64,000 nt of DNA from an uncultured Methylophaga sp. GTDB taxonomy: Bacteria > Pseudomonadota > Gammaproteobacteria > GCF-002020875. A program made the translations under genes and the position numbers. The stretch lies in the NCBI GenBank assembly GCA_937877715.1, contig CALEHW010000042.1, positions 1 to 64,000 of the forward strand, written 5' to 3'. Position 1 is the first letter of the stretch. Every line of letters starts with the position of its first letter. The notes below the pieces were generated by a model. The model worked only from the letters and a program-made list of their open reading frames with translations, searched no databases and was not told the DNA's origin. Positions 1 through 64,000 of the stretch are shown piece by piece.

Positions 1-54
1 GATGATATACGGAATCCGTATAGTATCATATTTACTGATTCCGTCTAATATACT

Positions 55-234
55 GATAAGCGCGGCCGCTTCGCGCCCACGCTTATCGGTGAGCTGAGCA
101 GCAAGCTGCTCCATCATCTTGAAAGGCTCCGCTCCGCTGCGCCTATCAAGACGCTGGAGCAGAAATCTCCCTAATACCGGTTACGAGCAAGCTCGAACCG
201 GATTAGAAAGATTCTGCTCAGCTCACCGTTAGGC
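55..234 (+). repeat. ORF-less structured integron unit / attC-like site, copy 1 (ends with core GTTAGGC)
   Basis: Begins GATAAGC and ends CTCACCGTTAGGC. GCTTATCGGTGAGCTGAGCAG near the left is an inverted repeat of CTGCTCAGCTCACCGTTAGGC at the right. Internal hairpins GAGCAGC-AA-GCTGCTC and CCGGTTacGAGCaaGCTCgAACCGG. Near-identical copy at 1119-1299. Confidence 0.75.
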
Positions 235-252
235 TCAATGGCTGGTTAAACA

Positions 253-1014
253 ATGATTGAAAATTTCACATACACTGATTTATCTGAATCTGTAGAAAAA
301 GAGTTATCATTAATCCTTGGTAGAATTACGCACCATGTTCACCCTGAAGTTGTAAGCTATGTCACAGCAGAAAATATTAGTTATCAATTACGATTTCAAA
401 GTATTTGCCATGAGAAATGTAAATCTGACCAATTTTTTTATCATGATTCTGACTGTGTCTTTCCAGGATTTAGAAGGCCAATAAACAAAGAAAAAAGTGG
501 GAACTGGAAAAATAAAGTAAATCATATGGATGGAACTATCCTTAATGATAATACATTTCCAAGACATATTTGGGCATACCTATCTATGAACAAAGCATAT
601 TCAGGTGGTGCTTCAGGTATGTGGTCTGCTAGTGGATTAGGTAAATTTGAATTAGCGCATATATTTAGTCACAAGCAAGATGAAAGAGCTTTAGAGAAAG
701 AGGTTTTCACAGAGGTAGATGAAAACATGGAGCCTTATGGGTTGTTTACATCTGCTTCTAATGTAGTATTAATACCAAAGGGTTTTGCTAAACCAACTGA
801 CCAAATGAAGACCATCAAAATATGCTTTTATAAAAGACATTTAGAACTTTATGGTAATAATATTACAGGTTTAAAAGGTTTTAATGAAAAGCATGTTCCT
901 GCTTGGTATAGCGAAATTAAATGGCTTGATCCAGAGCTTCCCTGTAATTGGAAAACCAAGGTAGATAATCTATTAAAATATAGAGAGAATTATCTGAGGA
1001 AAAAGTATGCCTAA
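253..1014 (+). CDS. Integron cassette protein, hypothetical, possible HNH-like motif (ELAHIFSHK...FTSASNVVLIPKGFAKPTD)
   Basis: 253 aa ORF, AT-rich relative to the chromosome, lies between a core site (228-234) and an attC whose R'' box (GCCTAAC, 1009-1015) overlaps its stop codon. Confidence 0.7.
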   Translation: MIENFTYTDLSESVEKELSLILGRITHHVHPEVVSYVTAENISYQLRFQSICHEKCKSDQFFYHDSDCVFPGFRRPINKEKSGNWKNKVNHMDGTILNDNTFPRHIWAYLSMNKAYSGGASGMWSASGLGKFELAHIFSHKQDERALEKEVFTEVDENMEPYGLFTSASNVVLIPKGFAKPTDQMKTIKICFYKRHLELYGNNITGLKGFNEKHVPAWYSEIKWLDPELPCNWKTKVDNLLKYRENYLRKKYA

Positions 1015-1125
1015 CAAAGCCATCAACTCGGACCCTGCAAAACGGTGCGCCTTGTGGCATTCGCTGCGCTCAATTTTGCCACAAGCCACACCGTTCCGCA
1101 GGTCCGGTTATGGCGGGCGATAAGC
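1009..1125 (+). other. attC recombination site of cassette 1 (R' core interrupted by the ORF-less unit)
   Basis: GCCTAACAAAGCCATCAACTCGGACC...GGTCCGGTTATGGCGGGCG; long inverted repeat CGGTGCGCCTTGTGGCA/TGCCACAAGCCACACCG around loop TTCGCTGCGCTCAATTT; closely parallels the intact attC at 2021-2138. Confidence 0.75.
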
Positions 1126-1299
1126 GCGGCCGCTTCGCGCCCACGCTTATCGGTGAGCTGAGCAGCAAGCTGCTCCATCATCTTGAAAGGCTCCGCTCCG
1201 CTGCGCCTATCAAGACGCTGGAGCAGAAATCTCCCTAATACCGGTTACGAGCAAGCTCGAACCGGATTAGAAAAGATTCTGCTCAGCTCACCGTTATGT
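1119..1299 (+). repeat. ORF-less structured integron unit / attC-like site, copy 2 (ends with core GTTATGT)
   Basis: Near-identical to 55-231 (one extra A in GAAAAG vs GAAAG). Left edge falls exactly after GGCGGGCG, i.e. at the G^TT recombination point of the neighbouring attC. Confidence 0.75.
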
Positions 1300-1384
1300 G
1301 TTACATAGTTGATGGCATTCGACCATAAGTAGTCATCCTAATTAAAGCAGATTAAAAATATAATAGAAAAAATGGAGAGATGTT

Positions 1385-1960
1385 ATGGAAAAGTCAATTT
1401 TTGTATTCGGTATATTTTTAGTTCTAGTTTCATGTGCTCCATTAGAAACACATGAAGCAAACAGTCAAGCATCAACAGTATCGTATCTCAATATGCCTAA
1501 CGTGCTTGAAATAGATGGCAATAAATATACTAAGTACACTAAATGGACCTGTCGAGACTATGTTCACGATGAGAGAATTGCCCTTGAGGTTGTAAAAACT
1601 GATAAAGGCGTGGTGGATGTAATGGGAGGCAATATACATGGTGCTATAGAGGAGGTGCAAAAAGAAAATAATAATGAAATTACTAAAGAGCAAGAAGGAC
1701 GGTTAAAAGTATTATTAGAAGGGGTAGTGCAAGAAGCTTTTAGTAAGTATAGCTTGGGCTATGTTTTATATGATGGAAGCAAAGAGTATGCAAGAACATT
1801 TTATTTGCGAGAAGGTATTAGTCATAGGTGGGAATGGGAAGATGGAAAATATGTCTTTATAATAAAACCAAATGGTTTGGGGCTTTACTACGATTTTACA
1901 AATACGGAAAAAGGTGCTCCTACAAAAGCACATGATATTTTTAAGTGCGAGAAAGTATAA
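1385..1960 (+). CDS. Integron cassette protein, predicted lipoprotein, unknown function
   Basis: 191 aa ORF, N-terminus MEKSIFVFGIFLVLVSC is a lipoprotein-type signal with lipobox LVSC; flanked by attC sites. Confidence 0.65.
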   Translation: MEKSIFVFGIFLVLVSCAPLETHEANSQASTVSYLNMPNVLEIDGNKYTKYTKWTCRDYVHDERIALEVVKTDKGVVDVMGGNIHGAIEEVQKENNNEITKEQEGRLKVLLEGVVQEAFSKYSLGYVLYDGSKEYARTFYLREGISHRWEWEDGKYVFIIKPNGLGLYYDFTNTEKGAPTKAHDIFKCEKV

Positions 1961-2020
1961 AAGTAAAATTCAGCAGTTGGCGGTTAGCATCATATTTGAC
2001 TTCATGAAAAGCAGTAAAAC

Positions 2021-2138
2021 ACATAACAAAGCCGTCAACTCGGACCCTGCGAAACTGGGTGGTTTGTGGCATTCGCTTCGCTCAATTTTGCCACAAACCA
2101 CCCAGTTTCGCAGGGTCCGGTTACGGCGGGCGTTATGC
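2021..2138 (+). other. attC recombination site of cassette 2, last one recognised in the array (core GTTATGC)
   Basis: ACATAAC...GTTATGC ends; perfect ~30 bp inverted repeat GGACCCTGCGAAACTGGGTGGTTTGTGGCA / TGCCACAAACCACCCAGTTTCGCAGGGTCC around loop TTCGCTTCGCTCAATTT. Confidence 0.88.
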
Positions 2139-2525
2139 ATTCAAAACAGATGATCGCCTGAACCAGTCAGCCAGATCTTCCTCGGTCAATTCACCATCAG
2201 CCAGTTGCTGAAAAACAATTACGGTCTCTGGTTCGGAGGCATTCAAAGAGTATCCATTTAGCTCCAGAAATATAGACCCTGTGGTTAGGGCAATTCGTTT
2301 GTTTCCATCAACAAAAGGGTGGTTCTTTGCCAGACCATAGCTATATGAGGCTGCAAGATCAAAAATGGAAGTTTCATCATCATAGGTGAAGCGTTGCTGT
2401 GGTCGGTTGAGGGCTGATTCCAGCAGGGCTTGATCACGTATGCCTGTTGCTCCACCATGTTCCGCAAGAAGCATCTGATGGACGGCAATGACAATTTTCT
2501 GAAGAACCCATGCAGGTTCCCTCAT
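2133..2525 (-). CDS. doc: Doc-type (Fic/Doc superfamily) toxin
   Basis: Motif HPFVDGNKRIA, ~130 aa, paired with an AbrB-like antitoxin ORF. Confidence 0.88.
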   Translation of the reverse strand: MREPAWVLQKIVIAVHQMLLAEHGGATGIRDQALLESALNRPQQRFTYDDETSIFDLAASYSYGLAKNHPFVDGNKRIALTTGSIFLELNGYSLNASEPETVIVFQQLADGELTEEDLADWFRRSSVLNA

Positions 2526-2746
2526 TTTGCCAACTCATGGAGCGCATTACGATATTTGTTCATTACCTTTTCAGCTACTTCCAACTGTTTTTCAAAATCC
2601 TGCTGGTATGGTGTGAGGGTCAGCCCTTCGAGTGTATCAACCAGATACAGGAGATCTCCTTTTCCGACCCTGAGCTTAGTCAGTGCCTCTTTTGGGAGTA
2701 CAATTCCCATTGAGTTTCCTATTGTTGTTACTTTTGCTTTTAACAT
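2522..2746 (-). CDS. AbrB/MazE-type antitoxin (SpoVT-AbrB swapped-hairpin)
   Basis: MLKAKVTTIGNSMGIVLPKEALTKLRVGKGDLLYLVDT... is typical of AbrB/PemI-like antitoxins; overlaps doc by 4 nt. Confidence 0.85.
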   Translation of the reverse strand: MLKAKVTTIGNSMGIVLPKEALTKLRVGKGDLLYLVDTLEGLTLTPYQQDFEKQLEVAEKVMNKYRNALHELAK

Positions 2747-2854
2747 GGGCTTATCTCTGTTGCGTTATTACAAATGTTATTACACAGTGTAGTTGTCTCT
2801 AATAAATCAGTCAAGGGAAGAGAAAGTGGTGTTGAGTGAATTTGAAAATTCATA

Positions 2855-2870
2855 GCATGGAAAACCATGC
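2855..2870. promoter_or_regulatory. Inverted repeat GCATGG-AAAA-CCATGC upstream of hipB, putative autoregulatory operator
   Basis: Perfect 6 bp arms just upstream of a TATAGT -10-like element at ~2890. Confidence 0.4.
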
Positions 2871-2927
2871 ATTAAATGGATAATTCTGTTATAGTGAATG
2901 ACAAATCAGGCTTTAATTGGTGTAAAA

Positions 2928-3275
2928 ATGTCATTCTATCATCATACAGACACGGAAATAGCTGAAATCCTCGCTGGTCGTGTCAAACAGTATCGTCTCG
3001 AGAATAGTCAAAGAAGTCTCACGCAGAAGGAGATGGGTGAGCGCACTGGATTATCCAGAGATACCATTCAGCGTCTTGAGAAGAGCGGAAGGGTTTCTGT
3101 TCTCGCATTGATCGCAGTGCTGCGGGAGTTGGGTTTGCTTGATAACCTGGAGATATTAGTTCCTGAGAAACCACCAGTATCTCCCATTGCTGTGGCTAGG
3201 CAGCAAGAAAAAATGAAGTCAAAACGGCAACGAGCAAGAAAGAAGACGGCCAGGGTGATGAACAATGGCCAATGA
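2928..3275 (+). CDS. hipB: HipB-like HTH antitoxin
   Basis: XRE-type HTH (LTQKEMGERTGLSRDTIQRLEKSGRVSVLALIAVLREL), 11 nt overlap with hipA. The ORF track starts at 2898; MSFYHHT at 2928 is an alternative start. Confidence 0.75.
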   Translation: MSFYHHTDTEIAEILAGRVKQYRLENSQRSLTQKEMGERTGLSRDTIQRLEKSGRVSVLALIAVLRELGLLDNLEILVPEKPPVSPIAVARQQEKMKSKRQRARKKTARVMNNGQ

Positions 3276-4554
3276 TATCGTTGAGGTGTATGCGTGGGGG
3301 AAGAGAATTGGTGCGCTCATTGAGTCTGCAGATCGCCCAGGATTCTATCTGTTTGAATACGATCTTCCGAATATTCGAGATCGTGAATTTTCCCCGCTTT
3401 TTATGGGAGTAGGCACCAAACAGGTTTTTGAGTTCCCGGCACTAGCGACTGAAACCTTTTATGGACTTCCGGGGATGATTGCTGATGCCCTGCCGGATCG
3501 GTTCGGTAATGCCTTGATTGACCATTATATGGAGGAGCGTCAAGGTCTGCCGAGGGAATCGATCACAACGCTTGATCGTCTTCTCTATACGGGAAAAAGA
3601 GCAATGGGGGTGCTGGAATTTGCCCCCGCCATGCCGGTTACTCCTGTCGAGGATCATGCTTTGGCAATGTCTTCACTAGTTGAGGATGCGCGTAGGGCAA
3701 TACGTGGAGAGTTTAGAGAGATTGCTGCAGATCTTATCCAGATCGGAACTTCGGCGGGTGGGGCTCGCCCCAAAGCTGTTATAGGCTGGAACAGGGAGAC
3801 AAAAGATATTGTTGCGGGTCAATTTGATGTACCAGAAGGATATGAGCACTGGCTTTTGAAGTTTGATGGGGTGGGGGAAGATAGAGCTCTTGGTGGGGCG
3901 GAAGGGTATGGACGAATCGAGTACACCTATTACGAGATGGCACAAGAGGCAAAGATCGATATGTCTGAGTGTGATCTCTTGCTGGAGAATGATCGAGCTC
4001 ATTTTATGACTAAACGCTTCGATCGAATCAACAACCATAAGCTGCATATGCAGTCATTCTGCGCAATAGATCACCGTGATTTTAATATCCCCTATACCGT
4101 CGAGTATGATTCCATATTCCGCATAGCCCTAATACTTGGAGTGGGATATCGGGGAAAAGAGCAGCTCTTTCGTAGGATGGTGTTTAATGTGCTGACAAAT
4201 AACTGCGACGATCACACAAAGAACTTTTCATTCTTGATGAGCGAAGATGGTGAGTGGTCTCTTGCTCCTGCCTATGATGTGACCCATGCACACAACCCTG
4301 ACTCAGACAAGTGGACCCGCCAGCACCAAATATTGATTAATGGAAAAGCAAAACCGGAAGAGATCAGCAGACAAGATCTAATGGCGGTTGCGGTTCGCAA
4401 TAGCATAAAGAATCCAGGTGTGATTATTGATGAGATTGCCGAGGCCGCGACTCTTTGGGGTGAGCTCTCAAAAGCCAATGAGGTTCCCCTGGAGCAACAG
4501 CAGCAGATCAGCTCTGAGATAGAGAAACAGCTATCAATAATGGGAAGCACCTAG
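3265..4554 (+). CDS. hipA: HipA-family serine/threonine kinase toxin
   Basis: HipA N-domain (MGVGTKQVFEFPAL...GLPGMIADALPDRFGN) and kinase core (NVLTNNCDDHTKNFSFLM...LAPAYDVTHAHN). Confidence 0.85.
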   Translation: MANDIVEVYAWGKRIGALIESADRPGFYLFEYDLPNIRDREFSPLFMGVGTKQVFEFPALATETFYGLPGMIADALPDRFGNALIDHYMEERQGLPRESITTLDRLLYTGKRAMGVLEFAPAMPVTPVEDHALAMSSLVEDARRAIRGEFREIAADLIQIGTSAGGARPKAVIGWNRETKDIVAGQFDVPEGYEHWLLKFDGVGEDRALGGAEGYGRIEYTYYEMAQEAKIDMSECDLLLENDRAHFMTKRFDRINNHKLHMQSFCAIDHRDFNIPYTVEYDSIFRIALILGVGYRGKEQLFRRMVFNVLTNNCDDHTKNFSFLMSEDGEWSLAPAYDVTHAHNPDSDKWTRQHQILINGKAKPEEISRQDLMAVAVRNSIKNPGVIIDEIAEAATLWGELSKANEVPLEQQQQISSEIEKQLSIMGST

Positions 4555-4641
4555 GAGCATGTTAGAGAGAATTGGGCGATTCAAAGGCTGTTTGGTAATA
4601 GGGTAGAATAGACGGCTATTTATTTAGGAAAAAACACCCTC

Positions 4642-7600
4642 ATGTTTGTCGATCGTAGTGAACAACTGAAATCCCTGATGGCTGAGCGCATCCTGATTCT
4701 GGATGGTGCAATGGGGACCATGATCCAGCGCCATAAACTGGAGGAGGCGGACTATCGAGGGGAGCGTTTTGCCGACTGGCATACGGATCTTAAGGGGAAT
4801 AATGATCTCCTTGCACTGACTCAGCCAGCCATCATCCAGGGCATTCATGAGCAGTATCTGGAGGCGGGAGCCGATATCCTCGAGACCAATACCTTCAACG
4901 GTACCCGGGTCTCTATGGCAGATTATGGGATGGAGGATCTGGTTCATGAGATCAACCTCTCTGCCACCCGCCTGGCTCGTGCCGCAGCAGACAAGTATTC
5001 CACCCCAGAGAAGCCCCGTTTTGTGGCGGGGGTGCTTGGGCCAACCGGCCGCACCTGTTCCATCTCCCCGGGGGTGAATGATCCGGGGTTCCGCAATATC
5101 ACCTTTATGGAACTGGTGGAAAACTATAGTGAGGCAGTGGACGCCCTGGTGCAGGGTGGGGCAGATCTGCTGCTGGTAGAGACTATCTTCGACACCCTGA
5201 ATGCAAAGGCGGCACTGTTTGCGATTGACCAGTACTTTGAGGAGAAAGAGATCAGTTTGCCTATCATGATCTCCGGCACCATTACTGATGCCTCCGGTCG
5301 TACCCTATCTGGGCAGACTACAGAGTCGTTCTATAACAGCCTGCGCCACTCCAGACCGTTAACCATGGGTCTAAACTGTGCACTGGGTCCGGATATGTTG
5401 CGTCAATATACAGAGGAGATGTCACGAGTCTGTGAGACCTACACCTCTGCTCACCCTAATGCAGGGTTGCCCAATGAGTTTGGGGAGTATGACCTAACTC
5501 CGGAGCAGATGGCGGTTCATGTCAGCGAGTGGGCCGATGCCGGCTTCCTTAATATTATTGGGGGGTGCTGTGGTTCCAGTCCTGACCATATTCGTGCCAT
5601 TGCCCAGGCGATGGAGGGGAAGTCTCCACGACCACTACCGGAGCTTCCACATGAGTGTCGTCTTGCCGGACTAGAACCACTCAATATTGGTGGTGAATCC
5701 CTCTTTGTAAATGTAGGGGAGCGAGCCAATGTAACCGGCTCTGCAAAATTCAAACAGCTGGTTCTCAATGAGGAGTATGAGGAGGCGCTCGATATCTGCC
5801 GAACCCAGGTGGAGAATGGAGCCCAGGTGGTTGATGTCAATATGGATGAGGGGATGCTGGATGGCAAGGCGGCGATGGTACGCTTCCTCAATTTGATCGC
5901 CTCGGAACCTGATATCTCCAGGGTGCCACTGATGATCGACTCCTCCAAATGGGAGATCATTGAGGCTGGACTACAGTGTTCGCAGGGCAAGGCGATTGTC
6001 AACTCCATCTCCATGAAGGAGGGGGAGGAGAGGTTTCGGGAGTACGCCAGACTCTGCCGCCGCTATGGTGCAGCGATCATCGTTATGGCCTTCGATGATG
6101 AGGGTCAGGCCGATACAGAAGAGCGCAAGGTAGAGATCTGCACCCGGGCCTACCGGATTCTGGTGGATGAGCTCGATTTCCCTGCAGAGGATATTATCTT
6201 TGACCCCAATATCTTTGCCGTGGCGACCGGTATTGAGGAGCATAACAATTATGGGGTCGACTTTATCGAGGCGACCCGCCGCATCAAACAGACACTTCCA
6301 TATGCGATGGTCTCTGGCGGGGTCTCCAATGTCTCCTTCTCTTTCCGTGGAAACAACCCGGTGCGTGAGGCGATCCATGCGGTCTTTCTCTACCACGCCA
6401 TTCAGGCGGGAATGGATATGGGGATTGTCAATGCAGCGCAGCTTGCAGTCTATGATGATCTGCCGGAGGAGCTACGCGGTGCGGTTGAGGATGTAGTCCT
6501 TAATCGGGATCCGGAGGCTGGGGAGCGGCTGGTAGAGATTGCCCCTAACTATCTTGGGGATGGCTCAACAGGGGAGAAGAGAGAGGATCAGGAGTGGCGC
6601 AGTTGGCCGGTCCAGAAACGTCTGGAGCATGCCCTGGTTAAGGGGATTACAGAATTTATTGATGAGGATACAGAGGAGGCCCGTCTTCAATTCGACAAGG
6701 CGCTGGAGGTGGTTGAGGGGCCTCTGATGGACGGGATGAATGTGGTGGGTGATCTCTTTGGGGCTGGCAAGATGTTTCTGCCACAGGTGGTTAAATCTGC
6801 CCGGGTTATGAAGAAATCAGTTGCCTATCTCGATCCATTCCTTGAGGCAGAAAAGGCAGAGTGCGCTGTTGCCAGTCAGGGCAAGATTCTGATGGCCACC
6901 GTAAAGGGAGATGTCCACGACATCGGTAAGAATATTGTAGGGGTGGTACTGCAGTGTAATAACTATGAGGTGATTGATCTCGGGGTGATGGTGCCGGCCG
7001 AAACGATTCTGCAGCGAGCCAGGGAGGAGAGTGTGGACATCATCGGTCTCTCCGGGCTGATTACCCCATCACTGGATGAGATGGTACATCTTGCTAGTGA
7101 GATGACCCGTCAGGGATTCACTATTCCGCTGATGCTGGGTGGGGCAACAACCTCCAAGGCTCATACTGCCGTAAAGGCAGAGCCAGAGTATGAGCATGGG
7201 GTAATTCATGTGGCAGATGCTTCACGTGCAGTGGGGGTGGCGACAACGCTACTTTCGAAGGAACAGAAACCTAAATTTCTTTCAGGGCTACGTGAGGAGT
7301 ATGAGGAGGTTCGCCAGCGGCGTGCCGCCAGGGGGGGCACGAAGAGTCTGGTCACGGTTGGGGAGGCACAGGCCAACCCGTTCCCCATTGAGTGGGAGAG
7401 CTATCAGCCGATACAACCAAATGCTCTGGGAGTAACTGTCTTGGATCAGATCGATCTCAGAGAGGTGGTTCCATATATCGACTGGACCTTCTTCTTCCAT
7501 GCCTGGGAGCTGAAGGGGCGTTATCCCAAAATTCTCGATGATGCCAAAAAGGGAGAGGAGGCACGTAAGCTCTATGCTGATGCAACTGTAATGCTGGAGC

Positions 7601-8325
7601 AGATTATCGGTGAACAGTGGCTCTCGGCCAAGGCAGTAGTTGGACTCTTTCCGGCCAATGCGGTTGGGGATGATATTGAGATCTACGAGGATGAGTCACG
7701 TGGTAGTCTGAAGACAACGATACATCATCTGAGAAAACAGGGTAGACAGCCGGATGGAAGATCCAATGATTGCCTGAGTGATTTTATTGCACCGAAATCT
7801 GCCAACAAGATTGACTACGTTGGTGGTTTTGCATTGACTGCAGGTCTTGGGATAGATGAAAAGATTAGTGAGTTTGAGGCGGACCATGATGACTACAGTG
7901 CCCTGTTGCTAAAGGCGATAGCTGACCGTCTGGCGGAGGCGGCGACTGAGTGGCTGCATGAGAAGGTGCGAAAAGATTTGTGGGGATATGCAGCTGATGA
8001 GTCCCATACTAACGAGGAGCTGATTGGTGAGGACTATTCTGGGATTCGTCCGGCAATGGGTTACCCGGCGTCCCCAGACCATACGGAGAAAGATCTGTTA
8101 TGGGAGTTGCTGGAGGCAGAGAGTAATATAGGTGTCTGGCTCACAGAGTCCAAGGCAATGGTACCAACGGCCTCAGTCAGTGGCCTCTATTTTGCCCATC
8201 CCGAGTCACACTACTTTGCTGTCGGCAAGATCGATAGAGATCAGGTAGAGCAGTATGCTGGGCGAAAAGGGATGGATGTTACGGATGTAGAGAAGTGGCT
8301 TGGCTCAAATTTAGCCTATAAATAG
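4642..8325 (+). CDS. metH: Cobalamin-dependent methionine synthase
   Basis: 1227 aa; homocysteine-binding ([11 protein letters not shown]), pterin, B12-binding ([23 protein letters not shown]) and activation domains. Confidence 0.97.
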
Positions 8326-8344
8326 AGGAAGAGGAGAGTAAAAA

Positions 8345-8833
8345 ATGAGTGAATGTCCATGTGGCTCTGGTAGACCTTATTCAGAGTGTTGTGAACCATA
8401 TCTGAAGGGTGACTCCACCCCAGCAACAGCAGAACAGTTGATGCGTTCTCGATACAGTGCCTACGTGATGGGAGAGGTTGATTACATTCACAATACCTTA
8501 CATCCAGACCATCGGGCAGATCATGATATTGATGCAGCAAGAAAATGGTCCAGTGACTCTGAGTGGATGGGGCTTGAGATTATTGCGACCTCACAAGGCA
8601 GGTATGGGGATGCCAATGGGGTGGTTGAATTCAGGGCGACCTATCGTGATAGGGGTGGTGTCCACCAAGCTCATGAGGTCAGCCGTTTTGAGATGGTTGA
8701 TGGCAGATGGATGTATGTGGATGGTGAGATGCCAAAACCTGAGACAGTTCGTAACAAGGGCAAAAAGGTTGGAAGAAATGAGCCGTGCCCCTGTGGGTCA
8801 GGCAAGAAATACAAGAAGTGCTGTGGGCGCTAA
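8345..8833 (+). CDS. ychJ: YchJ-family SEC-C motif protein
   Basis: [17 protein letters not shown] at the N-terminus and [13 protein letters not shown] at the C-terminus. Confidence 0.85.
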
Positions 8834-8841
8834 CTACTGTA

Positions 8842-9015
8842 TTACCAAGGGACGGGATACCCGAACAGGGCGGCTGTCACTGCCGATACGGTAGTCTCAC
8901 TGAACAGGCCGACTGCTACAAAGAAGAGCATTGCAACAGCTGACAACCCTATTGCTGTTCCGAAGGCTGTACATATGGCCATTTCGACCAGACTAAAATC
9001 TTTTAACCGTTCCAT
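8842..9015 (-). CDS. Small hydrophobic (transmembrane) protein, hypothetical
   Basis: MERLKDFSLVEMAICTAFGTAIGLSAVAMLFFVAVGLFSETTVSAVTAALFGYPVPW; single hydrophobic segment; track ORF begins at 9030 with a TTG. Confidence 0.35.
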   Translation of the reverse strand: MERLKDFSLVEMAICTAFGTAIGLSAVAMLFFVAVGLFSETTVSAVTAALFGYPVPW

Positions 9016-9137
9016 TATGATAGTTGCCAATTAAACTTTATGGGTAAACTCTACTGATGATGGGCAGATGCATCCATACGTAGAAATACGTAAATTTAAT
9101 TTGTGATAATCAATGGAAGTGACCTCAACGATCGCTA

Positions 9138-9590
9138 TTATTGCCCTGGTTTTGAACACTGGGAGCAGGTCCCCAGAAATTCTACTATTGGGCGCTTAGT
9201 TTTGAATCCAGTAACCTTTTCTGCTGACAGAAGGCTCTGTGTGATTTCCCTGTTTTCAATCTCGCAGACCTCACCACAACCGTCACAGATTAGAAATTGA
9301 CTGGAGTGTGGATGCTCAGGATGTGGACATGCCATAAATGCATGAAGGCACTCCAGTTTGTGGATTAGCCCCTGTTTGATTAGAAAATCGAGGGCACGGT
9401 AGACTACGGGTGGTGTTGGATTGTGCGTATCAGACCGCATCTGGTCTAGGATCTCATAAGCGCTTAGTGGCTTGTCTGAGACATAAAGAAGCTCTAGTAC
9501 AGTACGGCGATGGGCAGTTAACCTGACACCACGCACACGACATAGCTTCTCCACATGCCGTAGTGTGTCAGAGAGTTTTTTCTTATCCAT
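9138..9590 (-). CDS. zur: Fur-family zinc uptake regulator Zur
   Basis: Fur fold with HPHSSQFLICDGCGEVCEIE; last gene of the znuACB cluster. Confidence 0.88.
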   Translation of the reverse strand: MDKKKLSDTLRHVEKLCRVRGVRLTAHRRTVLELLYVSDKPLSAYEILDQMRSDTHNPTPPVVYRALDFLIKQGLIHKLECLHAFMACPHPEHPHSSQFLICDGCGEVCEIENREITQSLLSAEKVTGFKTKRPIVEFLGTCSQCSKPGQ

Positions 9591-10455
9591 TGCCGGAGCC
9601 GTCTTTTTTGGCGGAGGTGATTGCTACTCGTGCACGGCGTCGATAAATGGCACGTGTTGATAGTGCAGATATTACATAGATGGCACCAGCTAGTAGAATG
9701 ATTGTTGGGCCAGCCGGAAGATCTGGGCCATAGGAGAGAGCCAACCCAGAGACACTGATAATGCCTCCGACAAGAGTAGCAAGAAGCATCATACGTCCAA
9801 TAGAGTGGACGTAGTGTCCAGCAACGGCAGCTGGTAATGTCAGTAGAGCTAGCACCAGAATTAACCCCACCACCTGAATCAGAAGCACAACCGTGACTGC
9901 AACCAGTACCAGTAGTAATAGATAGAAGAGGGTAACCGGGATTCCGCGTAGGCGGGCAAACTCTTCATCAAATACAACTGCCAGGAACTGGCGATGATAG
10001 GCAGTAACAAAAGCCAGCAATGCAATATCCAGGGTAGCCATAAACCATAGGCTTGATTGTGGCACCAGTAGAATATTACCAAACAGAAAACTCATCAGAT
10101 CTGTCTGATAGCCTGGGGTTTTGGATATGAAAAGGATGCCGATTGCCATACCAATTGCCCATAGGGCACCAATCAGTGTGTCCTCCTGTGCTCTCCACTG
10201 TAGCCTTACCCAACCAATAAGCAGTGCGGAGATAATTGCAGCAACAAGGGCTCCGATAAGTGGGTCGTAACCATAGTAGACAGCAGCACCCATTCCCCCC
10301 AACACGGAGTGAGCGATACCCCCGGCAATGAATGCAATACGTTTCACCACAACATATGTACCCATGACGCCACATCCGATGCTTGCCAGAAGGCCTGCAA
10401 TAAGTGCAGACTGTAGAAAGGTATATTCAGTTAGTGCTGTAATAAATTCGCTCAT
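9583..10455 (-). CDS. znuB: Zinc ABC transporter permease ZnuB
   Basis: ABC-3 family membrane protein, 290 aa; operon context. Confidence 0.9.
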   Translation of the reverse strand: MSEFITALTEYTFLQSALIAGLLASIGCGVMGTYVVVKRIAFIAGGIAHSVLGGMGAAVYYGYDPLIGALVAAIISALLIGWVRLQWRAQEDTLIGALWAIGMAIGILFISKTPGYQTDLMSFLFGNILLVPQSSLWFMATLDIALLAFVTAYHRQFLAVVFDEEFARLRGIPVTLFYLLLLVLVAVTVVLLIQVVGLILVLALLTLPAAVAGHYVHSIGRMMLLATLVGGIISVSGLALSYGPDLPAGPTIILLAGAIYVISALSTRAIYRRRARVAITSAKKDGSGNG

Positions 10456-10457
10456 GA

Positions 10458-11228
10458 TTATCTATACCCATAATGGTGATGTGCCACCATACGTACATTC
10501 TCTCCATACAGGTTCTGTATAACCTGCCCATCAATTGCATCGGTATGGTGACAGACCAGCGTACGATTAATGCAGGCAACCCGTGTAACGTAGCTGGATA
10601 TAAAGGCAATATCGTGGGATACAACAAGAATAGTCATTCGTAGGTTAAGGCGTTTCAGTAGATCGAAGATGTCACTCTCCAGTCGCTGGTCAATATTTGC
10701 TGTTGGCTCATCAAGGATAAGAATGGAGGGGTTGGCAACAAGTGCCCTAGCGAGCAATACACGTTGTAGCTGGCCACCGGATAGGCTGCCAATCTGACGG
10801 TCTATCAGGTTTTCAGCCTCTACCTCTGCTAATGCCCTCTGGGTAGCAACATGGTCAGCCTTGGTGTAACCACCAGGTATCAGTGCGCTGAGCCATCCCT
10901 TATTGGGTCTTGATCCCATTCGTCCAAGTAGTACCAACTGCCCCACGGTAATAGGGAACTCCTTGGAGAAATTTGGGTGCTGAGAGACATAACCTAGCAG
11001 GTGCTGGGCTCTGCGTGGTTTTCTGCCTAATACCTGAATATGACCGGAGTATGGTGTAAGCAGTCCAAGGATCAGTTTCAACAGGGTGCTCTTGCCTCCT
11101 GCATTGGGGCCAACAATACCGATAAACTCACCTTCATCTACTTTTAGGTCAACATCTTCCAGGACACTGGTTGCACCATAGGAGAAGGAGACTCCCTGGA
11201 GATCAATGATAGCCTGTGGCTTATCCAT
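10458..11228 (-). CDS. znuC: Zinc ABC transporter ATP-binding protein ZnuC
   Basis: Walker A GPNAGGKST, signature LSGGQLQRVLLARAL, Walker B ILILDEPTANID. Confidence 0.92.
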   Translation of the reverse strand: MDKPQAIIDLQGVSFSYGATSVLEDVDLKVDEGEFIGIVGPNAGGKSTLLKLILGLLTPYSGHIQVLGRKPRRAQHLLGYVSQHPNFSKEFPITVGQLVLLGRMGSRPNKGWLSALIPGGYTKADHVATQRALAEVEAENLIDRQIGSLSGGQLQRVLLARALVANPSILILDEPTANIDQRLESDIFDLLKRLNLRMTILVVSHDIAFISSYVTRVACINRTLVCHHTDAIDGQVIQNLYGENVRMVAHHHYGYR

Positions 11229-12064
11229 TACCGCATTGCCTCAGAAAGTTGTTGTGCGACAGTGTATAGGTTATTAATGTAGTCGGCAGATAGTGGATCA
11301 ATGGATATTACCTGCCCTTCAATCGCTTCTGCAATCTGCTCTGCAAATTTTCGATTAAGCTGTGGTTGTATGAATATCACCCTTATACCTTCATCTTTTG
11401 CTAGTTTTATCAGGCCGACCAATGTACGTGCCCCGGGATCTTTCTCCTCGTGTTCAATGGCGATCTGGGTCAGTCCATAGTGGTCTGCAAAATGCCCCCA
11501 TACTGGATGAAATACCATAAATTTACGGTTTGATTTACCCCTAAATATAGCAATGATATCTTGGTTCAGGAGATCTAGTTCAGCGGCAAACACCTTATAA
11601 TTATGTAGATATATCTGTTTATTGGACGGATCTATAGAGATAAGGGCATCTCGAATTTTATGAGCTATTAATTTTGCCTGCAGTGGATTGGTCCAGGTAT
11701 GAATGTCATGCTCCGTCTTGTCATGCTCCGTCTTGTCATGTATGTCCGTGGTATCAATCACTTTCATGCCAGGGTTGGCAGAACGGATTCTATTCATCCA
11801 TGCATCCTCAAAGGGGATGCCTGCACTGATATAGATGGATGCTTTTGTCAGATCACGTATTTGTTTGTGGCTTGGAGTGTAAGTATGGGGGTTCTCTCCA
11901 GTCCCAACCATGGATTGGGTATCTACATATTTCCCGCCAACTCTCTCAACAAAAGTCTCTACAGGGGGTATGCTGACAAAAACTCGCAATGGCTCTGCAT
12001 TAGCCAAAGAGCTGAAGAAGAGCCAAATGATAGCCAGAAGTGGCAATGTTATCTTTGAGTGCAT
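11228..12064 (-). CDS. znuA: Zinc ABC transporter substrate-binding protein ZnuA
   Basis: Signal peptide, cluster A-1 SBP motifs (GENPHTYTPSHKQ, FHPVWGHFADHYGL), short Asp/His repeat loop. Confidence 0.92.
   Translation of the reverse strand: MHSKITLPLLAIIWLFFSSLANAEPLRVFVSIPPVETFVERVGGKYVDTQSMVGTGENPHTYTPSHKQIRDLTKASIYISAGIPFEDAWMNRIRSANPGMKVIDTTDIHDKTEHDKTEHDIHTWTNPLQAKLIAHKIRDALISIDPSNKQIYLHNYKVFAAELDLLNQDIIAIFRGKSNRKFMVFHPVWGHFADHYGLTQIAIEHEEKDPGARTLVGLIKLAKDEGIRVIFIQPQLNRKFAEQIAEAIEGQVISIDPLSADYINNLYTVAQQLSEAMR
11706..11740 (-). repeat. 15 bp tandem repeat (TCATGCTCCGTCTTG x2.3) inside znuA
   Basis: Exact repeat at 11706-11720 and 11721-11735, partial third; encodes DKTEH-DKTEH. Confidence 0.9.
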
Positions 12065-12095
12065 TGGGGTATGGGGTCAGTTGGGTTATGAGAGT

Positions 12096-12113
12096 GTAAT
12101 GTTATAACATCTC
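12096..12113. promoter_or_regulatory. Zur box upstream of znuA
   Basis: GTAATGTTATAACATCTC matches the gammaproteobacterial Zur operator pattern (GAAATGTTATAACATTTC-like) in the znuA/mpl intergenic region. Confidence 0.8.
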
Positions 12114-12158
12114 ATTTACCTATAAAAGAGACTATTTAACAGGCTCCCGAGGTACCAT

Positions 12159-13514
12159 ATGCGGATGCATATCCATATTCTCGGTATCTGTGGAACCTTC
12201 ATGGGGGGCGTTGCCCTGCTGGCGCGTGCTGCTGGCCATACAGTTTCTGGATCTGATGCCAATGTCTATCCCCCGATGAGTACCCAGCTTGAGCAGGCAG
12301 GAATATCTCTACAGGAGGGATATGAGTTGGACCACCTTGATCCTGCCCCGGATATGGTGGTGGTTGGCAATGCGATGAGTCGTGGGAATCCTGCTGTTGA
12401 GTATATGCTAGAGCAGGGGATCCCTTATAGCTCTGGCCCGCAGTGGCTGTCGGAGCATGTGCTACAGGATCGCTGGGTGTTGGCTGTTTCAGGTACGCAT
12501 GGAAAAACCACTACCTCGGCCATGTTGGCCTGGATTTTGGAATATGCCGGATTGGCTCCTGGGTTTCTGATTGGAGGGGTTCCGCAGAACTTTGGGGTCT
12601 CGGCACGTCTGGGAGAGACTCCATTTTTTGTGGTAGAGGCCGATGAGTATGACACCGCTTTTTTCGATAAGCGTTCCAAGTTTATCCACTACCGTCCACG
12701 TACCTTGGTCATCAACAATCTGGAGTTTGACCATGCTGATATCTTTGATGACTTAAAGGCGATTCAGCGGCAATTTCACCACCTAGTTCGTACTGTTCCT
12801 GGTAATGGATTGATTATCCATCCTGCTCGGGAATCAGCAGTTGATGAGGTGATTAAGATGGGGTGCTGGACCCCGACAGAGACCATAAATGGTCAGTGGG
12901 ATGCTATCCAGGATGATGCGGCATGGAGCCGTTTTCTTGTCTCCATCGATGGGTCACCACAGCAAGAGGTGGCATGGGAGCTGAGTGGTTACCATAATCG
13001 CTGTAATGCCCTGGCAGCCATTGCTGCAGCCAGGCATGCTGGTGTGCCGGTTCACCATGCCATTGATGCCCTCTCCAAATTTAGGAATGTTCGTCGTCGT
13101 ATGGAGGTTCTGGGAGAGGTAAATGGGGTAACGGTTTATGATGATTTTGCCCACCACCCAACCGCGATTGAGCTAACTTTGGGCGGTCTTCGGGGTAAGG
13201 TAGGAGAAGAGCGGATTCTTGCCATTATGGAGCCGCGCTCCAATACCATGCGAATGGGGATACACCAGCAAACATTGGCGCAATCCTTCAACAAGGCTGA
13301 CAAGGTAATGCTGCTTCAGGACGGTGAGCTGAATTGGAGCCTGCAGCAGATTATGGAGGAGAGCGCTGTTCCTGTCTCTATCTTTGAGACGGTGGATCAG
13401 ATTGTGGATGCTGCCACACAGTGGAGCCGTTCCGGGGACCACATGCTGGTGATGAGCAATGGAGGTTTTGGGGGAATCCATGACAAACTGCTGCAGAGGT
13501 TGGAACAGGAATGA
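12159..13514 (+). CDS. mpl: UDP-N-acetylmuramate:L-alanyl-gamma-D-glutamyl-meso-diaminopimelate ligase
   Basis: Mur ligase signature HIHILGICGTFMGGVALLARAAGH, VSGTHGKTTTSAMLAWILE. Confidence 0.95.
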   Translation: MRMHIHILGICGTFMGGVALLARAAGHTVSGSDANVYPPMSTQLEQAGISLQEGYELDHLDPAPDMVVVGNAMSRGNPAVEYMLEQGIPYSSGPQWLSEHVLQDRWVLAVSGTHGKTTTSAMLAWILEYAGLAPGFLIGGVPQNFGVSARLGETPFFVVEADEYDTAFFDKRSKFIHYRPRTLVINNLEFDHADIFDDLKAIQRQFHHLVRTVPGNGLIIHPARESAVDEVIKMGCWTPTETINGQWDAIQDDAAWSRFLVSIDGSPQQEVAWELSGYHNRCNALAAIAAARHAGVPVHHAIDALSKFRNVRRRMEVLGEVNGVTVYDDFAHHPTAIELTLGGLRGKVGEERILAIMEPRSNTMRMGIHQQTLAQSFNKADKVMLLQDGELNWSLQQIMEESAVPVSIFETVDQIVDAATQWSRSGDHMLVMSNGGFGGIHDKLLQRLEQE

Positions 13515-14128
13515 TATGGGATAGGAAGAATACCGTCACCCTGGCAGTAACTGGTGCGTCAGGTGCAGCCTACGGTCTGCGATTATTGGAGCAGTTGATT
13601 GCAGCGGATATTCGGGTTTGGATGATGCTCTCCGATGCAGCACGAATCGTAATGGAGATGGAGATGGGTCTATCTCTTCCTCAATCTGCCGATGAGACCA
13701 GGAAGTTACTTACGGAACGATATGGTGCCAAAGAGGGGCAGTTGTCACTGTTTGGAAGGGGGGAGTGGACGGCACCTGTTGCCAGCGGCAGCAATGCACC
13801 CTATGCAATGGTGGTCTGCCCCTGCTCCATGGGGACGCTCTCTGCCATTGCCCACGGTAGTAGTGATCAGCTGCTGGAACGGGCAGCCGATGTGATGATC
13901 AAGGAGAACCGGAAACTGATTCTGGTTCCCAGAGAGACCCCTTACTCAGCTATTCACCTGGAGAATATGCTGAAGCTTTCCAGGATCGGGGTGACCATTC
14001 TGCCACCCAATCCGGGTTTCTATAACCGGCCGGAGACAATTGGGGATCTGGTCGATTTTGTAGTAGCCAGAGTTCTCGACCAACTGGGTGTCGAACAGAG
14101 TCTGATGCCCCGCTGGGGGGAGGAGTAA
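13511..14128 (+). CDS. ubiX: UbiX flavin prenyltransferase
   Basis: TGASGAAYGLRLLEQL, CPCSMGTLSAIAHGSSD, PRETPYS. Confidence 0.93.
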   Translation: MIWDRKNTVTLAVTGASGAAYGLRLLEQLIAADIRVWMMLSDAARIVMEMEMGLSLPQSADETRKLLTERYGAKEGQLSLFGRGEWTAPVASGSNAPYAMVVCPCSMGTLSAIAHGSSDQLLERAADVMIKENRKLILVPRETPYSAIHLENMLKLSRIGVTILPPNPGFYNRPETIGDLVDFVVARVLDQLGVEQSLMPRWGEE

Positions 14129-14131
14129 AGG

Positions 14132-15082
14132 CTACATCTCCAGCCTTGAGTTGATGCTCCCCCTTAGTGCACTGGCCAGACTGGCAGCAAACTGGTTGGC
14201 ATACTGTTCGAATAGATCCACCTTCGGCGTATAGTCCACAATCTTATCGATTCCAAACTCCTTTGCAATCTCATGGGTGGAGCGGTGGCCATCAATTAGC
14301 CCAAGGGTCCTCGCCTCTTTACCAACCCAGATTAGTCCTGTAAAAAGATCAGGTGAGTTTGCGAGATGGTCATCTCGTCCCTCCCTTATGCGGTCGATAA
14401 AGATCTGGTGGGTGGTAGAGAGTACATGTTCCTTGAGAAAGTTTTCTGTCTCTGCATCGCGTGGGGAGAATGGATCAAGCAGAGCCTTGTGTTTGCCAGC
14501 AGTCAGTTCACGCTGCTCGATTCCATGCTCTTTCATGGCTCCGATAAATCCGAAACCACCCATCCGTACCCCGATGGAGCCGATTAGTGACACCTCTGTA
14601 GCATGAATCTCATCAGCCGCACTGGCAATGTAGTAACAGGCGGAGGCACAGAGTTCATCAATGGTGACTAGTATTTTCTTCTCTGGGTTCTCCTTCTTTG
14701 CCGTTCTGATTACCTGCCATAGACGTTCTGCCTGGGCGGGTGTGCCGCCAGGTGAATTGAGTTGAAATACAATATGTTTAACCCGCTCATCTTCCACTGC
14801 CTTACGGATAGCGGGGGCAAGAATTTCGGCACTGTTGATGGTCTCACTGCTGATCTCGCCCTGCAGTTTGATAGTGGCAATTCGTTTGGCTGGATCAATC
14901 TGCTCAACCACACCGGCAGAGATCAGGATCAATAGAATTAGGTAACTGATCGCTAGAATATAGAGCACGTTCTTGAACCAACGCCCCTTGCGGATCTCTC
15001 GTTTAACTTCCTGGACTGCGGTGGCCAATTCACTTGACTGGATGGTAGACACTGTTTTTTCTCCGATAGGCAGAGGTTGCAA
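14132..15082 (-). CDS. sppA: S49-family signal peptide peptidase (SppA-like)
   Basis: LNSPGGTPAQAERLW, IDELCASACYYIASAAD, SLIGSIGVRMG. Confidence 0.88.
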   Translation of the reverse strand: MQPLPIGEKTVSTIQSSELATAVQEVKREIRKGRWFKNVLYILAISYLILLILISAGVVEQIDPAKRIATIKLQGEISSETINSAEILAPAIRKAVEDERVKHIVFQLNSPGGTPAQAERLWQVIRTAKKENPEKKILVTIDELCASACYYIASAADEIHATEVSLIGSIGVRMGGFGFIGAMKEHGIEQRELTAGKHKALLDPFSPRDAETENFLKEHVLSTTHQIFIDRIREGRDDHLANSPDLFTGLIWVGKEARTLGLIDGHRSTHEIAKEFGIDKIVDYTPKVDLFEQYANQFAASLASALRGSINSRLEM

Positions 15083-15103
15083 CTCTTGTTGTTGAGTGAG
15101 CCC

Positions 15104-15544
15104 TTATTGTCTCTCTCCAATGGTAAGGGGTAGAGCATTCCCCTTCTCTCGAAACCAGTTGATTGCAGTTAGGATTCCCGGCTGGCGGATGAACCACTGC
15201 TCAACATGATACTTTCCAGGGAAGTGGGTCATCATGATGCCAAGCAGTAGCGTCAGCAGCCCCTGTCCTGGAAGAAAGAGCATCAGGATTCCTGCGATAA
15301 TAAGGAATAGCCCAACTACGTTTCTAGCTAGATGGATCAGAAGGCGAATAACTGGATGCCCCTTGAGTGGCGCAGCTGTCGGCTCTCTGGTGTGATCGAA
15401 ATAGTCTTGTGGAATACGGCCTACCAGCCATGGTAGTGCCGCAATGGAGGCAACCAGCATGACTGCAGACCCAATACCTAACCAGAAAAGCATCTCCTCA
15501 TTAGTGGAGAACCATCTGCTTAGTAACTGCCACCACTCTATCAT
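15104..15544 (-). CDS. PGPGW-type transmembrane protein
   Basis: Hydrophobic segments with LMLFLPGQGLLTLLLGIMM. Confidence 0.7.
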   Translation of the reverse strand: MIEWWQLLSRWFSTNEEMLFWLGIGSAVMLVASIAALPWLVGRIPQDYFDHTREPTAAPLKGHPVIRLLIHLARNVVGLFLIIAGILMLFLPGQGLLTLLLGIMMTHFPGKYHVEQWFIRQPGILTAINWFREKGNALPLTIGERQ

Positions 15545-16828
15545 CTATTGCAGTGTCGCCAGCACCTTGCGGGCGGCATCAATGGTCGCCTGCAGATCTG
15601 CATCACTATGGGCAGCAGAGACAAAGCCGGCCTCAAAGGCAGAGGGCGCAAGATAGACTCCTTCATCCAGCATGCCGTGGAAGAATTTGCCGAAGCGTTC
15701 GCTATTGCAGACCATTACTTGATCAAAATTTTCAATCTTCTCCTCATCTGTAAAGAAGAGGCCAAACATGCCTCCGATACGGTTGCTGCGCATTGGAATA
15801 TTGTTTTCCGCTGCCGCCTCAAGGATTCCATCAGTGAGAGTTTTTACCTTCTCTTCCAGGTTGGTGAAAAAATTGGGGGCAGAGATCAGCTCCAGGGTTT
15901 TCATCCCGGCGGCCATTGCTAGGGGGTTTCCAGAGAGGGTGCCCGCCTGATAGACAGGCCCCAGGGGTGCAAGGTGTTCCATGATTTCCCGTTTGCCGCC
16001 AAAGGCACCAACAGGCATGCCGCCACCAATCACCTTGCCAAGAGTAGTCAGATCTGGGGTGATGCCAAGCTTGCCCTGTGCGCCACCAAGGCTGACACGG
16101 AAACCGGTCATCACCTCATCAAGAATAAGTATGGTGCCATGTTCATCACAGAGCTCACGCAGCCCCTCCAGGAATCCGTCGACCGGCGGCACGCAGTTCA
16201 TGTTGCCGGCGACCGGCTCCACGATTATGCAGGCAATCTCACTGCCGATCTCGGAAAAGAGTTCACGCACCTGGGTGATGTTGTTGTAGCTTAGGGTAAG
16301 GGTGTGTTCCGCCAATGATGCCGGGACACCTGGTGAGGTTGGTACCCCCAGGGTCAATGCACCGGAGCCTGCCTTGACCAGCAGAGAGTCGGCGTGGCCA
16401 TGGTAGCAGCCCTCAAATTTCAGAATCTTGTCACGACCAGTGTAGCCTCGGGCAAGGCGAATGGCACTCATGGTCGCCTCGGTACCAGAGCTGACCATGC
16501 GTACCAGTTCGATTGATGGAACCAACTCCTTCACTTTCTTTGCCATCTGGGTCTCTATCTCTGTCGGAGCCCCAAAGCTGAGCCCGTTAGCGGCTCCATC
16601 CTGGACGGCCTTGACCACATCTGGATGGGCATGACCGAGAATCATTGGCCCCCATGAGCCCACATAGTCTATATAGCGGTTGTCATCCTCATCATGGATA
16701 TATGCACCATCCGCACTTTTCACATAGACGGGATCACCGCCTACACCCCGGAATGCGCGCACCGGTGAGTTCACACCGCCGGGGATATGTTGTTGGGCCT
16801 CTGCAAAAAGATCGTGTGAACGGGTCAT
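15545..16828 (-). CDS. hemL: Glutamate-1-semialdehyde 2,1-aminomutase
   Basis: [50 protein letters not shown]. Confidence 0.96.
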
Positions 16829-16856
16829 GATATCTCTCTCTTTCTTCTGTTCGGTT

Positions 16857-17486
16857 TTATTCTGGCTCAAATAGTCTGGCAATGTCCCGGGCAGCCTGTT
16901 CAATATTGGGTGCCCCGAGGACTGAGTGGACTACTGCGACCATATCGGCCCCAGCGTCGATCAGTGGTTTTCCATTACTGCCATCTACTCCTCCAATCGC
17001 AACTATCGGTAGTTGCAGCTCCCCCTTTGCCCTGGTCAACAGTTCTGGTGTAGCGAGAACTGCACCGGGTTTGGTTCGGGAGGGGAAGAACCGGCCAAAG
17101 GCGATATAACTTGCTCCCTGCTCCGCTGCTATCCGTGCACGATCGAGCGAATTGTAGCAGGAGAGGCCGATAATCGCCTCATCTCCAACAATTTTTCGTG
17201 CCTCTTCCACACTGCCATCAGTGCTGCCGAGGTGGACCCCATCTGCCCCGGTCTCTGCCGCCAGGGTTGCATCATCATTGACAATCAGGGGGATTCCAAG
17301 GGGACGGCAGAGGGTGATGAGATCGATAATCTCCCACTGTTTTTGCTCCCGGTTGGCATGTTTGTTACGGTACTGAATAATCCTGGCACCACCTTGAATT
17401 GCCTCAGCCACAGCGATTACGACTCCCACCTTGTCAGTCAGGTGGTGGTCAGTCAACAGATATAGGCCGCTTAGCCGACTGTTCAT
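16857..17486 (-). CDS. thiE: Thiamine-phosphate synthase
   Basis: [40 protein letters not shown]; track ORF extends upstream into thiD. Confidence 0.93.
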
Positions 17487-18292
17487 TGGAGCTTTTGGTG
17501 TGAGAGACGGCCAGGGAAGTATTGTCCTCTGCCGGGTTGGAAACCGTTGGATAGAGCCTCCCATGTAAAATCCAGCCCCTCAGTAACAGCCTGCCTAACC
17601 GATTTTCCCACTGCAAGGTTGACAGCGATAGAGGAGGAGAGTGTGCATCCGGAGCCATGGTAGTGGTGATCGAGGCGCTGTTGCTGGAGCGAGGTACTCT
17701 CACCATCTGCCGTCAGTAGTAGGTGGTGCACCTGGTCCGGAGATTCACCGGGCAGGGGATCGTCGGTTCCGGTAATCAGCAGGTTGTCACACCCTAGTGA
17801 GATCAGTTCAGCGCCACACGCCTGGATTGAGTCCCCCTCTTGGGCTAGTTGCTGTAACTCCCTGCGGTTAGGGGTTGCGATAGTGGTGCGTGGTATCAGC
17901 AGTGTGCGGATCGCCTGCACCAGTTCACCACTGGAGAGGGTGCCACCACCTCCACCATAAATCACCGGATCGAGCACTACCGGAATCTCGGGGTGCTCTG
18001 TCAACAGTGTGTGGATCGCCTCGCAGATCTCTATACTGCCAACCATTCCTATCTTGATGGCAGCAATTGAGAGGTCATCAAGCACCATCCTTGCCTGCTG
18101 AATTACGATATCAAGTGGGGCGGGGAGGAAGCCTGATACAGAACGGCTGTCCTGAATTGTAAGGGCTGTAATTACGGTGGCTGCGTGCCCACCCAGTACC
18201 CCGATAGTTTCGATATCTGCCTGGATACCGGCCCCTCCGCTGGGGTCATGACCACCAAAAACCAGAACCGCAGGTCGTGTAACCGGTTTCAT
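17483..18292 (-). CDS. thiD: Hydroxymethylpyrimidine kinase/phosphomethylpyrimidine kinase
   Basis: FGGHDPSGGAGIQADIETI, GSGCTLSSSIAVNLA. Confidence 0.93.
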   Translation of the reverse strand: MKPVTRPAVLVFGGHDPSGGAGIQADIETIGVLGGHAATVITALTIQDSRSVSGFLPAPLDIVIQQARMVLDDLSIAAIKIGMVGSIEICEAIHTLLTEHPEIPVVLDPVIYGGGGGTLSSGELVQAIRTLLIPRTTIATPNRRELQQLAQEGDSIQACGAELISLGCDNLLITGTDDPLPGESPDQVHHLLLTADGESTSLQQQRLDHHYHGSGCTLSSSIAVNLAVGKSVRQAVTEGLDFTWEALSNGFQPGRGQYFPGRLSHQKLQ

Positions 18293-18969
18293 GACCGTGC
18301 ACCAAAAATATCGGTACCAATACGCACAATGGTGGCGCCCTCGGTAATCGCAGCCTCCATATCTCCAGACATTCCCATGGAGAGGGTATCGAGTTTCAGT
18401 CCGTTCTGGTTCAGCTGTTCCAGCGCCTCACGCAACTGGCGAAATGGGACCCGTTGCTGGGCAAAATCGTCAGAGGGTGCAGGAAGAGTCATCAGACCAC
18501 GCAGCCGGACTCCAGGCAGGGCGGCAATCTTGTCAGCCAGCTGCGGGAGTTCACTGAATGAGACCCCGGATTTGCTTGCCTCACCGCTACTGTTGACCTG
18601 AATACAGATATTGATTGGTCCCCGGTCTGCAGCTCTCTGTTCTCCAAGCCTGCGTGCAATCTTCAGGCGGTCAACCCCATGAACCCAGTCAAAATTTTCC
18701 GCAATGGTACGGGTCTTGTTGGACTGGATGGCGCCGATAAAGTGCCAGACAATTCCGTCGAGGGGGAGGGCCTCGATCTTTTCCAGCGCATCCTGCAGAT
18801 AGTTTTCACCGAAGTGTCGCTGCCCACTGTTGTAGGCCTGCTGCACCATGGATGCAGGTTTTGTTTTGCTTACTGCGAGCAGCTGCACCGAGCCGGAGCC
18901 GCGTCCGCAGTGGAGGGCGGCATCACTAATTCTCCGGTTAATCTGCTGGATCCGATCCTGAATGGCCAT
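18289..18969 (-). CDS. yggS: YggS/PROSC family PLP-binding protein
   Basis: [58 protein letters not shown]. Confidence 0.93.
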
Positions 18970-19014
18970 GGAGTGGAGTATACTGATTGTTGGATGATGA
19001 TAGGAGATGATGTA

Positions 19015-20850
19015 ATGGTGAATCAGTACGCCCCGACACCCTCTCCACAAGAGATCCTCCAGGCCAAATTTGGTTACAGTGAGTTTCGCCCTCACCAAGA
19101 GGAGATCATTGCCGATGTAATCTCCCGCCAGGATACATTTATCTTGATGCCGACAGGAGGGGGAAAATCCCTCTGCTACCAGATTCCGGCACTGACATTT
19201 CCAGGAACAGCCATTGTGATCTCCCCCCTGATCTCTCTAATGAAGGATCAGGTGGATGCACTTCAGGCCAACGGCATCAAGGCGGCCTGCTATAACTCCT
19301 CGCTCAAGGAGGCAGATGCACGTCAAGTCTTGGCCCGTTTCCATGGGGGTGAGCTGGATCTTCTCTATGTGGCTCCGGAGCGGCTGATGTCATCAGCTTT
19401 TCTGGCAAGGCTGGAGGAGGTCACTCCCTCACTATTTGCGGTTGATGAGGCCCACTGTGTCTCCCAGTGGGGCCATGATTTCCGTCCAGAATATGTGCAG
19501 CTAGGTGAGTTGCGAGAGCAGTTCCCCGATATCCCCATGGTGGCACTAACCGCAACTGCCGATCCGCAGACTCGCAGGGATATTATGCGGCGTCTCCGGC
19601 TGCAGAGCCCAAAAGTCCACGTCACCGGCTTTGACCGCCCCAATATCCGCTACAGTGCTCTGGAGAAGAGCAAGCCTTTTGAGCAGCTGAAGGCTTTCCT
19701 GAACCGGGTTCATGGCAGCACTGGTATTGTCTATGCGCTGAGTCGCAAACGGGTTGAGGAGGTTGCCGACAAGCTGCAGTTGGCTGGATTTCGTGCCCTG
19801 CCATACCATGCCGGTCTCCCTGCCGCCCGCAGGCTGGAGGCTCATGAGAAGTTCATGCGCGACGAGGTGGATGTTGTGGTTGCAACAGTTGCTTTCGGGA
19901 TGGGGATCGACAAGCCGGATGTGCGCTTTGTGGTCCACTATGATCTGCCGAAGAATATAGAGGGCTACTATCAGGAGACCGGGCGTGCCGGCAGGGATGG
20001 GCTTCCATCCGAGGCGTTGCTGCTATTCGGGGCGCAGGATATGGTGATGGCGCGCCGGTTGGTGGAGAACAGCCATAATAAGGAGCAGAAGAGGATCGAG
20101 ACCCACAAGCTCAACAGCATGATCGCCTTTGCCGAGACCCTGACCTGTCGACGCAGGGTGTTGCTTAACTATTTTGGTGAGGAGCTTGGAGAGGATTGTG
20201 GAAACTGCGACGTCTGCTCCGATCCGCCAGAGTGTTACGATGCGACGGTTGATGCCCAGAAGGTGCTCTCATGTGTCTATCGTGTGGGACAGCGGTTTGG
20301 CATGCGTCATGTGGTAGATGTATTGCGGGGCATGGACAATGAGCGTATTCGCAAGCTACGCCACAATAAGCTGAGCACCTACGGGATTGGTGGTGATCGT
20401 AGTGATGCAGAGTGGACCAGTCTGTTTCGTCAGCTGATCCACAGAGGTTATCTGCTCCAGGATATTGCCAACTACTCAGTGCTGAAGCTGACAGAGGAGG
20501 CCCGTGCGCTGCTGAAGGGGGAGATCCGTCTGGAGTTGGCGAAACCGAGGTTGAGAGAGGTTGGCAGGAAAAAGAGAAAGCTTACTGCTACGGTTGAGGG
20601 AAGAGATGAGTTGCTGTTTGAGATGCTACGAGGATTGCGCAAGGAGCTCTCCACGGACGAGGGGATTGCCCCATTCATGGTCTTTGGGGATGCCACTCTC
20701 ACCCAGATGGTAATACATCTTCCAAAGAATCGTGGAGAGTTTCTTGAGATCAACGGGGTAGGTGAGAAGAAGATGGAGAAGTATGGAGAGCTTTTCCTAC
20801 AGGAGATTGCTGCCTACCGACAGGGCACTTCTGCCGAATCTAATGGGTAG
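19015..20850 (+). CDS. recQ: ATP-dependent DNA helicase RecQ
   Basis: [49 protein letters not shown]-type C-terminus; the ORF track's earlier start (18679) runs through yggS. Confidence 0.96.
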
Positions 20851-20867
20851 GAGTGGTGGTGTCTGCC

Positions 20868-22148
20868 TTACCCAGGTTGAGGCTTGCCACGTCTCCGGTT
20901 GGATGCTCTTCTTGGACGTTTGTGTTCTCTCTTCTTGTTAGCTGGTTGTGAACCTCTACCCTGCTGTTGTCGAGAGTTGCGCCCATTCTTGATCGGTTCT
21001 GCCTTGATGGAGGAGTCCACCTCATAGCCGGGAATAATTTCCTGAGAAATCTTGCGCTTGAGTAGCCGCTCTATATCCTTGAGTAGCCCAAGTTCATCTA
21101 TGCAGACCAGAGATGCGGCCTCTCCCTCGTTTCCTGCGCGCCCAGTTCGACCAATACGGTGTATGTAATCCTCAGCTACATTGGGGAGTTCAAAATTTAC
21201 AACATGGGGAAGCTGGTCAATATCCAGCCCTCGGGCGGCAATATCAGTGGCTACCAGAACTCGTATCTCCCCTTTTTTAAAGTCGGCTAACGCTCGGGTA
21301 CGGGCACCTTGGCTTTTGTTGCCATGGATCGCGGCAGCGCGCAGGCCATCCTTCTCCAGCTGCTTTGCCAGTCGGTTGGCGCCATGTTTGGTGCGGGTGA
21401 ATACCAGAACCTGCCTCCAGTTTTGTGAGCCGATCATATGGGAGAGAAGCTCACGCTTGCGCCCCTTGTCTACCGGGTAGACTATCTGTGCTACGGTTTC
21501 TGCAGTGGTATTACGGCGGGCCACCTCAATCATCTCAGGCTCATTCAGCAGATCGTTAGCCAGCTGTTTGATCTTTTTCGAGTAGGTTGCGGAGAAAAGA
21601 AGGTTCTGACGCTCACGTGGTAACAGTTTCAGTATCCTGCGGATGTCATGGATAAACCCCATATCAAGCATACGATCTGCCTCATCCAGTACCAGGATTT
21701 CGACATGGGATAGATTTACCGTTCCTTGCTGAGCATGGTCCAGCAGACGCCCTGGAGTAGCGACCAGGATATCCACACCGTGACGCAGTTTTGTGATTTG
21801 CGGATTAATCTTTACCCCACCAAACACAACGGTTGAACGTAGTGGTAGGTATTTACCATATGTTTCAACACTCTCTCCTACCTGAGCAGCAAGCTCTCTG
21901 GTAGGCGTCAGCACCAGTGCGCGAACAGGTCGGTGCCCTTTACCCTGCGAGTGTTCATGAAGAATTTCAAGCAGTGGCAAGGTAAAGCCGGCAGTCTTTC
22001 CGGTGCCAGTCTGGGCCCCAGCAAGAATATCCTGTCCATTCAGCACTACAGGAATGGCTTGGCGCTGGATAGGGGTGGGTTCGCTGTACCCCTGTTCAAT
22101 TACGGCACGTAGAATATCGGCCGACAGGCCGAGGTTATCAAATGACAT
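20868..22148 (-). CDS. rhlE: DEAD-box RNA helicase, RhlE type
   Basis: [39 protein letters not shown], basic C-terminal tail. Confidence 0.93.
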
Positions 22149-22314
22149 GGTTGTCTGGTCGCTCCTGAGTTCAGCCTAACACGGTATTGATCCCTGTTAC
22201 GGTCCGGGCTGAAATCTGTTTAGGGGTAATGACAGGAGGTGGAATACGACCTGAAAGGTGGTGACGTCGACCGAGATGACGCCAGATGCGCGGCATTGTA
22301 GCAGATTGTGGTGG

Positions 22315-23187
22315 TTATGCACCAAATACGGCGGTTGCCTCAAATACGGGCCCGTCTACGCAGACTCTTTTCATGGCCGGCCCTTGCGGGGTTTCGATCT
22401 GTACTACACATCCGGCACAGCCTCCGACACCACAAGCCATGAACTCTTCCAGTGAGACCTGACATGGAAGATCGTATTCACGTGCCAGGGTGGCAACGGC
22501 CTCGAGCATGGGATGAGGGCCACAGCTAAATAGTTCAACTTGGCTCCGTTCTTCAACTGTAAGGGCATCCAGCCAATGTCTGGCAAGATCTGTTACATAG
22601 CCATCATGGGTCCCCGGATAGCCCTGCAGGCTGGCAAGTCGGTTTGGGATGCCCCAATCTTCCAGTAGTGGCATGGAGCCGATGACACCATCCGGCATTC
22701 CTGGAATAACCATTTGTGAAGGGGTTACAGGGAATGGAAAAGGAACCTCTGATCCCAGAATTGCAAATGGTTGATAGCTGGAATCACTACGTAGTGATTC
22801 TGCAATAAAAACCATAGGCGGCATACCGACACCGCCACCAATCAGAAGAGGGCGTTTTCTCTCTGGATGGGGTATAAATGGTCGTCCAATTGGGCCGAGC
22901 AAGCTTAATGGCTCACCAACCTCTCTCTCTGAAAGGGCTGTGGTTCCCCTACCTAGCCTTTTGTAGAGCAGCTCAATGGTGCCACTGTTTTTGTCGGCAC
23001 GCATGATGGATATTGGGCGACGCAGGGTGAATTGTGGGCCACACTCCACGTGGACAAAACTGCCTGGCAGTGCTGTTGATGCAATGTCAGGAGAGTTAAG
23101 TTTTAGAATATGCTGGTCGCCATCCAGGTGGAGATGCTCCAGGATGGTGGTCTCTTCCTTGAAGATGGAATCTCTGTCAGGATTCAT
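22315..23187 (-). CDS. pyrK: Dihydroorotate dehydrogenase electron transfer subunit-like (PyrK family)
   Basis: Ferredoxin-reductase fold, 2Fe-2S cysteines CGVGGCAGCVV, adjacent to pyrC'. Confidence 0.8.
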   Translation of the reverse strand: MNPDRDSIFKEETTILEHLHLDGDQHILKLNSPDIASTALPGSFVHVECGPQFTLRRPISIMRADKNSGTIELLYKRLGRGTTALSEREVGEPLSLLGPIGRPFIPHPERKRPLLIGGGVGMPPMVFIAESLRSDSSYQPFAILGSEVPFPFPVTPSQMVIPGMPDGVIGSMPLLEDWGIPNRLASLQGYPGTHDGYVTDLARHWLDALTVEERSQVELFSCGPHPMLEAVATLAREYDLPCQVSLEEFMACGVGGCAGCVVQIETPQGPAMKRVCVDGPVFEATAVFGA

Positions 23188-24442
23188 GGACTACGGCTCC
23201 ACCCATTATCGTATGGGCCACCTTTCCCTGGAGCTCCCAGTTGAGGAAAGGGCTATTTTTTCCGGCACTTTGCAGGTTGTCTGCTGTAACCGTCCACCAC
23301 TCTTCAGGATCAAAAACAGTGATATCGGCACGTTTGCCTCTGCCTAGCGTTCCGGTATCAATCCCAAGAATTTCTGCAGGCCGATTGGTTATCGTTGAGA
23401 TCACATCAGAGATTGAGATCTCATGTTCTTTGGCCAACCTGAGGGTAAGTGGCAGCAGGGTTTCGATGCTGCTTATGCCTGGCTCTGTCTGCTCAAATGG
23501 CGCGGCCTTGGCATCCTCATCATGTGGCTGATGGTCAGAACAGATTGCCTGGATAGTTGAAGAGAGCACCCCATCAACCAATCCTTTACGATCTCTCTCT
23601 GTGCGTAGTGGCGGCAGCACATGGCATAGGCTGTTGAAATCTCCAATATCCATATCTGTGAGATAGAGATGGTGTATCGCAACATCGGCGCTGACCAGAA
23701 GGCCGCTCTTCTGAGCAAGTTCAATCATCTGCAGGGCACGAATACTGGAGATTCCGCAGAAGTGGGCACGTACGCCGGTTTCACGTATCAGTACTAGGTC
23801 GCGTGCAACCCCTGCAGCCTCGGCCGCATCGGGGATTCCCGGCAACCCCAGTCTGGTGCTGACACTGCCTTCATGGACGCAGCCACCGTTACTCAGCCAG
23901 GTGTCTTGTGAGTGGAGAAAGACCGTCATTTCATGGCTGGCTGCATACTCAAGTGCGCGCCGCATTACCAGTGAGTTGCTGACCGCTGGTTGTGCATTGG
24001 AGAAACCGGCACATCCAGCCTCCTTGAGCGCTCCCATATTACTGAGATGTTCTCCATCCAGCCCATGTGTCAATGCGCCGAGGGGGATGATGGAGGCATA
24101 TCCCGCCTCTTTTGCCCGGTTACGGATCAATTCAATAACTGCGGGGGTGTCTATAATTGGTGATGTGTCTGGAGGGATACAGATCGTTGTAACTCCCGCG
24201 CAGGCAGCAGCATGGGTTTCGCTCTCAATTGTACCTTTATGGTTCTGGCCCGGTTCACGCAGACGGGCGCGAAGATCAACCAATCCTGGGCAGACAATCT
24301 TGTCGGTGGCATTAATGGTTGTGTCTGCCTTGAAGCCATCCCTGTTTTCCATGATTCTGCCATCGGCAACCTGGAGGTCACCAATCTGGTCTATACCATT
24401 GGCTGGGTCAATAATGCGCCCGTTCTGGATCAGAATGTTCAC
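23177..24442 (-). CDS. pyrC': Dihydroorotase-like protein PyrC' (probably catalytically inactive, ATCase-associated)
   Basis: Dihydroorotase fold, but the HxH metal site is replaced ([10 protein letters not shown] instead of DxHxHLREPG); directly follows pyrB. Confidence 0.88.
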
Positions 24443-25422
24443 AGTTCGCCCCCCTGTCCGCTTTGACTCTGCATGGCCATTGAGAGGATGGCCATCCGCA
24501 CAGCGATGCCATTTGTTACCTGCTGAAGGATGACAGAGTGGCCGCTATCTGCGACGGCACTATCTATCTCTACTCCACGATTCATTGGCCCGGGGTGCAT
24601 TATGATTGCGTCATCAGCTGCCAGCTGGAGGCGCTCTTCAGTAAGACCGTAGTATTGGAAATACTCTTTTTTGCTCGGCAGGTGCGCGCCACTCATGCGT
24701 TCATTTTGCAGACGTAGCATGATGATTACATCAACACCGTTTAGACCATCTTCTATATTGGTAGTAACGTGTACGCCCAGGTCCTCTACATGAGACGGGA
24801 TAAGTGTGCGTGGTGCAATAACCCGAACCTCGGGACACCCAAGTGTATTAAGTGCATGTATCTGCGAGCGCGCCACTCGTGAGTGCATTACGTCACCAAT
24901 AATGGCGACCCGCAGACGGGTGAAATCTTCCTTGTGTCTGCGGATAGTAAACATATCAAGCATTGCCTGGGTAGGGTGTGCATGACGTCCATCACCAGCA
25001 TTGATGACACTGATATGGCTGGGGACATTTTTGGCCACAAAGTGTGCTGCACCACTGGCTGCATGGCGTACTACAAACATGTCGATCTGCATTGCAACCA
25101 TGTTTTGCAGGGTGTCGAGCAGAGTCTCGCCCTTGGTGGTTGCAGAGGTGTTTATATTTATATTTAGGACATCTGCCGAGAGTCTCTTCTCTGCGAGATC
25201 AAAGGTGGTGCGTGTTCTGGTGCTGGGCTCGAAGAAGAGGTTGGCAATGGTTTTGCCGCGGAGCAGAGGAACCTTTTTGGCGGTCTGGTTGCCTACACTT
25301 GTGAAGTGTTCTGCTGTGTCTAGTATTTCTGTAAGGAGATTACGGTTCAGCCCCTCAATAGAGAGGAAGTGGTGGAGTTTTCCGTTGGAGTCGAGCTGTA
25401 TATTTCTCGACATAAATCTCAT
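24439..25422 (-). CDS. pyrB: Aspartate carbamoyltransferase catalytic subunit
   Basis: [51 protein letters not shown]. Confidence 0.96.
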
Positions 25423-25937
25423 TCTCCTGACTGCTGAATCCTCAGTTCCAGTGGAACTGGCCCGTTGAGCTTGATTTGCTGCGCGGATTGTACATGAATA
25501 TTGATACCAGTGGTATCGGCATCTATCGGTAGCTCCCTCTCATTGCGGTCAACCAGCACTGCCAACACCACCCGTGCCGGGCGCCCATAGTCAAAAATCT
25601 CGTTGAGTGCGGCACGAATAGTACGGCCGGTGAAGAGTACATCATCCACCAGAATAATCAGTTGCCCGTCAATCTCAAAGGGTAGATTTGATGGTTTGAC
25701 CTGGGGGTGGAGCCCTACCTGGGTAAAGTCATCTCTGTAGAATGAGATATTGAGCTCGCCTAGTGGGTTGGGATTATCCAGTTTCTGGTGCAGCTGCTCT
25801 GCAACCCAGGTGCCGCCGGTATGGATGCCTATCACCTTTGCCTGATCCAGCTGTTCACCCAGCTGACTATGTAGCTGTTCTGCCATTCCGCGGATGAGCT
25901 CATTGACGGATAGCTTTTCCATATCGATTCTATTCAT
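25419..25937 (-). CDS. pyrR: PyrR bifunctional regulator/uracil phosphoribosyltransferase
   Basis: [30 protein letters not shown]. Confidence 0.93.
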
Positions 25938-26371
25938 TATGGCTCCAGTGTTTGGTTATTTAGCCAGCTCTGCAAGATTCGGGTTGCAGCAACTGCATCG
26001 ACATCACGCTCCTCGATGGGGCGTCGCTGTCCACTATTGGAGCGAATTATAGACTCTGCTTCGACTGAGGTCAGCCTCTCATCGATTTCATACACTGTCA
26101 GGTTGAAACGTCCACGGAGCTGATTACTGAATTTTCTACAGAGGGTGGTCATCTCCTGCTCCTCTCCATCCATCTGCAGAGGGATACCCACAACGGCAGC
26201 AGCAACCCCCCACTCCTGGAGCAGGGACTCAATCTTGCCCCAGTCAGCATTGCGGCTCTTGCGGATAATGGTGGTTAGAGGTCGCGCAGATCCGGTTAGT
26301 TCATTGCCAATGGCGATGCCGATCTTGTGAGTCCCGGGGTCAAACCCCAGTAGTGTGCGATCTGTTGCCAT
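25937..26371 (-). CDS. ruvX: Holliday junction resolvase-like RuvX/YqgF
   Basis: LGFDPGTHKIGIAIGNE, VVGIPLQMDG, YEIDERLTSVEAE. Confidence 0.93.
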   Translation of the reverse strand: MATDRTLLGFDPGTHKIGIAIGNELTGSARPLTTIIRKSRNADWGKIESLLQEWGVAAAVVGIPLQMDGEEQEMTTLCRKFSNQLRGRFNLTVYEIDERLTSVEAESIIRSNSGQRRPIEERDVDAVAATRILQSWLNNQTLEP

Positions 26372-26373
26372 GG

Positions 26374-26952
26374 TTAGCCATGTCCCGCTTCCGTGGTAAG
26401 GGTAGAGATATCTATCCCCAGTTGGTTGGCAGAGACCTTCCAGAGTTGGGAGTCTGCAGTATCAAAAATCAGTTGCAGATCTGCAGGCACGCTGAGCCAG
26501 CTGTTTTCCACAATCTCCTGCTCCAGTTGTCCTCCTGACCAACCTGCATATCCCAGGGTGACAATATGTTTCTCTGGCCCCTCTCCGGCTGCGATGGCGT
26601 CGAGAATGTCGCGAGATGCAGTTATACCGATCTCGTTGGTCAGCTTCAGGGTGGATTCCCAGCTACCTATAGGGGTGTGGATGACAAAGCCACGATCAGG
26701 CTGGACCGGCCCCCCAGTGTGGAGGATACGGTCTGTGGCAAGGGGGGCGGTCACCTCTATATCCATCTGTTCAAACAGGTCACTAATGTGGAGACCTGTT
26801 GGGCGGTTGAGGACAAAACCCATCGCCCCCTCCTCATTGTGTTCACAAATCAGAGAGACGGTGTGGTCAAAGTTGCTGTCTTTGAGGGATGGCATGGCGA
26901 TGAGCAGATGGTTGCTCAGATAGTTATCTATTCTCTCTACCTTGTGGTTCAT
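26374..26952 (-). CDS. yqgE: YqgE/AlgH family protein
   Basis: NHLLIAMPSLKDSNFDHTVSLICEHNEEGAMGFVLNRP; chosen start MNHK. Confidence 0.93.
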   Translation of the reverse strand: MNHKVERIDNYLSNHLLIAMPSLKDSNFDHTVSLICEHNEEGAMGFVLNRPTGLHISDLFEQMDIEVTAPLATDRILHTGGPVQPDRGFVIHTPIGSWESTLKLTNEIGITASRDILDAIAAGEGPEKHIVTLGYAGWSGGQLEQEIVENSWLSVPADLQLIFDTADSQLWKVSANQLGIDISTLTTEAGHG

Positions 26953-26969
26953 CTCTGCTACCCATTTGA

Positions 26970-27868
<899 letters not shown>

Positions 27869-27872
<4 letters not shown>

Positions 27873-28909
27873 CGGCCACTCTCCAGGATCCTGATCTGGA
27901 GGTGATCCTCCTGTTGCCAGGAGAGTCGTTCCCGCATCTCCTGAGTCATGTGATAGATACCCTCTTCATCGATGATCAGAACATAGCTGATCCCCATCTG
28001 TGCTGCAACTTTGGAGCGCTGTTCAGGAGAAGCTACCAGCAGGGCGGTTGCAGTAGCGTCAGCAGTCATGGCATCGGGGTGAATTACCGTTACCGAGCGA
28101 GTCTCGGATGCAGGCAAGCCGGTATAGGGGTTGATGATGTGGTGGTAACGTATCCCCTCATAGAGGAACATCCGTTCATAATCACCGGAGGTGAAAACTG
28201 ACTCATCCCCGCGGGGCTGGAGTGCGGCAATCGGCTCCCCGCCATTGGGTGAGCGGATACCAATATTCCATGAGCGCCCTCCACGTTCACCAATGGCACG
28301 CAGATCTCCGCCGGTATTGATGATGGCATCATTGATTCCGATCCTCTTGAGCTGGGCAACAGCGCGGTCGATGGCATACCCCTTGGCTATCCCCCCAAGA
28401 TCAATCTTGACATCGCGGTTGCTGCTACTGATTGAGCCATCAACAAACTGCAGATCATCCATTGTCGGGGCACTCATGGTCAGTCTGCGGATCTCCTGCT
28501 GCGAAGGGGGCGGGCCGCTCCACTCCTCACCATGAAACCCCCAGAGCGCGACCAGTTTCCCGATGGCAGGGTTGAACAGATAGCCGCTCTCTCTGGATAG
28601 GGCGGCACTTTTTCTCAACAGGTTGGCAGCCTCATCCGGGATCTGGAGAGGTTTCCCCTCCGCAATAGCCTGGTTGATTTCGCTCAGCAGGCCACCCTTT
28701 TTCCAGGCGTGCCAGCTGTCGTGCATGAGGGCAAAATCATCACGAATCAGGCGGCTCGCCTCTTGGGCCTGCTCCTCAGTTGCCCCCCAGAGCGTGATTG
28801 AGACTACAGTCCCGAAAGCGAGGAACTGATCCTGATAGATCTCCGGCTGACGCTCACATCCCGGGAGTAGAGATAGTGCAAGCAGCAGAGTGGCATAGAT
28901 GCGGGTTAT
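27869..28909 (-). CDS. apbE: ApbE-family FMN transferase lipoprotein (start extended; candidate ATA start)
   Basis: The track ORF starts internally at 28726. The upstream frame encodes ITRIYATLLLALSLLPGCERQPEIYQDQFLAFGTVVSITLWG, a lipobox plus ApbE N-terminus. GG.I.KGYAIDRA and NTGGDLRA motifs downstream. Confidence 0.85.
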
Positions 28910-29850
28910 TGCTCTACTCTCCGTTCAATGGCATCCATCAAATCTCCCGCAATATTCAGACCATATTGACGGTCCAGTTCACGAATGCAAGTGGGGCTGG
29001 TGATGTTGATCTCGGTCAACCAATCCCCAATCACATCGAGCCCCACAAAGAGCAGCCCCTTCTCCCTCAACAGGGGGGCAACCTGTTCTGCAATCTCACG
29101 GTCTCGTTCGGAGAGGGCGACCCCCACTCCACGGCCCCCAGCAGCAAGATTACCTCTATTCTCCCCCTCTGCAGGAATGCGGGCGAGGGCGTAGGGTACC
29201 GGCTCTCCATCCACCATCAGGATCCGCTTGTCTCCCGCGCTGATCTCTGGAATAAAGCGCTGCACCATGGTGTAGTGCATTCCGTGACCTGTCAGGGCCT
29301 CAATCACCACGCCGGTATTGGGGTCACCCTTGCGTAGCCGGAAGATTGAGGCCCCGCCCATGGCATCCATTGGCTTGAGAATAATATCCGCCTGATCTTC
29401 GAGAAACTGCCGAATCCGGGATCCATTGCTGGTGACTAGAGAGGGCGGCACCAGCTGGGGGAACCATGCGGTGGAGAGCTTTTCATTGTAGTCACGTAGA
29501 GCCTGGGGCCGATTTACTATCAGTGCGCCTCCCTTCTCGGCAAGCTCTAGGAGATGGGTTGCATAGAGATACTCTCGATCAAATGGTGGATCTTTGCGCA
29601 TCAGGATAACATCGAGTTCAGCGAGTGGCAGGGTCTGCTCTCTGCCGAGGATGTACCATTGATGAAGGTCGTCCATAACCTGCAGTCGATGCGTCCTCCC
29701 CTGAACAACCCCTTGGGAGAGAAAGAGATCACTCATCTCCATATAGTAGAGGTCCCATCCTCTTTTTTCCGCCTCCAGAAGCATCGCAAGGCTGCTGTCT
29801 TTGTGTGGGTGGATGTCCTGTATAGGGTCCATGACGATACCTAGTCTCAT
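28906..29850 (-). CDS. gshB: Glutathione synthetase
   Basis: MRLGIVMDPIQDIHPHKDSSLAMLLEA, KPMDAMGGASIFR, NITSPTCIRELDRQ. Confidence 0.96.
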   Translation of the reverse strand: MRLGIVMDPIQDIHPHKDSSLAMLLEAEKRGWDLYYMEMSDLFLSQGVVQGRTHRLQVMDDLHQWYILGREQTLPLAELDVILMRKDPPFDREYLYATHLLELAEKGGALIVNRPQALRDYNEKLSTAWFPQLVPPSLVTSNGSRIRQFLEDQADIILKPMDAMGGASIFRLRKGDPNTGVVIEALTGHGMHYTMVQRFIPEISAGDKRILMVDGEPVPYALARIPAEGENRGNLAAGGRGVGVALSERDREIAEQVAPLLREKGLLFVGLDVIGDWLTEINITSPTCIRELDRQYGLNIAGDLMDAIERRVEQ

Positions 29851-31157
29851 TGTGCTATCTCCGTGACAGCATCGCTGCCCTCTCTTGCGGCAGCAAGCAT
29901 TGCAAGACGGGCAATTACCCCATAGGCGTAGAAGCGGTTGGGCTCTGCATCAGGCTCTCTGGTTCGGTCGGGAAGGTTGAGTGGGTTGGCGAAAGAGAGT
30001 GGCTCAAAGTGCATGCCGGGGGCATTCAGGTTTTCATTATAGCCGCGTGAGGTGTGTACTCGATAGAAGCCACCAATTACATGGTGGTTCATCATGTAGA
30101 CCACGGGCTCGGCAACTGCCTGATCCTTGCCGATGGTCTCGAAAGTATAGACCCCCTCCTGAATAATGACATCAGAGACAGCCTGCCCGCCCTTGCTTCT
30201 TGCCATCTTGTTGCGCTGTTTGCGGTTGAGCTCGTGAATCTCACTGGCATCATGGATGGTCATGATACCCATGCCGTAGGTTCCAGAGTCCGCCTTGACC
30301 AGAACAAATGGGGGGTGGTCCACACCATACTGTTCATATTTTTTTCGGATCTCTCCCAGCAGATGATCGACATGGGCTGCCAGGCACTCCTCCCCCTCCC
30401 GGTTCTTGAAGTTGATCTCACCGCACCTCTCGAACAGGGGGTCAATGAGCCATGGGTCTATCTCCAGTAGGGTGGAAAATTCTGCCGCAACCTGGCTGTA
30501 GTGGTGGAAGTGGCCCGATTTTTTACGATGACTCCACCCTAGAGCCAGAGGGGGGATGATTGACTGTTCGATATTATCGAGTATTTGAGGGATCCCGTCA
30601 GAGAGGTCATTATTCATCAGGATGACACAGGGGATGAATTCGTCGAGCCGTAACGTGTTGTCACTGCGCCGGATTGGCTCCAGCAGAATCTCCTCTCCGG
30701 AGGGGAGGGAGATGGTTTCTGGGGTCTGCAGCTCCTCTCGGAGAGAACCGATACGGACCACAAACCCGGCATGCTGGAGAAGTTTTCTCAGGGTTGCAAG
30801 GCTCTCCAGATAAAAGGTATTGCGGGTATGGCTCTCTGGAATGATGAGTATATTGCATGCTGTCGGACATATTTGTTCAACCGCACTCTGGATGGCCTGG
30901 ACGGAGAGGGGAAAGAAGGCGGGGTTTAGGTTGTTGAACCCGGCAGGGAAGAGGTTGGTGTCGACTGGCGCCAGCTTGAACCCCGCATTCCTCAGATCTA
31001 CGGATGTATAAAAGGGGGCTGCACTCTTTTTCCACTCACTGCGAAACCAGCTCTCAATCTGTGGCTGGCGATCCAGCAGATGAGATTCGATCTCCCTGAG
31101 AGGGCCGGTCAGAGCCGTGGTGAGGTGGGGGACAGGTATTGATTGCTGCTGGTTCAT
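29847..31157 (-). CDS. gshA: Glutamate-cysteine ligase, ATP-grasp proteobacterial/cyanobacterial-type GshA
   Basis: VDLRNAGFKLAPVDTNLFPAGFNNL, VKADSGTYGMGIMTIHDASEI; next to gshB. Confidence 0.9.
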   Translation of the reverse strand: MNQQQSIPVPHLTTALTGPLREIESHLLDRQPQIESWFRSEWKKSAAPFYTSVDLRNAGFKLAPVDTNLFPAGFNNLNPAFFPLSVQAIQSAVEQICPTACNILIIPESHTRNTFYLESLATLRKLLQHAGFVVRIGSLREELQTPETISLPSGEEILLEPIRRSDNTLRLDEFIPCVILMNNDLSDGIPQILDNIEQSIIPPLALGWSHRKKSGHFHHYSQVAAEFSTLLEIDPWLIDPLFERCGEINFKNREGEECLAAHVDHLLGEIRKKYEQYGVDHPPFVLVKADSGTYGMGIMTIHDASEIHELNRKQRNKMARSKGGQAVSDVIIQEGVYTFETIGKDQAVAEPVVYMMNHHVIGGFYRVHTSRGYNENLNAPGMHFEPLSFANPLNLPDRTREPDAEPNRFYAYGVIARLAMLAAAREGSDAVTEIAQ

Positions 31158-31177
31158 GATCTCTGTCAGGACTGCTG

Positions 31178-31924
31178 TTACAGATCGCCCCATAGGCTCT
31201 GCATGATGGCTATGGCTACAACGGAGGCTGTCTCCGTACGTAGAATTCGTGGACCCATCTGGACCCCATTAAACCCGGCCTCCTCTGCGGCGGCGATCTC
31301 TTGGCGGCTCAGCCCTCCCTCAGGTCCGACTATGATACCAACTCTCCCTATGGTTTGTTGTGATAAAGGGAACCCGGAAAATTTGCTCTTTGCCACAGCA
31401 TCGAGAACAAAGCCGTGTTCTATGGGGTCACTGTCGAGAGAGGAGAGAAAGTTCTGGAAGAGCCGAGGTTCATGGATTTGTGGTATCTGGTTGCGTCCGC
31501 ACTGTTCGCAGGCCGAGATGGCAACCTTCCGCCAATGCAGCAGCCTCTTCTCCAGCCGTTTCCGATCAAGCCTGACTACGGTGCGTTCACAGATCAGGGG
31601 GGTGATCTCCGCAACCCCACTCTCCGTTGCCTTCTGGATGGCGTAGTCCATCCGCTCTCCTTTGGAGATACCCTGAAACAGATGAAGTTTTAGTGGGCTC
31701 TCACGCTCCGGGAACTCTGGTTGAGCTGTCCGTACCGAGACCGTCTGTCTGTCGATAATCTCAACAGCGGCCGGAAACTCCCCGCCGGTTCCGTCAAATA
31801 GGGTCAGAGGGTCGGACTCCCTCAGGCGCAGAACCTGAATGGCATGACGACGTCCATACTCATCCAACATCATCACGGTATCTGGAGTGAGCGGGGTTGC
31901 ACTGTAAATTCTTGGAGTTGGCAT
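31178..31924 (-). CDS. rsmE: 16S rRNA (uracil1498-N3)-methyltransferase
   Basis: HAIQVLRLRESDPLTLFDG, IVGPEGGLSRQEIAAAEEAGF, LGPRILRTETA-like end; chosen start MPTPRIYS. Confidence 0.93.
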   Translation of the reverse strand: MPTPRIYSATPLTPDTVMMLDEYGRRHAIQVLRLRESDPLTLFDGTGGEFPAAVEIIDRQTVSVRTAQPEFPERESPLKLHLFQGISKGERMDYAIQKATESGVAEITPLICERTVVRLDRKRLEKRLLHWRKVAISACEQCGRNQIPQIHEPRLFQNFLSSLDSDPIEHGFVLDAVAKSKFSGFPLSQQTIGRVGIIVGPEGGLSRQEIAAAEEAGFNGVQMGPRILRTETASVVAIAIMQSLWGDL

Positions 31925-32017
31925 AGGGTACGGTGAGTATAATGGCTCTCTGAGATTATCGACAAATATCTGAAGAGTTTTCGTGAGATTGCTCAACTGA
32001 CAACCGAAAATGGCTGG

Positions 32018-32200
32018 GTGGATAACGCAACCCTCAAGTTTGAAGTGCTGGAACGTGATGAGAAGAGGGTGCTGATTGAGTTCAGTTTCGAGGAGATTGT
32101 AATGAGTGCCTCAGGATGTACGGTCAATCGGGTGGAGTGTTGGGACAAGGTGGAGCTGCAACTGCAGGGGGAAGAGGTTGTTGGGGTAGCGATCCTGTAG
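32018..32200 (+). CDS. Hypothetical small protein
   Basis: Frame is open from 31943 (WLSEIIDKYLKSFREIAQLTTENGWVDNATLKFEVLERDEKRVLIEFSFEEIV...) but lacks an upstream ATG/TTG; GTG at 32018 is the first canonical start. Confidence 0.4.
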   Translation: MDNATLKFEVLERDEKRVLIEFSFEEIVMSASGCTVNRVECWDKVELQLQGEEVVGVAIL

Positions 32201-32227
32201 TTTTTCGGCAAAAGACAAGGAATACGT

Positions 32228-32257
32228 TTGCAATTACCTATATTACTGAATTATAAT
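32228..32257 (+). promoter_or_regulatory. Sigma-70-type promoter (TTGCAA - 18 bp - TATAAT)
   Basis: Read directly: -35 TTGCAA 32228-32233, -10 TATAAT 32252-32257. Confidence 0.6.
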
Positions 32258-32263
32258 AACAGA

Positions 32264-32398
32264 CTGAGCCGACGTCTGATTCACCCTCCTCCTCGAATCT
32301 AGGCGTCAATATAAGCTCACACGATGCGCTCTTTTCCCCCAATTTAAAGAGCCGTCACTGCCGCCCTGGACCACCCCGTTCAGAGGCGGTATTTTTTT
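32264..32398 (+). ncRNA. Putative unannotated sRNA (~135 nt)
   Basis: Starts ~7 nt after the TATAAT. Hairpins CAGAC-tgagccgac-GTCTG and GCTCTTT-tcccccaattt-AAAGAGC, then a terminator-like TGCCGCC...GGCGGTATTTTTTT. No ORF explains the interval. Confidence 0.55.
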
Positions 32399-32466
32399 GT
32401 GCGGCACTAATTTGGTGTGCAGATATTGGCTTTATCGTGACTGCGGCCGACGATTATGTTGCATTC

Positions 32467-33000
32467 TTAGCGGGTTGGTCTGCCGTCCATGCTGATCTGG
32501 TTTTTCTCCCTCCAGTACTGGCGTATTCCCTCCGTACCTTTTTTCTCGATCCACTGGTTAAGGGTCTCCCGCTCACCTATCAGTTCCATTCTTGGTACCC
32601 CGAAGCCACAGGAACTATGTACTAGGTCAACCTTCAGCTCAATGAGCTGGCGTGCCCCCACACTATGGGGGAAGTGGTCATAGAGTTCGCTCCATCCCCC
32701 CTCATTAGGATGGGTGGTGGATGCTGTGCCGTAGGTCCGAAGAATCAATGGTTTTTCATCAAACGAGCAGAACATGATGGTCATTCGTGGATCTTCCAGC
32801 AGGTGAGCGGAGGTCTCGTTGCTACTTCCAGTCAGATTAAGCCAGATGATGCGGTTGGGGCTGATCACTCGCAGGGAGTCGAGCCCCTTGGGCGAGAGGT
32901 TGATCCGTCCCCGTTTCGGGGCGGTGGCAACAAAATAGAGATGTTGCTGCCCGATAAACTCGATATGGCGGTCACTCAGTACGGGAAAGAGTTGGCCCAT
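32467..33000 (-). CDS. Pyridoxamine 5'-phosphate oxidase-family protein
   Basis: HIEFIGQQHLYFVATAPKRGRINLSPKG, MTIMFCSFDEKPLILRTYGTA. Confidence 0.85.
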   Translation of the reverse strand: MGQLFPVLSDRHIEFIGQQHLYFVATAPKRGRINLSPKGLDSLRVISPNRIIWLNLTGSSNETSAHLLEDPRMTIMFCSFDEKPLILRTYGTASTTHPNEGGWSELYDHFPHSVGARQLIELKVDLVHSSCGFGVPRMELIGERETLNQWIEKKGTEGIRQYWREKNQISMDGRPTR

Positions 33001-33005
33001 GGTCG

Positions 33006-33854
33006 CTACTCCCCGACGAGATCCAGGCTATTGAATACTCGCAGTGTTGCTGCCGCCTGGTTCATGGTGTAGAAGTGAAGCCCCGGGGCACCGGCACTCA
33101 ACAGATCCTGGCATAGACGTGTGGTGACCTCCAGTCCAAACGCACGCAGAGAGTCGGTGTCATCACGATAGGCGATGAGCCGTTCCCTGATCCAGCGAGG
33201 AATCTCTGCCCCACACATCTCGGAGAAGCGGGCCAGATTTGTATAGTTGGTGATCGGCATAATGCCGGGGACGATCGGTAGGTCGATCCCCATTGCGGCA
33301 CAATCCTCACCAAAGCGGAGGTAGCCATCGATGTTGTAGAAATATTGGGTAATTGCACTATCTGCACCGGCCTCAACCTTGCGCTTGAAGTTCTGCAGAT
33401 CGGTAAAGGCGTCGGGAGCCTGGGGGTGAAACTCCGGATAGGCGGCCACCTCAATATGGAAATGGTCACCGCTCTCCTCGCGGATAAATGAGACCAGTTC
33501 ATTGGCATAGCGAAAATCCCCAGATGCACCCATGCCAGAAGGCATATCGCCTCGCAGGGCAACGATACGTTGGACCCCCTTTTCCTGGTATCCCTGCAGA
33601 ATCGCGGTAATACCCTCTCGAGTTGCACCAATACAGGAGAGGTGGGGGGCTGCATTAACTCCCTGTTGCTGGATATCCATCACAGCCTCATATGTCCCCT
33701 CCTGGGTGCTACCACCCGCACCAAAGGTGACTGAGGCATAGGCAGGTTTTATGGCGCTGAATAGCTCCTGTTGAGCGGCATGCAGCTTCTCTTTTCCTGC
33801 CTCTGTTTTTGGGGGGAAGAATTCCAGACTAAATTGTGGAGCTGGCTGGGTCAT
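33006..33854 (-). CDS. metF: Methylenetetrahydrofolate reductase
   Basis: SLEFFPPKTEAG, SVTFGAGGSTQ, PHLSCIGATREGI, GLHFYTMNQAAAT. Confidence 0.95.
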   Translation of the reverse strand: MTQPAPQFSLEFFPPKTEAGKEKLHAAQQELFSAIKPAYASVTFGAGGSTQEGTYEAVMDIQQQGVNAAPHLSCIGATREGITAILQGYQEKGVQRIVALRGDMPSGMGASGDFRYANELVSFIREESGDHFHIEVAAYPEFHPQAPDAFTDLQNFKRKVEAGADSAITQYFYNIDGYLRFGEDCAAMGIDLPIVPGIMPITNYTNLARFSEMCGAEIPRWIRERLIAYRDDTDSLRAFGLEVTTRLCQDLLSAGAPGLHFYTMNQAAATLRVFNSLDLVGE

Positions 33855-33971
33855 ATATTCTTGTCGTCTCGGTATGGGGAGATTGGGTCATCCTTTTTCA
33901 GTCAGGCGCAACCGATTTTGTTCAAAAGGATAACTCAACCTCCTTGTAATGCCTAGGGAAGCTATGAATAA

Positions 33972-33998
33972 GTCATCCCCGCCTGCGCGGGGGATGAC
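33972..33998. repeat. REP-like palindromic hairpin GTCATCCCCGCCTGCGCGGGGGATGAC
   Basis: Near-perfect inverted repeat in the metF-ahcY intergenic region, no T-tract on either side. Confidence 0.7.
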
Positions 33999-34011
33999 CT
34001 GATTAGATTCG

Positions 34012-35421
34012 CTAGTATCTGTAGTGCTCTGGTTTATAAGGGCCTTCTACCGGCACACTGATATAGTCAGCCTGGGTCTGGCTCAGAGTGGTGAGATTGA
34101 CCCCGATCTTCTCAAGGTGGTGGCGTGCGACCTCCTCATCCAGATGTTTCGGCAGGGTATATACCTCATTTTTATACTCACCCTTCTGGTTGAATAGTTC
34201 GATCTGTGCCAAGGTCTGGTTGGTAAAGGAGTTGGACATAACAAAACTTGGGTGGCCGGTGGCACAACCAAGGTTAACCAATCGACCCTCAGCCAGGAGA
34301 ATGATCTTGTTGCCACTTGGCAGGGTGATGTGGTCAACCTGTGGTTTGATGTTCTCCCATTCATATTTCTTCATATTTACAACATCGATCTCATTGTCGA
34401 AGTGACCAATGTTGCAAACAATTGTTTCATGTTTCATCTGCACCATATGGTCGTGGGTGATGACATTGAAGTTACCTGTTGCAGTTACAAAGATGTCGCC
34501 CTGTGAGGCAGCGTCATCCATGGTCACCACGCGGTATCCCTCCATTGCCGCCTGTAGTGCGCAGATAGGATCAATCTCAGTAACCCAGACAGTTGCGCCC
34601 AGACCACGTAGTGACTGGGCGCACCCCTTACCAACATCACCGTAGCCGAGAACAATGGCAATCTTTCCGGCGATCATTACATCTGTCGCACGCTTGATTC
34701 CATCTACCAGTGATTCACGACAGCCATAGAGGTTGTCGAATTTTGATTTTGTAACAGAGTCATTAACGTTGATTGCAGGGAAGGGGAGTGAGCCATCTTC
34801 CTGCATCTGATAGAGACGATGAACACCGGTGGTAGTCTCCTCGGTAACACCCTGAATGTTTTTCAGGATGTTGGAGTACCAGTTTGGGGATTCGCTCAAT
34901 TTATTCTTGATGGCTGCGTAGAGAACCTCCTCTTCCTCGCTGGTTGGGCTGTCCAGTACGGAGATATCACTCTCTGCCTTGGAGCCGAGAATAATAAGCA
35001 GGGTGGCATCACCACCGTCATCAAGAATCATGTTCGGGGTGCCGCCATCGGACCACTCCATGATCTTATGGCTGTAGTCCCAGTAATTCTCCAAAGACTC
35101 ACCCTTGTAGGCAAAGACAGGAATTCCCTGGTCGGCAATGGCGGCCGCAGCATGATCTTGTGTCGAATAAATATTGCACGATGCCCAGCGCACCTCGGCA
35201 CCCAGTGCAGTCAGGGTCTCGATCAGTGCCGCGGTCTGGATGGTCATATGTAGAGAGCCTGCGATACGTGCCCCCTTTAGAGGTTTGTCCTCACCATATT
35301 TTTCGCGCAGTGCCATCAGTCCAGGCATTTCACTTTCTGCGATACGAAGCTCCTTGTGGCCCCAATCCTTGAGGCTCATGTCTGCAATGACATAGTTATC
35401 TGTGGTCTCGATATTGCTCAT
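34012..35421 (-). CDS. ahcY: Adenosylhomocysteinase
   Basis: [35 protein letters not shown]-terminal KPEHYRY. Confidence 0.97.
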
Positions 35422-35479
35422 TTTCTTTCCTCTATTTCATAGTCAATCGATCGAGAGCGCAGTTACGGTATCTACAGCT

Positions 35480-35534
35480 ATCTCAGTCCGGGCCTGGCGG
35501 GGGTGCCGTCGCAGCGCTCCCCGGGCTGAGGTTT
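35480..35534 (-). promoter_or_regulatory. SAH riboswitch upstream of ahcY
   Basis: Minus-strand CTCAGCCCGGGGAGCGCTGCGACGGCACCCCCGCCAGGCCCGGACTGAG shows the SAH riboswitch core (GGAGCGCTGCGAC...GCCAGGC) closed by a CTCAG/CTGAG stem. Confidence 0.9.
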
Positions 35535-35552
35535 TTTGGTTTACAAAATCAC

Positions 35553-36725
35553 CTAAACTCCGGCGGCATCACGTAGTGCATCAGCCTTGTCGGTACATTC
35601 CCAGGTGAACTCTTCCTCTGTTCTGCCGAAGTGCCCATAGGCGGCTGTCTTCTGATAGATGGGACGCAGCAGATCAAGCATCTCGACAATGCCGCGTGGC
35701 TTGAGGTTGAAGTGCTCAAGTACCAGTGCCTCAATTTTGGAATCGTCAATTACCCCAGTACCAAAGGTCTCCACAGAGACCGAGGTGGGGTCAGCAACAC
35801 CGATTGCATAGGAGATCTGAATCTCACAACGCTCAGCGAGGCCGGCGGCAACAATATTCTTGGCAACATAACGGCCTGCATAGGCAGCAGATCGGTCAAC
35901 CTTGGATGGATCCTTGCCAGAGAAGGCGCCACCACCATGGCGAGCCATGCCACCATATGTGTCGACAATAATCTTTCTTCCGGTAAGACCACAGTCTCCA
36001 ACCGGACCACCAATGACAAAGTTGCCAGTAGGGTTGATATGGTATTTGGTGTTGGCATCAAGCCACTCCTCGGGAAGTACTGGACGGATAATCTCTTCTC
36101 GTACAGCTTCTTGCAGATCCTTGTAGGCGATATCCGGGTCGTGCTGTGTAGAGAGAACTACCGCATCAATACCAACCGGCTTGCCATCACTATAGCGGAA
36201 GGTAACCTGGCTCTTGGCATCTGGGCGCAGCCATGGAAGCACACCGTTTTTGCGTAGCTCTGCCTGACGCTCTACCAAGCGGTGGGAGTAGGTGATGGGA
36301 GCGGGCATCAGCACATCGGTCTCGTTGGAGGCGTAGCCAAACATCAGCCCCTGGTCACCGGCGCCCTGCTCATGGCTATCAGACTCATCAACCCCCATGG
36401 CGATATCAGAGGACTGTTTACCGATTGCCGAGAGCACCGCACAGCTTTTGCCATCGAAACCAACATCAGCGGAGTTGTAACCGATATCACACACTACCTT
36501 GCGTACTAATTCCTCGGTATCAACCCAGGCGTTGGTGGTGATCTCTCCAGCCAGAATGACCATACCAGTCTTGACCATGGTCTCGCAGGCAACGCGTGAA
36601 TTTTTATCCTCTTTCAGCAGTGCATCCAGTACCGTATCAGAGATTTGGTCTGCCAGTTTATCGGGGTGTCCCTCGGATACTGATTCTGAGGTAAAAAGCG
36701 TTGTATTGTCTGTGTTGTTACTCAT
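35553..36725 (-). CDS. metK: S-adenosylmethionine synthetase
   Basis: [51 protein letters not shown]. Confidence 0.97.
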
Positions 36726-36743
36726 TGCGGCCTATATCTCCAT

Positions 36744-36779
36744 AAAAAAACCCGCTCAACCAGTTGGCGTGCGGGTTTT
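36744..36779 (-). terminator. Rho-independent terminator in the metK leader
   Basis: Minus-strand AAAACCCGC-acgccaactggttga-GCGGGTTTTTTT, located between the riboswitch-like element and the metK ATG. Confidence 0.85.
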
Positions 36780-36794
36780 AGAATTCTGACCTGC

Positions 36795-36850
36795 ATCGCT
36801 TTAGCCGTATTTTTATAGCGCTCGCAAGCTGAGCTCAAATCAGCGCTATC
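36795..36850 (-). promoter_or_regulatory. SAM-II-like (SAM_alpha) riboswitch upstream of metK
   Basis: Minus-strand GATAGCGCTGATTTGAGCTCAGCTTGCGAGCGCTATAAAAATACGGCTAAAGCG. TAGCGCT/AGCGCTA P1 stem, GATTTG loop, TTGC, and 3' GCTAAA match the SAM-II pattern. Confidence 0.75.
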
Positions 36851-36928
36851 TACGATTCTCTATGATGAGTGGTTTTTCTGTCAAGTTTTTTTGTAGAATT
36901 GCAAAATAATGAAAGGAGATTACAAGTT

Positions 36929-37486
36929 ATGGTAAGTCTGGAGACCCCTGTTTGTGAGTTCGGGAACGCGGCACCCGGTTTTGAGCTGCCTGATGTTTAT
37001 GGTGCTGTGTGGACACAGCAGAGCCTGAAGGGGGAGAGGGGGTTGCTGGTGATGTTCATCTGTAACCACTGTCCATATGTCAAAGCGATAAGGGAGAGGC
37101 TGGTTCGGGATGCCAAGGAGTTGAAGATGATGGGGATTAATAGCGTTGCTATTATGTCCAACGATCCTGCCCAATACGAGGAAGACTCTCCGGAAAATAT
37201 GAGAAGAGTTGCTGAGGAGTTTGGCTTTCCATTTCCATATCTGTTGGATGAGACTCAGGAGGTTGCCAAGGCATTTGGCGCAGTTTGCACCCCGGATTTT
37301 TTTGGTTATAACGTGGACCTGACTCTTCAGTACCGTGGTCGATTGGATGAGAGTCGAAAAGAGACCTCTCCTGATGGTGTGCGCCGGGATCTTTTTGAGG
37401 CAATGGGAGAGGTTGCAAGGAGCGGGGCCGGGCCCGCAGATCAGATTCCAAGCATGGGATGTTCCATCAAGTGGAAAGATGAGTAA
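36929..37486 (+). CDS. Thioredoxin/AhpC-TSA-like family protein
   Basis: FELPDVYGAVWTQQSLKGERGLLVMFICNHCPYVKAI; start MVSLET chosen because it follows AAGGAGAT. Confidence 0.85.
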   Translation: MVSLETPVCEFGNAAPGFELPDVYGAVWTQQSLKGERGLLVMFICNHCPYVKAIRERLVRDAKELKMMGINSVAIMSNDPAQYEEDSPENMRRVAEEFGFPFPYLLDETQEVAKAFGAVCTPDFFGYNVDLTLQYRGRLDESRKETSPDGVRRDLFEAMGEVARSGAGPADQIPSMGCSIKWKDE

Positions 37487-37752
37487 TATCCATCTTTTAT
37501 AACTGGTTGTTTTTGAGAGTTATTCTGGCGCTGCCCCATTTCCGGTAATGGGGTGATCCAAAATTCTGAATACCTATATCATTTTCATTAGTTGATCAGA
37601 TGCCCAGAGTGGGTGAAAATAACCAGTTACGTTGTGTGCTGAGATTTCACTGAGAGTCTCGATACAATGGATTAAATAACCTTGCCTCGAATGCAATTTA
37701 TATATTTTTGCTTCGAGGTTTGATTTCCAGCTAGAGAAGGGAGAAGTTAGTT

Positions 37753-39741
37753 ATGTCATCAAGAAGAGAACTGGCCAATGCGATTCGTGCATTGAGCATG
37801 GACGCAGTACAGAAGGCCAATTCCGGACATCCAGGTGCCCCAATGGGCATGGCTGATATCGCCGAGGTTTTGTGGAATGGACACATGAAGTTCAACCCAA
37901 CCAATGCCAAGTGGGCAGATCGTGACCGTTTTGTTCTCTCCAACGGACATGGTTCCATGTTGATCTACTCCCTTTTGCACCTGTCTGGCTTTGATCTCAG
38001 TATGGATGACATCAAGAACTTTCGTCAGTTGCATGCCAAAACAGCGGGCCACCCAGAGTATGGTTATGCAGACGGTATTGAGACTACAACTGGCCCATTG
38101 GGGCAAGGCATTACCAACGCAGTCGGTATGGCAATTGCTGAGCGCACATTGGCGGCAGAGTTCAATAAGCCTGACCGTAAGATTGTAGACCACAATACTT
38201 ACGTATTTATGGGTGATGGCTGTCTGATGGAGGGTCTCTCCCATGAGGCATGTGCAATGGCCGGAACCTTGGGTCTGGGCAAACTGATTGCTGTTTGGGA
38301 TGACAATGACATCTCTATTGATGGACATATTTCTGATTGGATGGAGAAGGATGTTGCTGGCCGTTTTGAATCATATGGCTGGCATGTAATTCGCGATATT
38401 GATGGCCACGATGCAGACGCAATCAGTGCTGCGATTGAGGCAGCGAAGAGTGAAACATCCAAGCCTTCACTGATTTGTGCGCGTACAACGATTGGTTTTG
38501 GTTCACCAAACCTCTGTGGTACCCATGATTGCCATGGCGCACCTCTGGGTGCTGATGAGATTGCGGCAACTCGTAAAGAGTTGGGCTGGGAGCATGGTCC
38601 ATTTGAGATTCCAGAAGATATTTATGCTGGCTGGGATCATAAGGAACAGGGTAAGGCTGATGAAGCGGCCTGGCAGGTTCGTTTTGATGCCTATAAGGCG
38701 GAGTATCCAACAGAGGCGGCAGAGTTTAAGCGCCGTATGGCGGGTGATCTGCCGGCAAACTTTGAAGCGGAGATGGACAAGTTCATTGCACAGACTCAAA
38801 CAGACATGCCAAATATTGCCTCTCGCAAGGCATCCCAGAATGCGATTGAGGCGATGGGCCCAATCGTTCCCGAGTTGTTTGGTGGTTCTGCCGACCTGAC
38901 AGGATCCAACCTGACAAACTGGTCTCGTACAGTGAAAGTCACTCCCGATAATGCAAGAGGCAATTATATCTCTTGGGGTGTGCGTGAGTTCGGTATGGCA
39001 CATATGATGAACGGTATGGTTTTGCATGGTGGCTTCAAGGTGTATGGTGCAACATTCTTCATGTTTATGGAGTTCATGCGTAACGCACTGCGTATGTCTG
39101 CATTGATGAAGATTGGTACGATCTATGTGTATACCCATGACTCGATTGGTCTGGGTGAGGATGGACCTACGCACCAACCTGTTGAGCAGTTGGCTACCAT
39201 GCGTGCAATTCCCAACTTCCAGACCTGGAGAGCGTGTGATGCAATCGAGTCAGCAGTCTCCTGGAAGATGGCAATGCTGCGTGGTAACGCACCAACTGCA
39301 CTGGTCTTCTCGCGCCAGAATCTGACTCCAATGGAGCGCAGTGATGAGCAGCTCAAGAATATTGAGAAGGGTGGATATGTAATCAAGGACTGTGATGGTG
39401 ATGCAGATCTGATCATGATTGCAACCGGTTCTGAGGTTGGTCTGGCAGTAGATTCTGCTGCCGCAATGAATGGCGTCAATGTACGTGTTGTCTCCATGCC
39501 ATCTACCGATGCGTTTGATGCGCAGGATCAGGCATATAAGGATTCTGTTCTGACCCCAGGTGTGAAGCGTGTGGCAATCGAGGCTGGTGTTGATAATGGC
39601 TGGCACAAGTATGTTGGTCTTGAAGGTGCAGTTGTCTGCATGGATTCATTCGGTGAATCTGCACCAGCAGGTCAGCTGTTCGAACAGTTTGGATTTACGG
39701 TAGATAATGTAGTTTCTACCGCAAAGAAAGTTTTAGGTTAA
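37753..39741 (+). CDS. tkt: Transketolase
   Basis: [65 protein letters not shown]. Confidence 0.97.
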
Positions 39742-39757
39742 TTTTAAGGAGCAATAG

Positions 39758-40768
<1,011 letters not shown>

Positions 40769-40782
40769 GTTGAATGTGTGAT

Positions 40783-40817
40783 AAATCAGCCCCCAACTTT
40801 GGGGGCTGATTTGTTTT
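40783..40817 (+). terminator. Rho-independent terminator after gap
   Basis: AAATCAGCCCCCAACTTTGGGGGCTGATTTGTTTTG. Confidence 0.85.
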
Positions 40818-40892
40818 GGGCTACCTAAACCAATAGAGTTTTTCGCAAATATGAATTTTGCAAAAAACTTTTAAATATTCAGGAGTAATACA

Positions 40893-42074
40893 ATGTCTGT
40901 AATCAAGATGACCGATCTGGGGCTTGAGGGTAAACGTGTACTGATTCGCCAGGATCTCAATGTGCCGATCAAGGATGGTAAGGTAAGCAGTGATAAGCGA
41001 ATTCGTGCATCGATGCCAACTATTGAGCACTGCATAAAGGCGGGTGCGCAGGTTATGTTGATGTCTCATTTGGGACGTCCGACAGAGGGCGAGCCTGCTG
41101 ATGAGTTTTCTCTAAAGCCGGTTGCAGATTATCTGACGGATGCTCTGGGCAGAGAGGTCGCATTGATTGCTGACTATCTGGATAGCGCCCCCTCCATGAA
41201 CGATGGTGATGTGGTTCTACTGGAGAATGTTCGTTTCAATATTGGTGAGAAGAAGAATGATGAGGCACTCTCTGCAAAATATGCCGCACTATGTGATATC
41301 TACGTGATGGATGCATTTGGCACAGCTCATCGTGCACAGGCATCAACTCATGGTGTTGCAAGTGTGGCCCCAACTGCCTGTGCCGGCCCGCTACTTGCCG
41401 GGGAGCTGGATGCTCTGGGTAAGGCGCTGGATAATCCAAAACGCCCTATGGCAGCTATTGTTGGTGGCTCCAAGGTCTCTACCAAACTGACTGTGCTGGA
41501 GTCACTCTCTGGGGTGGTTGATCAGTTGATTCCTGGTGGCGGCATTGCCAATACCTTTATTGCTGCTGCTGGACACAATGTTGGCAAGTCACTGGTTGAA
41601 GAGGATCTTATCCCTGAGGCCCAGCGTCTGATGGAGGCTGCAAGGGTGAAAGGAAATGAGATTCCGGTCCCCACTGATGTGATAGTAGGCAAGGAGTTTT
41701 CGGAATCTGCCGAGGCAACTGCCAAGAAGGTTGAGGATGTGGAGGATGATGACATGATTTTTGATATCGGCCCTGAGACTTCCACCCGTTTTGCCGAGAT
41801 GATGCAGGCGGCAGGTACCGTTGTCTGGAACGGCCCAGTCGGAGTTTTTGAATTTGATCAGTTTGGTGAGGGCACCAAATCACTTGGAATAGCGATTGCC
41901 GAATCTGATGCATTCTCTATTGCCGGTGGTGGTGATACTTTGGCAGCTGTTGATAAATATGGCATCTCTGACAAGGTCTCCTACATCTCTACTGGTGGTG
42001 GCGCATTTCTTGAATTCCTAGAGGGTAAAAAGTTACCTGCAGTAGCGGTTCTCGAAGAGCGCGCAAAAGGATAG
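40893..42074 (+). CDS. pgk: Phosphoglycerate kinase
   Basis: [63 protein letters not shown]. Confidence 0.97.
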
Positions 42075-42110
42075 AATGGGGGTTTCATCTATCCGAATAA
42101 TGGGAATGGT

Positions 42111-43553
42111 ATGTTAAGACGCACAAAAATCATTGCGACCCTCGGGCCAGCTACAGACTCGCCAGAGGCGCTGGACAAGCTTATCGAGGCTGGCATTGAT
42201 GTGATACGTCTTAACTTCTCACACGGTACAGAGGAGGAGCATCTGCAGCGTGCAGAGACAGTCCGAAATCGTGCTCGTGCCCACGGTCGTCAGGTTGGTG
42301 TAATCGCCGATCTACAGGGACCAAAAATTCGTATTGGTCGTTTTGAGGGTGGCAGAGTTGAACTGGCTGAGGGAGACTCCTTCCGCATTGATATGGATAT
42401 GGATATCAATGCAGGCAACAGGGAGGCAGTTGGATCCACCTACAAGAGCCTGCACCAGGATATTTCACGCGGGGACTCCCTGCTGCTGGATGATGGCAGA
42501 ATTGTTCTCTGGGTGTCAGATATTGAGGGTGCCAGGATACATTGCCGAGTGACAACAGGCGGAACTCTCTCCGACAACAAGGGGATCAATCTACAGGGTG
42601 GGGGGCTCTCCGCCTCTGCGTTGACTGAAAAGGACAAGAGTGATCTGAAGGTCGCTGCGAAAATGCAGGCGGACTATATTGCAGTTTCCTTTGTGCGTAG
42701 CGGAGATGATGTTCGTGAGGCAAGAACACTGCTGGAGGAGGCAGGTTGGGGGGAGTGCGGAATTATCTCCAAGATTGAGCGCGCAGAAGCCATCTCGGCA
42801 GCTGATGATATTATTGCAGAATCTGACGGCATTATGATTGCACGTGGTGATCTTGGCGTCGAGATTGGTGATGCATCCCTTCCTCCAGTTCAGAAACGAT
42901 TGATCAAGCTCGCTCGCTCGATGGATCGTGTGGCAATAACCGCGACCCAAATGATGGAGAGCATGATCGAAAATCCGATACCTACCCGCGCAGAGGTTTT
43001 TGATGTTGCCAATGCGGTACTGGATGGTACTGATGCAGTCATGTTGTCTGGTGAGACAGCGGTTGGCAAGTACCCAGAGAAGGTGGTCGAGGCGATGGCT
43101 GAGATCTGTCTTGAGGCTGAGCAACAGCGTGTAGCCAAAGTCTCCGGACACAGAATGAATGAACACTTCCGTCGCCGGGATGAGGCCATTGCAATGGCAA
43201 CCATGTATACAGCTAACCATCTTGGAGTCAAGGCAATTGCATCATTGACAGAGTCTGGTGCAACAGCCCTCTGGATGTCGAGAATCAGCTCTGGAATCCC
43301 CATCTTTGCAATGACCCGTGATTTGCAGACTCGCCGCAAGGTGACTCTCTATCGTGGCGTCTATCCGGTCAGCTTTGACCTGACAAACAAGAGCAAGGAT
43401 CAGGTAAATCAGGAGATGATCGATGAGCTGATGCGCCGGGGAGTGGTAAGAGCAGGTGATACTGTTATCCTGACCAAGGGGGATCTGGTAGGTGAGGGCG
43501 GAGGAACCAATACGATGAAGATCTGTCGTGTGGGAGATAATGCTATTTTGTAA
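42111..43553 (+). CDS. pyk: Pyruvate kinase
   Basis: RRTKIIATLGPATDSPE, IRLNFSHGT, GIMIARGDLGVEIG, ATQMMESMI. Confidence 0.97.
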   Translation: MLRRTKIIATLGPATDSPEALDKLIEAGIDVIRLNFSHGTEEEHLQRAETVRNRARAHGRQVGVIADLQGPKIRIGRFEGGRVELAEGDSFRIDMDMDINAGNREAVGSTYKSLHQDISRGDSLLLDDGRIVLWVSDIEGARIHCRVTTGGTLSDNKGINLQGGGLSASALTEKDKSDLKVAAKMQADYIAVSFVRSGDDVREARTLLEEAGWGECGIISKIERAEAISAADDIIAESDGIMIARGDLGVEIGDASLPPVQKRLIKLARSMDRVAITATQMMESMIENPIPTRAEVFDVANAVLDGTDAVMLSGETAVGKYPEKVVEAMAEICLEAEQQRVAKVSGHRMNEHFRRRDEAIAMATMYTANHLGVKAIASLTESGATALWMSRISSGIPIFAMTRDLQTRRKVTLYRGVYPVSFDLTNKSKDQVNQEMIDELMRRGVVRAGDTVILTKGDLVGEGGGTNTMKICRVGDNAIL

Positions 43554-43619
43554 CCGTGTGGAATAGATCCTGACGGTTGTGGTTTTGTTTGTTTATAAGT
43601 TAATTTAAGGAGAAGATCA

Positions 43620-44681
43620 ATGCTGATTTCAATGCGTCAATTGCTGGATCATGCGGCTGAGAATGGCTACGGAATGCCTGCATTCAACGTTAATAACATG
43701 GAGCAGGTGCATGCCATTATGCAGGCTGCTGATGAGACCAACAGTCCTGTAATTATGCAGGGTTCAGCTGGTGCCCGTTCTTATGCTGGTGAGCCATTCC
43801 TGCGTCACCTGATCTCTGCTGCGGTTGAGATGTACCCACATATTCCTGTGGTCATGCACCAGGATCATGGCTCCGAGCCAGCAATCTGCCTGCGCTCCAT
43901 TCAGTCCGGTTTTACCTCGGTAATGATGGATGGGTCACTGATGGCAGATTGCAAGACTCCATCAACCTTTGAGTACAACGTTGATGTTACAAAAACAGTT
44001 GTAGATATGGCCCATGCGGGCGGTGTATCTGTAGAAGGTGAGCTGGGTTGCCTCGGATCACTGGAGACTGGTGAGATGGGTGAGGAAGATGGCCACGGCG
44101 CAGAAGGCAAGCTTGATCTGGATATGTTGCTGACTGACCCTGAAGAGGCTGCAACTTTTGTGAAAGAGACTGGTGTTGATGCTCTGGCAATCGCAATTGG
44201 TACTTCTCATGGTGCCTACAAGTTCACCCAGGAGCCAACAGGAGAGGTTCTGCGAATTGATCGAATTAAGGAGATCAATGCACGAATTCCAGATACTCAT
44301 CTGGTTATGCACGGTTCTTCTTCAGTGCCCCAGGAGTGGTTGAAGATTATCAATGACTTTGGTGGGGACATGGGCCAGACTTACGGTGTGCCTGTTTCTG
44401 AGATTGTAGAGGGAATCAAGAATGGTGTACGCAAGGTCAATATTGATACCGATCTGCGTATGGCCTCTACAGGTTCTGTACGTCGCCATCTACAAGAGAA
44501 CCCATCCAACTTCGATCCACGCAAGTTCCTCAAGGAGGCAACCAATGGAATGAAGGAGATTTGCAAAAATCGCTACCAGGAATTTGGTTGCGAGGGAATG
44601 GCAGACAAGATCAAGCCAACCTCACTTGAGGTTATGTTTGGTCGTTATGGATCTGGAGAGCTTGATCCAAAGATCAACTGA
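43620..44681 (+). CDS. fba: Class II fructose-bisphosphate aldolase
   Basis: [44 protein letters not shown]. Confidence 0.96.
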
Positions 44682-44700
44682 TCGATTTTTGTGTGTCACC

Positions 44701-44730
44701 GAAAAGGCCCGCAATTGCGGGCCTTTTTGT
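44701..44730 (+). terminator. Rho-independent terminator after fba
   Basis: GAAAAGGCCCGCAATTGCGGGCCTTTTTGT. Confidence 0.85.
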
Positions 44731-44733
44731 GGA

Positions 44734-45417
44734 TCAGTGGTTTCTCAGGTGGGTGGTTGTGAGGTAGATTGTACGCAGGTAGCGGTCATTGAAGGGTCCA
44801 TGAGAGGATCCGAGAAGATTGTAGTTCTTCGAATCTATGCTCTCTCTGACTGGGAGCTGGCTGCGTAGCAGTAGTGCAGTTTGAATGGTGTGTACTCTAT
44901 CCCAATCAGGAACGGCATCGGCGGAGAGATAGCGATCAATGGAGCCATCTTGGTCGGTGTCTGCACCGAAACGGAACTGTAGACCATCAATATGGCTGGT
45001 TAGTGTCTGTGGTGTTGGTGATGATGGGCCATTTCCATCACATCTGAAATCACCATTTTCTATATAGTAGCGAATTGAGGTGGCAGAGGAGCCGGCACAA
45101 TCCTTGGCCCCATGGTAGCTGATGGTCAGAGCGTCACTGTTACCCTCCTCGCTGTTATCGGTTGCAGTGAGTGCTGTTCCAGAAAAGCTCTCTGCCGGAT
45201 ACCCGATCTTTTTGAACTCCATGGAGAGAAACTGAATCAGGTGACGCCCCCGTTCATGCAGATCGAGCCACTGTTGTTGATAGCGGAAACTCTCCCTGCT
45301 TTCGATAAACAGTTTGGTGGTGGCAAGCAGAATGGTAAGCCCCAGGGTAATGGATACCAGTAACTCAACCAGGGTGAAGCCACCCCTGCTGGTTCGGTTG
45401 AAGATATTCGCCATCAT
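44734..45417 (-). CDS. pilW: Type IV pilus assembly protein PilW-like
   Basis: Prepilin N-terminus GFTLVELLVSITLGLTILL. Confidence 0.8.
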   Translation of the reverse strand: MMANIFNRTSRGGFTLVELLVSITLGLTILLATTKLFIESRESFRYQQQWLDLHERGRHLIQFLSMEFKKIGYPAESFSGTALTATDNSEEGNSDALTISYHGAKDCAGSSATSIRYYIENGDFRCDGNGPSSPTPQTLTSHIDGLQFRFGADTDQDGSIDRYLSADAVPDWDRVHTIQTALLLRSQLPVRESIDSKNYNLLGSSHGPFNDRYLRTIYLTTTHLRNH

Positions 45418-45896
45418 CTGGGGTAAAAATGAGATGAGTATGACTGGGTGGCATTACCATCTATCCAGGTTATGGTGATTTTATACTCTGCTTCTGTCGG
45501 GTTGGTAACTGCCCCCTCTCCGGAGGGGAGCAGGATGGCATTTTGCCGATTCCACTCCCGAAAATCAAACCTGGCCATCTCCTCAGGGCTGCAGTGCGAT
45601 TGCTCGCAATCGGTTCCCGAGGGCTCTCCTGAGAGTGCAAGGTAGCTGCCGTCACCAACGGCAGAGGGGTTGGCACGAACTCTCTCCGCCATATCTACAC
45701 CCTGCATGGTGGCCAAGTCGTGGAGAATTGCCCCATGCGATGATTGTAGTGAGAGGGCATAGAGGGCGGCAAGCCCAAGCAGTGCTGTAGTAAGCAGGAA
45801 GAGCGAGATCATGGTTTCAATCAGGGTATACCCTCTCTCGATTCTGCTGGTAGTGGCGGCGCAACTCTCTTCTGTAGTGGTATAGTCTCTGTTCAT
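45414..45896 (-). CDS. pilV: Type IV pilus modification protein PilV-like
   Basis: Prepilin N-terminus [21 protein letters not shown]; chosen start [10 protein letters not shown]. Confidence 0.8.
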
Positions 45897-46629
45897 GAAT
45901 GAATCATTTCGCGGTTTTCTCCATACTCTATCAGGAAGTTTGCGTGATCTTACGCCCATTATTATTGTTGTTGGTTTTTTTCAGACGATGATTCTGCAGC
46001 AACCTGTAGAAGATCTTTCAGAGATTGCAGTGGGCCTTTTTCTGGTGGTATTGGGGTTGACCTTCTTTATTTATGGTCTGGAGATGGGGCTTTTCCCCAT
46101 TGGAGAGGAGATGGCAGAAGCGTTGGCGAAGAAGGGGAGCCTTCCTTGGCTGATGGCTTTCTCTTTTCTGCTTGGTTTTGGAACCACTATTGCGGAGCCG
46201 GCGCTGATTTTGGTGGCTGGTGAGGCAGCTGAGGTGGCAGCGGCAGGGGGGATGATTGGAGATGGAGATGCAGAGAAGCAGGCTTATGCGGATGGATTGC
46301 GTTATACCATTGCCTTCTCGGTCGGTCTGGCTATTCTGGTTGGGGTGGTGCGCATCCTCAAGGGGTGGCCAATTCAATATCTGATCATCGCCGGGTATCT
46401 CGGGGTGGTGGTCATGACCCTGTTTGCGCCAGATGAGATTATAGGCTTGGCCTATGATACAGGGGGTGTGACAACGGGACCAGTTACGGTGCCGTTGGTT
46501 ACTGCATTGGGTGTAGGGTTAGCCAGCAGTATCAGGGGGAGAAATCCGATGACGGATGGATTTGGATTGATTGCATTTGCCTCACTGACACCCATGATCT
46601 TTGTCATGGGTTATGGAATGATAGTTTAG
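45895..46629 (+). CDS. DUF1538 family membrane protein, copy A
   Basis: [17 protein letters not shown] and [48 protein letters not shown]; multiple TM segments. Confidence 0.85.
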
Positions 46630-46630
46630 G

Positions 46631-47413
46631 ATGGAATTACTGGCACTGTTTCAACAGTCACTGCTCTCTACCTTAGGGGATATGATCCCTATTGTTACCA
46701 TCATTTTCGGATTCCAGTTGTTGGCCATTCGCAGGCCTGTTCATAATCTAAAACAGGTGGTCATTGGGTTTTTTTATGCATTACTTGGGCTTTCACTATT
46801 TCTGATGGGGCTGGAGCAGGCGATTTTTCCTCTGGGAGAGCAGATGGCAAGGCAGCTGTCAGATCCCGACTTTATTTCTGGCGGCATAAGTGGGGTGGCT
46901 GAGCAGTTACAGTGGCAGGACTACAAGTGGGTCTATCTATTTGCAGCAGCTATCGGTTTTTCCACTACCATAGCAGAGCCTTCATTGCTGGCTGTTGCCA
47001 CAAAGGCAGAGGATGTATCGGGTGGAGTGGTCTCTGCTGGTGGGTTGCGTATTGCTGTTGCTATTGGAGTTTCCGTTGGAATTACACTAGGCGCCTGGAG
47101 GATTGTAGTAGGGATTCCGCTCTACTATTTCATTGTTTCAGGCTATATTGTGGTGATGGTACAGACCTATTTTGCCCCTAAATTTATTACTGCGCTGGCA
47201 TACGATTCGGGTGGAGTGACTACATCGATAGTGACAGTGCCACTGGTTGCGGCGTTGGGTCTTGGGCTTGCAAGTTCAGTGCCTGGGCGTAATCCACTGA
47301 TGGACGGGTTTGGGTTAATTGCGTTCGCCAGCCTGTTTCCGATTATTGCAGTTTTGGGCTATGTTCAGCTCTCTGGCTGGATGGCGCAGCGTGACGCGAA
47401 TAGGGATGGGTAA
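46631..47413 (+). CDS. DUF1538 family membrane protein, copy B
   Basis: AIGFSTTIAEPSLLAVATKAE and [48 protein letters not shown], clearly paralogous to copy A. Confidence 0.85.
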   Translation: MELLALFQQSLLSTLGDMIPIVTIIFGFQLLAIRRPVHNLKQVVIGFFYALLGLSLFLMGLEQAIFPLGEQMARQLSDPDFISGGISGVAEQLQWQDYKWVYLFAAAIGFSTTIAEPSLLAVATKAEDVSGGVVSAGGLRIAVAIGVSVGITLGAWRIVVGIPLYYFIVSGYIVVMVQTYFAPKFITALAYDSGGVTTSIVTVPLVAALGLGLASSVPGRNPLMDGFGLIAFASLFPIIAVLGYVQLSGWMAQRDANRDG

Positions 47414-47416
47414 CAG

Positions 47417-47445
47417 GCCTCTCTCCGCGAGGGGGAGAGATTTTA
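47417..47445 (+). terminator. Stem-loop between DUF1538-B and P-II-like gene (attenuator/processing hairpin)
   Basis: CCTCTCTCCGCGAGGGGGAGAGATTTT. Confidence 0.4.
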
Positions 47446-47473
47446 CAGCTTTGATGATGACAGGAGAAAGAGA

Positions 47474-47821
47474 ATGCATTTCAAATTATTGATCGCATTG
47501 GTCGAAGACGACAAGACGGAGAAGGTGCTACATGCTGCCAGGGAGGCTGGCGCAACTGGTGCCACAGTTATCAACCATGCTCGAGGAGAGGGGTTGAAGG
47601 TGGCCAAGACCTTTCTGGGACTCTCACTGGAGACCAATAGAGACATGTTGATGTTTCTTGTTGAGGAGCATATAAGCCGCCAGATTTTGGAGACCATTGG
47701 AGCGGCTGGTGAATTTGGCAGCCCTGGAACCGGGATGGTTTTTCAGCTTGATGTTGAGGATGTAGTTGGGATCTCGAAACAGATCGAGAGTTTGACAGAT
47801 GTTGTAGAGGAGCAGATATGA
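47474..47821 (+). CDS. P-II-like regulatory protein
   Basis: MHFKLLIALVEDDKTEKVLHAAREAGATGATVINHARGEGL...: P-II/GlnB-like ferredoxin fold with N-terminal strand and T-loop-like region. Confidence 0.8.
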   Translation: MHFKLLIALVEDDKTEKVLHAAREAGATGATVINHARGEGLKVAKTFLGLSLETNRDMLMFLVEEHISRQILETIGAAGEFGSPGTGMVFQLDVEDVVGISKQIESLTDVVEEQI

Positions 47822-48243
47822 TGGAAAGGAAAAAAGTTGTGCGCGTAAATGAGGTAATGAAAAAGAGTTTCGACATGGTTGATGGTCTTGCCACAATCTC
47901 TGAAGCACTGGTGGAGATGAGTCACGTCGAGAACAAATCGCTGATTGTAGACAAGCGTCATAAGGATGATGAGTTTGGGATCTTGTTGATATCTGACATT
48001 GCTCGGCTAGTGCTAGCCAAGGGGCGTGCCCCGGAACGGGTCAATGTCTATGAGATCATGTCAAAGCCAATCATAACCGTGGATCCGGAGATGGATATTC
48101 GATACTGTGCGAGACTGTTTGAACGCTTCAACCTTTCTCGGGCACCGGTTGTGGATGGTAGAAAGGTGATCGGAATAGTCAGTTTTACCGATATGGTTCT
48201 GAAGGGGATGTGTAAGATTTCCGACTCCTGCAAGAGAGATTGA
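47818..48243 (+). CDS. CBS-pair domain protein
   Basis: VNEVMKKSFDMVDGLATISEAL... YEIMSKPIITVDPEMDIRYCARLFERFNLSRAPVVDGRKVIGIVSFTDMV. Confidence 0.88.
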   Translation: MMERKKVVRVNEVMKKSFDMVDGLATISEALVEMSHVENKSLIVDKRHKDDEFGILLISDIARLVLAKGRAPERVNVYEIMSKPIITVDPEMDIRYCARLFERFNLSRAPVVDGRKVIGIVSFTDMVLKGMCKISDSCKRD

Positions 48244-48244
48244 T

Positions 48245-48808
48245 TTGAGCCACCTCTCTGTTGATGATTCCGGGTGGATTGCAGGGGCTGAGAGGATTTC
48301 CTCCCCGAACTTTGATGAACGTCCTGCTGGTGAGGTGATCGATATGCTGATTATCCATGGCATCAGCTTGCCGGATGGTGAGTTTGGAACTCCGTACATT
48401 GATCAGCTGTTCACCAACCAGTTGGTGGGGACGGAAGAGAGAGGGTTTGAGATATTGCAGGATCTGCGAGTATCTTCCCATCTGCTTATTCGCAGAGACG
48501 GGCGGCTGGTACAATACGTCTCTCTGGATAGACGTGCCTGGCATGCCGGGGTCTCCTTCTTCCAGGGCAGGGAGCATTGTAATGATTTTTCAATCGGGGT
48601 TGAGCTGGAGGGGAGTGATGAGGTTCCGTATGCCGATGCACAATACGAGCAGCTGGCTGCTGTGATGCGCTGTCTGAGAGAGGCCTATCCCCTGATTACG
48701 AGTGACAGGGTTGTTGGCCATTCAGAGATTGCACCAGGCAGAAAAAGTGATCCGGGGGCAGCTTTTGAGTGGGAGAGAGTGTTCAGAGATATGGAGAGTG
48801 AATCGTGA
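48245..48808 (+). CDS. ampD: 1,6-anhydro-N-acetylmuramyl-L-alanine amidase
   Basis: LLIIHGISLPDGEFGTPYIDQLFTNQL, AWHAGVSFFQGREHCNDFSIGVELEG, VGHSEIAPGRKSDPGAAFEW. Confidence 0.95.
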   Translation: MSHLSVDDSGWIAGAERISSPNFDERPAGEVIDMLIIHGISLPDGEFGTPYIDQLFTNQLVGTEERGFEILQDLRVSSHLLIRRDGRLVQYVSLDRRAWHAGVSFFQGREHCNDFSIGVELEGSDEVPYADAQYEQLAAVMRCLREAYPLITSDRVVGHSEIAPGRKSDPGAAFEWERVFRDMESES

Positions 48809-49668
48809 CGCTATTGGCAATATTGATGACCCTTGGGATAGAGCGTTTCTATCGTATTCTGGATGAGTATCGTAACCTGGAGTGGTTTTCTCTCTGGACC
48901 CACTGGGTCTCGAGCCACCAGCTGATTCAGGGGCGGTGGGTCGGTGCAGTCTCAGCCCTGCTGACGCTTTTTGCCCCCCTGCTTCTGGTGCAACAGATGC
49001 ATGAGTGGATGGTTGATGGCGGCTGGTTGCCGGAGCTGCTTTTCAGTGTTGTCATTCTTGTCCTCTCTCTGGGCCCCAGGGATCTCCGTGGTCAGGTCGA
49101 GGGGGTGCTGGGGAACTGGTCCCAGGGCGATATTGAGGGTGGAATCCTCAAGGCGGAGGGGTTTCTGGAGGATGAGCTCCCTGAGGGAGAGCAGAAAATT
49201 GTGCGCAGGTTGACCGAGGCGGTACTGGTTGAGGCCAACCAGCGACTATTTTCAGTGCTATTCTGGTTTGTCCTGCTAGGGCCCGCAGCAGGGCTATTGG
49301 TGCGGTTGGGGTTGTTGCTGGAGCAGATACAGAGAAGAGATGAAGAGGATCCGGCACTCTCCATGATCGAGCAGTTGAACAAATTACTGGCATGGCCATC
49401 AGCCCATTTGGTTGCCATCAGTTATGCCATGGTTGGGGACTTCATGTCATCCTTTCGTCGTATCCTGGAGCATGCAGGAGACTGGAACAGTAACAGTAAA
49501 ATATTGCGCCACTCCGGATTGGGGGCGATTCGTCTTGATCCCGTAGCGGATGGGGATGGAGAGGTTGATCTGCAGGAGGTGTGGGATGCGCTGGAGATGG
49601 TAAGAAGGTCCGAGGTGGTATGGGTGGCCATTCTGGCGCTGCTGATTCTCGCCGGATACACCAACTAA
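48805..49668 (+). CDS. ampE: AmpE-like regulatory membrane protein
   Basis: Immediately downstream of ampD with 4 nt overlap; ERFYRILDEYRNLEWF and TM segments as in AmpE/CobD-like proteins. Confidence 0.8.
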   Translation: MTLLAILMTLGIERFYRILDEYRNLEWFSLWTHWVSSHQLIQGRWVGAVSALLTLFAPLLLVQQMHEWMVDGGWLPELLFSVVILVLSLGPRDLRGQVEGVLGNWSQGDIEGGILKAEGFLEDELPEGEQKIVRRLTEAVLVEANQRLFSVLFWFVLLGPAAGLLVRLGLLLEQIQRRDEEDPALSMIEQLNKLLAWPSAHLVAISYAMVGDFMSSFRRILEHAGDWNSNSKILRHSGLGAIRLDPVADGDGEVDLQEVWDALEMVRRSEVVWVAILALLILAGYTN

Positions 49669-49672
49669 AGAG

Positions 49673-50293
49673 ATGGGTAGAGAGCAGGCTGTTACTACAG
49701 TTGATCTTTTGCGTCATGGAGAGGTGGAGGGGGGTAGCAGATACCGTGGGCAGATCGATGATCCTCTGAGTGAGCAGGGGTGGAGGCAGATGCGCAGTGC
49801 TGTGGGAGAGCGCTCACCCTGGGAGAGAATTCTCACCTCACCGTTAAGTCGGTGCCGCGCCTTTGCTGCTGAACTTTCGCAGAGGGGGCAGCTCCCGATA
49901 GAGGAGCTACCGGACTTCATGGAGATCAGTTTTGGGGAGTGGGAGGGAAAGAGCGCTGCGGAGTTGATAGAGAGCGATTCTGCACTACTCTACCGGTTCT
50001 GGAGTGATCCGCTGAACAATACCCCGCCCGGGGCGGAGACCCTGGCCGATTTCCAGCAACGGGTTGCCGGGCAGTGGGGGCTGATGGTGGAAAGATTCAG
50101 AGGGGAGCATCTGCTGGTGGTCGCACATGCCGGAGTTATCAGGATGATTCTGAGCCATATTCTGGGGATGCCTACGGAGCGGATGTTTCGTATCCATATC
50201 CCCAACGCTGGGATCAGTCGTATTCAGATAGACCATTTTGACGGTGGAGAGCTGCCCAGGCTGCTCTTTCACGCAGGCAAACTAGAGGAATAG
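49673..50293 (+). CDS. Histidine phosphatase family protein (CobC/GpmB-like)
   Basis: VDLLRHGEVEGGSRYRGQIDDPLSEQGW, FMEISFGEWEGKS, VVAHAGVIRMIL. Confidence 0.88.
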   Translation: MGREQAVTTVDLLRHGEVEGGSRYRGQIDDPLSEQGWRQMRSAVGERSPWERILTSPLSRCRAFAAELSQRGQLPIEELPDFMEISFGEWEGKSAAELIESDSALLYRFWSDPLNNTPPGAETLADFQQRVAGQWGLMVERFRGEHLLVVAHAGVIRMILSHILGMPTERMFRIHIPNAGISRIQIDHFDGGELPRLLFHAGKLEE

Positions 50294-50296
50294 AGC

Positions 50297-51079
50297 ATGG
50301 GTTGGGCAGGAAAAATATTGGGCGGCGCATTTGGATTCATGCTGGGGGGGCCGTTGGGTGCCCTGATCGGGGCGTCGTTTGGCCACAATTTTGACAAGGG
50401 GATGGGTAGAGCATCCTCGGCCCAGGGGTGGGGTGCGGGTAACCAACAGCGTATACAGACCGCATTCTTTACCGCCACCTTTTCGATTATGGGGCATGTA
50501 GCCAAGGCGGATGGCAAGGTAACTGCCGATGAGATCCGCATGGCACGTGCTGTTATGGATCATCTGCAGCTTGATGCCAATCTGCGCAAGGTCGCAGAGA
50601 GACTCTTCAATGAGGGAAAAAAGAGCTCATTTCCGCTGGATGATCTGCTTCTCCAGTTTCGTCAGGAGACACGCCGGCGTACCACACTGATCCAGATGTT
50701 CATGGAGATTCAAATCCAGGCAGCCTATGCCGATGGGGTTCTGCACCCTGCGGAGAAGAAGATTCTGCTCCATATCAGTTCTGCACTCGGTATTCCACGT
50801 GCCCTCTACGATCAACTGGAGTCAATAGTTCGGGCTGGCGGTGGAGGGCAGCGGGGCACAACCCAAAAACCGACACTGGAGCATGCCTATGAGACCTTGG
50901 GGGTCAAGTCCGGGGCTACGGATGCCGAGGTGAAACGTGCCTATCGGCGACTCATGAGCCAACATCACCCGGATAAGCTGGTCGCCAAGGGGCTGCCTGA
51001 GGAGATGATGAAGATGGCGTCGGAGAAGACCCACCAGATCCGGATGGCCTACGAGGCAATTCGGGAGGCCAAGGGATAG
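50297..51079 (+). CDS. djlA: DjlA-like co-chaperone (TerB + DnaJ domains)
   Basis: Glycine-rich N-terminal TM, TerB-like middle, C-terminal J domain with HHPD (SQHHPDKL). Confidence 0.92.
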   Translation: MGWAGKILGGAFGFMLGGPLGALIGASFGHNFDKGMGRASSAQGWGAGNQQRIQTAFFTATFSIMGHVAKADGKVTADEIRMARAVMDHLQLDANLRKVAERLFNEGKKSSFPLDDLLLQFRQETRRRTTLIQMFMEIQIQAAYADGVLHPAEKKILLHISSALGIPRALYDQLESIVRAGGGGQRGTTQKPTLEHAYETLGVKSGATDAEVKRAYRRLMSQHHPDKLVAKGLPEEMMKMASEKTHQIRMAYEAIREAKG

Positions 51080-51201
51080 AAACCGGCGAGCGTGCCATCA
51101 CCTTCGCAAAGATTGATATCAGCCTCATGGGGGCTGAAAAGTCCCCTCTCATCATGTAAAGTTCCCCTTTTAAGCACCCTAAGTTTATTGAAGGAATCAC
51201 T

Positions 51202-51891
51202 ATGAAAGATAATCTGATTGCCCCCTCCATCCTCTCGGCAGATTTTGCAAGATTGGGCGAGGAGGTTGATAATGTGTTGGCAGCAGGTGCCGATGTTGTC
51301 CATTTTGATGTAATGGATAACCACTATGTGCCCAATCTAACCATCGGTCCCCTAGTCTGTGATGCCCTGCGTAGCCACGGGGTAACGGCAGATATTGATG
51401 TACATATGATGGTCAAGCCGGTAGATCGCATAATCCCCGACTTTGCCAAGGCGGGCGCCACCTACATCACTTTCCACCCAGAGGCCTCGGAACATATTGA
51501 CCGCTCTCTTGCTTTGATCAGGGAGTCAGGTTGCAAATCTGGTCTGGTGTTCAATCCTGCTACTCCACTGAGCCATCTCGACTATGTAATGGACAAGGTG
51601 GATGTGATTCTGCTGATGTCGGTAAACCCCGGTTTTGGTGGGCAGAGCTTTATCCCCGCCACCATGGACAAGTTGCGTGCAGCACGCAAGAGGATCAAGG
51701 AGAGTGGTTATGATATTCGTCTCGAAATTGATGGCGGCGTCAAGGTGAACAATATTCGCGAGATTCGCGAGGCCGGGGCAGATATGTTTGTGGCCGGTTC
51801 CGCAATTTTTGGCGCAGTAGAGGATTCCGATCCCCACCACTACGATACAGTAATTGGTGAGATGCGCGCAGAGCTGGCGAAAGCTGGATAA
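51202..51891 (+). CDS. rpe: Ribulose-phosphate 3-epimerase
   Basis: [48 protein letters not shown]. Confidence 0.96.
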
Positions 51892-51897
51892 TCCACC

Positions 51898-52572
51898 ATG
51901 CCCCAGTTGAAACTTCCATCAATGGTGTTGATTGATGTTGATGGAACACTGGTTGACAGTGTCCCGGATATTGCCTGGTGTGCGGATGAGATGCTGAAAC
52001 AGGTCGGCATTCCTGCACGTGGAGAGGGGCGTGTTCGTCATTGGGTTGGTAATGGTGTAGAACGTCTGGTGCAGCGTGCGTTGACAGACTCACTTGATGG
52101 CGATCCTGACCGGGAGCTCTTTGAAAAGGCATTTCCAATATTTTCGGAACTCTATGCCGAGAACAGTAGCAGACGTAGTGTGCTCTACCCTGGTGTCAGG
52201 GAGGGGCTGGTCTGGCTTGAGAGTCAGCCACTGCGCATTGGTTGTGTAACCAATAAGGCGGAGAGATACACGCTCCCCATTCTGGCAGATCTTGGAATTG
52301 CAGACCATTTCGAGATTGTGGTGAGCGGAGATACACTGCAGGTAAAAAAACCGGATCCTGGCCCACTGCTGCATGTGGCCGATTTTTTTGGGGTTGATCC
52401 AGAACAATCGCTAATGATTGGGGACTCAATGAGTGATGTGAAGGCATCACGTGCTGCTGGTTTCTCTATTGTCTGCATGTCCTACGGATATAATCATGGA
52501 GAGGATATCAGAGACTATAATCCAGATTCAGTGATCGATTCGATGGCTGAGCTTCCGTCTCTTTTCATCTAG
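51898..52572 (+). CDS. gph: Phosphoglycolate phosphatase
   Basis: [47 protein letters not shown]. Confidence 0.93.
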
Positions 52573-52574
52573 CA

Positions 52575-54065
52575 ATGAAGCAGCAGCTATTTAATGATCT
52601 TGCTGCAGAGGGGTACAGGCGTATTCCGCTTACCCGCGAGATCATGGCTGATCTTGATACCCCGCTCTCAGCCTACCGCAAGGTGGCCGAGGGGCCGTGG
52701 AGCTATCTCTTCGAGTCAGTGCAGGGGGGAGAAAAGTGGGGCCGTTACTCCATTATCGGGCTGCCTGCAACGACCATTTTGCGAGTTCGGGGTCACGACA
52801 TCACCATCGAGACAGATGGAGAGGAGGTTGAGTCACTGCAGACCCCGGATCCACTGGGCTGGGTAGAGTCATATCGTAAAAGTTTCAGGGTGGCAGAGTG
52901 TGATGGTCTCCCCCGTTTTACCGGTGGACTGGTGGGCTGTTTTGGCTACGACACGGTGCGCCTGATTGAGGAGAGGCTTACGGAGATGCCGGAGGTGGAT
53001 CCTCTGGACAACCCAGATATTGTGCTGATGGTCTCCGAAGAGGTACTGGTTTTTGACAACCTCAGTGGCAAACTGCACATTGTCATCCATGTTGATCCGC
53101 AACAGGAGGATGGCTGGTTGCAGGGGCAGCAGCGTCTGGATGAAATTAGTGCCAGACTGGCACAGCCAGCCTCCGTGATGGATGAGGTTGTGCCACGTTC
53201 GGTCAAAGAGGAGGACTTTGTGTCAGGATTCGAGCGAGACAAATTCGAGTCAGCTGTAGAGCGGATCAAGGAGTATATTGTCGAGGGAGATGTGATGCAG
53301 GTTGTAATCTCGCAACGCCTCTCGATCCCGTTCCATGCCCCGCCACTCAACCTCTACCGTGCACTGCGTACTCTCAATCCGTCACCATACATGTTTTATC
53401 TGCAGATGGATGAGTTCCATGTGGTCGGTTCATCACCTGAGATTCTCACCCGTGTAGAGGATGGAATGGTGACGGTGCGCCCTATTGCGGGAACTAGGCG
53501 CCGCGGCCATACTGAGGAGGAGGATCTGGCGTTGGAGAAAGAGCTGCTGGCAGATCCAAAGGAGTTGGCGGAACATCTTATGCTGATTGATCTGGGGCGT
53601 AACGATGTGGGTCGCGTAGCAGAGATCGGTAGTGTCGAACTGACCGAGAAGATGAAGATTGAGCGTTACTCTCATGTGATGCATATTGTCTCCAACGTTA
53701 CAGGAAAACTGAAAGAGGGGATGAGCGCCATGGACGCTCTGCGTGCCACCTTCCCTGCTGGAACCGTTAGTGGTGCCCCAAAGATCCGCGCCATGGAGAT
53801 AATTGATGAGCTGGAGCCGGTCAAACGTGGGATATATGCCGGTGCCGTAGGTTATATTGGCTGGAACGGAAATATGGATACCGCAATAGCAATCAGAACA
53901 GCAGTGATCAAGGGGGGTGAACTCCATATTCAGGCGGGAGCTGGGGTGGTGCATGATTCCGTTCCACGCCTGGAGTGGAAGGAGACAATGAACAAGGGGC
54001 GTGCCCTATTCCGTGCAGTCGAGATGGCTGAGGCTGGATTAGAGCAGAGGAAGGGTGGCTGTTAA
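52575..54065 (+). CDS. trpE: Anthranilate synthase component I
   Basis: [42 protein letters not shown]. Confidence 0.96.
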
Positions 54066-54067
54066 CC

Positions 54068-54643
54068 ATGTTGTTGATGATCGATAATTACGACTCTTTT
54101 ACCTACAATCTGGCACAGTATTTTGGAGAGCTTGGGGCTGAGGTGGAGGTCTACCGCAATGATCAGGTTACGGTGGATGAGATTCGGAGACTGAATCCGG
54201 AGCGTATTGTCCTCTCCCCCGGACCATGTACTCCAAATGAAGCGGGGATATCCCTGGAGGTGGTTAATCAGATGGCTGGAGAGCTCCCTATACTTGGGGT
54301 CTGTCTTGGTCATCAGACCATTGGCCAGGCTCTGGGCGGGGAGATTGTCCATGCTGGAGAGATCATGCATGGCAAAACCTCGATGATCCACCATAGTGAC
54401 AGAGGGGTATTCAAGGGGCTCTCGAATCCAATGGAGGCGACCCGCTACCACTCGCTGGTCGTAGAGAAGAGCAGCCTGCCAGATCTGTTCGAGATTACTG
54501 CGTGGACCGAGAACGAGGATAGCTCAATGGATGAGATCATGGGTATTCGTCACAAGAAGTTGGATATCGAGGGCGTTCAGTTTCACCCAGAGTCAATCTT
54601 GACGACAGAGGGTCATGCTTTGCTAAAGAATTTTTTAGAGTAG
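54068..54643 (+). CDS. trpG: Anthranilate synthase component II
   Basis: [46 protein letters not shown]. Confidence 0.96.
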
Positions 54644-54667
54644 TTGAGATAACAGAAGGATAGAGAG

Positions 54668-55690
54668 ATGGATATTCAGGCAGCAATTCAGACTGTAATC
54701 GACAGACATGATCTAAGCCGGGAGCAGATGCAGTCGGTTATGCAGACCATCATGACCGGGGAGGCAACCCCTGCACAGGTTGGCGGATTTCTTGTCGGTC
54801 TGCGGATGAAGGGGGAGACAGTAGACGAGATCACTGCGGCCGCCTCGGTGATGCGTGAACTGGCAACACCGGTTGCAGTTTCCGGTGACCATATGGTCGA
54901 TACTGCCGGCACCGGTGGGGATGGTGCCAAGACCTTCAACATCTCCACCGCTTCGACATTTATCATTGCAGCGGCTGGGGGACAGGTTGCCAAACATGGC
55001 AACCGCTCCATCTCCAGTAGCTCAGGCAGTGCAGATCTGCTTGAGGCTGCCGGGGTAAAGCTGGATATTTCACCAGAGCAGGTTGCAGAGTGCATCAACG
55101 AGGTTGGTGTCGGCTTTATGTTTGCGCCTATGCACCACAGTGCGATGAGGCATGCAATTGGTCCGCGCAAGGAGATGGCTGTCCGTACGGTATTCAACCT
55201 GCTGGGGCCGCTGACAAATCCGGCAGGGGCTCCAAATCAGCTGATTGGTGTCTTTGATGCGGCGTGGGTAGAGCCATTGGCGCAGGTGCTGAAGCAGCTG
55301 GGCAGCAGACATGTCATGGTGGTTCACGGTGATGACGGGTTGGATGAGATTACTGTTAGTGGGGCGACACAGGTGGCAGAGCTCAAGGATGGGAAGGTTA
55401 GTACCTATACCATTACACCAGATCAATTTGGCATGAATAGTTCATCACTTGATTCACTTGCTGTAGAGAATGCAGGCGAGAGTCTGGCTATTGTACAGGG
55501 TGTGCTGGATGGGGAGAGCGGTGCTGCTAGCGATATTGTTGCGCTTAATGCAGGTGCCGCTATATATGTTGCCGGGTTGACCGCTTCGTTGAAGGATGGG
55601 GTAAAACGGGCGCAGGAGGTGATTGCCAGCGGAGAGGCCCGGGCTAGACTGGACGGATTGGTTAGCTGTTCTCAACAACCGTTAGTGTAG
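54668..55690 (+). CDS. trpD: Anthranilate phosphoribosyltransferase
   Basis: [53 protein letters not shown]. Confidence 0.96.
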
Positions 55691-55697
55691 TTTTGTC

Positions 55698-56495
55698 ATG
55701 AATGATGCCCCAGATATCCTTAAAAAGATAATTCGCCGAAAAAGCGAAGAGATCGCGGCACGTTCCAGTAAAATCGGCACAGAAGAGCTGATTTTGCGGG
55801 CGGCTGACGCCCCTGGTGTGCGTGGGTTTGTCGAATCTATGCGTCGCAGGATCGCTAACGGTGATCCGGCAGTTATTGCCGAGATCAAAAAGGCCTCTCC
55901 TAGCAAGGGTCTGCTGCGTAAAAACTTTATTCCGTCCGAGATTGCAGAGAGTTACGAGAGAGGAGGGGCGGCGTGTATCTCCATACTGACTGACCAAGAT
56001 TTCTTTCAGGGGCATGAAGATTATCTGATTGAGGCACGTGGCGCCTCTATGCTGCCAGTTATCCGTAAGGATTTTATTATTGATCCATATCAAGTTTATG
56101 AGGCTCGCGCGATTGGTGCTGACTGCATTTTGTTGATTGTTGCAGCACTTGAGGATGGACAGATGGCGGATCTCTCTGCATTGGCTCAGGAGTTGGGGAT
56201 GGATGTTCTGGTCGAGGTTCATGATCGGGCCGAGCTGGAGCGCGCACTACCTCTGCAGCTACCGCTTATGGGGATCAATAACCGTAACCTGAGAACCTTC
56301 GAGACCTCCCTGCAGACCACGCTTGAGCTACTGGATCAGATTCCGCAACAGACCATTGTGGTCACCGAGAGCGGGATCCACCAGAGAGAGGATGTACAGT
56401 TGATGCGAGACCATCAGGTCAATGCCTTTCTGGTTGGCGAGGCATTTATGCGGGCAGAAGATCCGGGGATGCAGCTTAGGGAGCTGTTTTATTAA
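55698..56495 (+). CDS. trpC: Indole-3-glycerol phosphate synthase
   Basis: [40 protein letters not shown]. Confidence 0.96.
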
Positions 56496-56516
56496 TTTGA
56501 TAGGGAGAGCAGTGGA

Positions 56517-56957
56517 ATGAAAATGAAATCATCAATAAAGTGGACCGGCGGAATGCAGTTTGTCGGAGAGAGTGGCAGCGGACACTCTATGGTGATAGAT
56601 GGTGCCCCGGAGGTGGGGGGGCGCAATACAGGTATGCGCCCCATGGAGATGGTGCTGCTGGCAGCTGGCGGCTGCACTGCAATGGATGTGGTCTTTATTC
56701 TCAACCGTGCACGTCAGCCACTCGATGAGTGCTGGATCGAGGTTGAGGGTGAGCGGGTGGAGGAGATCCCCAAGGTTTTTGAAAAAATCCACCTCCACTA
56801 TGTAATTGTTGGGGATGGGCTGGATGAGAGCAAAGTGCAGCGTGCGGTCGATATGTCGGCCGAAAAATACTGCTCTGTCTCCCACATGTTGAGGAGTAGT
56901 GTCGAAATCACCCACGATTTTGAGATCAGACTATCGGCTGGAGAGGCGGATTCCTGA
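56517..56957 (+). CDS. OsmC family protein
   Basis: RPMEMVLLAAGGCTAMDVVFIL and KYCSVSHMLRSSVEI. Confidence 0.9.
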   Translation: MKMKSSIKWTGGMQFVGESGSGHSMVIDGAPEVGGRNTGMRPMEMVLLAAGGCTAMDVVFILNRARQPLDECWIEVEGERVEEIPKVFEKIHLHYVIVGDGLDESKVQRAVDMSAEKYCSVSHMLRSSVEITHDFEIRLSAGEADS

Positions 56958-57041
56958 AATTAGTGCAAAAAACTCAATGAATAAGTGAATATTGGTTGAC
57001 AGCGGTGGAGCAGATCAGCAAAATATCGCCTCTTGTTTTTC

Positions 57042-57126
57042 GGAGGGGTTCCCGAGTGGCCAAAGGGGGCAGACTGTAAATCTGCTGGCTCCGCCTTCGG
57101 TGGTTCGAATCCACCCCCCTCCACCA
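57042..57126 (+). tRNA. tRNA-Tyr (GTA)
   Basis: GGAGGGGTTCCCGAGTGGCC...CAGACTGTAAATCTG...GGTTCGAATCCACCCCCCTCCACCA. Confidence 0.96.
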
Positions 57127-57182
57127 GTTAAGCAGAAGATGGGTTTTGTTGGGCGATTGGGTCCATTGGTAATGGTTATTCA

Positions 57183-57256
57183 GCGGGTGTAGTTCAATGG
57201 TAGAACTTCAGCCTTCCAAGCTGATTATGTGGGTTCGATCCCCATCACCCGCTCCA
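57183..57256 (+). tRNA. tRNA-Gly (TCC)
   Basis: GCGGGTGTAGTTCAATGGTAGAAC...CCTTCCAAGC...GGGTTCGATCCCCATCACCCGCTCCA. Confidence 0.96.
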
Positions 57257-57276
57257 GATTCGGCGGGGCTGAATAT

Positions 57277-57352
<76 letters not shown>

Positions 57353-57428
57353 GTTTTAGTGGTGACAGTGGTTTTTGTTGGTTGTAATTGATTGTATCTA
57401 GTTGAATATTAAATAGTTGGGAGTTGAG

Positions 57429-58622
57429 ACGATGTCCAAGGAAAAGTTTGAGAGAACCAAACCGCACGTAAACGTAGGCACCATTGGTCACGTAGACCAC
57501 GGCAAGACCACACTGACCGCTGCGATCACAAAGGTAATGGCAGAAGCGCAGGGTGGAGAGTTCAAGGACTATGCTGATATCGACAATGCTCCGGAAGAGC
57601 GTGAGCGTGGTATCACCATTGCTACAGCGCACGTAGAGTATGAGACAGAGAATCGTCATTACGCTCACGTAGACTGCCCAGGACACGCCGACTACGTCAA
57701 GAACATGATTACTGGTGCGGCCCAGATGGACGGAGCGATTCTGGTTGTATCTGCAGCAGACGGACCCATGCCCCAGACTCGTGAGCACATTCTGCTGTCA
57801 CGTCAGGTTGGTGTACCTCACATCATCGTATACCTCAACAAGGCAGACCAGGTAGATGACGAAGAGCTGCTTGAGCTGGTAGAGATGGAAGTACGTGAGC
57901 TTCTCGATGAATACGACTTCCCTGGTGACGACACTCCAATCGTAACCGGATCAGCCCTTAAGGCCCTTGAAGGAGATGAGAGCGACATCGGCGTTCCCTC
58001 CATCATGAAGCTTGCAGAGGCGATGGACAGCTACTTCCCTGAGCCAGAGCGCGCAGTTGATGGTGACTTCCTGATGCCGATTGAGGACGTATTCTCAATC
58101 TCCGGACGAGGCACAGTAGTAACTGGTCGAATCGAGCGCGGTATTGTAAAGGTTGGAGAAGAGATTGAAGTCGTAGGGGTCAAGGACACATCCACTACTA
58201 CCGTAACCGGTGTAGAGATGTTCCGTAAGCTTCTCGACCAGGGAGAGGCTGGCGATAACGTTGGCATTCTCCTGCGTGGTACCAAGCGCGAAGAGGTAGA
58301 GCGTGGGCAGGTACTGGCCAAGCCAGGATCGATCACCCCGCACACCAAGTTTGAGGCAGAGATCTACGTACTAAGCAAGGAAGAGGGTGGACGTCACACT
58401 CCATTTTTCACCAACTATCGTCCTCAGTTCTACTTTAGAACTACAGACATCACTGGTGCAGTAGACCTTCCAGAGGGTACCGAGATGGCGATGCCAGGTG
58501 ACAACCTGAAGATCACTGGCACCCTGATTAATCCGATTGCAATGGAAGAGGGGCTACGTTTTGCGATCCGTGAGGGCGGCAGAACTGTAGGTTCTGGTGT
58601 TGTTTCGAAGATTATCGAATAA
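57429..58622 (+). CDS. tuf: Elongation factor Tu
   Basis: [35 protein letters not shown]; track ORF begins slightly upstream (57417). Confidence 0.97.
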
Positions 58623-58652
58623 TCTCATTATAAACAACAAGTTACACCAAGG

Positions 58653-58690
58653 GGCGTGGCCCGTTTTTTACGGGTCACGCCTCCGTTTTG
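58653..58690 (+). terminator. Rho-independent terminator after tuf
   Basis: GGCGTGGCCCGTTTTTTACGGGTCACGCCTCCGTTTTG. Confidence 0.7.
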
Positions 58691-58712
58691 AGGTTCCAAG
58701 AAGCAAGATAAA

Positions 58713-58788
<76 letters not shown>

Positions 58789-58876
58789 TTTATCGCAACT
58801 GGAACAGAGTTGGTTGTTTTTAGGATAGAACGGATAAAACTACGAGCAGTGCTCGCGGTCATCCAAGGATAAACTG

Positions 58877-59218
58877 ATGGCAGACAAGATTAAATTGGCA
58901 GTTGCGATTCTGATACTGATGACAGGTATGGCGGCGTTCTATCTGTTGTCAGAGCAGTCGACGCTGCTGCGTACACTTGGTCTGCTTGTTGTAGTTGGTA
59001 TCAGTGCGGCAATTGCACTGCAGACTGAGGTGGGGCGTTCCGGCTGGAGTTTTGTGGCTGGCGCCAGGGTCGAGGCCCGCAAGGTGGTCTGGCCAACCAG
59101 AAAAGAGACCACTCAGACAACTCTGATGGTTGTGGTTATGGTGGTAATTGTTGGAATCCTGTTGTGGCTGCTGGATATGGGTCTGGTCTGGGCAGTCAGG
59201 GTATTTACAGGGAGCTAG
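58877..59218 (+). CDS. secE: Preprotein translocase subunit SecE
   Basis: ARVEARKVVWPTRKETTQTTLMVVVMVVI; upstream of nusG. Confidence 0.95.
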   Translation: MADKIKLAVAILILMTGMAAFYLLSEQSTLLRTLGLLVVVGISAAIALQTEVGRSGWSFVAGARVEARKVVWPTRKETTQTTLMVVVMVVIVGILLWLLDMGLVWAVRVFTGS

Positions 59219-59225
59219 ATAGATC

Positions 59226-59762
59226 ATGACAAAGAGATGGTATGTGGTGCACGCCTATTCCGGGTTTGAGCATCAGGTTGAACGCTCCCTGAAGGAGCGT
59301 ATCGCTCGGGAGGGGATGGAAGAGTCATTTGGCGAGATCCTGGTCCCATGTGAAGAGGTTGTGGAGATGCGTCCAGACGGGAAGAAGCGCAAGAGTGAGC
59401 GTAAATTCTTCCCTGGTTATGTACTGGTGCAGATGGAGATGAATGATCAGGCCTGGCATCTGATCAAGGATACCCCGAAGGTGATGGGTTTTATCGGCGG
59501 CACAGTGGATCGTCCGGCACCGATTACAGAGAAGGAAGCAGAAAATATTCTGCAGAGAATTCAGGACGGTATTGAGAAGCCGCGCCCCAAGGTGCTCTAT
59601 GAGGCGGGGGAGATGGTACGCGTGGTCGATGGACCATTTGCGGACTTCAATGGTGTAGTGGAAGAGGTCAATTACGAGAAGAGCAAGCTGACTGTGTCGG
59701 TTCAAGTATTTGGGCGCTCTACTCCGGTTGAGCTTGACTTTGGACAGGTTGCCAAAGGGTAA
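59226..59762 (+). CDS. nusG: Transcription termination/antitermination protein NusG
   Basis: [38 protein letters not shown] motif [16 protein letters not shown]. Confidence 0.97.
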
Positions 59763-59880
59763 TAAATTTTAAACTCCGGATAGTTTTGTCAGACTATACG
59801 GGAGTAGTATAACGGGGAGCCGACCGGGGCCTTATAGAGAGGCGGCCATCGGCGTTTGTACCCATATTTAGGAGAGTAAA

Positions 59881-60324
59881 ATGGCAAAGAAGATTCAGGC
59901 CTACATCAAACTGCAGGTTGCTGCTGGTGAGGCAAACCCAAGTCCACCTGTTGGTCCCGCACTGGGTCAGCATGGCGTCAATATCATGGAGTTCTGCAAG
60001 GCCTTTAATGCGGCTACCCAGAGTTTGGAGAAGGGGATGCCCGTCCCTGTGGTTATTACGGTCTATAGCGATCGTAGTTTCACCTATATCACCAAGACAC
60101 CACCAGCATCCATTCTGCTCAAGAAGGCGGCTGGCATCAAGTCTGGTAGCGGCGAACCAAACATGAAGAAGGTTGGTACAGTAACTCGTGCTCAACTGGA
60201 GGAGATTGCAACCACCAAGATGGTTGATCTCAATGCAAATGATATGGATGCAGCGGTACGCATCATTGCCGGTAGTGCACGTAGCATGGGGCTGAATGTA
60301 GAAGGTGTGGAGGGAATGTCCTGA
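59881..60324 (+). CDS. rplK: 50S ribosomal protein L11
   Basis: [43 protein letters not shown]. Confidence 0.97.
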
Positions 60325-61019
60325 TGGCCAAGATGACTAAAAGAGCAAAGGCTATTGCTGAGAAGGTAGAGAACGGAAAGCAGTATGGTGCTACCGAGGC
60401 GTTTGACCTGCTGAAAGATATCTCTTCTGTAAGATTTCAGGAAGCTATCGATATAAGCATTAATCTTGGGGTTGATCCACGCAAGTCTGATCAGGTGGTT
60501 CGTGGAGCTACAGTACTTCCCAATGGTACCGGCAAGACAGTTCGCGTTGCCGTGTTTGCCCAGGGTGCGAATGCAGATGCAGCTAGGGAGGCTGGTGCAG
60601 ATATCGTCGGTATGGATGATCTTGCGGCAACCATCAAGGGTGGAGATCTCGATTTTGATGTAGTAATTGCCTCACCAGATGCAATGGGTGTTGTTGGTCA
60701 GCTGGGACAGATTCTGGGTCCTCGAGGATTGATGCCAAACCCCAAGGTAGGAACTGTCAGTCCGGATGTTGCTGGTGCAGTTAATAACGCAAAATCTGGT
60801 CAGGTTCGTTACCGTACGGACAAGGGTGGAATTATTCACTGCTCAATTGGCAAGGTCGATTTCTCGGCTGATCAATTGATCGGTAATTTGCAGGCGCTGT
60901 TGGTAGATCTCAACAAGAAGAAGCCAAGTGCTGCAAAAGGTGTTTTTGTGAAGAAGATCACTGTCTCCACAACCATGGGGCCAGGATTGTCTCTGGATAG
61001 AGCCTCTCTGGAGGCGTAA
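60324..61019 (+). CDS. rplA: 50S ribosomal protein L1
   Basis: [46 protein letters not shown]. Confidence 0.97.
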
Positions 61020-61095
61020 CTGACGCTAACACAGCGTCGAAAAGAACTTTGCACTGTTGATGAACCGGAATGGGGATTCAGCAGTCGTCAAAGAC

Positions 61096-61144
61096 CGTGG
61101 GTTCCTGAGAAGGTTTAATGTTTGCTGAATGGTAAACGCCCACG
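61096..61144 (+). promoter_or_regulatory. L10 leader (ribosomal protein autoregulatory structure)
   Basis: CGTGGGTTCCTGAGAAGGTTTAATG...GGTAAACGCCCACG: CGTGGG/CCCACG stem plus kink-turn-like CTGAGAAGG in the rplA-rplJ interval. Confidence 0.6.
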
Positions 61145-61288
61145 CAGACGGTGCTCAGAAATTCTGTTGTGCCGTTGGGTGAGTGGTTTGATTCGTAAGA
61201 GATAGACCACTCTTGGTGCGCATTTTGCGCGAAGGGGTAGAGAGACCATTATGGTTGAACTGCTCTTTGTTAGTAAGGAGAAATGTAC

Positions 61289-61816
61289 GTGGCACTGAAT
61301 CTTGAACAGAAGAGAGCCGTCGTTGCAGAGGTTGGTGAAGTTGCAGCCTCCGCACTCTCCGTTGTTGCGGCTGAGTATCGTGGACTCACCGTGGAAGAAC
61401 TGACCGAGTTGCGAGTCAAATCTCGTGAGGCCGGTGTGCAAATTCGAGTTGTTAAAAACTCCCTAGCACGTCGGGCATTCGAAGATACAGGCTATGCATG
61501 CATGAACGAGGCGCTGGTTGGGCCTCTGATTCTTGGTTTCTCTCAGGAGGATCCGGGTGGTGCAGCTCGTATAATGAAGGATTTTGCCAAGGGGCATGAC
61601 AAGTTGATTGTCAAAGCACTCTCCTTGGGAGACTCCTTGATGGATGCTTCCCAGTTGGACGCGGTTGCAAGTCTGCCTACTTATGATCAGGCGATCTCAA
61701 TGCTGATGAGTGTGATGAAGGCACCGGTTGAGAAGTTTGTTCGTACCCTGGCAGAACCACACAGCAAGATGGTTCGTACCGTTGCAGCTATTCGTGATAT
61801 GAAAGAGGCGGCGTGA
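61289..61816 (+). CDS. rplJ: 50S ribosomal protein L10
   Basis: (M)ALNLEQKRAVVAEVGEVAASALSVVAAEYRGLTVEELTELR; GTG at 61289 has better spacing from AAGGAG than the ATG at 61283. Confidence 0.96.
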   Translation: MALNLEQKRAVVAEVGEVAASALSVVAAEYRGLTVEELTELRVKSREAGVQIRVVKNSLARRAFEDTGYACMNEALVGPLILGFSQEDPGGAARIMKDFAKGHDKLIVKALSLGDSLMDASQLDAVASLPTYDQAISMLMSVMKAPVEKFVRTLAEPHSKMVRTVAAIRDMKEAA

Positions 61817-61901
61817 GGACTGGAGCAGTTCGGTTTAGGTAACAACGTTTGTAGTAAATGATGACACAACAGTAATTTTTTAAGTATTTAGGAGAGATAA
61901 A

Positions 61902-62282
61902 ATGGCAGTAAGTAAAGACGATATCCTGGAAGCCATTTCCAACATGAGTGTAATGGAGGTCGTAGAACTGATCTCTGATATGGAAGAGAAGTTTGGCGTA
62001 TCTGCAGCAGCAGCGGTAGCCGTTGCGGCGGCTCCAGCTGGTGGTGATGCTGGCGGTACAGCTGAAGAGCAGACAGAGTTTGATGTGGTTCTGGCCAGCT
62101 TTGGTGAAAACAAGGTTGCAGTAATCAAGGCAGTTCGTGGCGCTACAGGTCTTGGCCTGAAAGAGTCCAAAGCCCTAGTTGAGTCTGCACCTGCTCCTGT
62201 CAAGGAGGCAGTCTCCAAGGATGAGGCAGAAGAGCTCAAGAAGACTTTGGAAGAGGCGGGCGCATCCGTCGAGGTCAAGTAA
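61902..62282 (+). CDS. rplL: 50S ribosomal protein L7/L12
   Basis: [22 protein letters not shown]...[43 protein letters not shown]. Confidence 0.97.
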
Positions 62283-62349
62283 CAACTCTTGACAAACCAA
62301 TCGCAGATTTGGTCTTGCACAGTAATTTGTGCAGCATAAATTGCGATCT

Positions 62350-62380
62350 GGCTGGCGGCTTTTTGCCGCCGGCCTTTTTG
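62350..62380 (+). terminator. Attenuator-type hairpin between rplL and rpoB
   Basis: GGCTGGCGGCTTTTTGCCGCCGGCCTTTTTG. Confidence 0.7.
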
Positions 62381-62488
62381 CGCTGTTAAGGCAGGAGTTA
62401 TTCCTGCATCTGCAGCGACCCGTAAAACCCGCATCATTGGGGTTTTGCATTTAGTGACACAGGCAATATATATAGAGGGTTCCATCCA

Positions 62489-64000
62489 ATGGCATACGCA
62501 TTCACCGAGAAGAAAAGAATTCGCAAGAGCTTTGGTAAACGTCCAGATGTAATGAAAGTTCCTTACCTGCTGGCGATCCAACTTGATTCGTTCCGGGATT
62601 TTCTGCAGATGGGAGTTGCTGTAGAGGAGCGCAAGAGCAGCGGCTTGCAGGCGGCATTCAATTCGATTTTTCCGATCGAGGCCTACTCAGGAAATGCGGC
62701 GCTGGAGTATGTAAGCTACCGTCTTGGAACCCCTGCATTCGATGTGAAGGAGTGTCAGCAGCGTGGCATGACCTATGCGGCCCCACTGCGAGTCAAGGTG
62801 CGCCTGATCATCTATGACAAGACATCAAAAAAGAACAAGATAGTCAAGGATATCAAGGAACAGGAGGTCTATATGGGCGATATTCCGCTCATGACCGACA
62901 ATGGCACCTTTGTGGTGAACGGTACCGAGCGAGTGATTGTCTCGCAACTGCACCGCTCTCCTGGTGTCTTCTTTGAGCATGACAAGGGCAAGACCCACTC
63001 CTCCGGAAAACTGCTCTTCTCGGCGCGTGTCATTCCCTACCGTGGTTCGTGGCTCGATTTTGAGTTTGACCACAAGGACCTTCTGTACGTCAGAATAGAC
63101 CGCCGCAGAAAACTGCCGGCAACAATTTTGCTGCGAGCACTGGGACTCTCCACTCAGGATATGCTCTCCAAGTTTTTTGAAACAGACCGTTTCTTCTGTG
63201 GCAAGGATGGGATCAGCTTTGAGGTAATTCCAGAGCGTCTGCGTGGTGAGATTGCCGCATTCGATATCAAGACTGGAAAGAAGGTGTTGGTTGAGACAGG
63301 GCGCAGAATCACTGCACGCCATATCCGTGAGATGGAGAAGGTTGGAATTACCTCTCTGGAGGTTCCACAGGGGTTTGTCATCGACAGAATCCTAGGGGAT
63401 GATCTGATCAATACCGATACTGGTGAACTGATCGCCTCTGCAAATGATGAGATTACGGAAGAGGTGCTGGAGCAGATCCTAGAGTCAGATATTTCTGAAT
63501 TCAACACCCTGTTTGTGAATGAGCTGGATCGTGGTGCCTACCTTTCGGATACCCTGAGAAATGATAGTGCTGCCAGCCAGCTGGAGGCACAGGTGGAGAT
63601 CTATCGGATGATGCGTCCCGGTGAGCCACCAACCCAAGAGTCGGCAGAGAATCTGTTTCACAGCCTCTTCTTCACCATGGATCGTTACGACCTCTCCAAC
63701 GTAGGACGGATGAAGTTCAACCGTCGTCTCTCCCGCGACAAGTTGACTGGTGAGGGGATCCTCTCCAATGATGATATCGTTGATGTAATGAAGGAATTGA
63801 TAAACATCAAGGATGGTCGTGGGGTGGTCGATGATATCGATAACCTTGGTAATCGTCGTATCCGTAGTGTTGGTGAGATGGCAGAGAACCAGTTCCGTAT
63901 TGGTCTGGTGCGAGTGGAGCGTGCAGTCAAAGAGCGACTCAATATTGCAGAGTCGGAGGGGTTGATGCCGCAGGAATTGATCAATGCAAAACCAATATCT
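62489..64000 (+). CDS. rpoB: RNA polymerase beta subunit (5' part, truncated by window end)
   Basis: [42 protein letters not shown]; frame open to the window end, so absent from the ORF track. Confidence 0.97.

Follow-up and report, generated by a model that had tools for sequence, protein, structure and literature searches.

A SAM-II RNA and a candidate terminator switch upstream of metK, with a SAH riboswitch before ahcY, in a gammaproteobacterial genus

The metK locus and its SAM-II aptamer

The window, meaning the whole stretch of 64,000 nucleotides that was analysed, belongs to a 1.89-Mb assembly that is 99.8% complete. On its minus strand, a promoter, a SAM-II aptamer, a terminator, metK, a SAH riboswitch, ahcY and metF follow one another in this order:

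36855-36884, minus strand: putative metK promoter, a consensus match only (consensus scan, 10 of 12 matches), with -35 box TTGACA at 36884-36879, an 18-nt spacer and a weak -10 box GAGAAT at 36860-36855
36797-36848, minus strand: SAM-II aptamer (Rfam match at 36780-36856; RF00521, 36.7 bits; independent model R2, 70.3 bits; 6/6 genus genomes)
36744-36779, minus strand: intrinsic terminator, with AAAACCCGC at 36779-36771, a loop, GCGGGUUUU at 36755-36747 and a U tract to 36744 (fold, shuffles, genus conservation)
35553-36725, minus strand: metK, methionine adenosyltransferase, 390 amino acids (TIGR01034, 622 bits)
35448-35528, minus strand: SAH riboswitch between metK and ahcY (RF01057, 46.6 bits, cut-off 37)
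34012-35421, minus strand: ahcY, adenosylhomocysteinase (TIGR00936, 622 bits)
33006-33854, minus strand: metF, methylenetetrahydrofolate reductase, the operon gene after ahcY (TIGR00676, 335 bits)

By MetK (90% identity), the closest named relatives are uncultivated gammaproteobacterial MAGs, one of them labelled Thiotrichales. Our genus comparison set consists of six genomes of one genus, the sole genomes sampled from the order. The aptamer, terminator, promoter box and gene order are observed here, as is their conservation. In an alignment of the six leaders the aptamer is almost invariant, continuing through GCGAUGCAGG, and its flanks diverge, namely the promoter spacer, the terminator loop and the stretch ahead of metK; the TTGACA box is unchanged in all six. 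The metK transcript is expected to start a few nucleotides before the P1 stem of the aptamer. A probable metK ribosome-binding site, GGAG at 36741-36738, lies past the terminator and ~60 nucleotides from the pseudoknot strand. Divergently from metK, a gene at 36929-37486 (plus strand) encodes a thioredoxin-fold, peroxiredoxin-like product that scores below curated cut-offs; beyond it lie transketolase and then genes resembling GAPDH, PGK and pyruvate kinase by translation.

Judged by its letters and its conserved pairing, the leader element is a complete SAM-II aptamer of the standard type, and it presumably binds SAM. Its parts are as follows:

36842-36848, minus strand: P1 5' arm, UAGCGCU (7 bp with 36816-36822)
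36835-36841, minus strand: L1, GAUUUGA, the binding triplex's third strand (matching 2QWY G8, U10, U11 and U12, by sequence)
36824-36827, minus strand: P2b 5' strand, UUGC (2QWY U20, U21, G22 and C23, by sequence; invariant in 23/23 aligned)
36816-36822, minus strand: P1 3' arm, AGCGCUA (pairs with the P1 5' arm; covariation)
36800-36805, minus strand: P2b 3' strand, GCUAAA (2QWY G42-A47, by sequence; invariant in 23/23 aligned)

The minus-strand sequence quoted in the initial annotation lies where it had been placed, with the 7-bp P1, GAUUUGA, UUGC and GCUAAA all present. Every pocket letter checked against crystal structure 2QWY, whose triple positions are described in PMC3764141, is found (GAUUU, UUGC and GCUAA, corresponding to G8, U10-U12, U20-C23 and G42-A46), including the P2b letters for the triples G8-G42-C23, U11-A45-U21 and U12-A46-U20. 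An alignment of 23 sequences has both-sided changes at four of six P1 pairs, and its paired cells amount to 93.8%, compared with 30-59% for slid structures. The covariation score for the whole structure is 0.152, versus 0.068 when shuffled; the P2b columns do not vary and are therefore neutral on covariation. Most SAM-II members have a P2a extension of about five pairs (PMC6061858); here P2a could form only two (G-C and C-G), each of them unpaired in 7 of the 23 sequences. In all six genus genomes the aptamer precedes metK, a gene of methionine/SAM metabolism.

With the Rfam SAM_alpha model (RF00521), cmscan reports 36.7 bits over model positions 1-79 (E 1.2e-4 in the window), just above the cut-off of 36 and marginal by itself; the runner-up site in the 1.89-Mb genome has 15.1 bits. 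Model R2, a covariance model for which 21 SAM-II sequences were taken from outside the genus, assigns the aptamer 70.3 bits (E 1.4e-16 per genome) and has exactly one match in every one of the six genomes. This held-out model, together with genus-wide conservation, rules out a chance match, and the SAM-II assignment made initially holds. Given the R2 score, we attribute the low Rfam score to the alphaproteobacterial training of RF00521. The SAM-II long loop model (RF01726) reached 23.6 bits in a local scan, under its cut-off of 44, and in the same 231-nucleotide scan SAM-V, SAM-VI, SAM/SAH and SAM-III had no Rfam match to E 10.

Terminator and predicted antiterminator

The hairpin AAAACCCGC...GCGGGUUUUUUU, which had been proposed as a terminator ahead of the metK ATG, bears out that proposal. 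Its folding energy is ~-15.7 kcal/mol, dinucleotide shuffles fold less stably in each of the six genus genomes (p 0.001-0.016), and the arms of the hairpin vary in step across the genus (CCCGC/GCGGG and GCCCGCUC/GAGCUGGC in the six-leader alignment). A simple terminator scan passed over it, apparently owing to the stem and loop shapes that the scan allows. When the full terminator sequence is included in folding, every one of the six genomes has the terminator in its minimum-energy fold. RNAfold predictions for transcripts ended just ahead of the terminator 3' arm instead give a different hairpin, which in this window consists of two strands:

36789-36807, minus strand: predicted 5' strand of the antiterminator, CGGCUA-AA-GCG-A-UGC-A-GGU, which shares positions with the SAM-binding strand (RNAfold, 6/6 genomes)
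36757-36776, minus strand: predicted 3' strand of the antiterminator, ACC-C-GCA-CGC...UGGUUG, which shares positions with the 5' arm and the loop of the terminator (RNAfold)

One kind of hairpin is predicted in all six genomes, CGGCUA...GCG-UGC-GG(U) with (A)CC-GC-CGC...UGGUUG or UAGUUG, with the outer helix shifted in G004. Ends placed a few bases earlier or later yield other folds in G002, G003 and G004, such as UUGCGAGCG with CGCUCGUAAG in G003. With shuffled downstream sequence as the control, the hairpin reaches p 0.07-0.20 in individual genomes and a combined Fisher p of 0.008 in the genus with kinship ignored, which suggests that it is weakly above chance; a test of the duplex only, with an incomplete 3' strand, was not significant (p 0.12-0.54). 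An antiterminator built as in other leaders, from GCUAAAGC and GCUUUAGC or GCUUUGGC, was considered and rejected for this genus, as CTTTAG or TTTAGC occurs in none of the six genomes in the 80 nucleotides past the aptamer. We lean slightly towards the exact antiterminator as drawn. Because it uses the P2b strand GGCUA and covers the terminator 5' arm, the bound pseudoknot, the predicted antiterminator and the terminator would be mutually exclusive, and this suggests the arrangement that an OFF switch requires.

We therefore favour a SAM-sensing terminator switch upstream of metK, with a probability of roughly 85%, and the transcriptional OFF-switch design first suggested for this leader is supported, its antiterminator step being modelled. 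The regulatory outcome would be repression of metK transcription when SAM is abundant, probably extending over the whole metK-ahcY-metF operon. RNA polymerase would start just ahead of P1. If SAM is scarce, the free 3' strand CGGCUAAAGCGAUGCAGGU could pair with ACCCGC-CGC...UGGUUG, covering the terminator 5' arm and loop and permitting read-through into metK. If SAM is plentiful, it would bind the H-type pseudoknot, in which UUGC pairs with GCUAAA and GAUUU serves as third strand, and so withdraw the GGCUA strand from the antiterminator; the terminator could then form and stop transcription ahead of the metK start codon. Terminators after SAM-II RNAs and a start site directly before P1 have been described (PMC1273637), and terminated small RNAs that rise in a SAM-dependent manner are reported for Sinorhizobium (S.) meliloti (PMC9373788).

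The aptamer might instead bind SAM and act mainly on translation or RNA stability, downstream of a largely constitutive terminator that mostly yields a small leader RNA. S. meliloti metA offers a parallel, having a strong terminator after its SAM-II aptamer and no predictable SAM-II-driven antiterminator (PMC9373788), and the modelled antiterminator statistics given above are weak. However, a metK GGAG that lies past the terminator and so far from the pseudoknot strand cannot sit in P2, and in all six genomes the same antiterminator is predicted when the folded sequence ends ahead of the terminator 3' arm; we regard this explanation as improbable. Still less probable is a SAM-II-like aptamer whose ligand specificity has changed. 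Spermidine-binding variants of SAM aptamers are known (PMC10853860), and the marginal Rfam score might be read in this way, but the equivalents of G8, U10-U12, U20-C23 and G42-A46 are all retained, a gamma-trained model gives 70 bits, and the product of the controlled gene makes SAM.

The strand itself could be questioned, since RF02424 (Bp2_287, "Burkholderia sRNA") matches positions 36745-36873 of the plus strand with 23.7 bits (cmscan), as if the element were a small RNA transcribed in the opposite direction. That score is far under the family's cut-off of 70 bits, and the TTGACA box and the met genes agree with the minus strand. Moreover, when RF02424 is searched across the class, each of its ten top-scoring matches has a SAM-II core opposite to it, which suggests that the family as such is misoriented. 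An opposite-strand small RNA is thus extremely improbable here, and RF02424 very probably represents a SAM-II leader on the wrong strand, which would point to a strand error in this Rfam family. Several of the RF02424 loci (L219-L228) lie before metZ or metK.

The SAH riboswitch between metK and ahcY

The SAH riboswitch noted initially downstream of the leader is confirmed by its RF01057 score, which is above the cut-off. It begins 24 nucleotides past the metK stop codon, ~1.25 kb downstream of the SAM-II element, and ends 27 nucleotides ahead of ahcY. A consensus scan found no sigma-70-like promoter near it on its strand. The ahcY gene is therefore probably on the same SAM-gated transcript, so that the SAM-II and SAH switches would act in series; with a 24-nucleotide gap and no promoter-like site, SAM-triggered termination should silence ahcY-metF as well. 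The SAH riboswitch would then add SAH-dependent control of ahcY-metF in read-through transcripts only.

The initial annotation had envisaged metK being repressed while ahcY is induced. Such a circuit would have two independent outputs, SAM repressing metK and SAH inducing ahcY through a separate promoter. Both riboswitches do score over their Rfam cut-offs, and a promoter-like TTGAAA-16-TATAAT was seen by eye ahead of the SAH element in genomes G312 and G085, which makes independent control plausible in those families. In this window, by contrast, the SAH element follows the metK stop after just 24 nucleotides, and a scan of 35300-37000 on the same strand lists the metK promoter alone; opposite, independent control of the two genes in this organism is accordingly unlikely.

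A SAM-II RNA before metK combined with a SAH riboswitch between metK and ahcY occurs in five of the six genus genomes; four other families add seven more genomes with this combination. We tentatively propose, at a little under even odds, a serial two-sensor operon in several gammaproteobacterial families, in which the SAM-II terminator gates metK-ahcY-metF and the SAH riboswitch sets the output of ahcY-metF. If so, the operon would answer to both SAM and SAH, and in this genus, where an internal promoter is lacking, the SAH response would be conditional on low SAM. The recurrent order SAM-II, metK, SAH, ahcY, metF offers a natural system in which to study how SAM and SAH are read within one transcript. 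The sixth genus genome, G005, has a metK-ahcY gap of 58 nucleotides in which, unlike in its five relatives, no SAH riboswitch was found.

SAH riboswitches of family RF01057 before ahcY-metF are a known context (PMC4239095), but here the element lies within an operon that begins with metK and its SAM-II leader. Leyn et al. 2014 found no SAH riboswitch controlling metK (PMC4239095). Tandem SAM-II/SAM-II and SAM-II/SAM-V leaders likewise place several SAM-pathway riboswitches on one transcript (PMC9481103), whereas the two aptamers in the window sense different ligands and have metK between them; the same review lists SAH among the riboswitch classes without tandem arrangements. SAM-related RNA control of metK is also represented by SAM/SAH (RF01727), SAM-Chlorobi and SAM-III RNAs, and SAM-Chlorobi RNAs lie upstream of operons that contain metK and ahcY (PMC2864571). 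These are unrelated RNA families, and they are absent from both the full-window and the local cmscan.

SAM-II RNAs across Gammaproteobacteria

Gammaproteobacteria as defined by GTDB include the former beta-proteobacteria. Among 369 class-wide genomes, which were classified by GTDB and some of which may be betas, RF00521 has a match at E <= 1e-3 in 120 and over the Rfam cut-off in 32, and a gamma-trained model has a match in 186. SAM-II is thus common in gammaproteobacteria and mostly missed by the alpha-trained RF00521 (32 versus 186 of 369), a census that refutes the earlier suggestion that the host background is unusual. Sporadic gammaproteobacterial examples were already reported by Barrick and Breaker 2007 (PMC2258182), while Leyn et al. 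2014 placed SAM_alpha in Rhizobiales and Rhodobacterales only, with metY as core target, and also described a beta-proteobacterial "metXZ element" (PMC4239095).

Of 110 leaders examined, 77 precede metZ and 14 precede metK; 19 are left unassigned, and among these are genes that resemble metF, metN and metX (translation, by eye). The metK-linked RNAs comprise those of the six genus genomes and eight in five other families (f81, f54, f132, f44 and f122), with two Thiomicrorhabdus and Marinomonas phaeophyticola as named examples. Within the six genus genomes metK is the sole SAM-II target, with none before metZ, which in five of them comes after a PurF-like gene (by eye). SAM-II ahead of metK was not seen in the portion of the literature that was searched. 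These RNAs would add SAM synthetase to the gammaproteobacterial genes under SAM-II control.

Gammaproteobacterial metZ leaders share with this RNA the aptamer consensus GCGCC-GAUUUGA...CAGCUUGC-GGGCGC...GCUAAAGC, usually with a terminator. In the metZ group (57 leaders), the match between GCUAAAGC and its complement in the terminator 5' arm (GCUUUAGC or GCUUUGGC) is far above shuffles (median p 0.058; Fisher p 5e-25, relatedness uncorrected). The predicted partner of the pocket strand is thus the GCUUUAGC/GCUUUGGC terminator arm in metZ leaders, whereas in this genus it would be ACCCGC-CGC...UGGUUG. On such complementarity, the switching logic is much clearer in other leaders of the class than in this genus.

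The SAM-II RNAs of S. meliloti metZ and A. tumefaciens metA likewise have P1 and an H-type pseudoknot with the GAUUU/UUGC/GCUAAA core, a promoter just upstream, a terminator downstream and a methionine-SAM gene under control (PMC1273637, PMC9373788). Unlike them, the RNA described here targets metK rather than metA, metX, metY or metZ, has a gammaproteobacterial flavour with a poor score in the alpha-trained Rfam model, and appears to use another antiterminator partner. An ordinary terminator-type SAM-II RNA is well supported here; its target is less common, and its expression platform is particular to the lineage.

Other leaders in the class vary in architecture. Three SAM-II RNAs before metK, those of L055, L090 (Thiomicrorhabdus) and L143 (G058), have no long U tract directly after them; their aptamer GTACGG could pair with a CCGTAC further downstream, and CGAGG with CCTCG, possibly reflecting a different expression platform. 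Tandem SAM-II arrangements are already known (PMC9481103), and in leaders L103, L180-L183 (in G250) and L199 a SAM-II RNA with terminator has a second SAM-II-like element, of more divergent sequence, immediately after it. The 5.1-Mb genome G250 has ten model matches, several of them before genes that are not obviously related to methionine.
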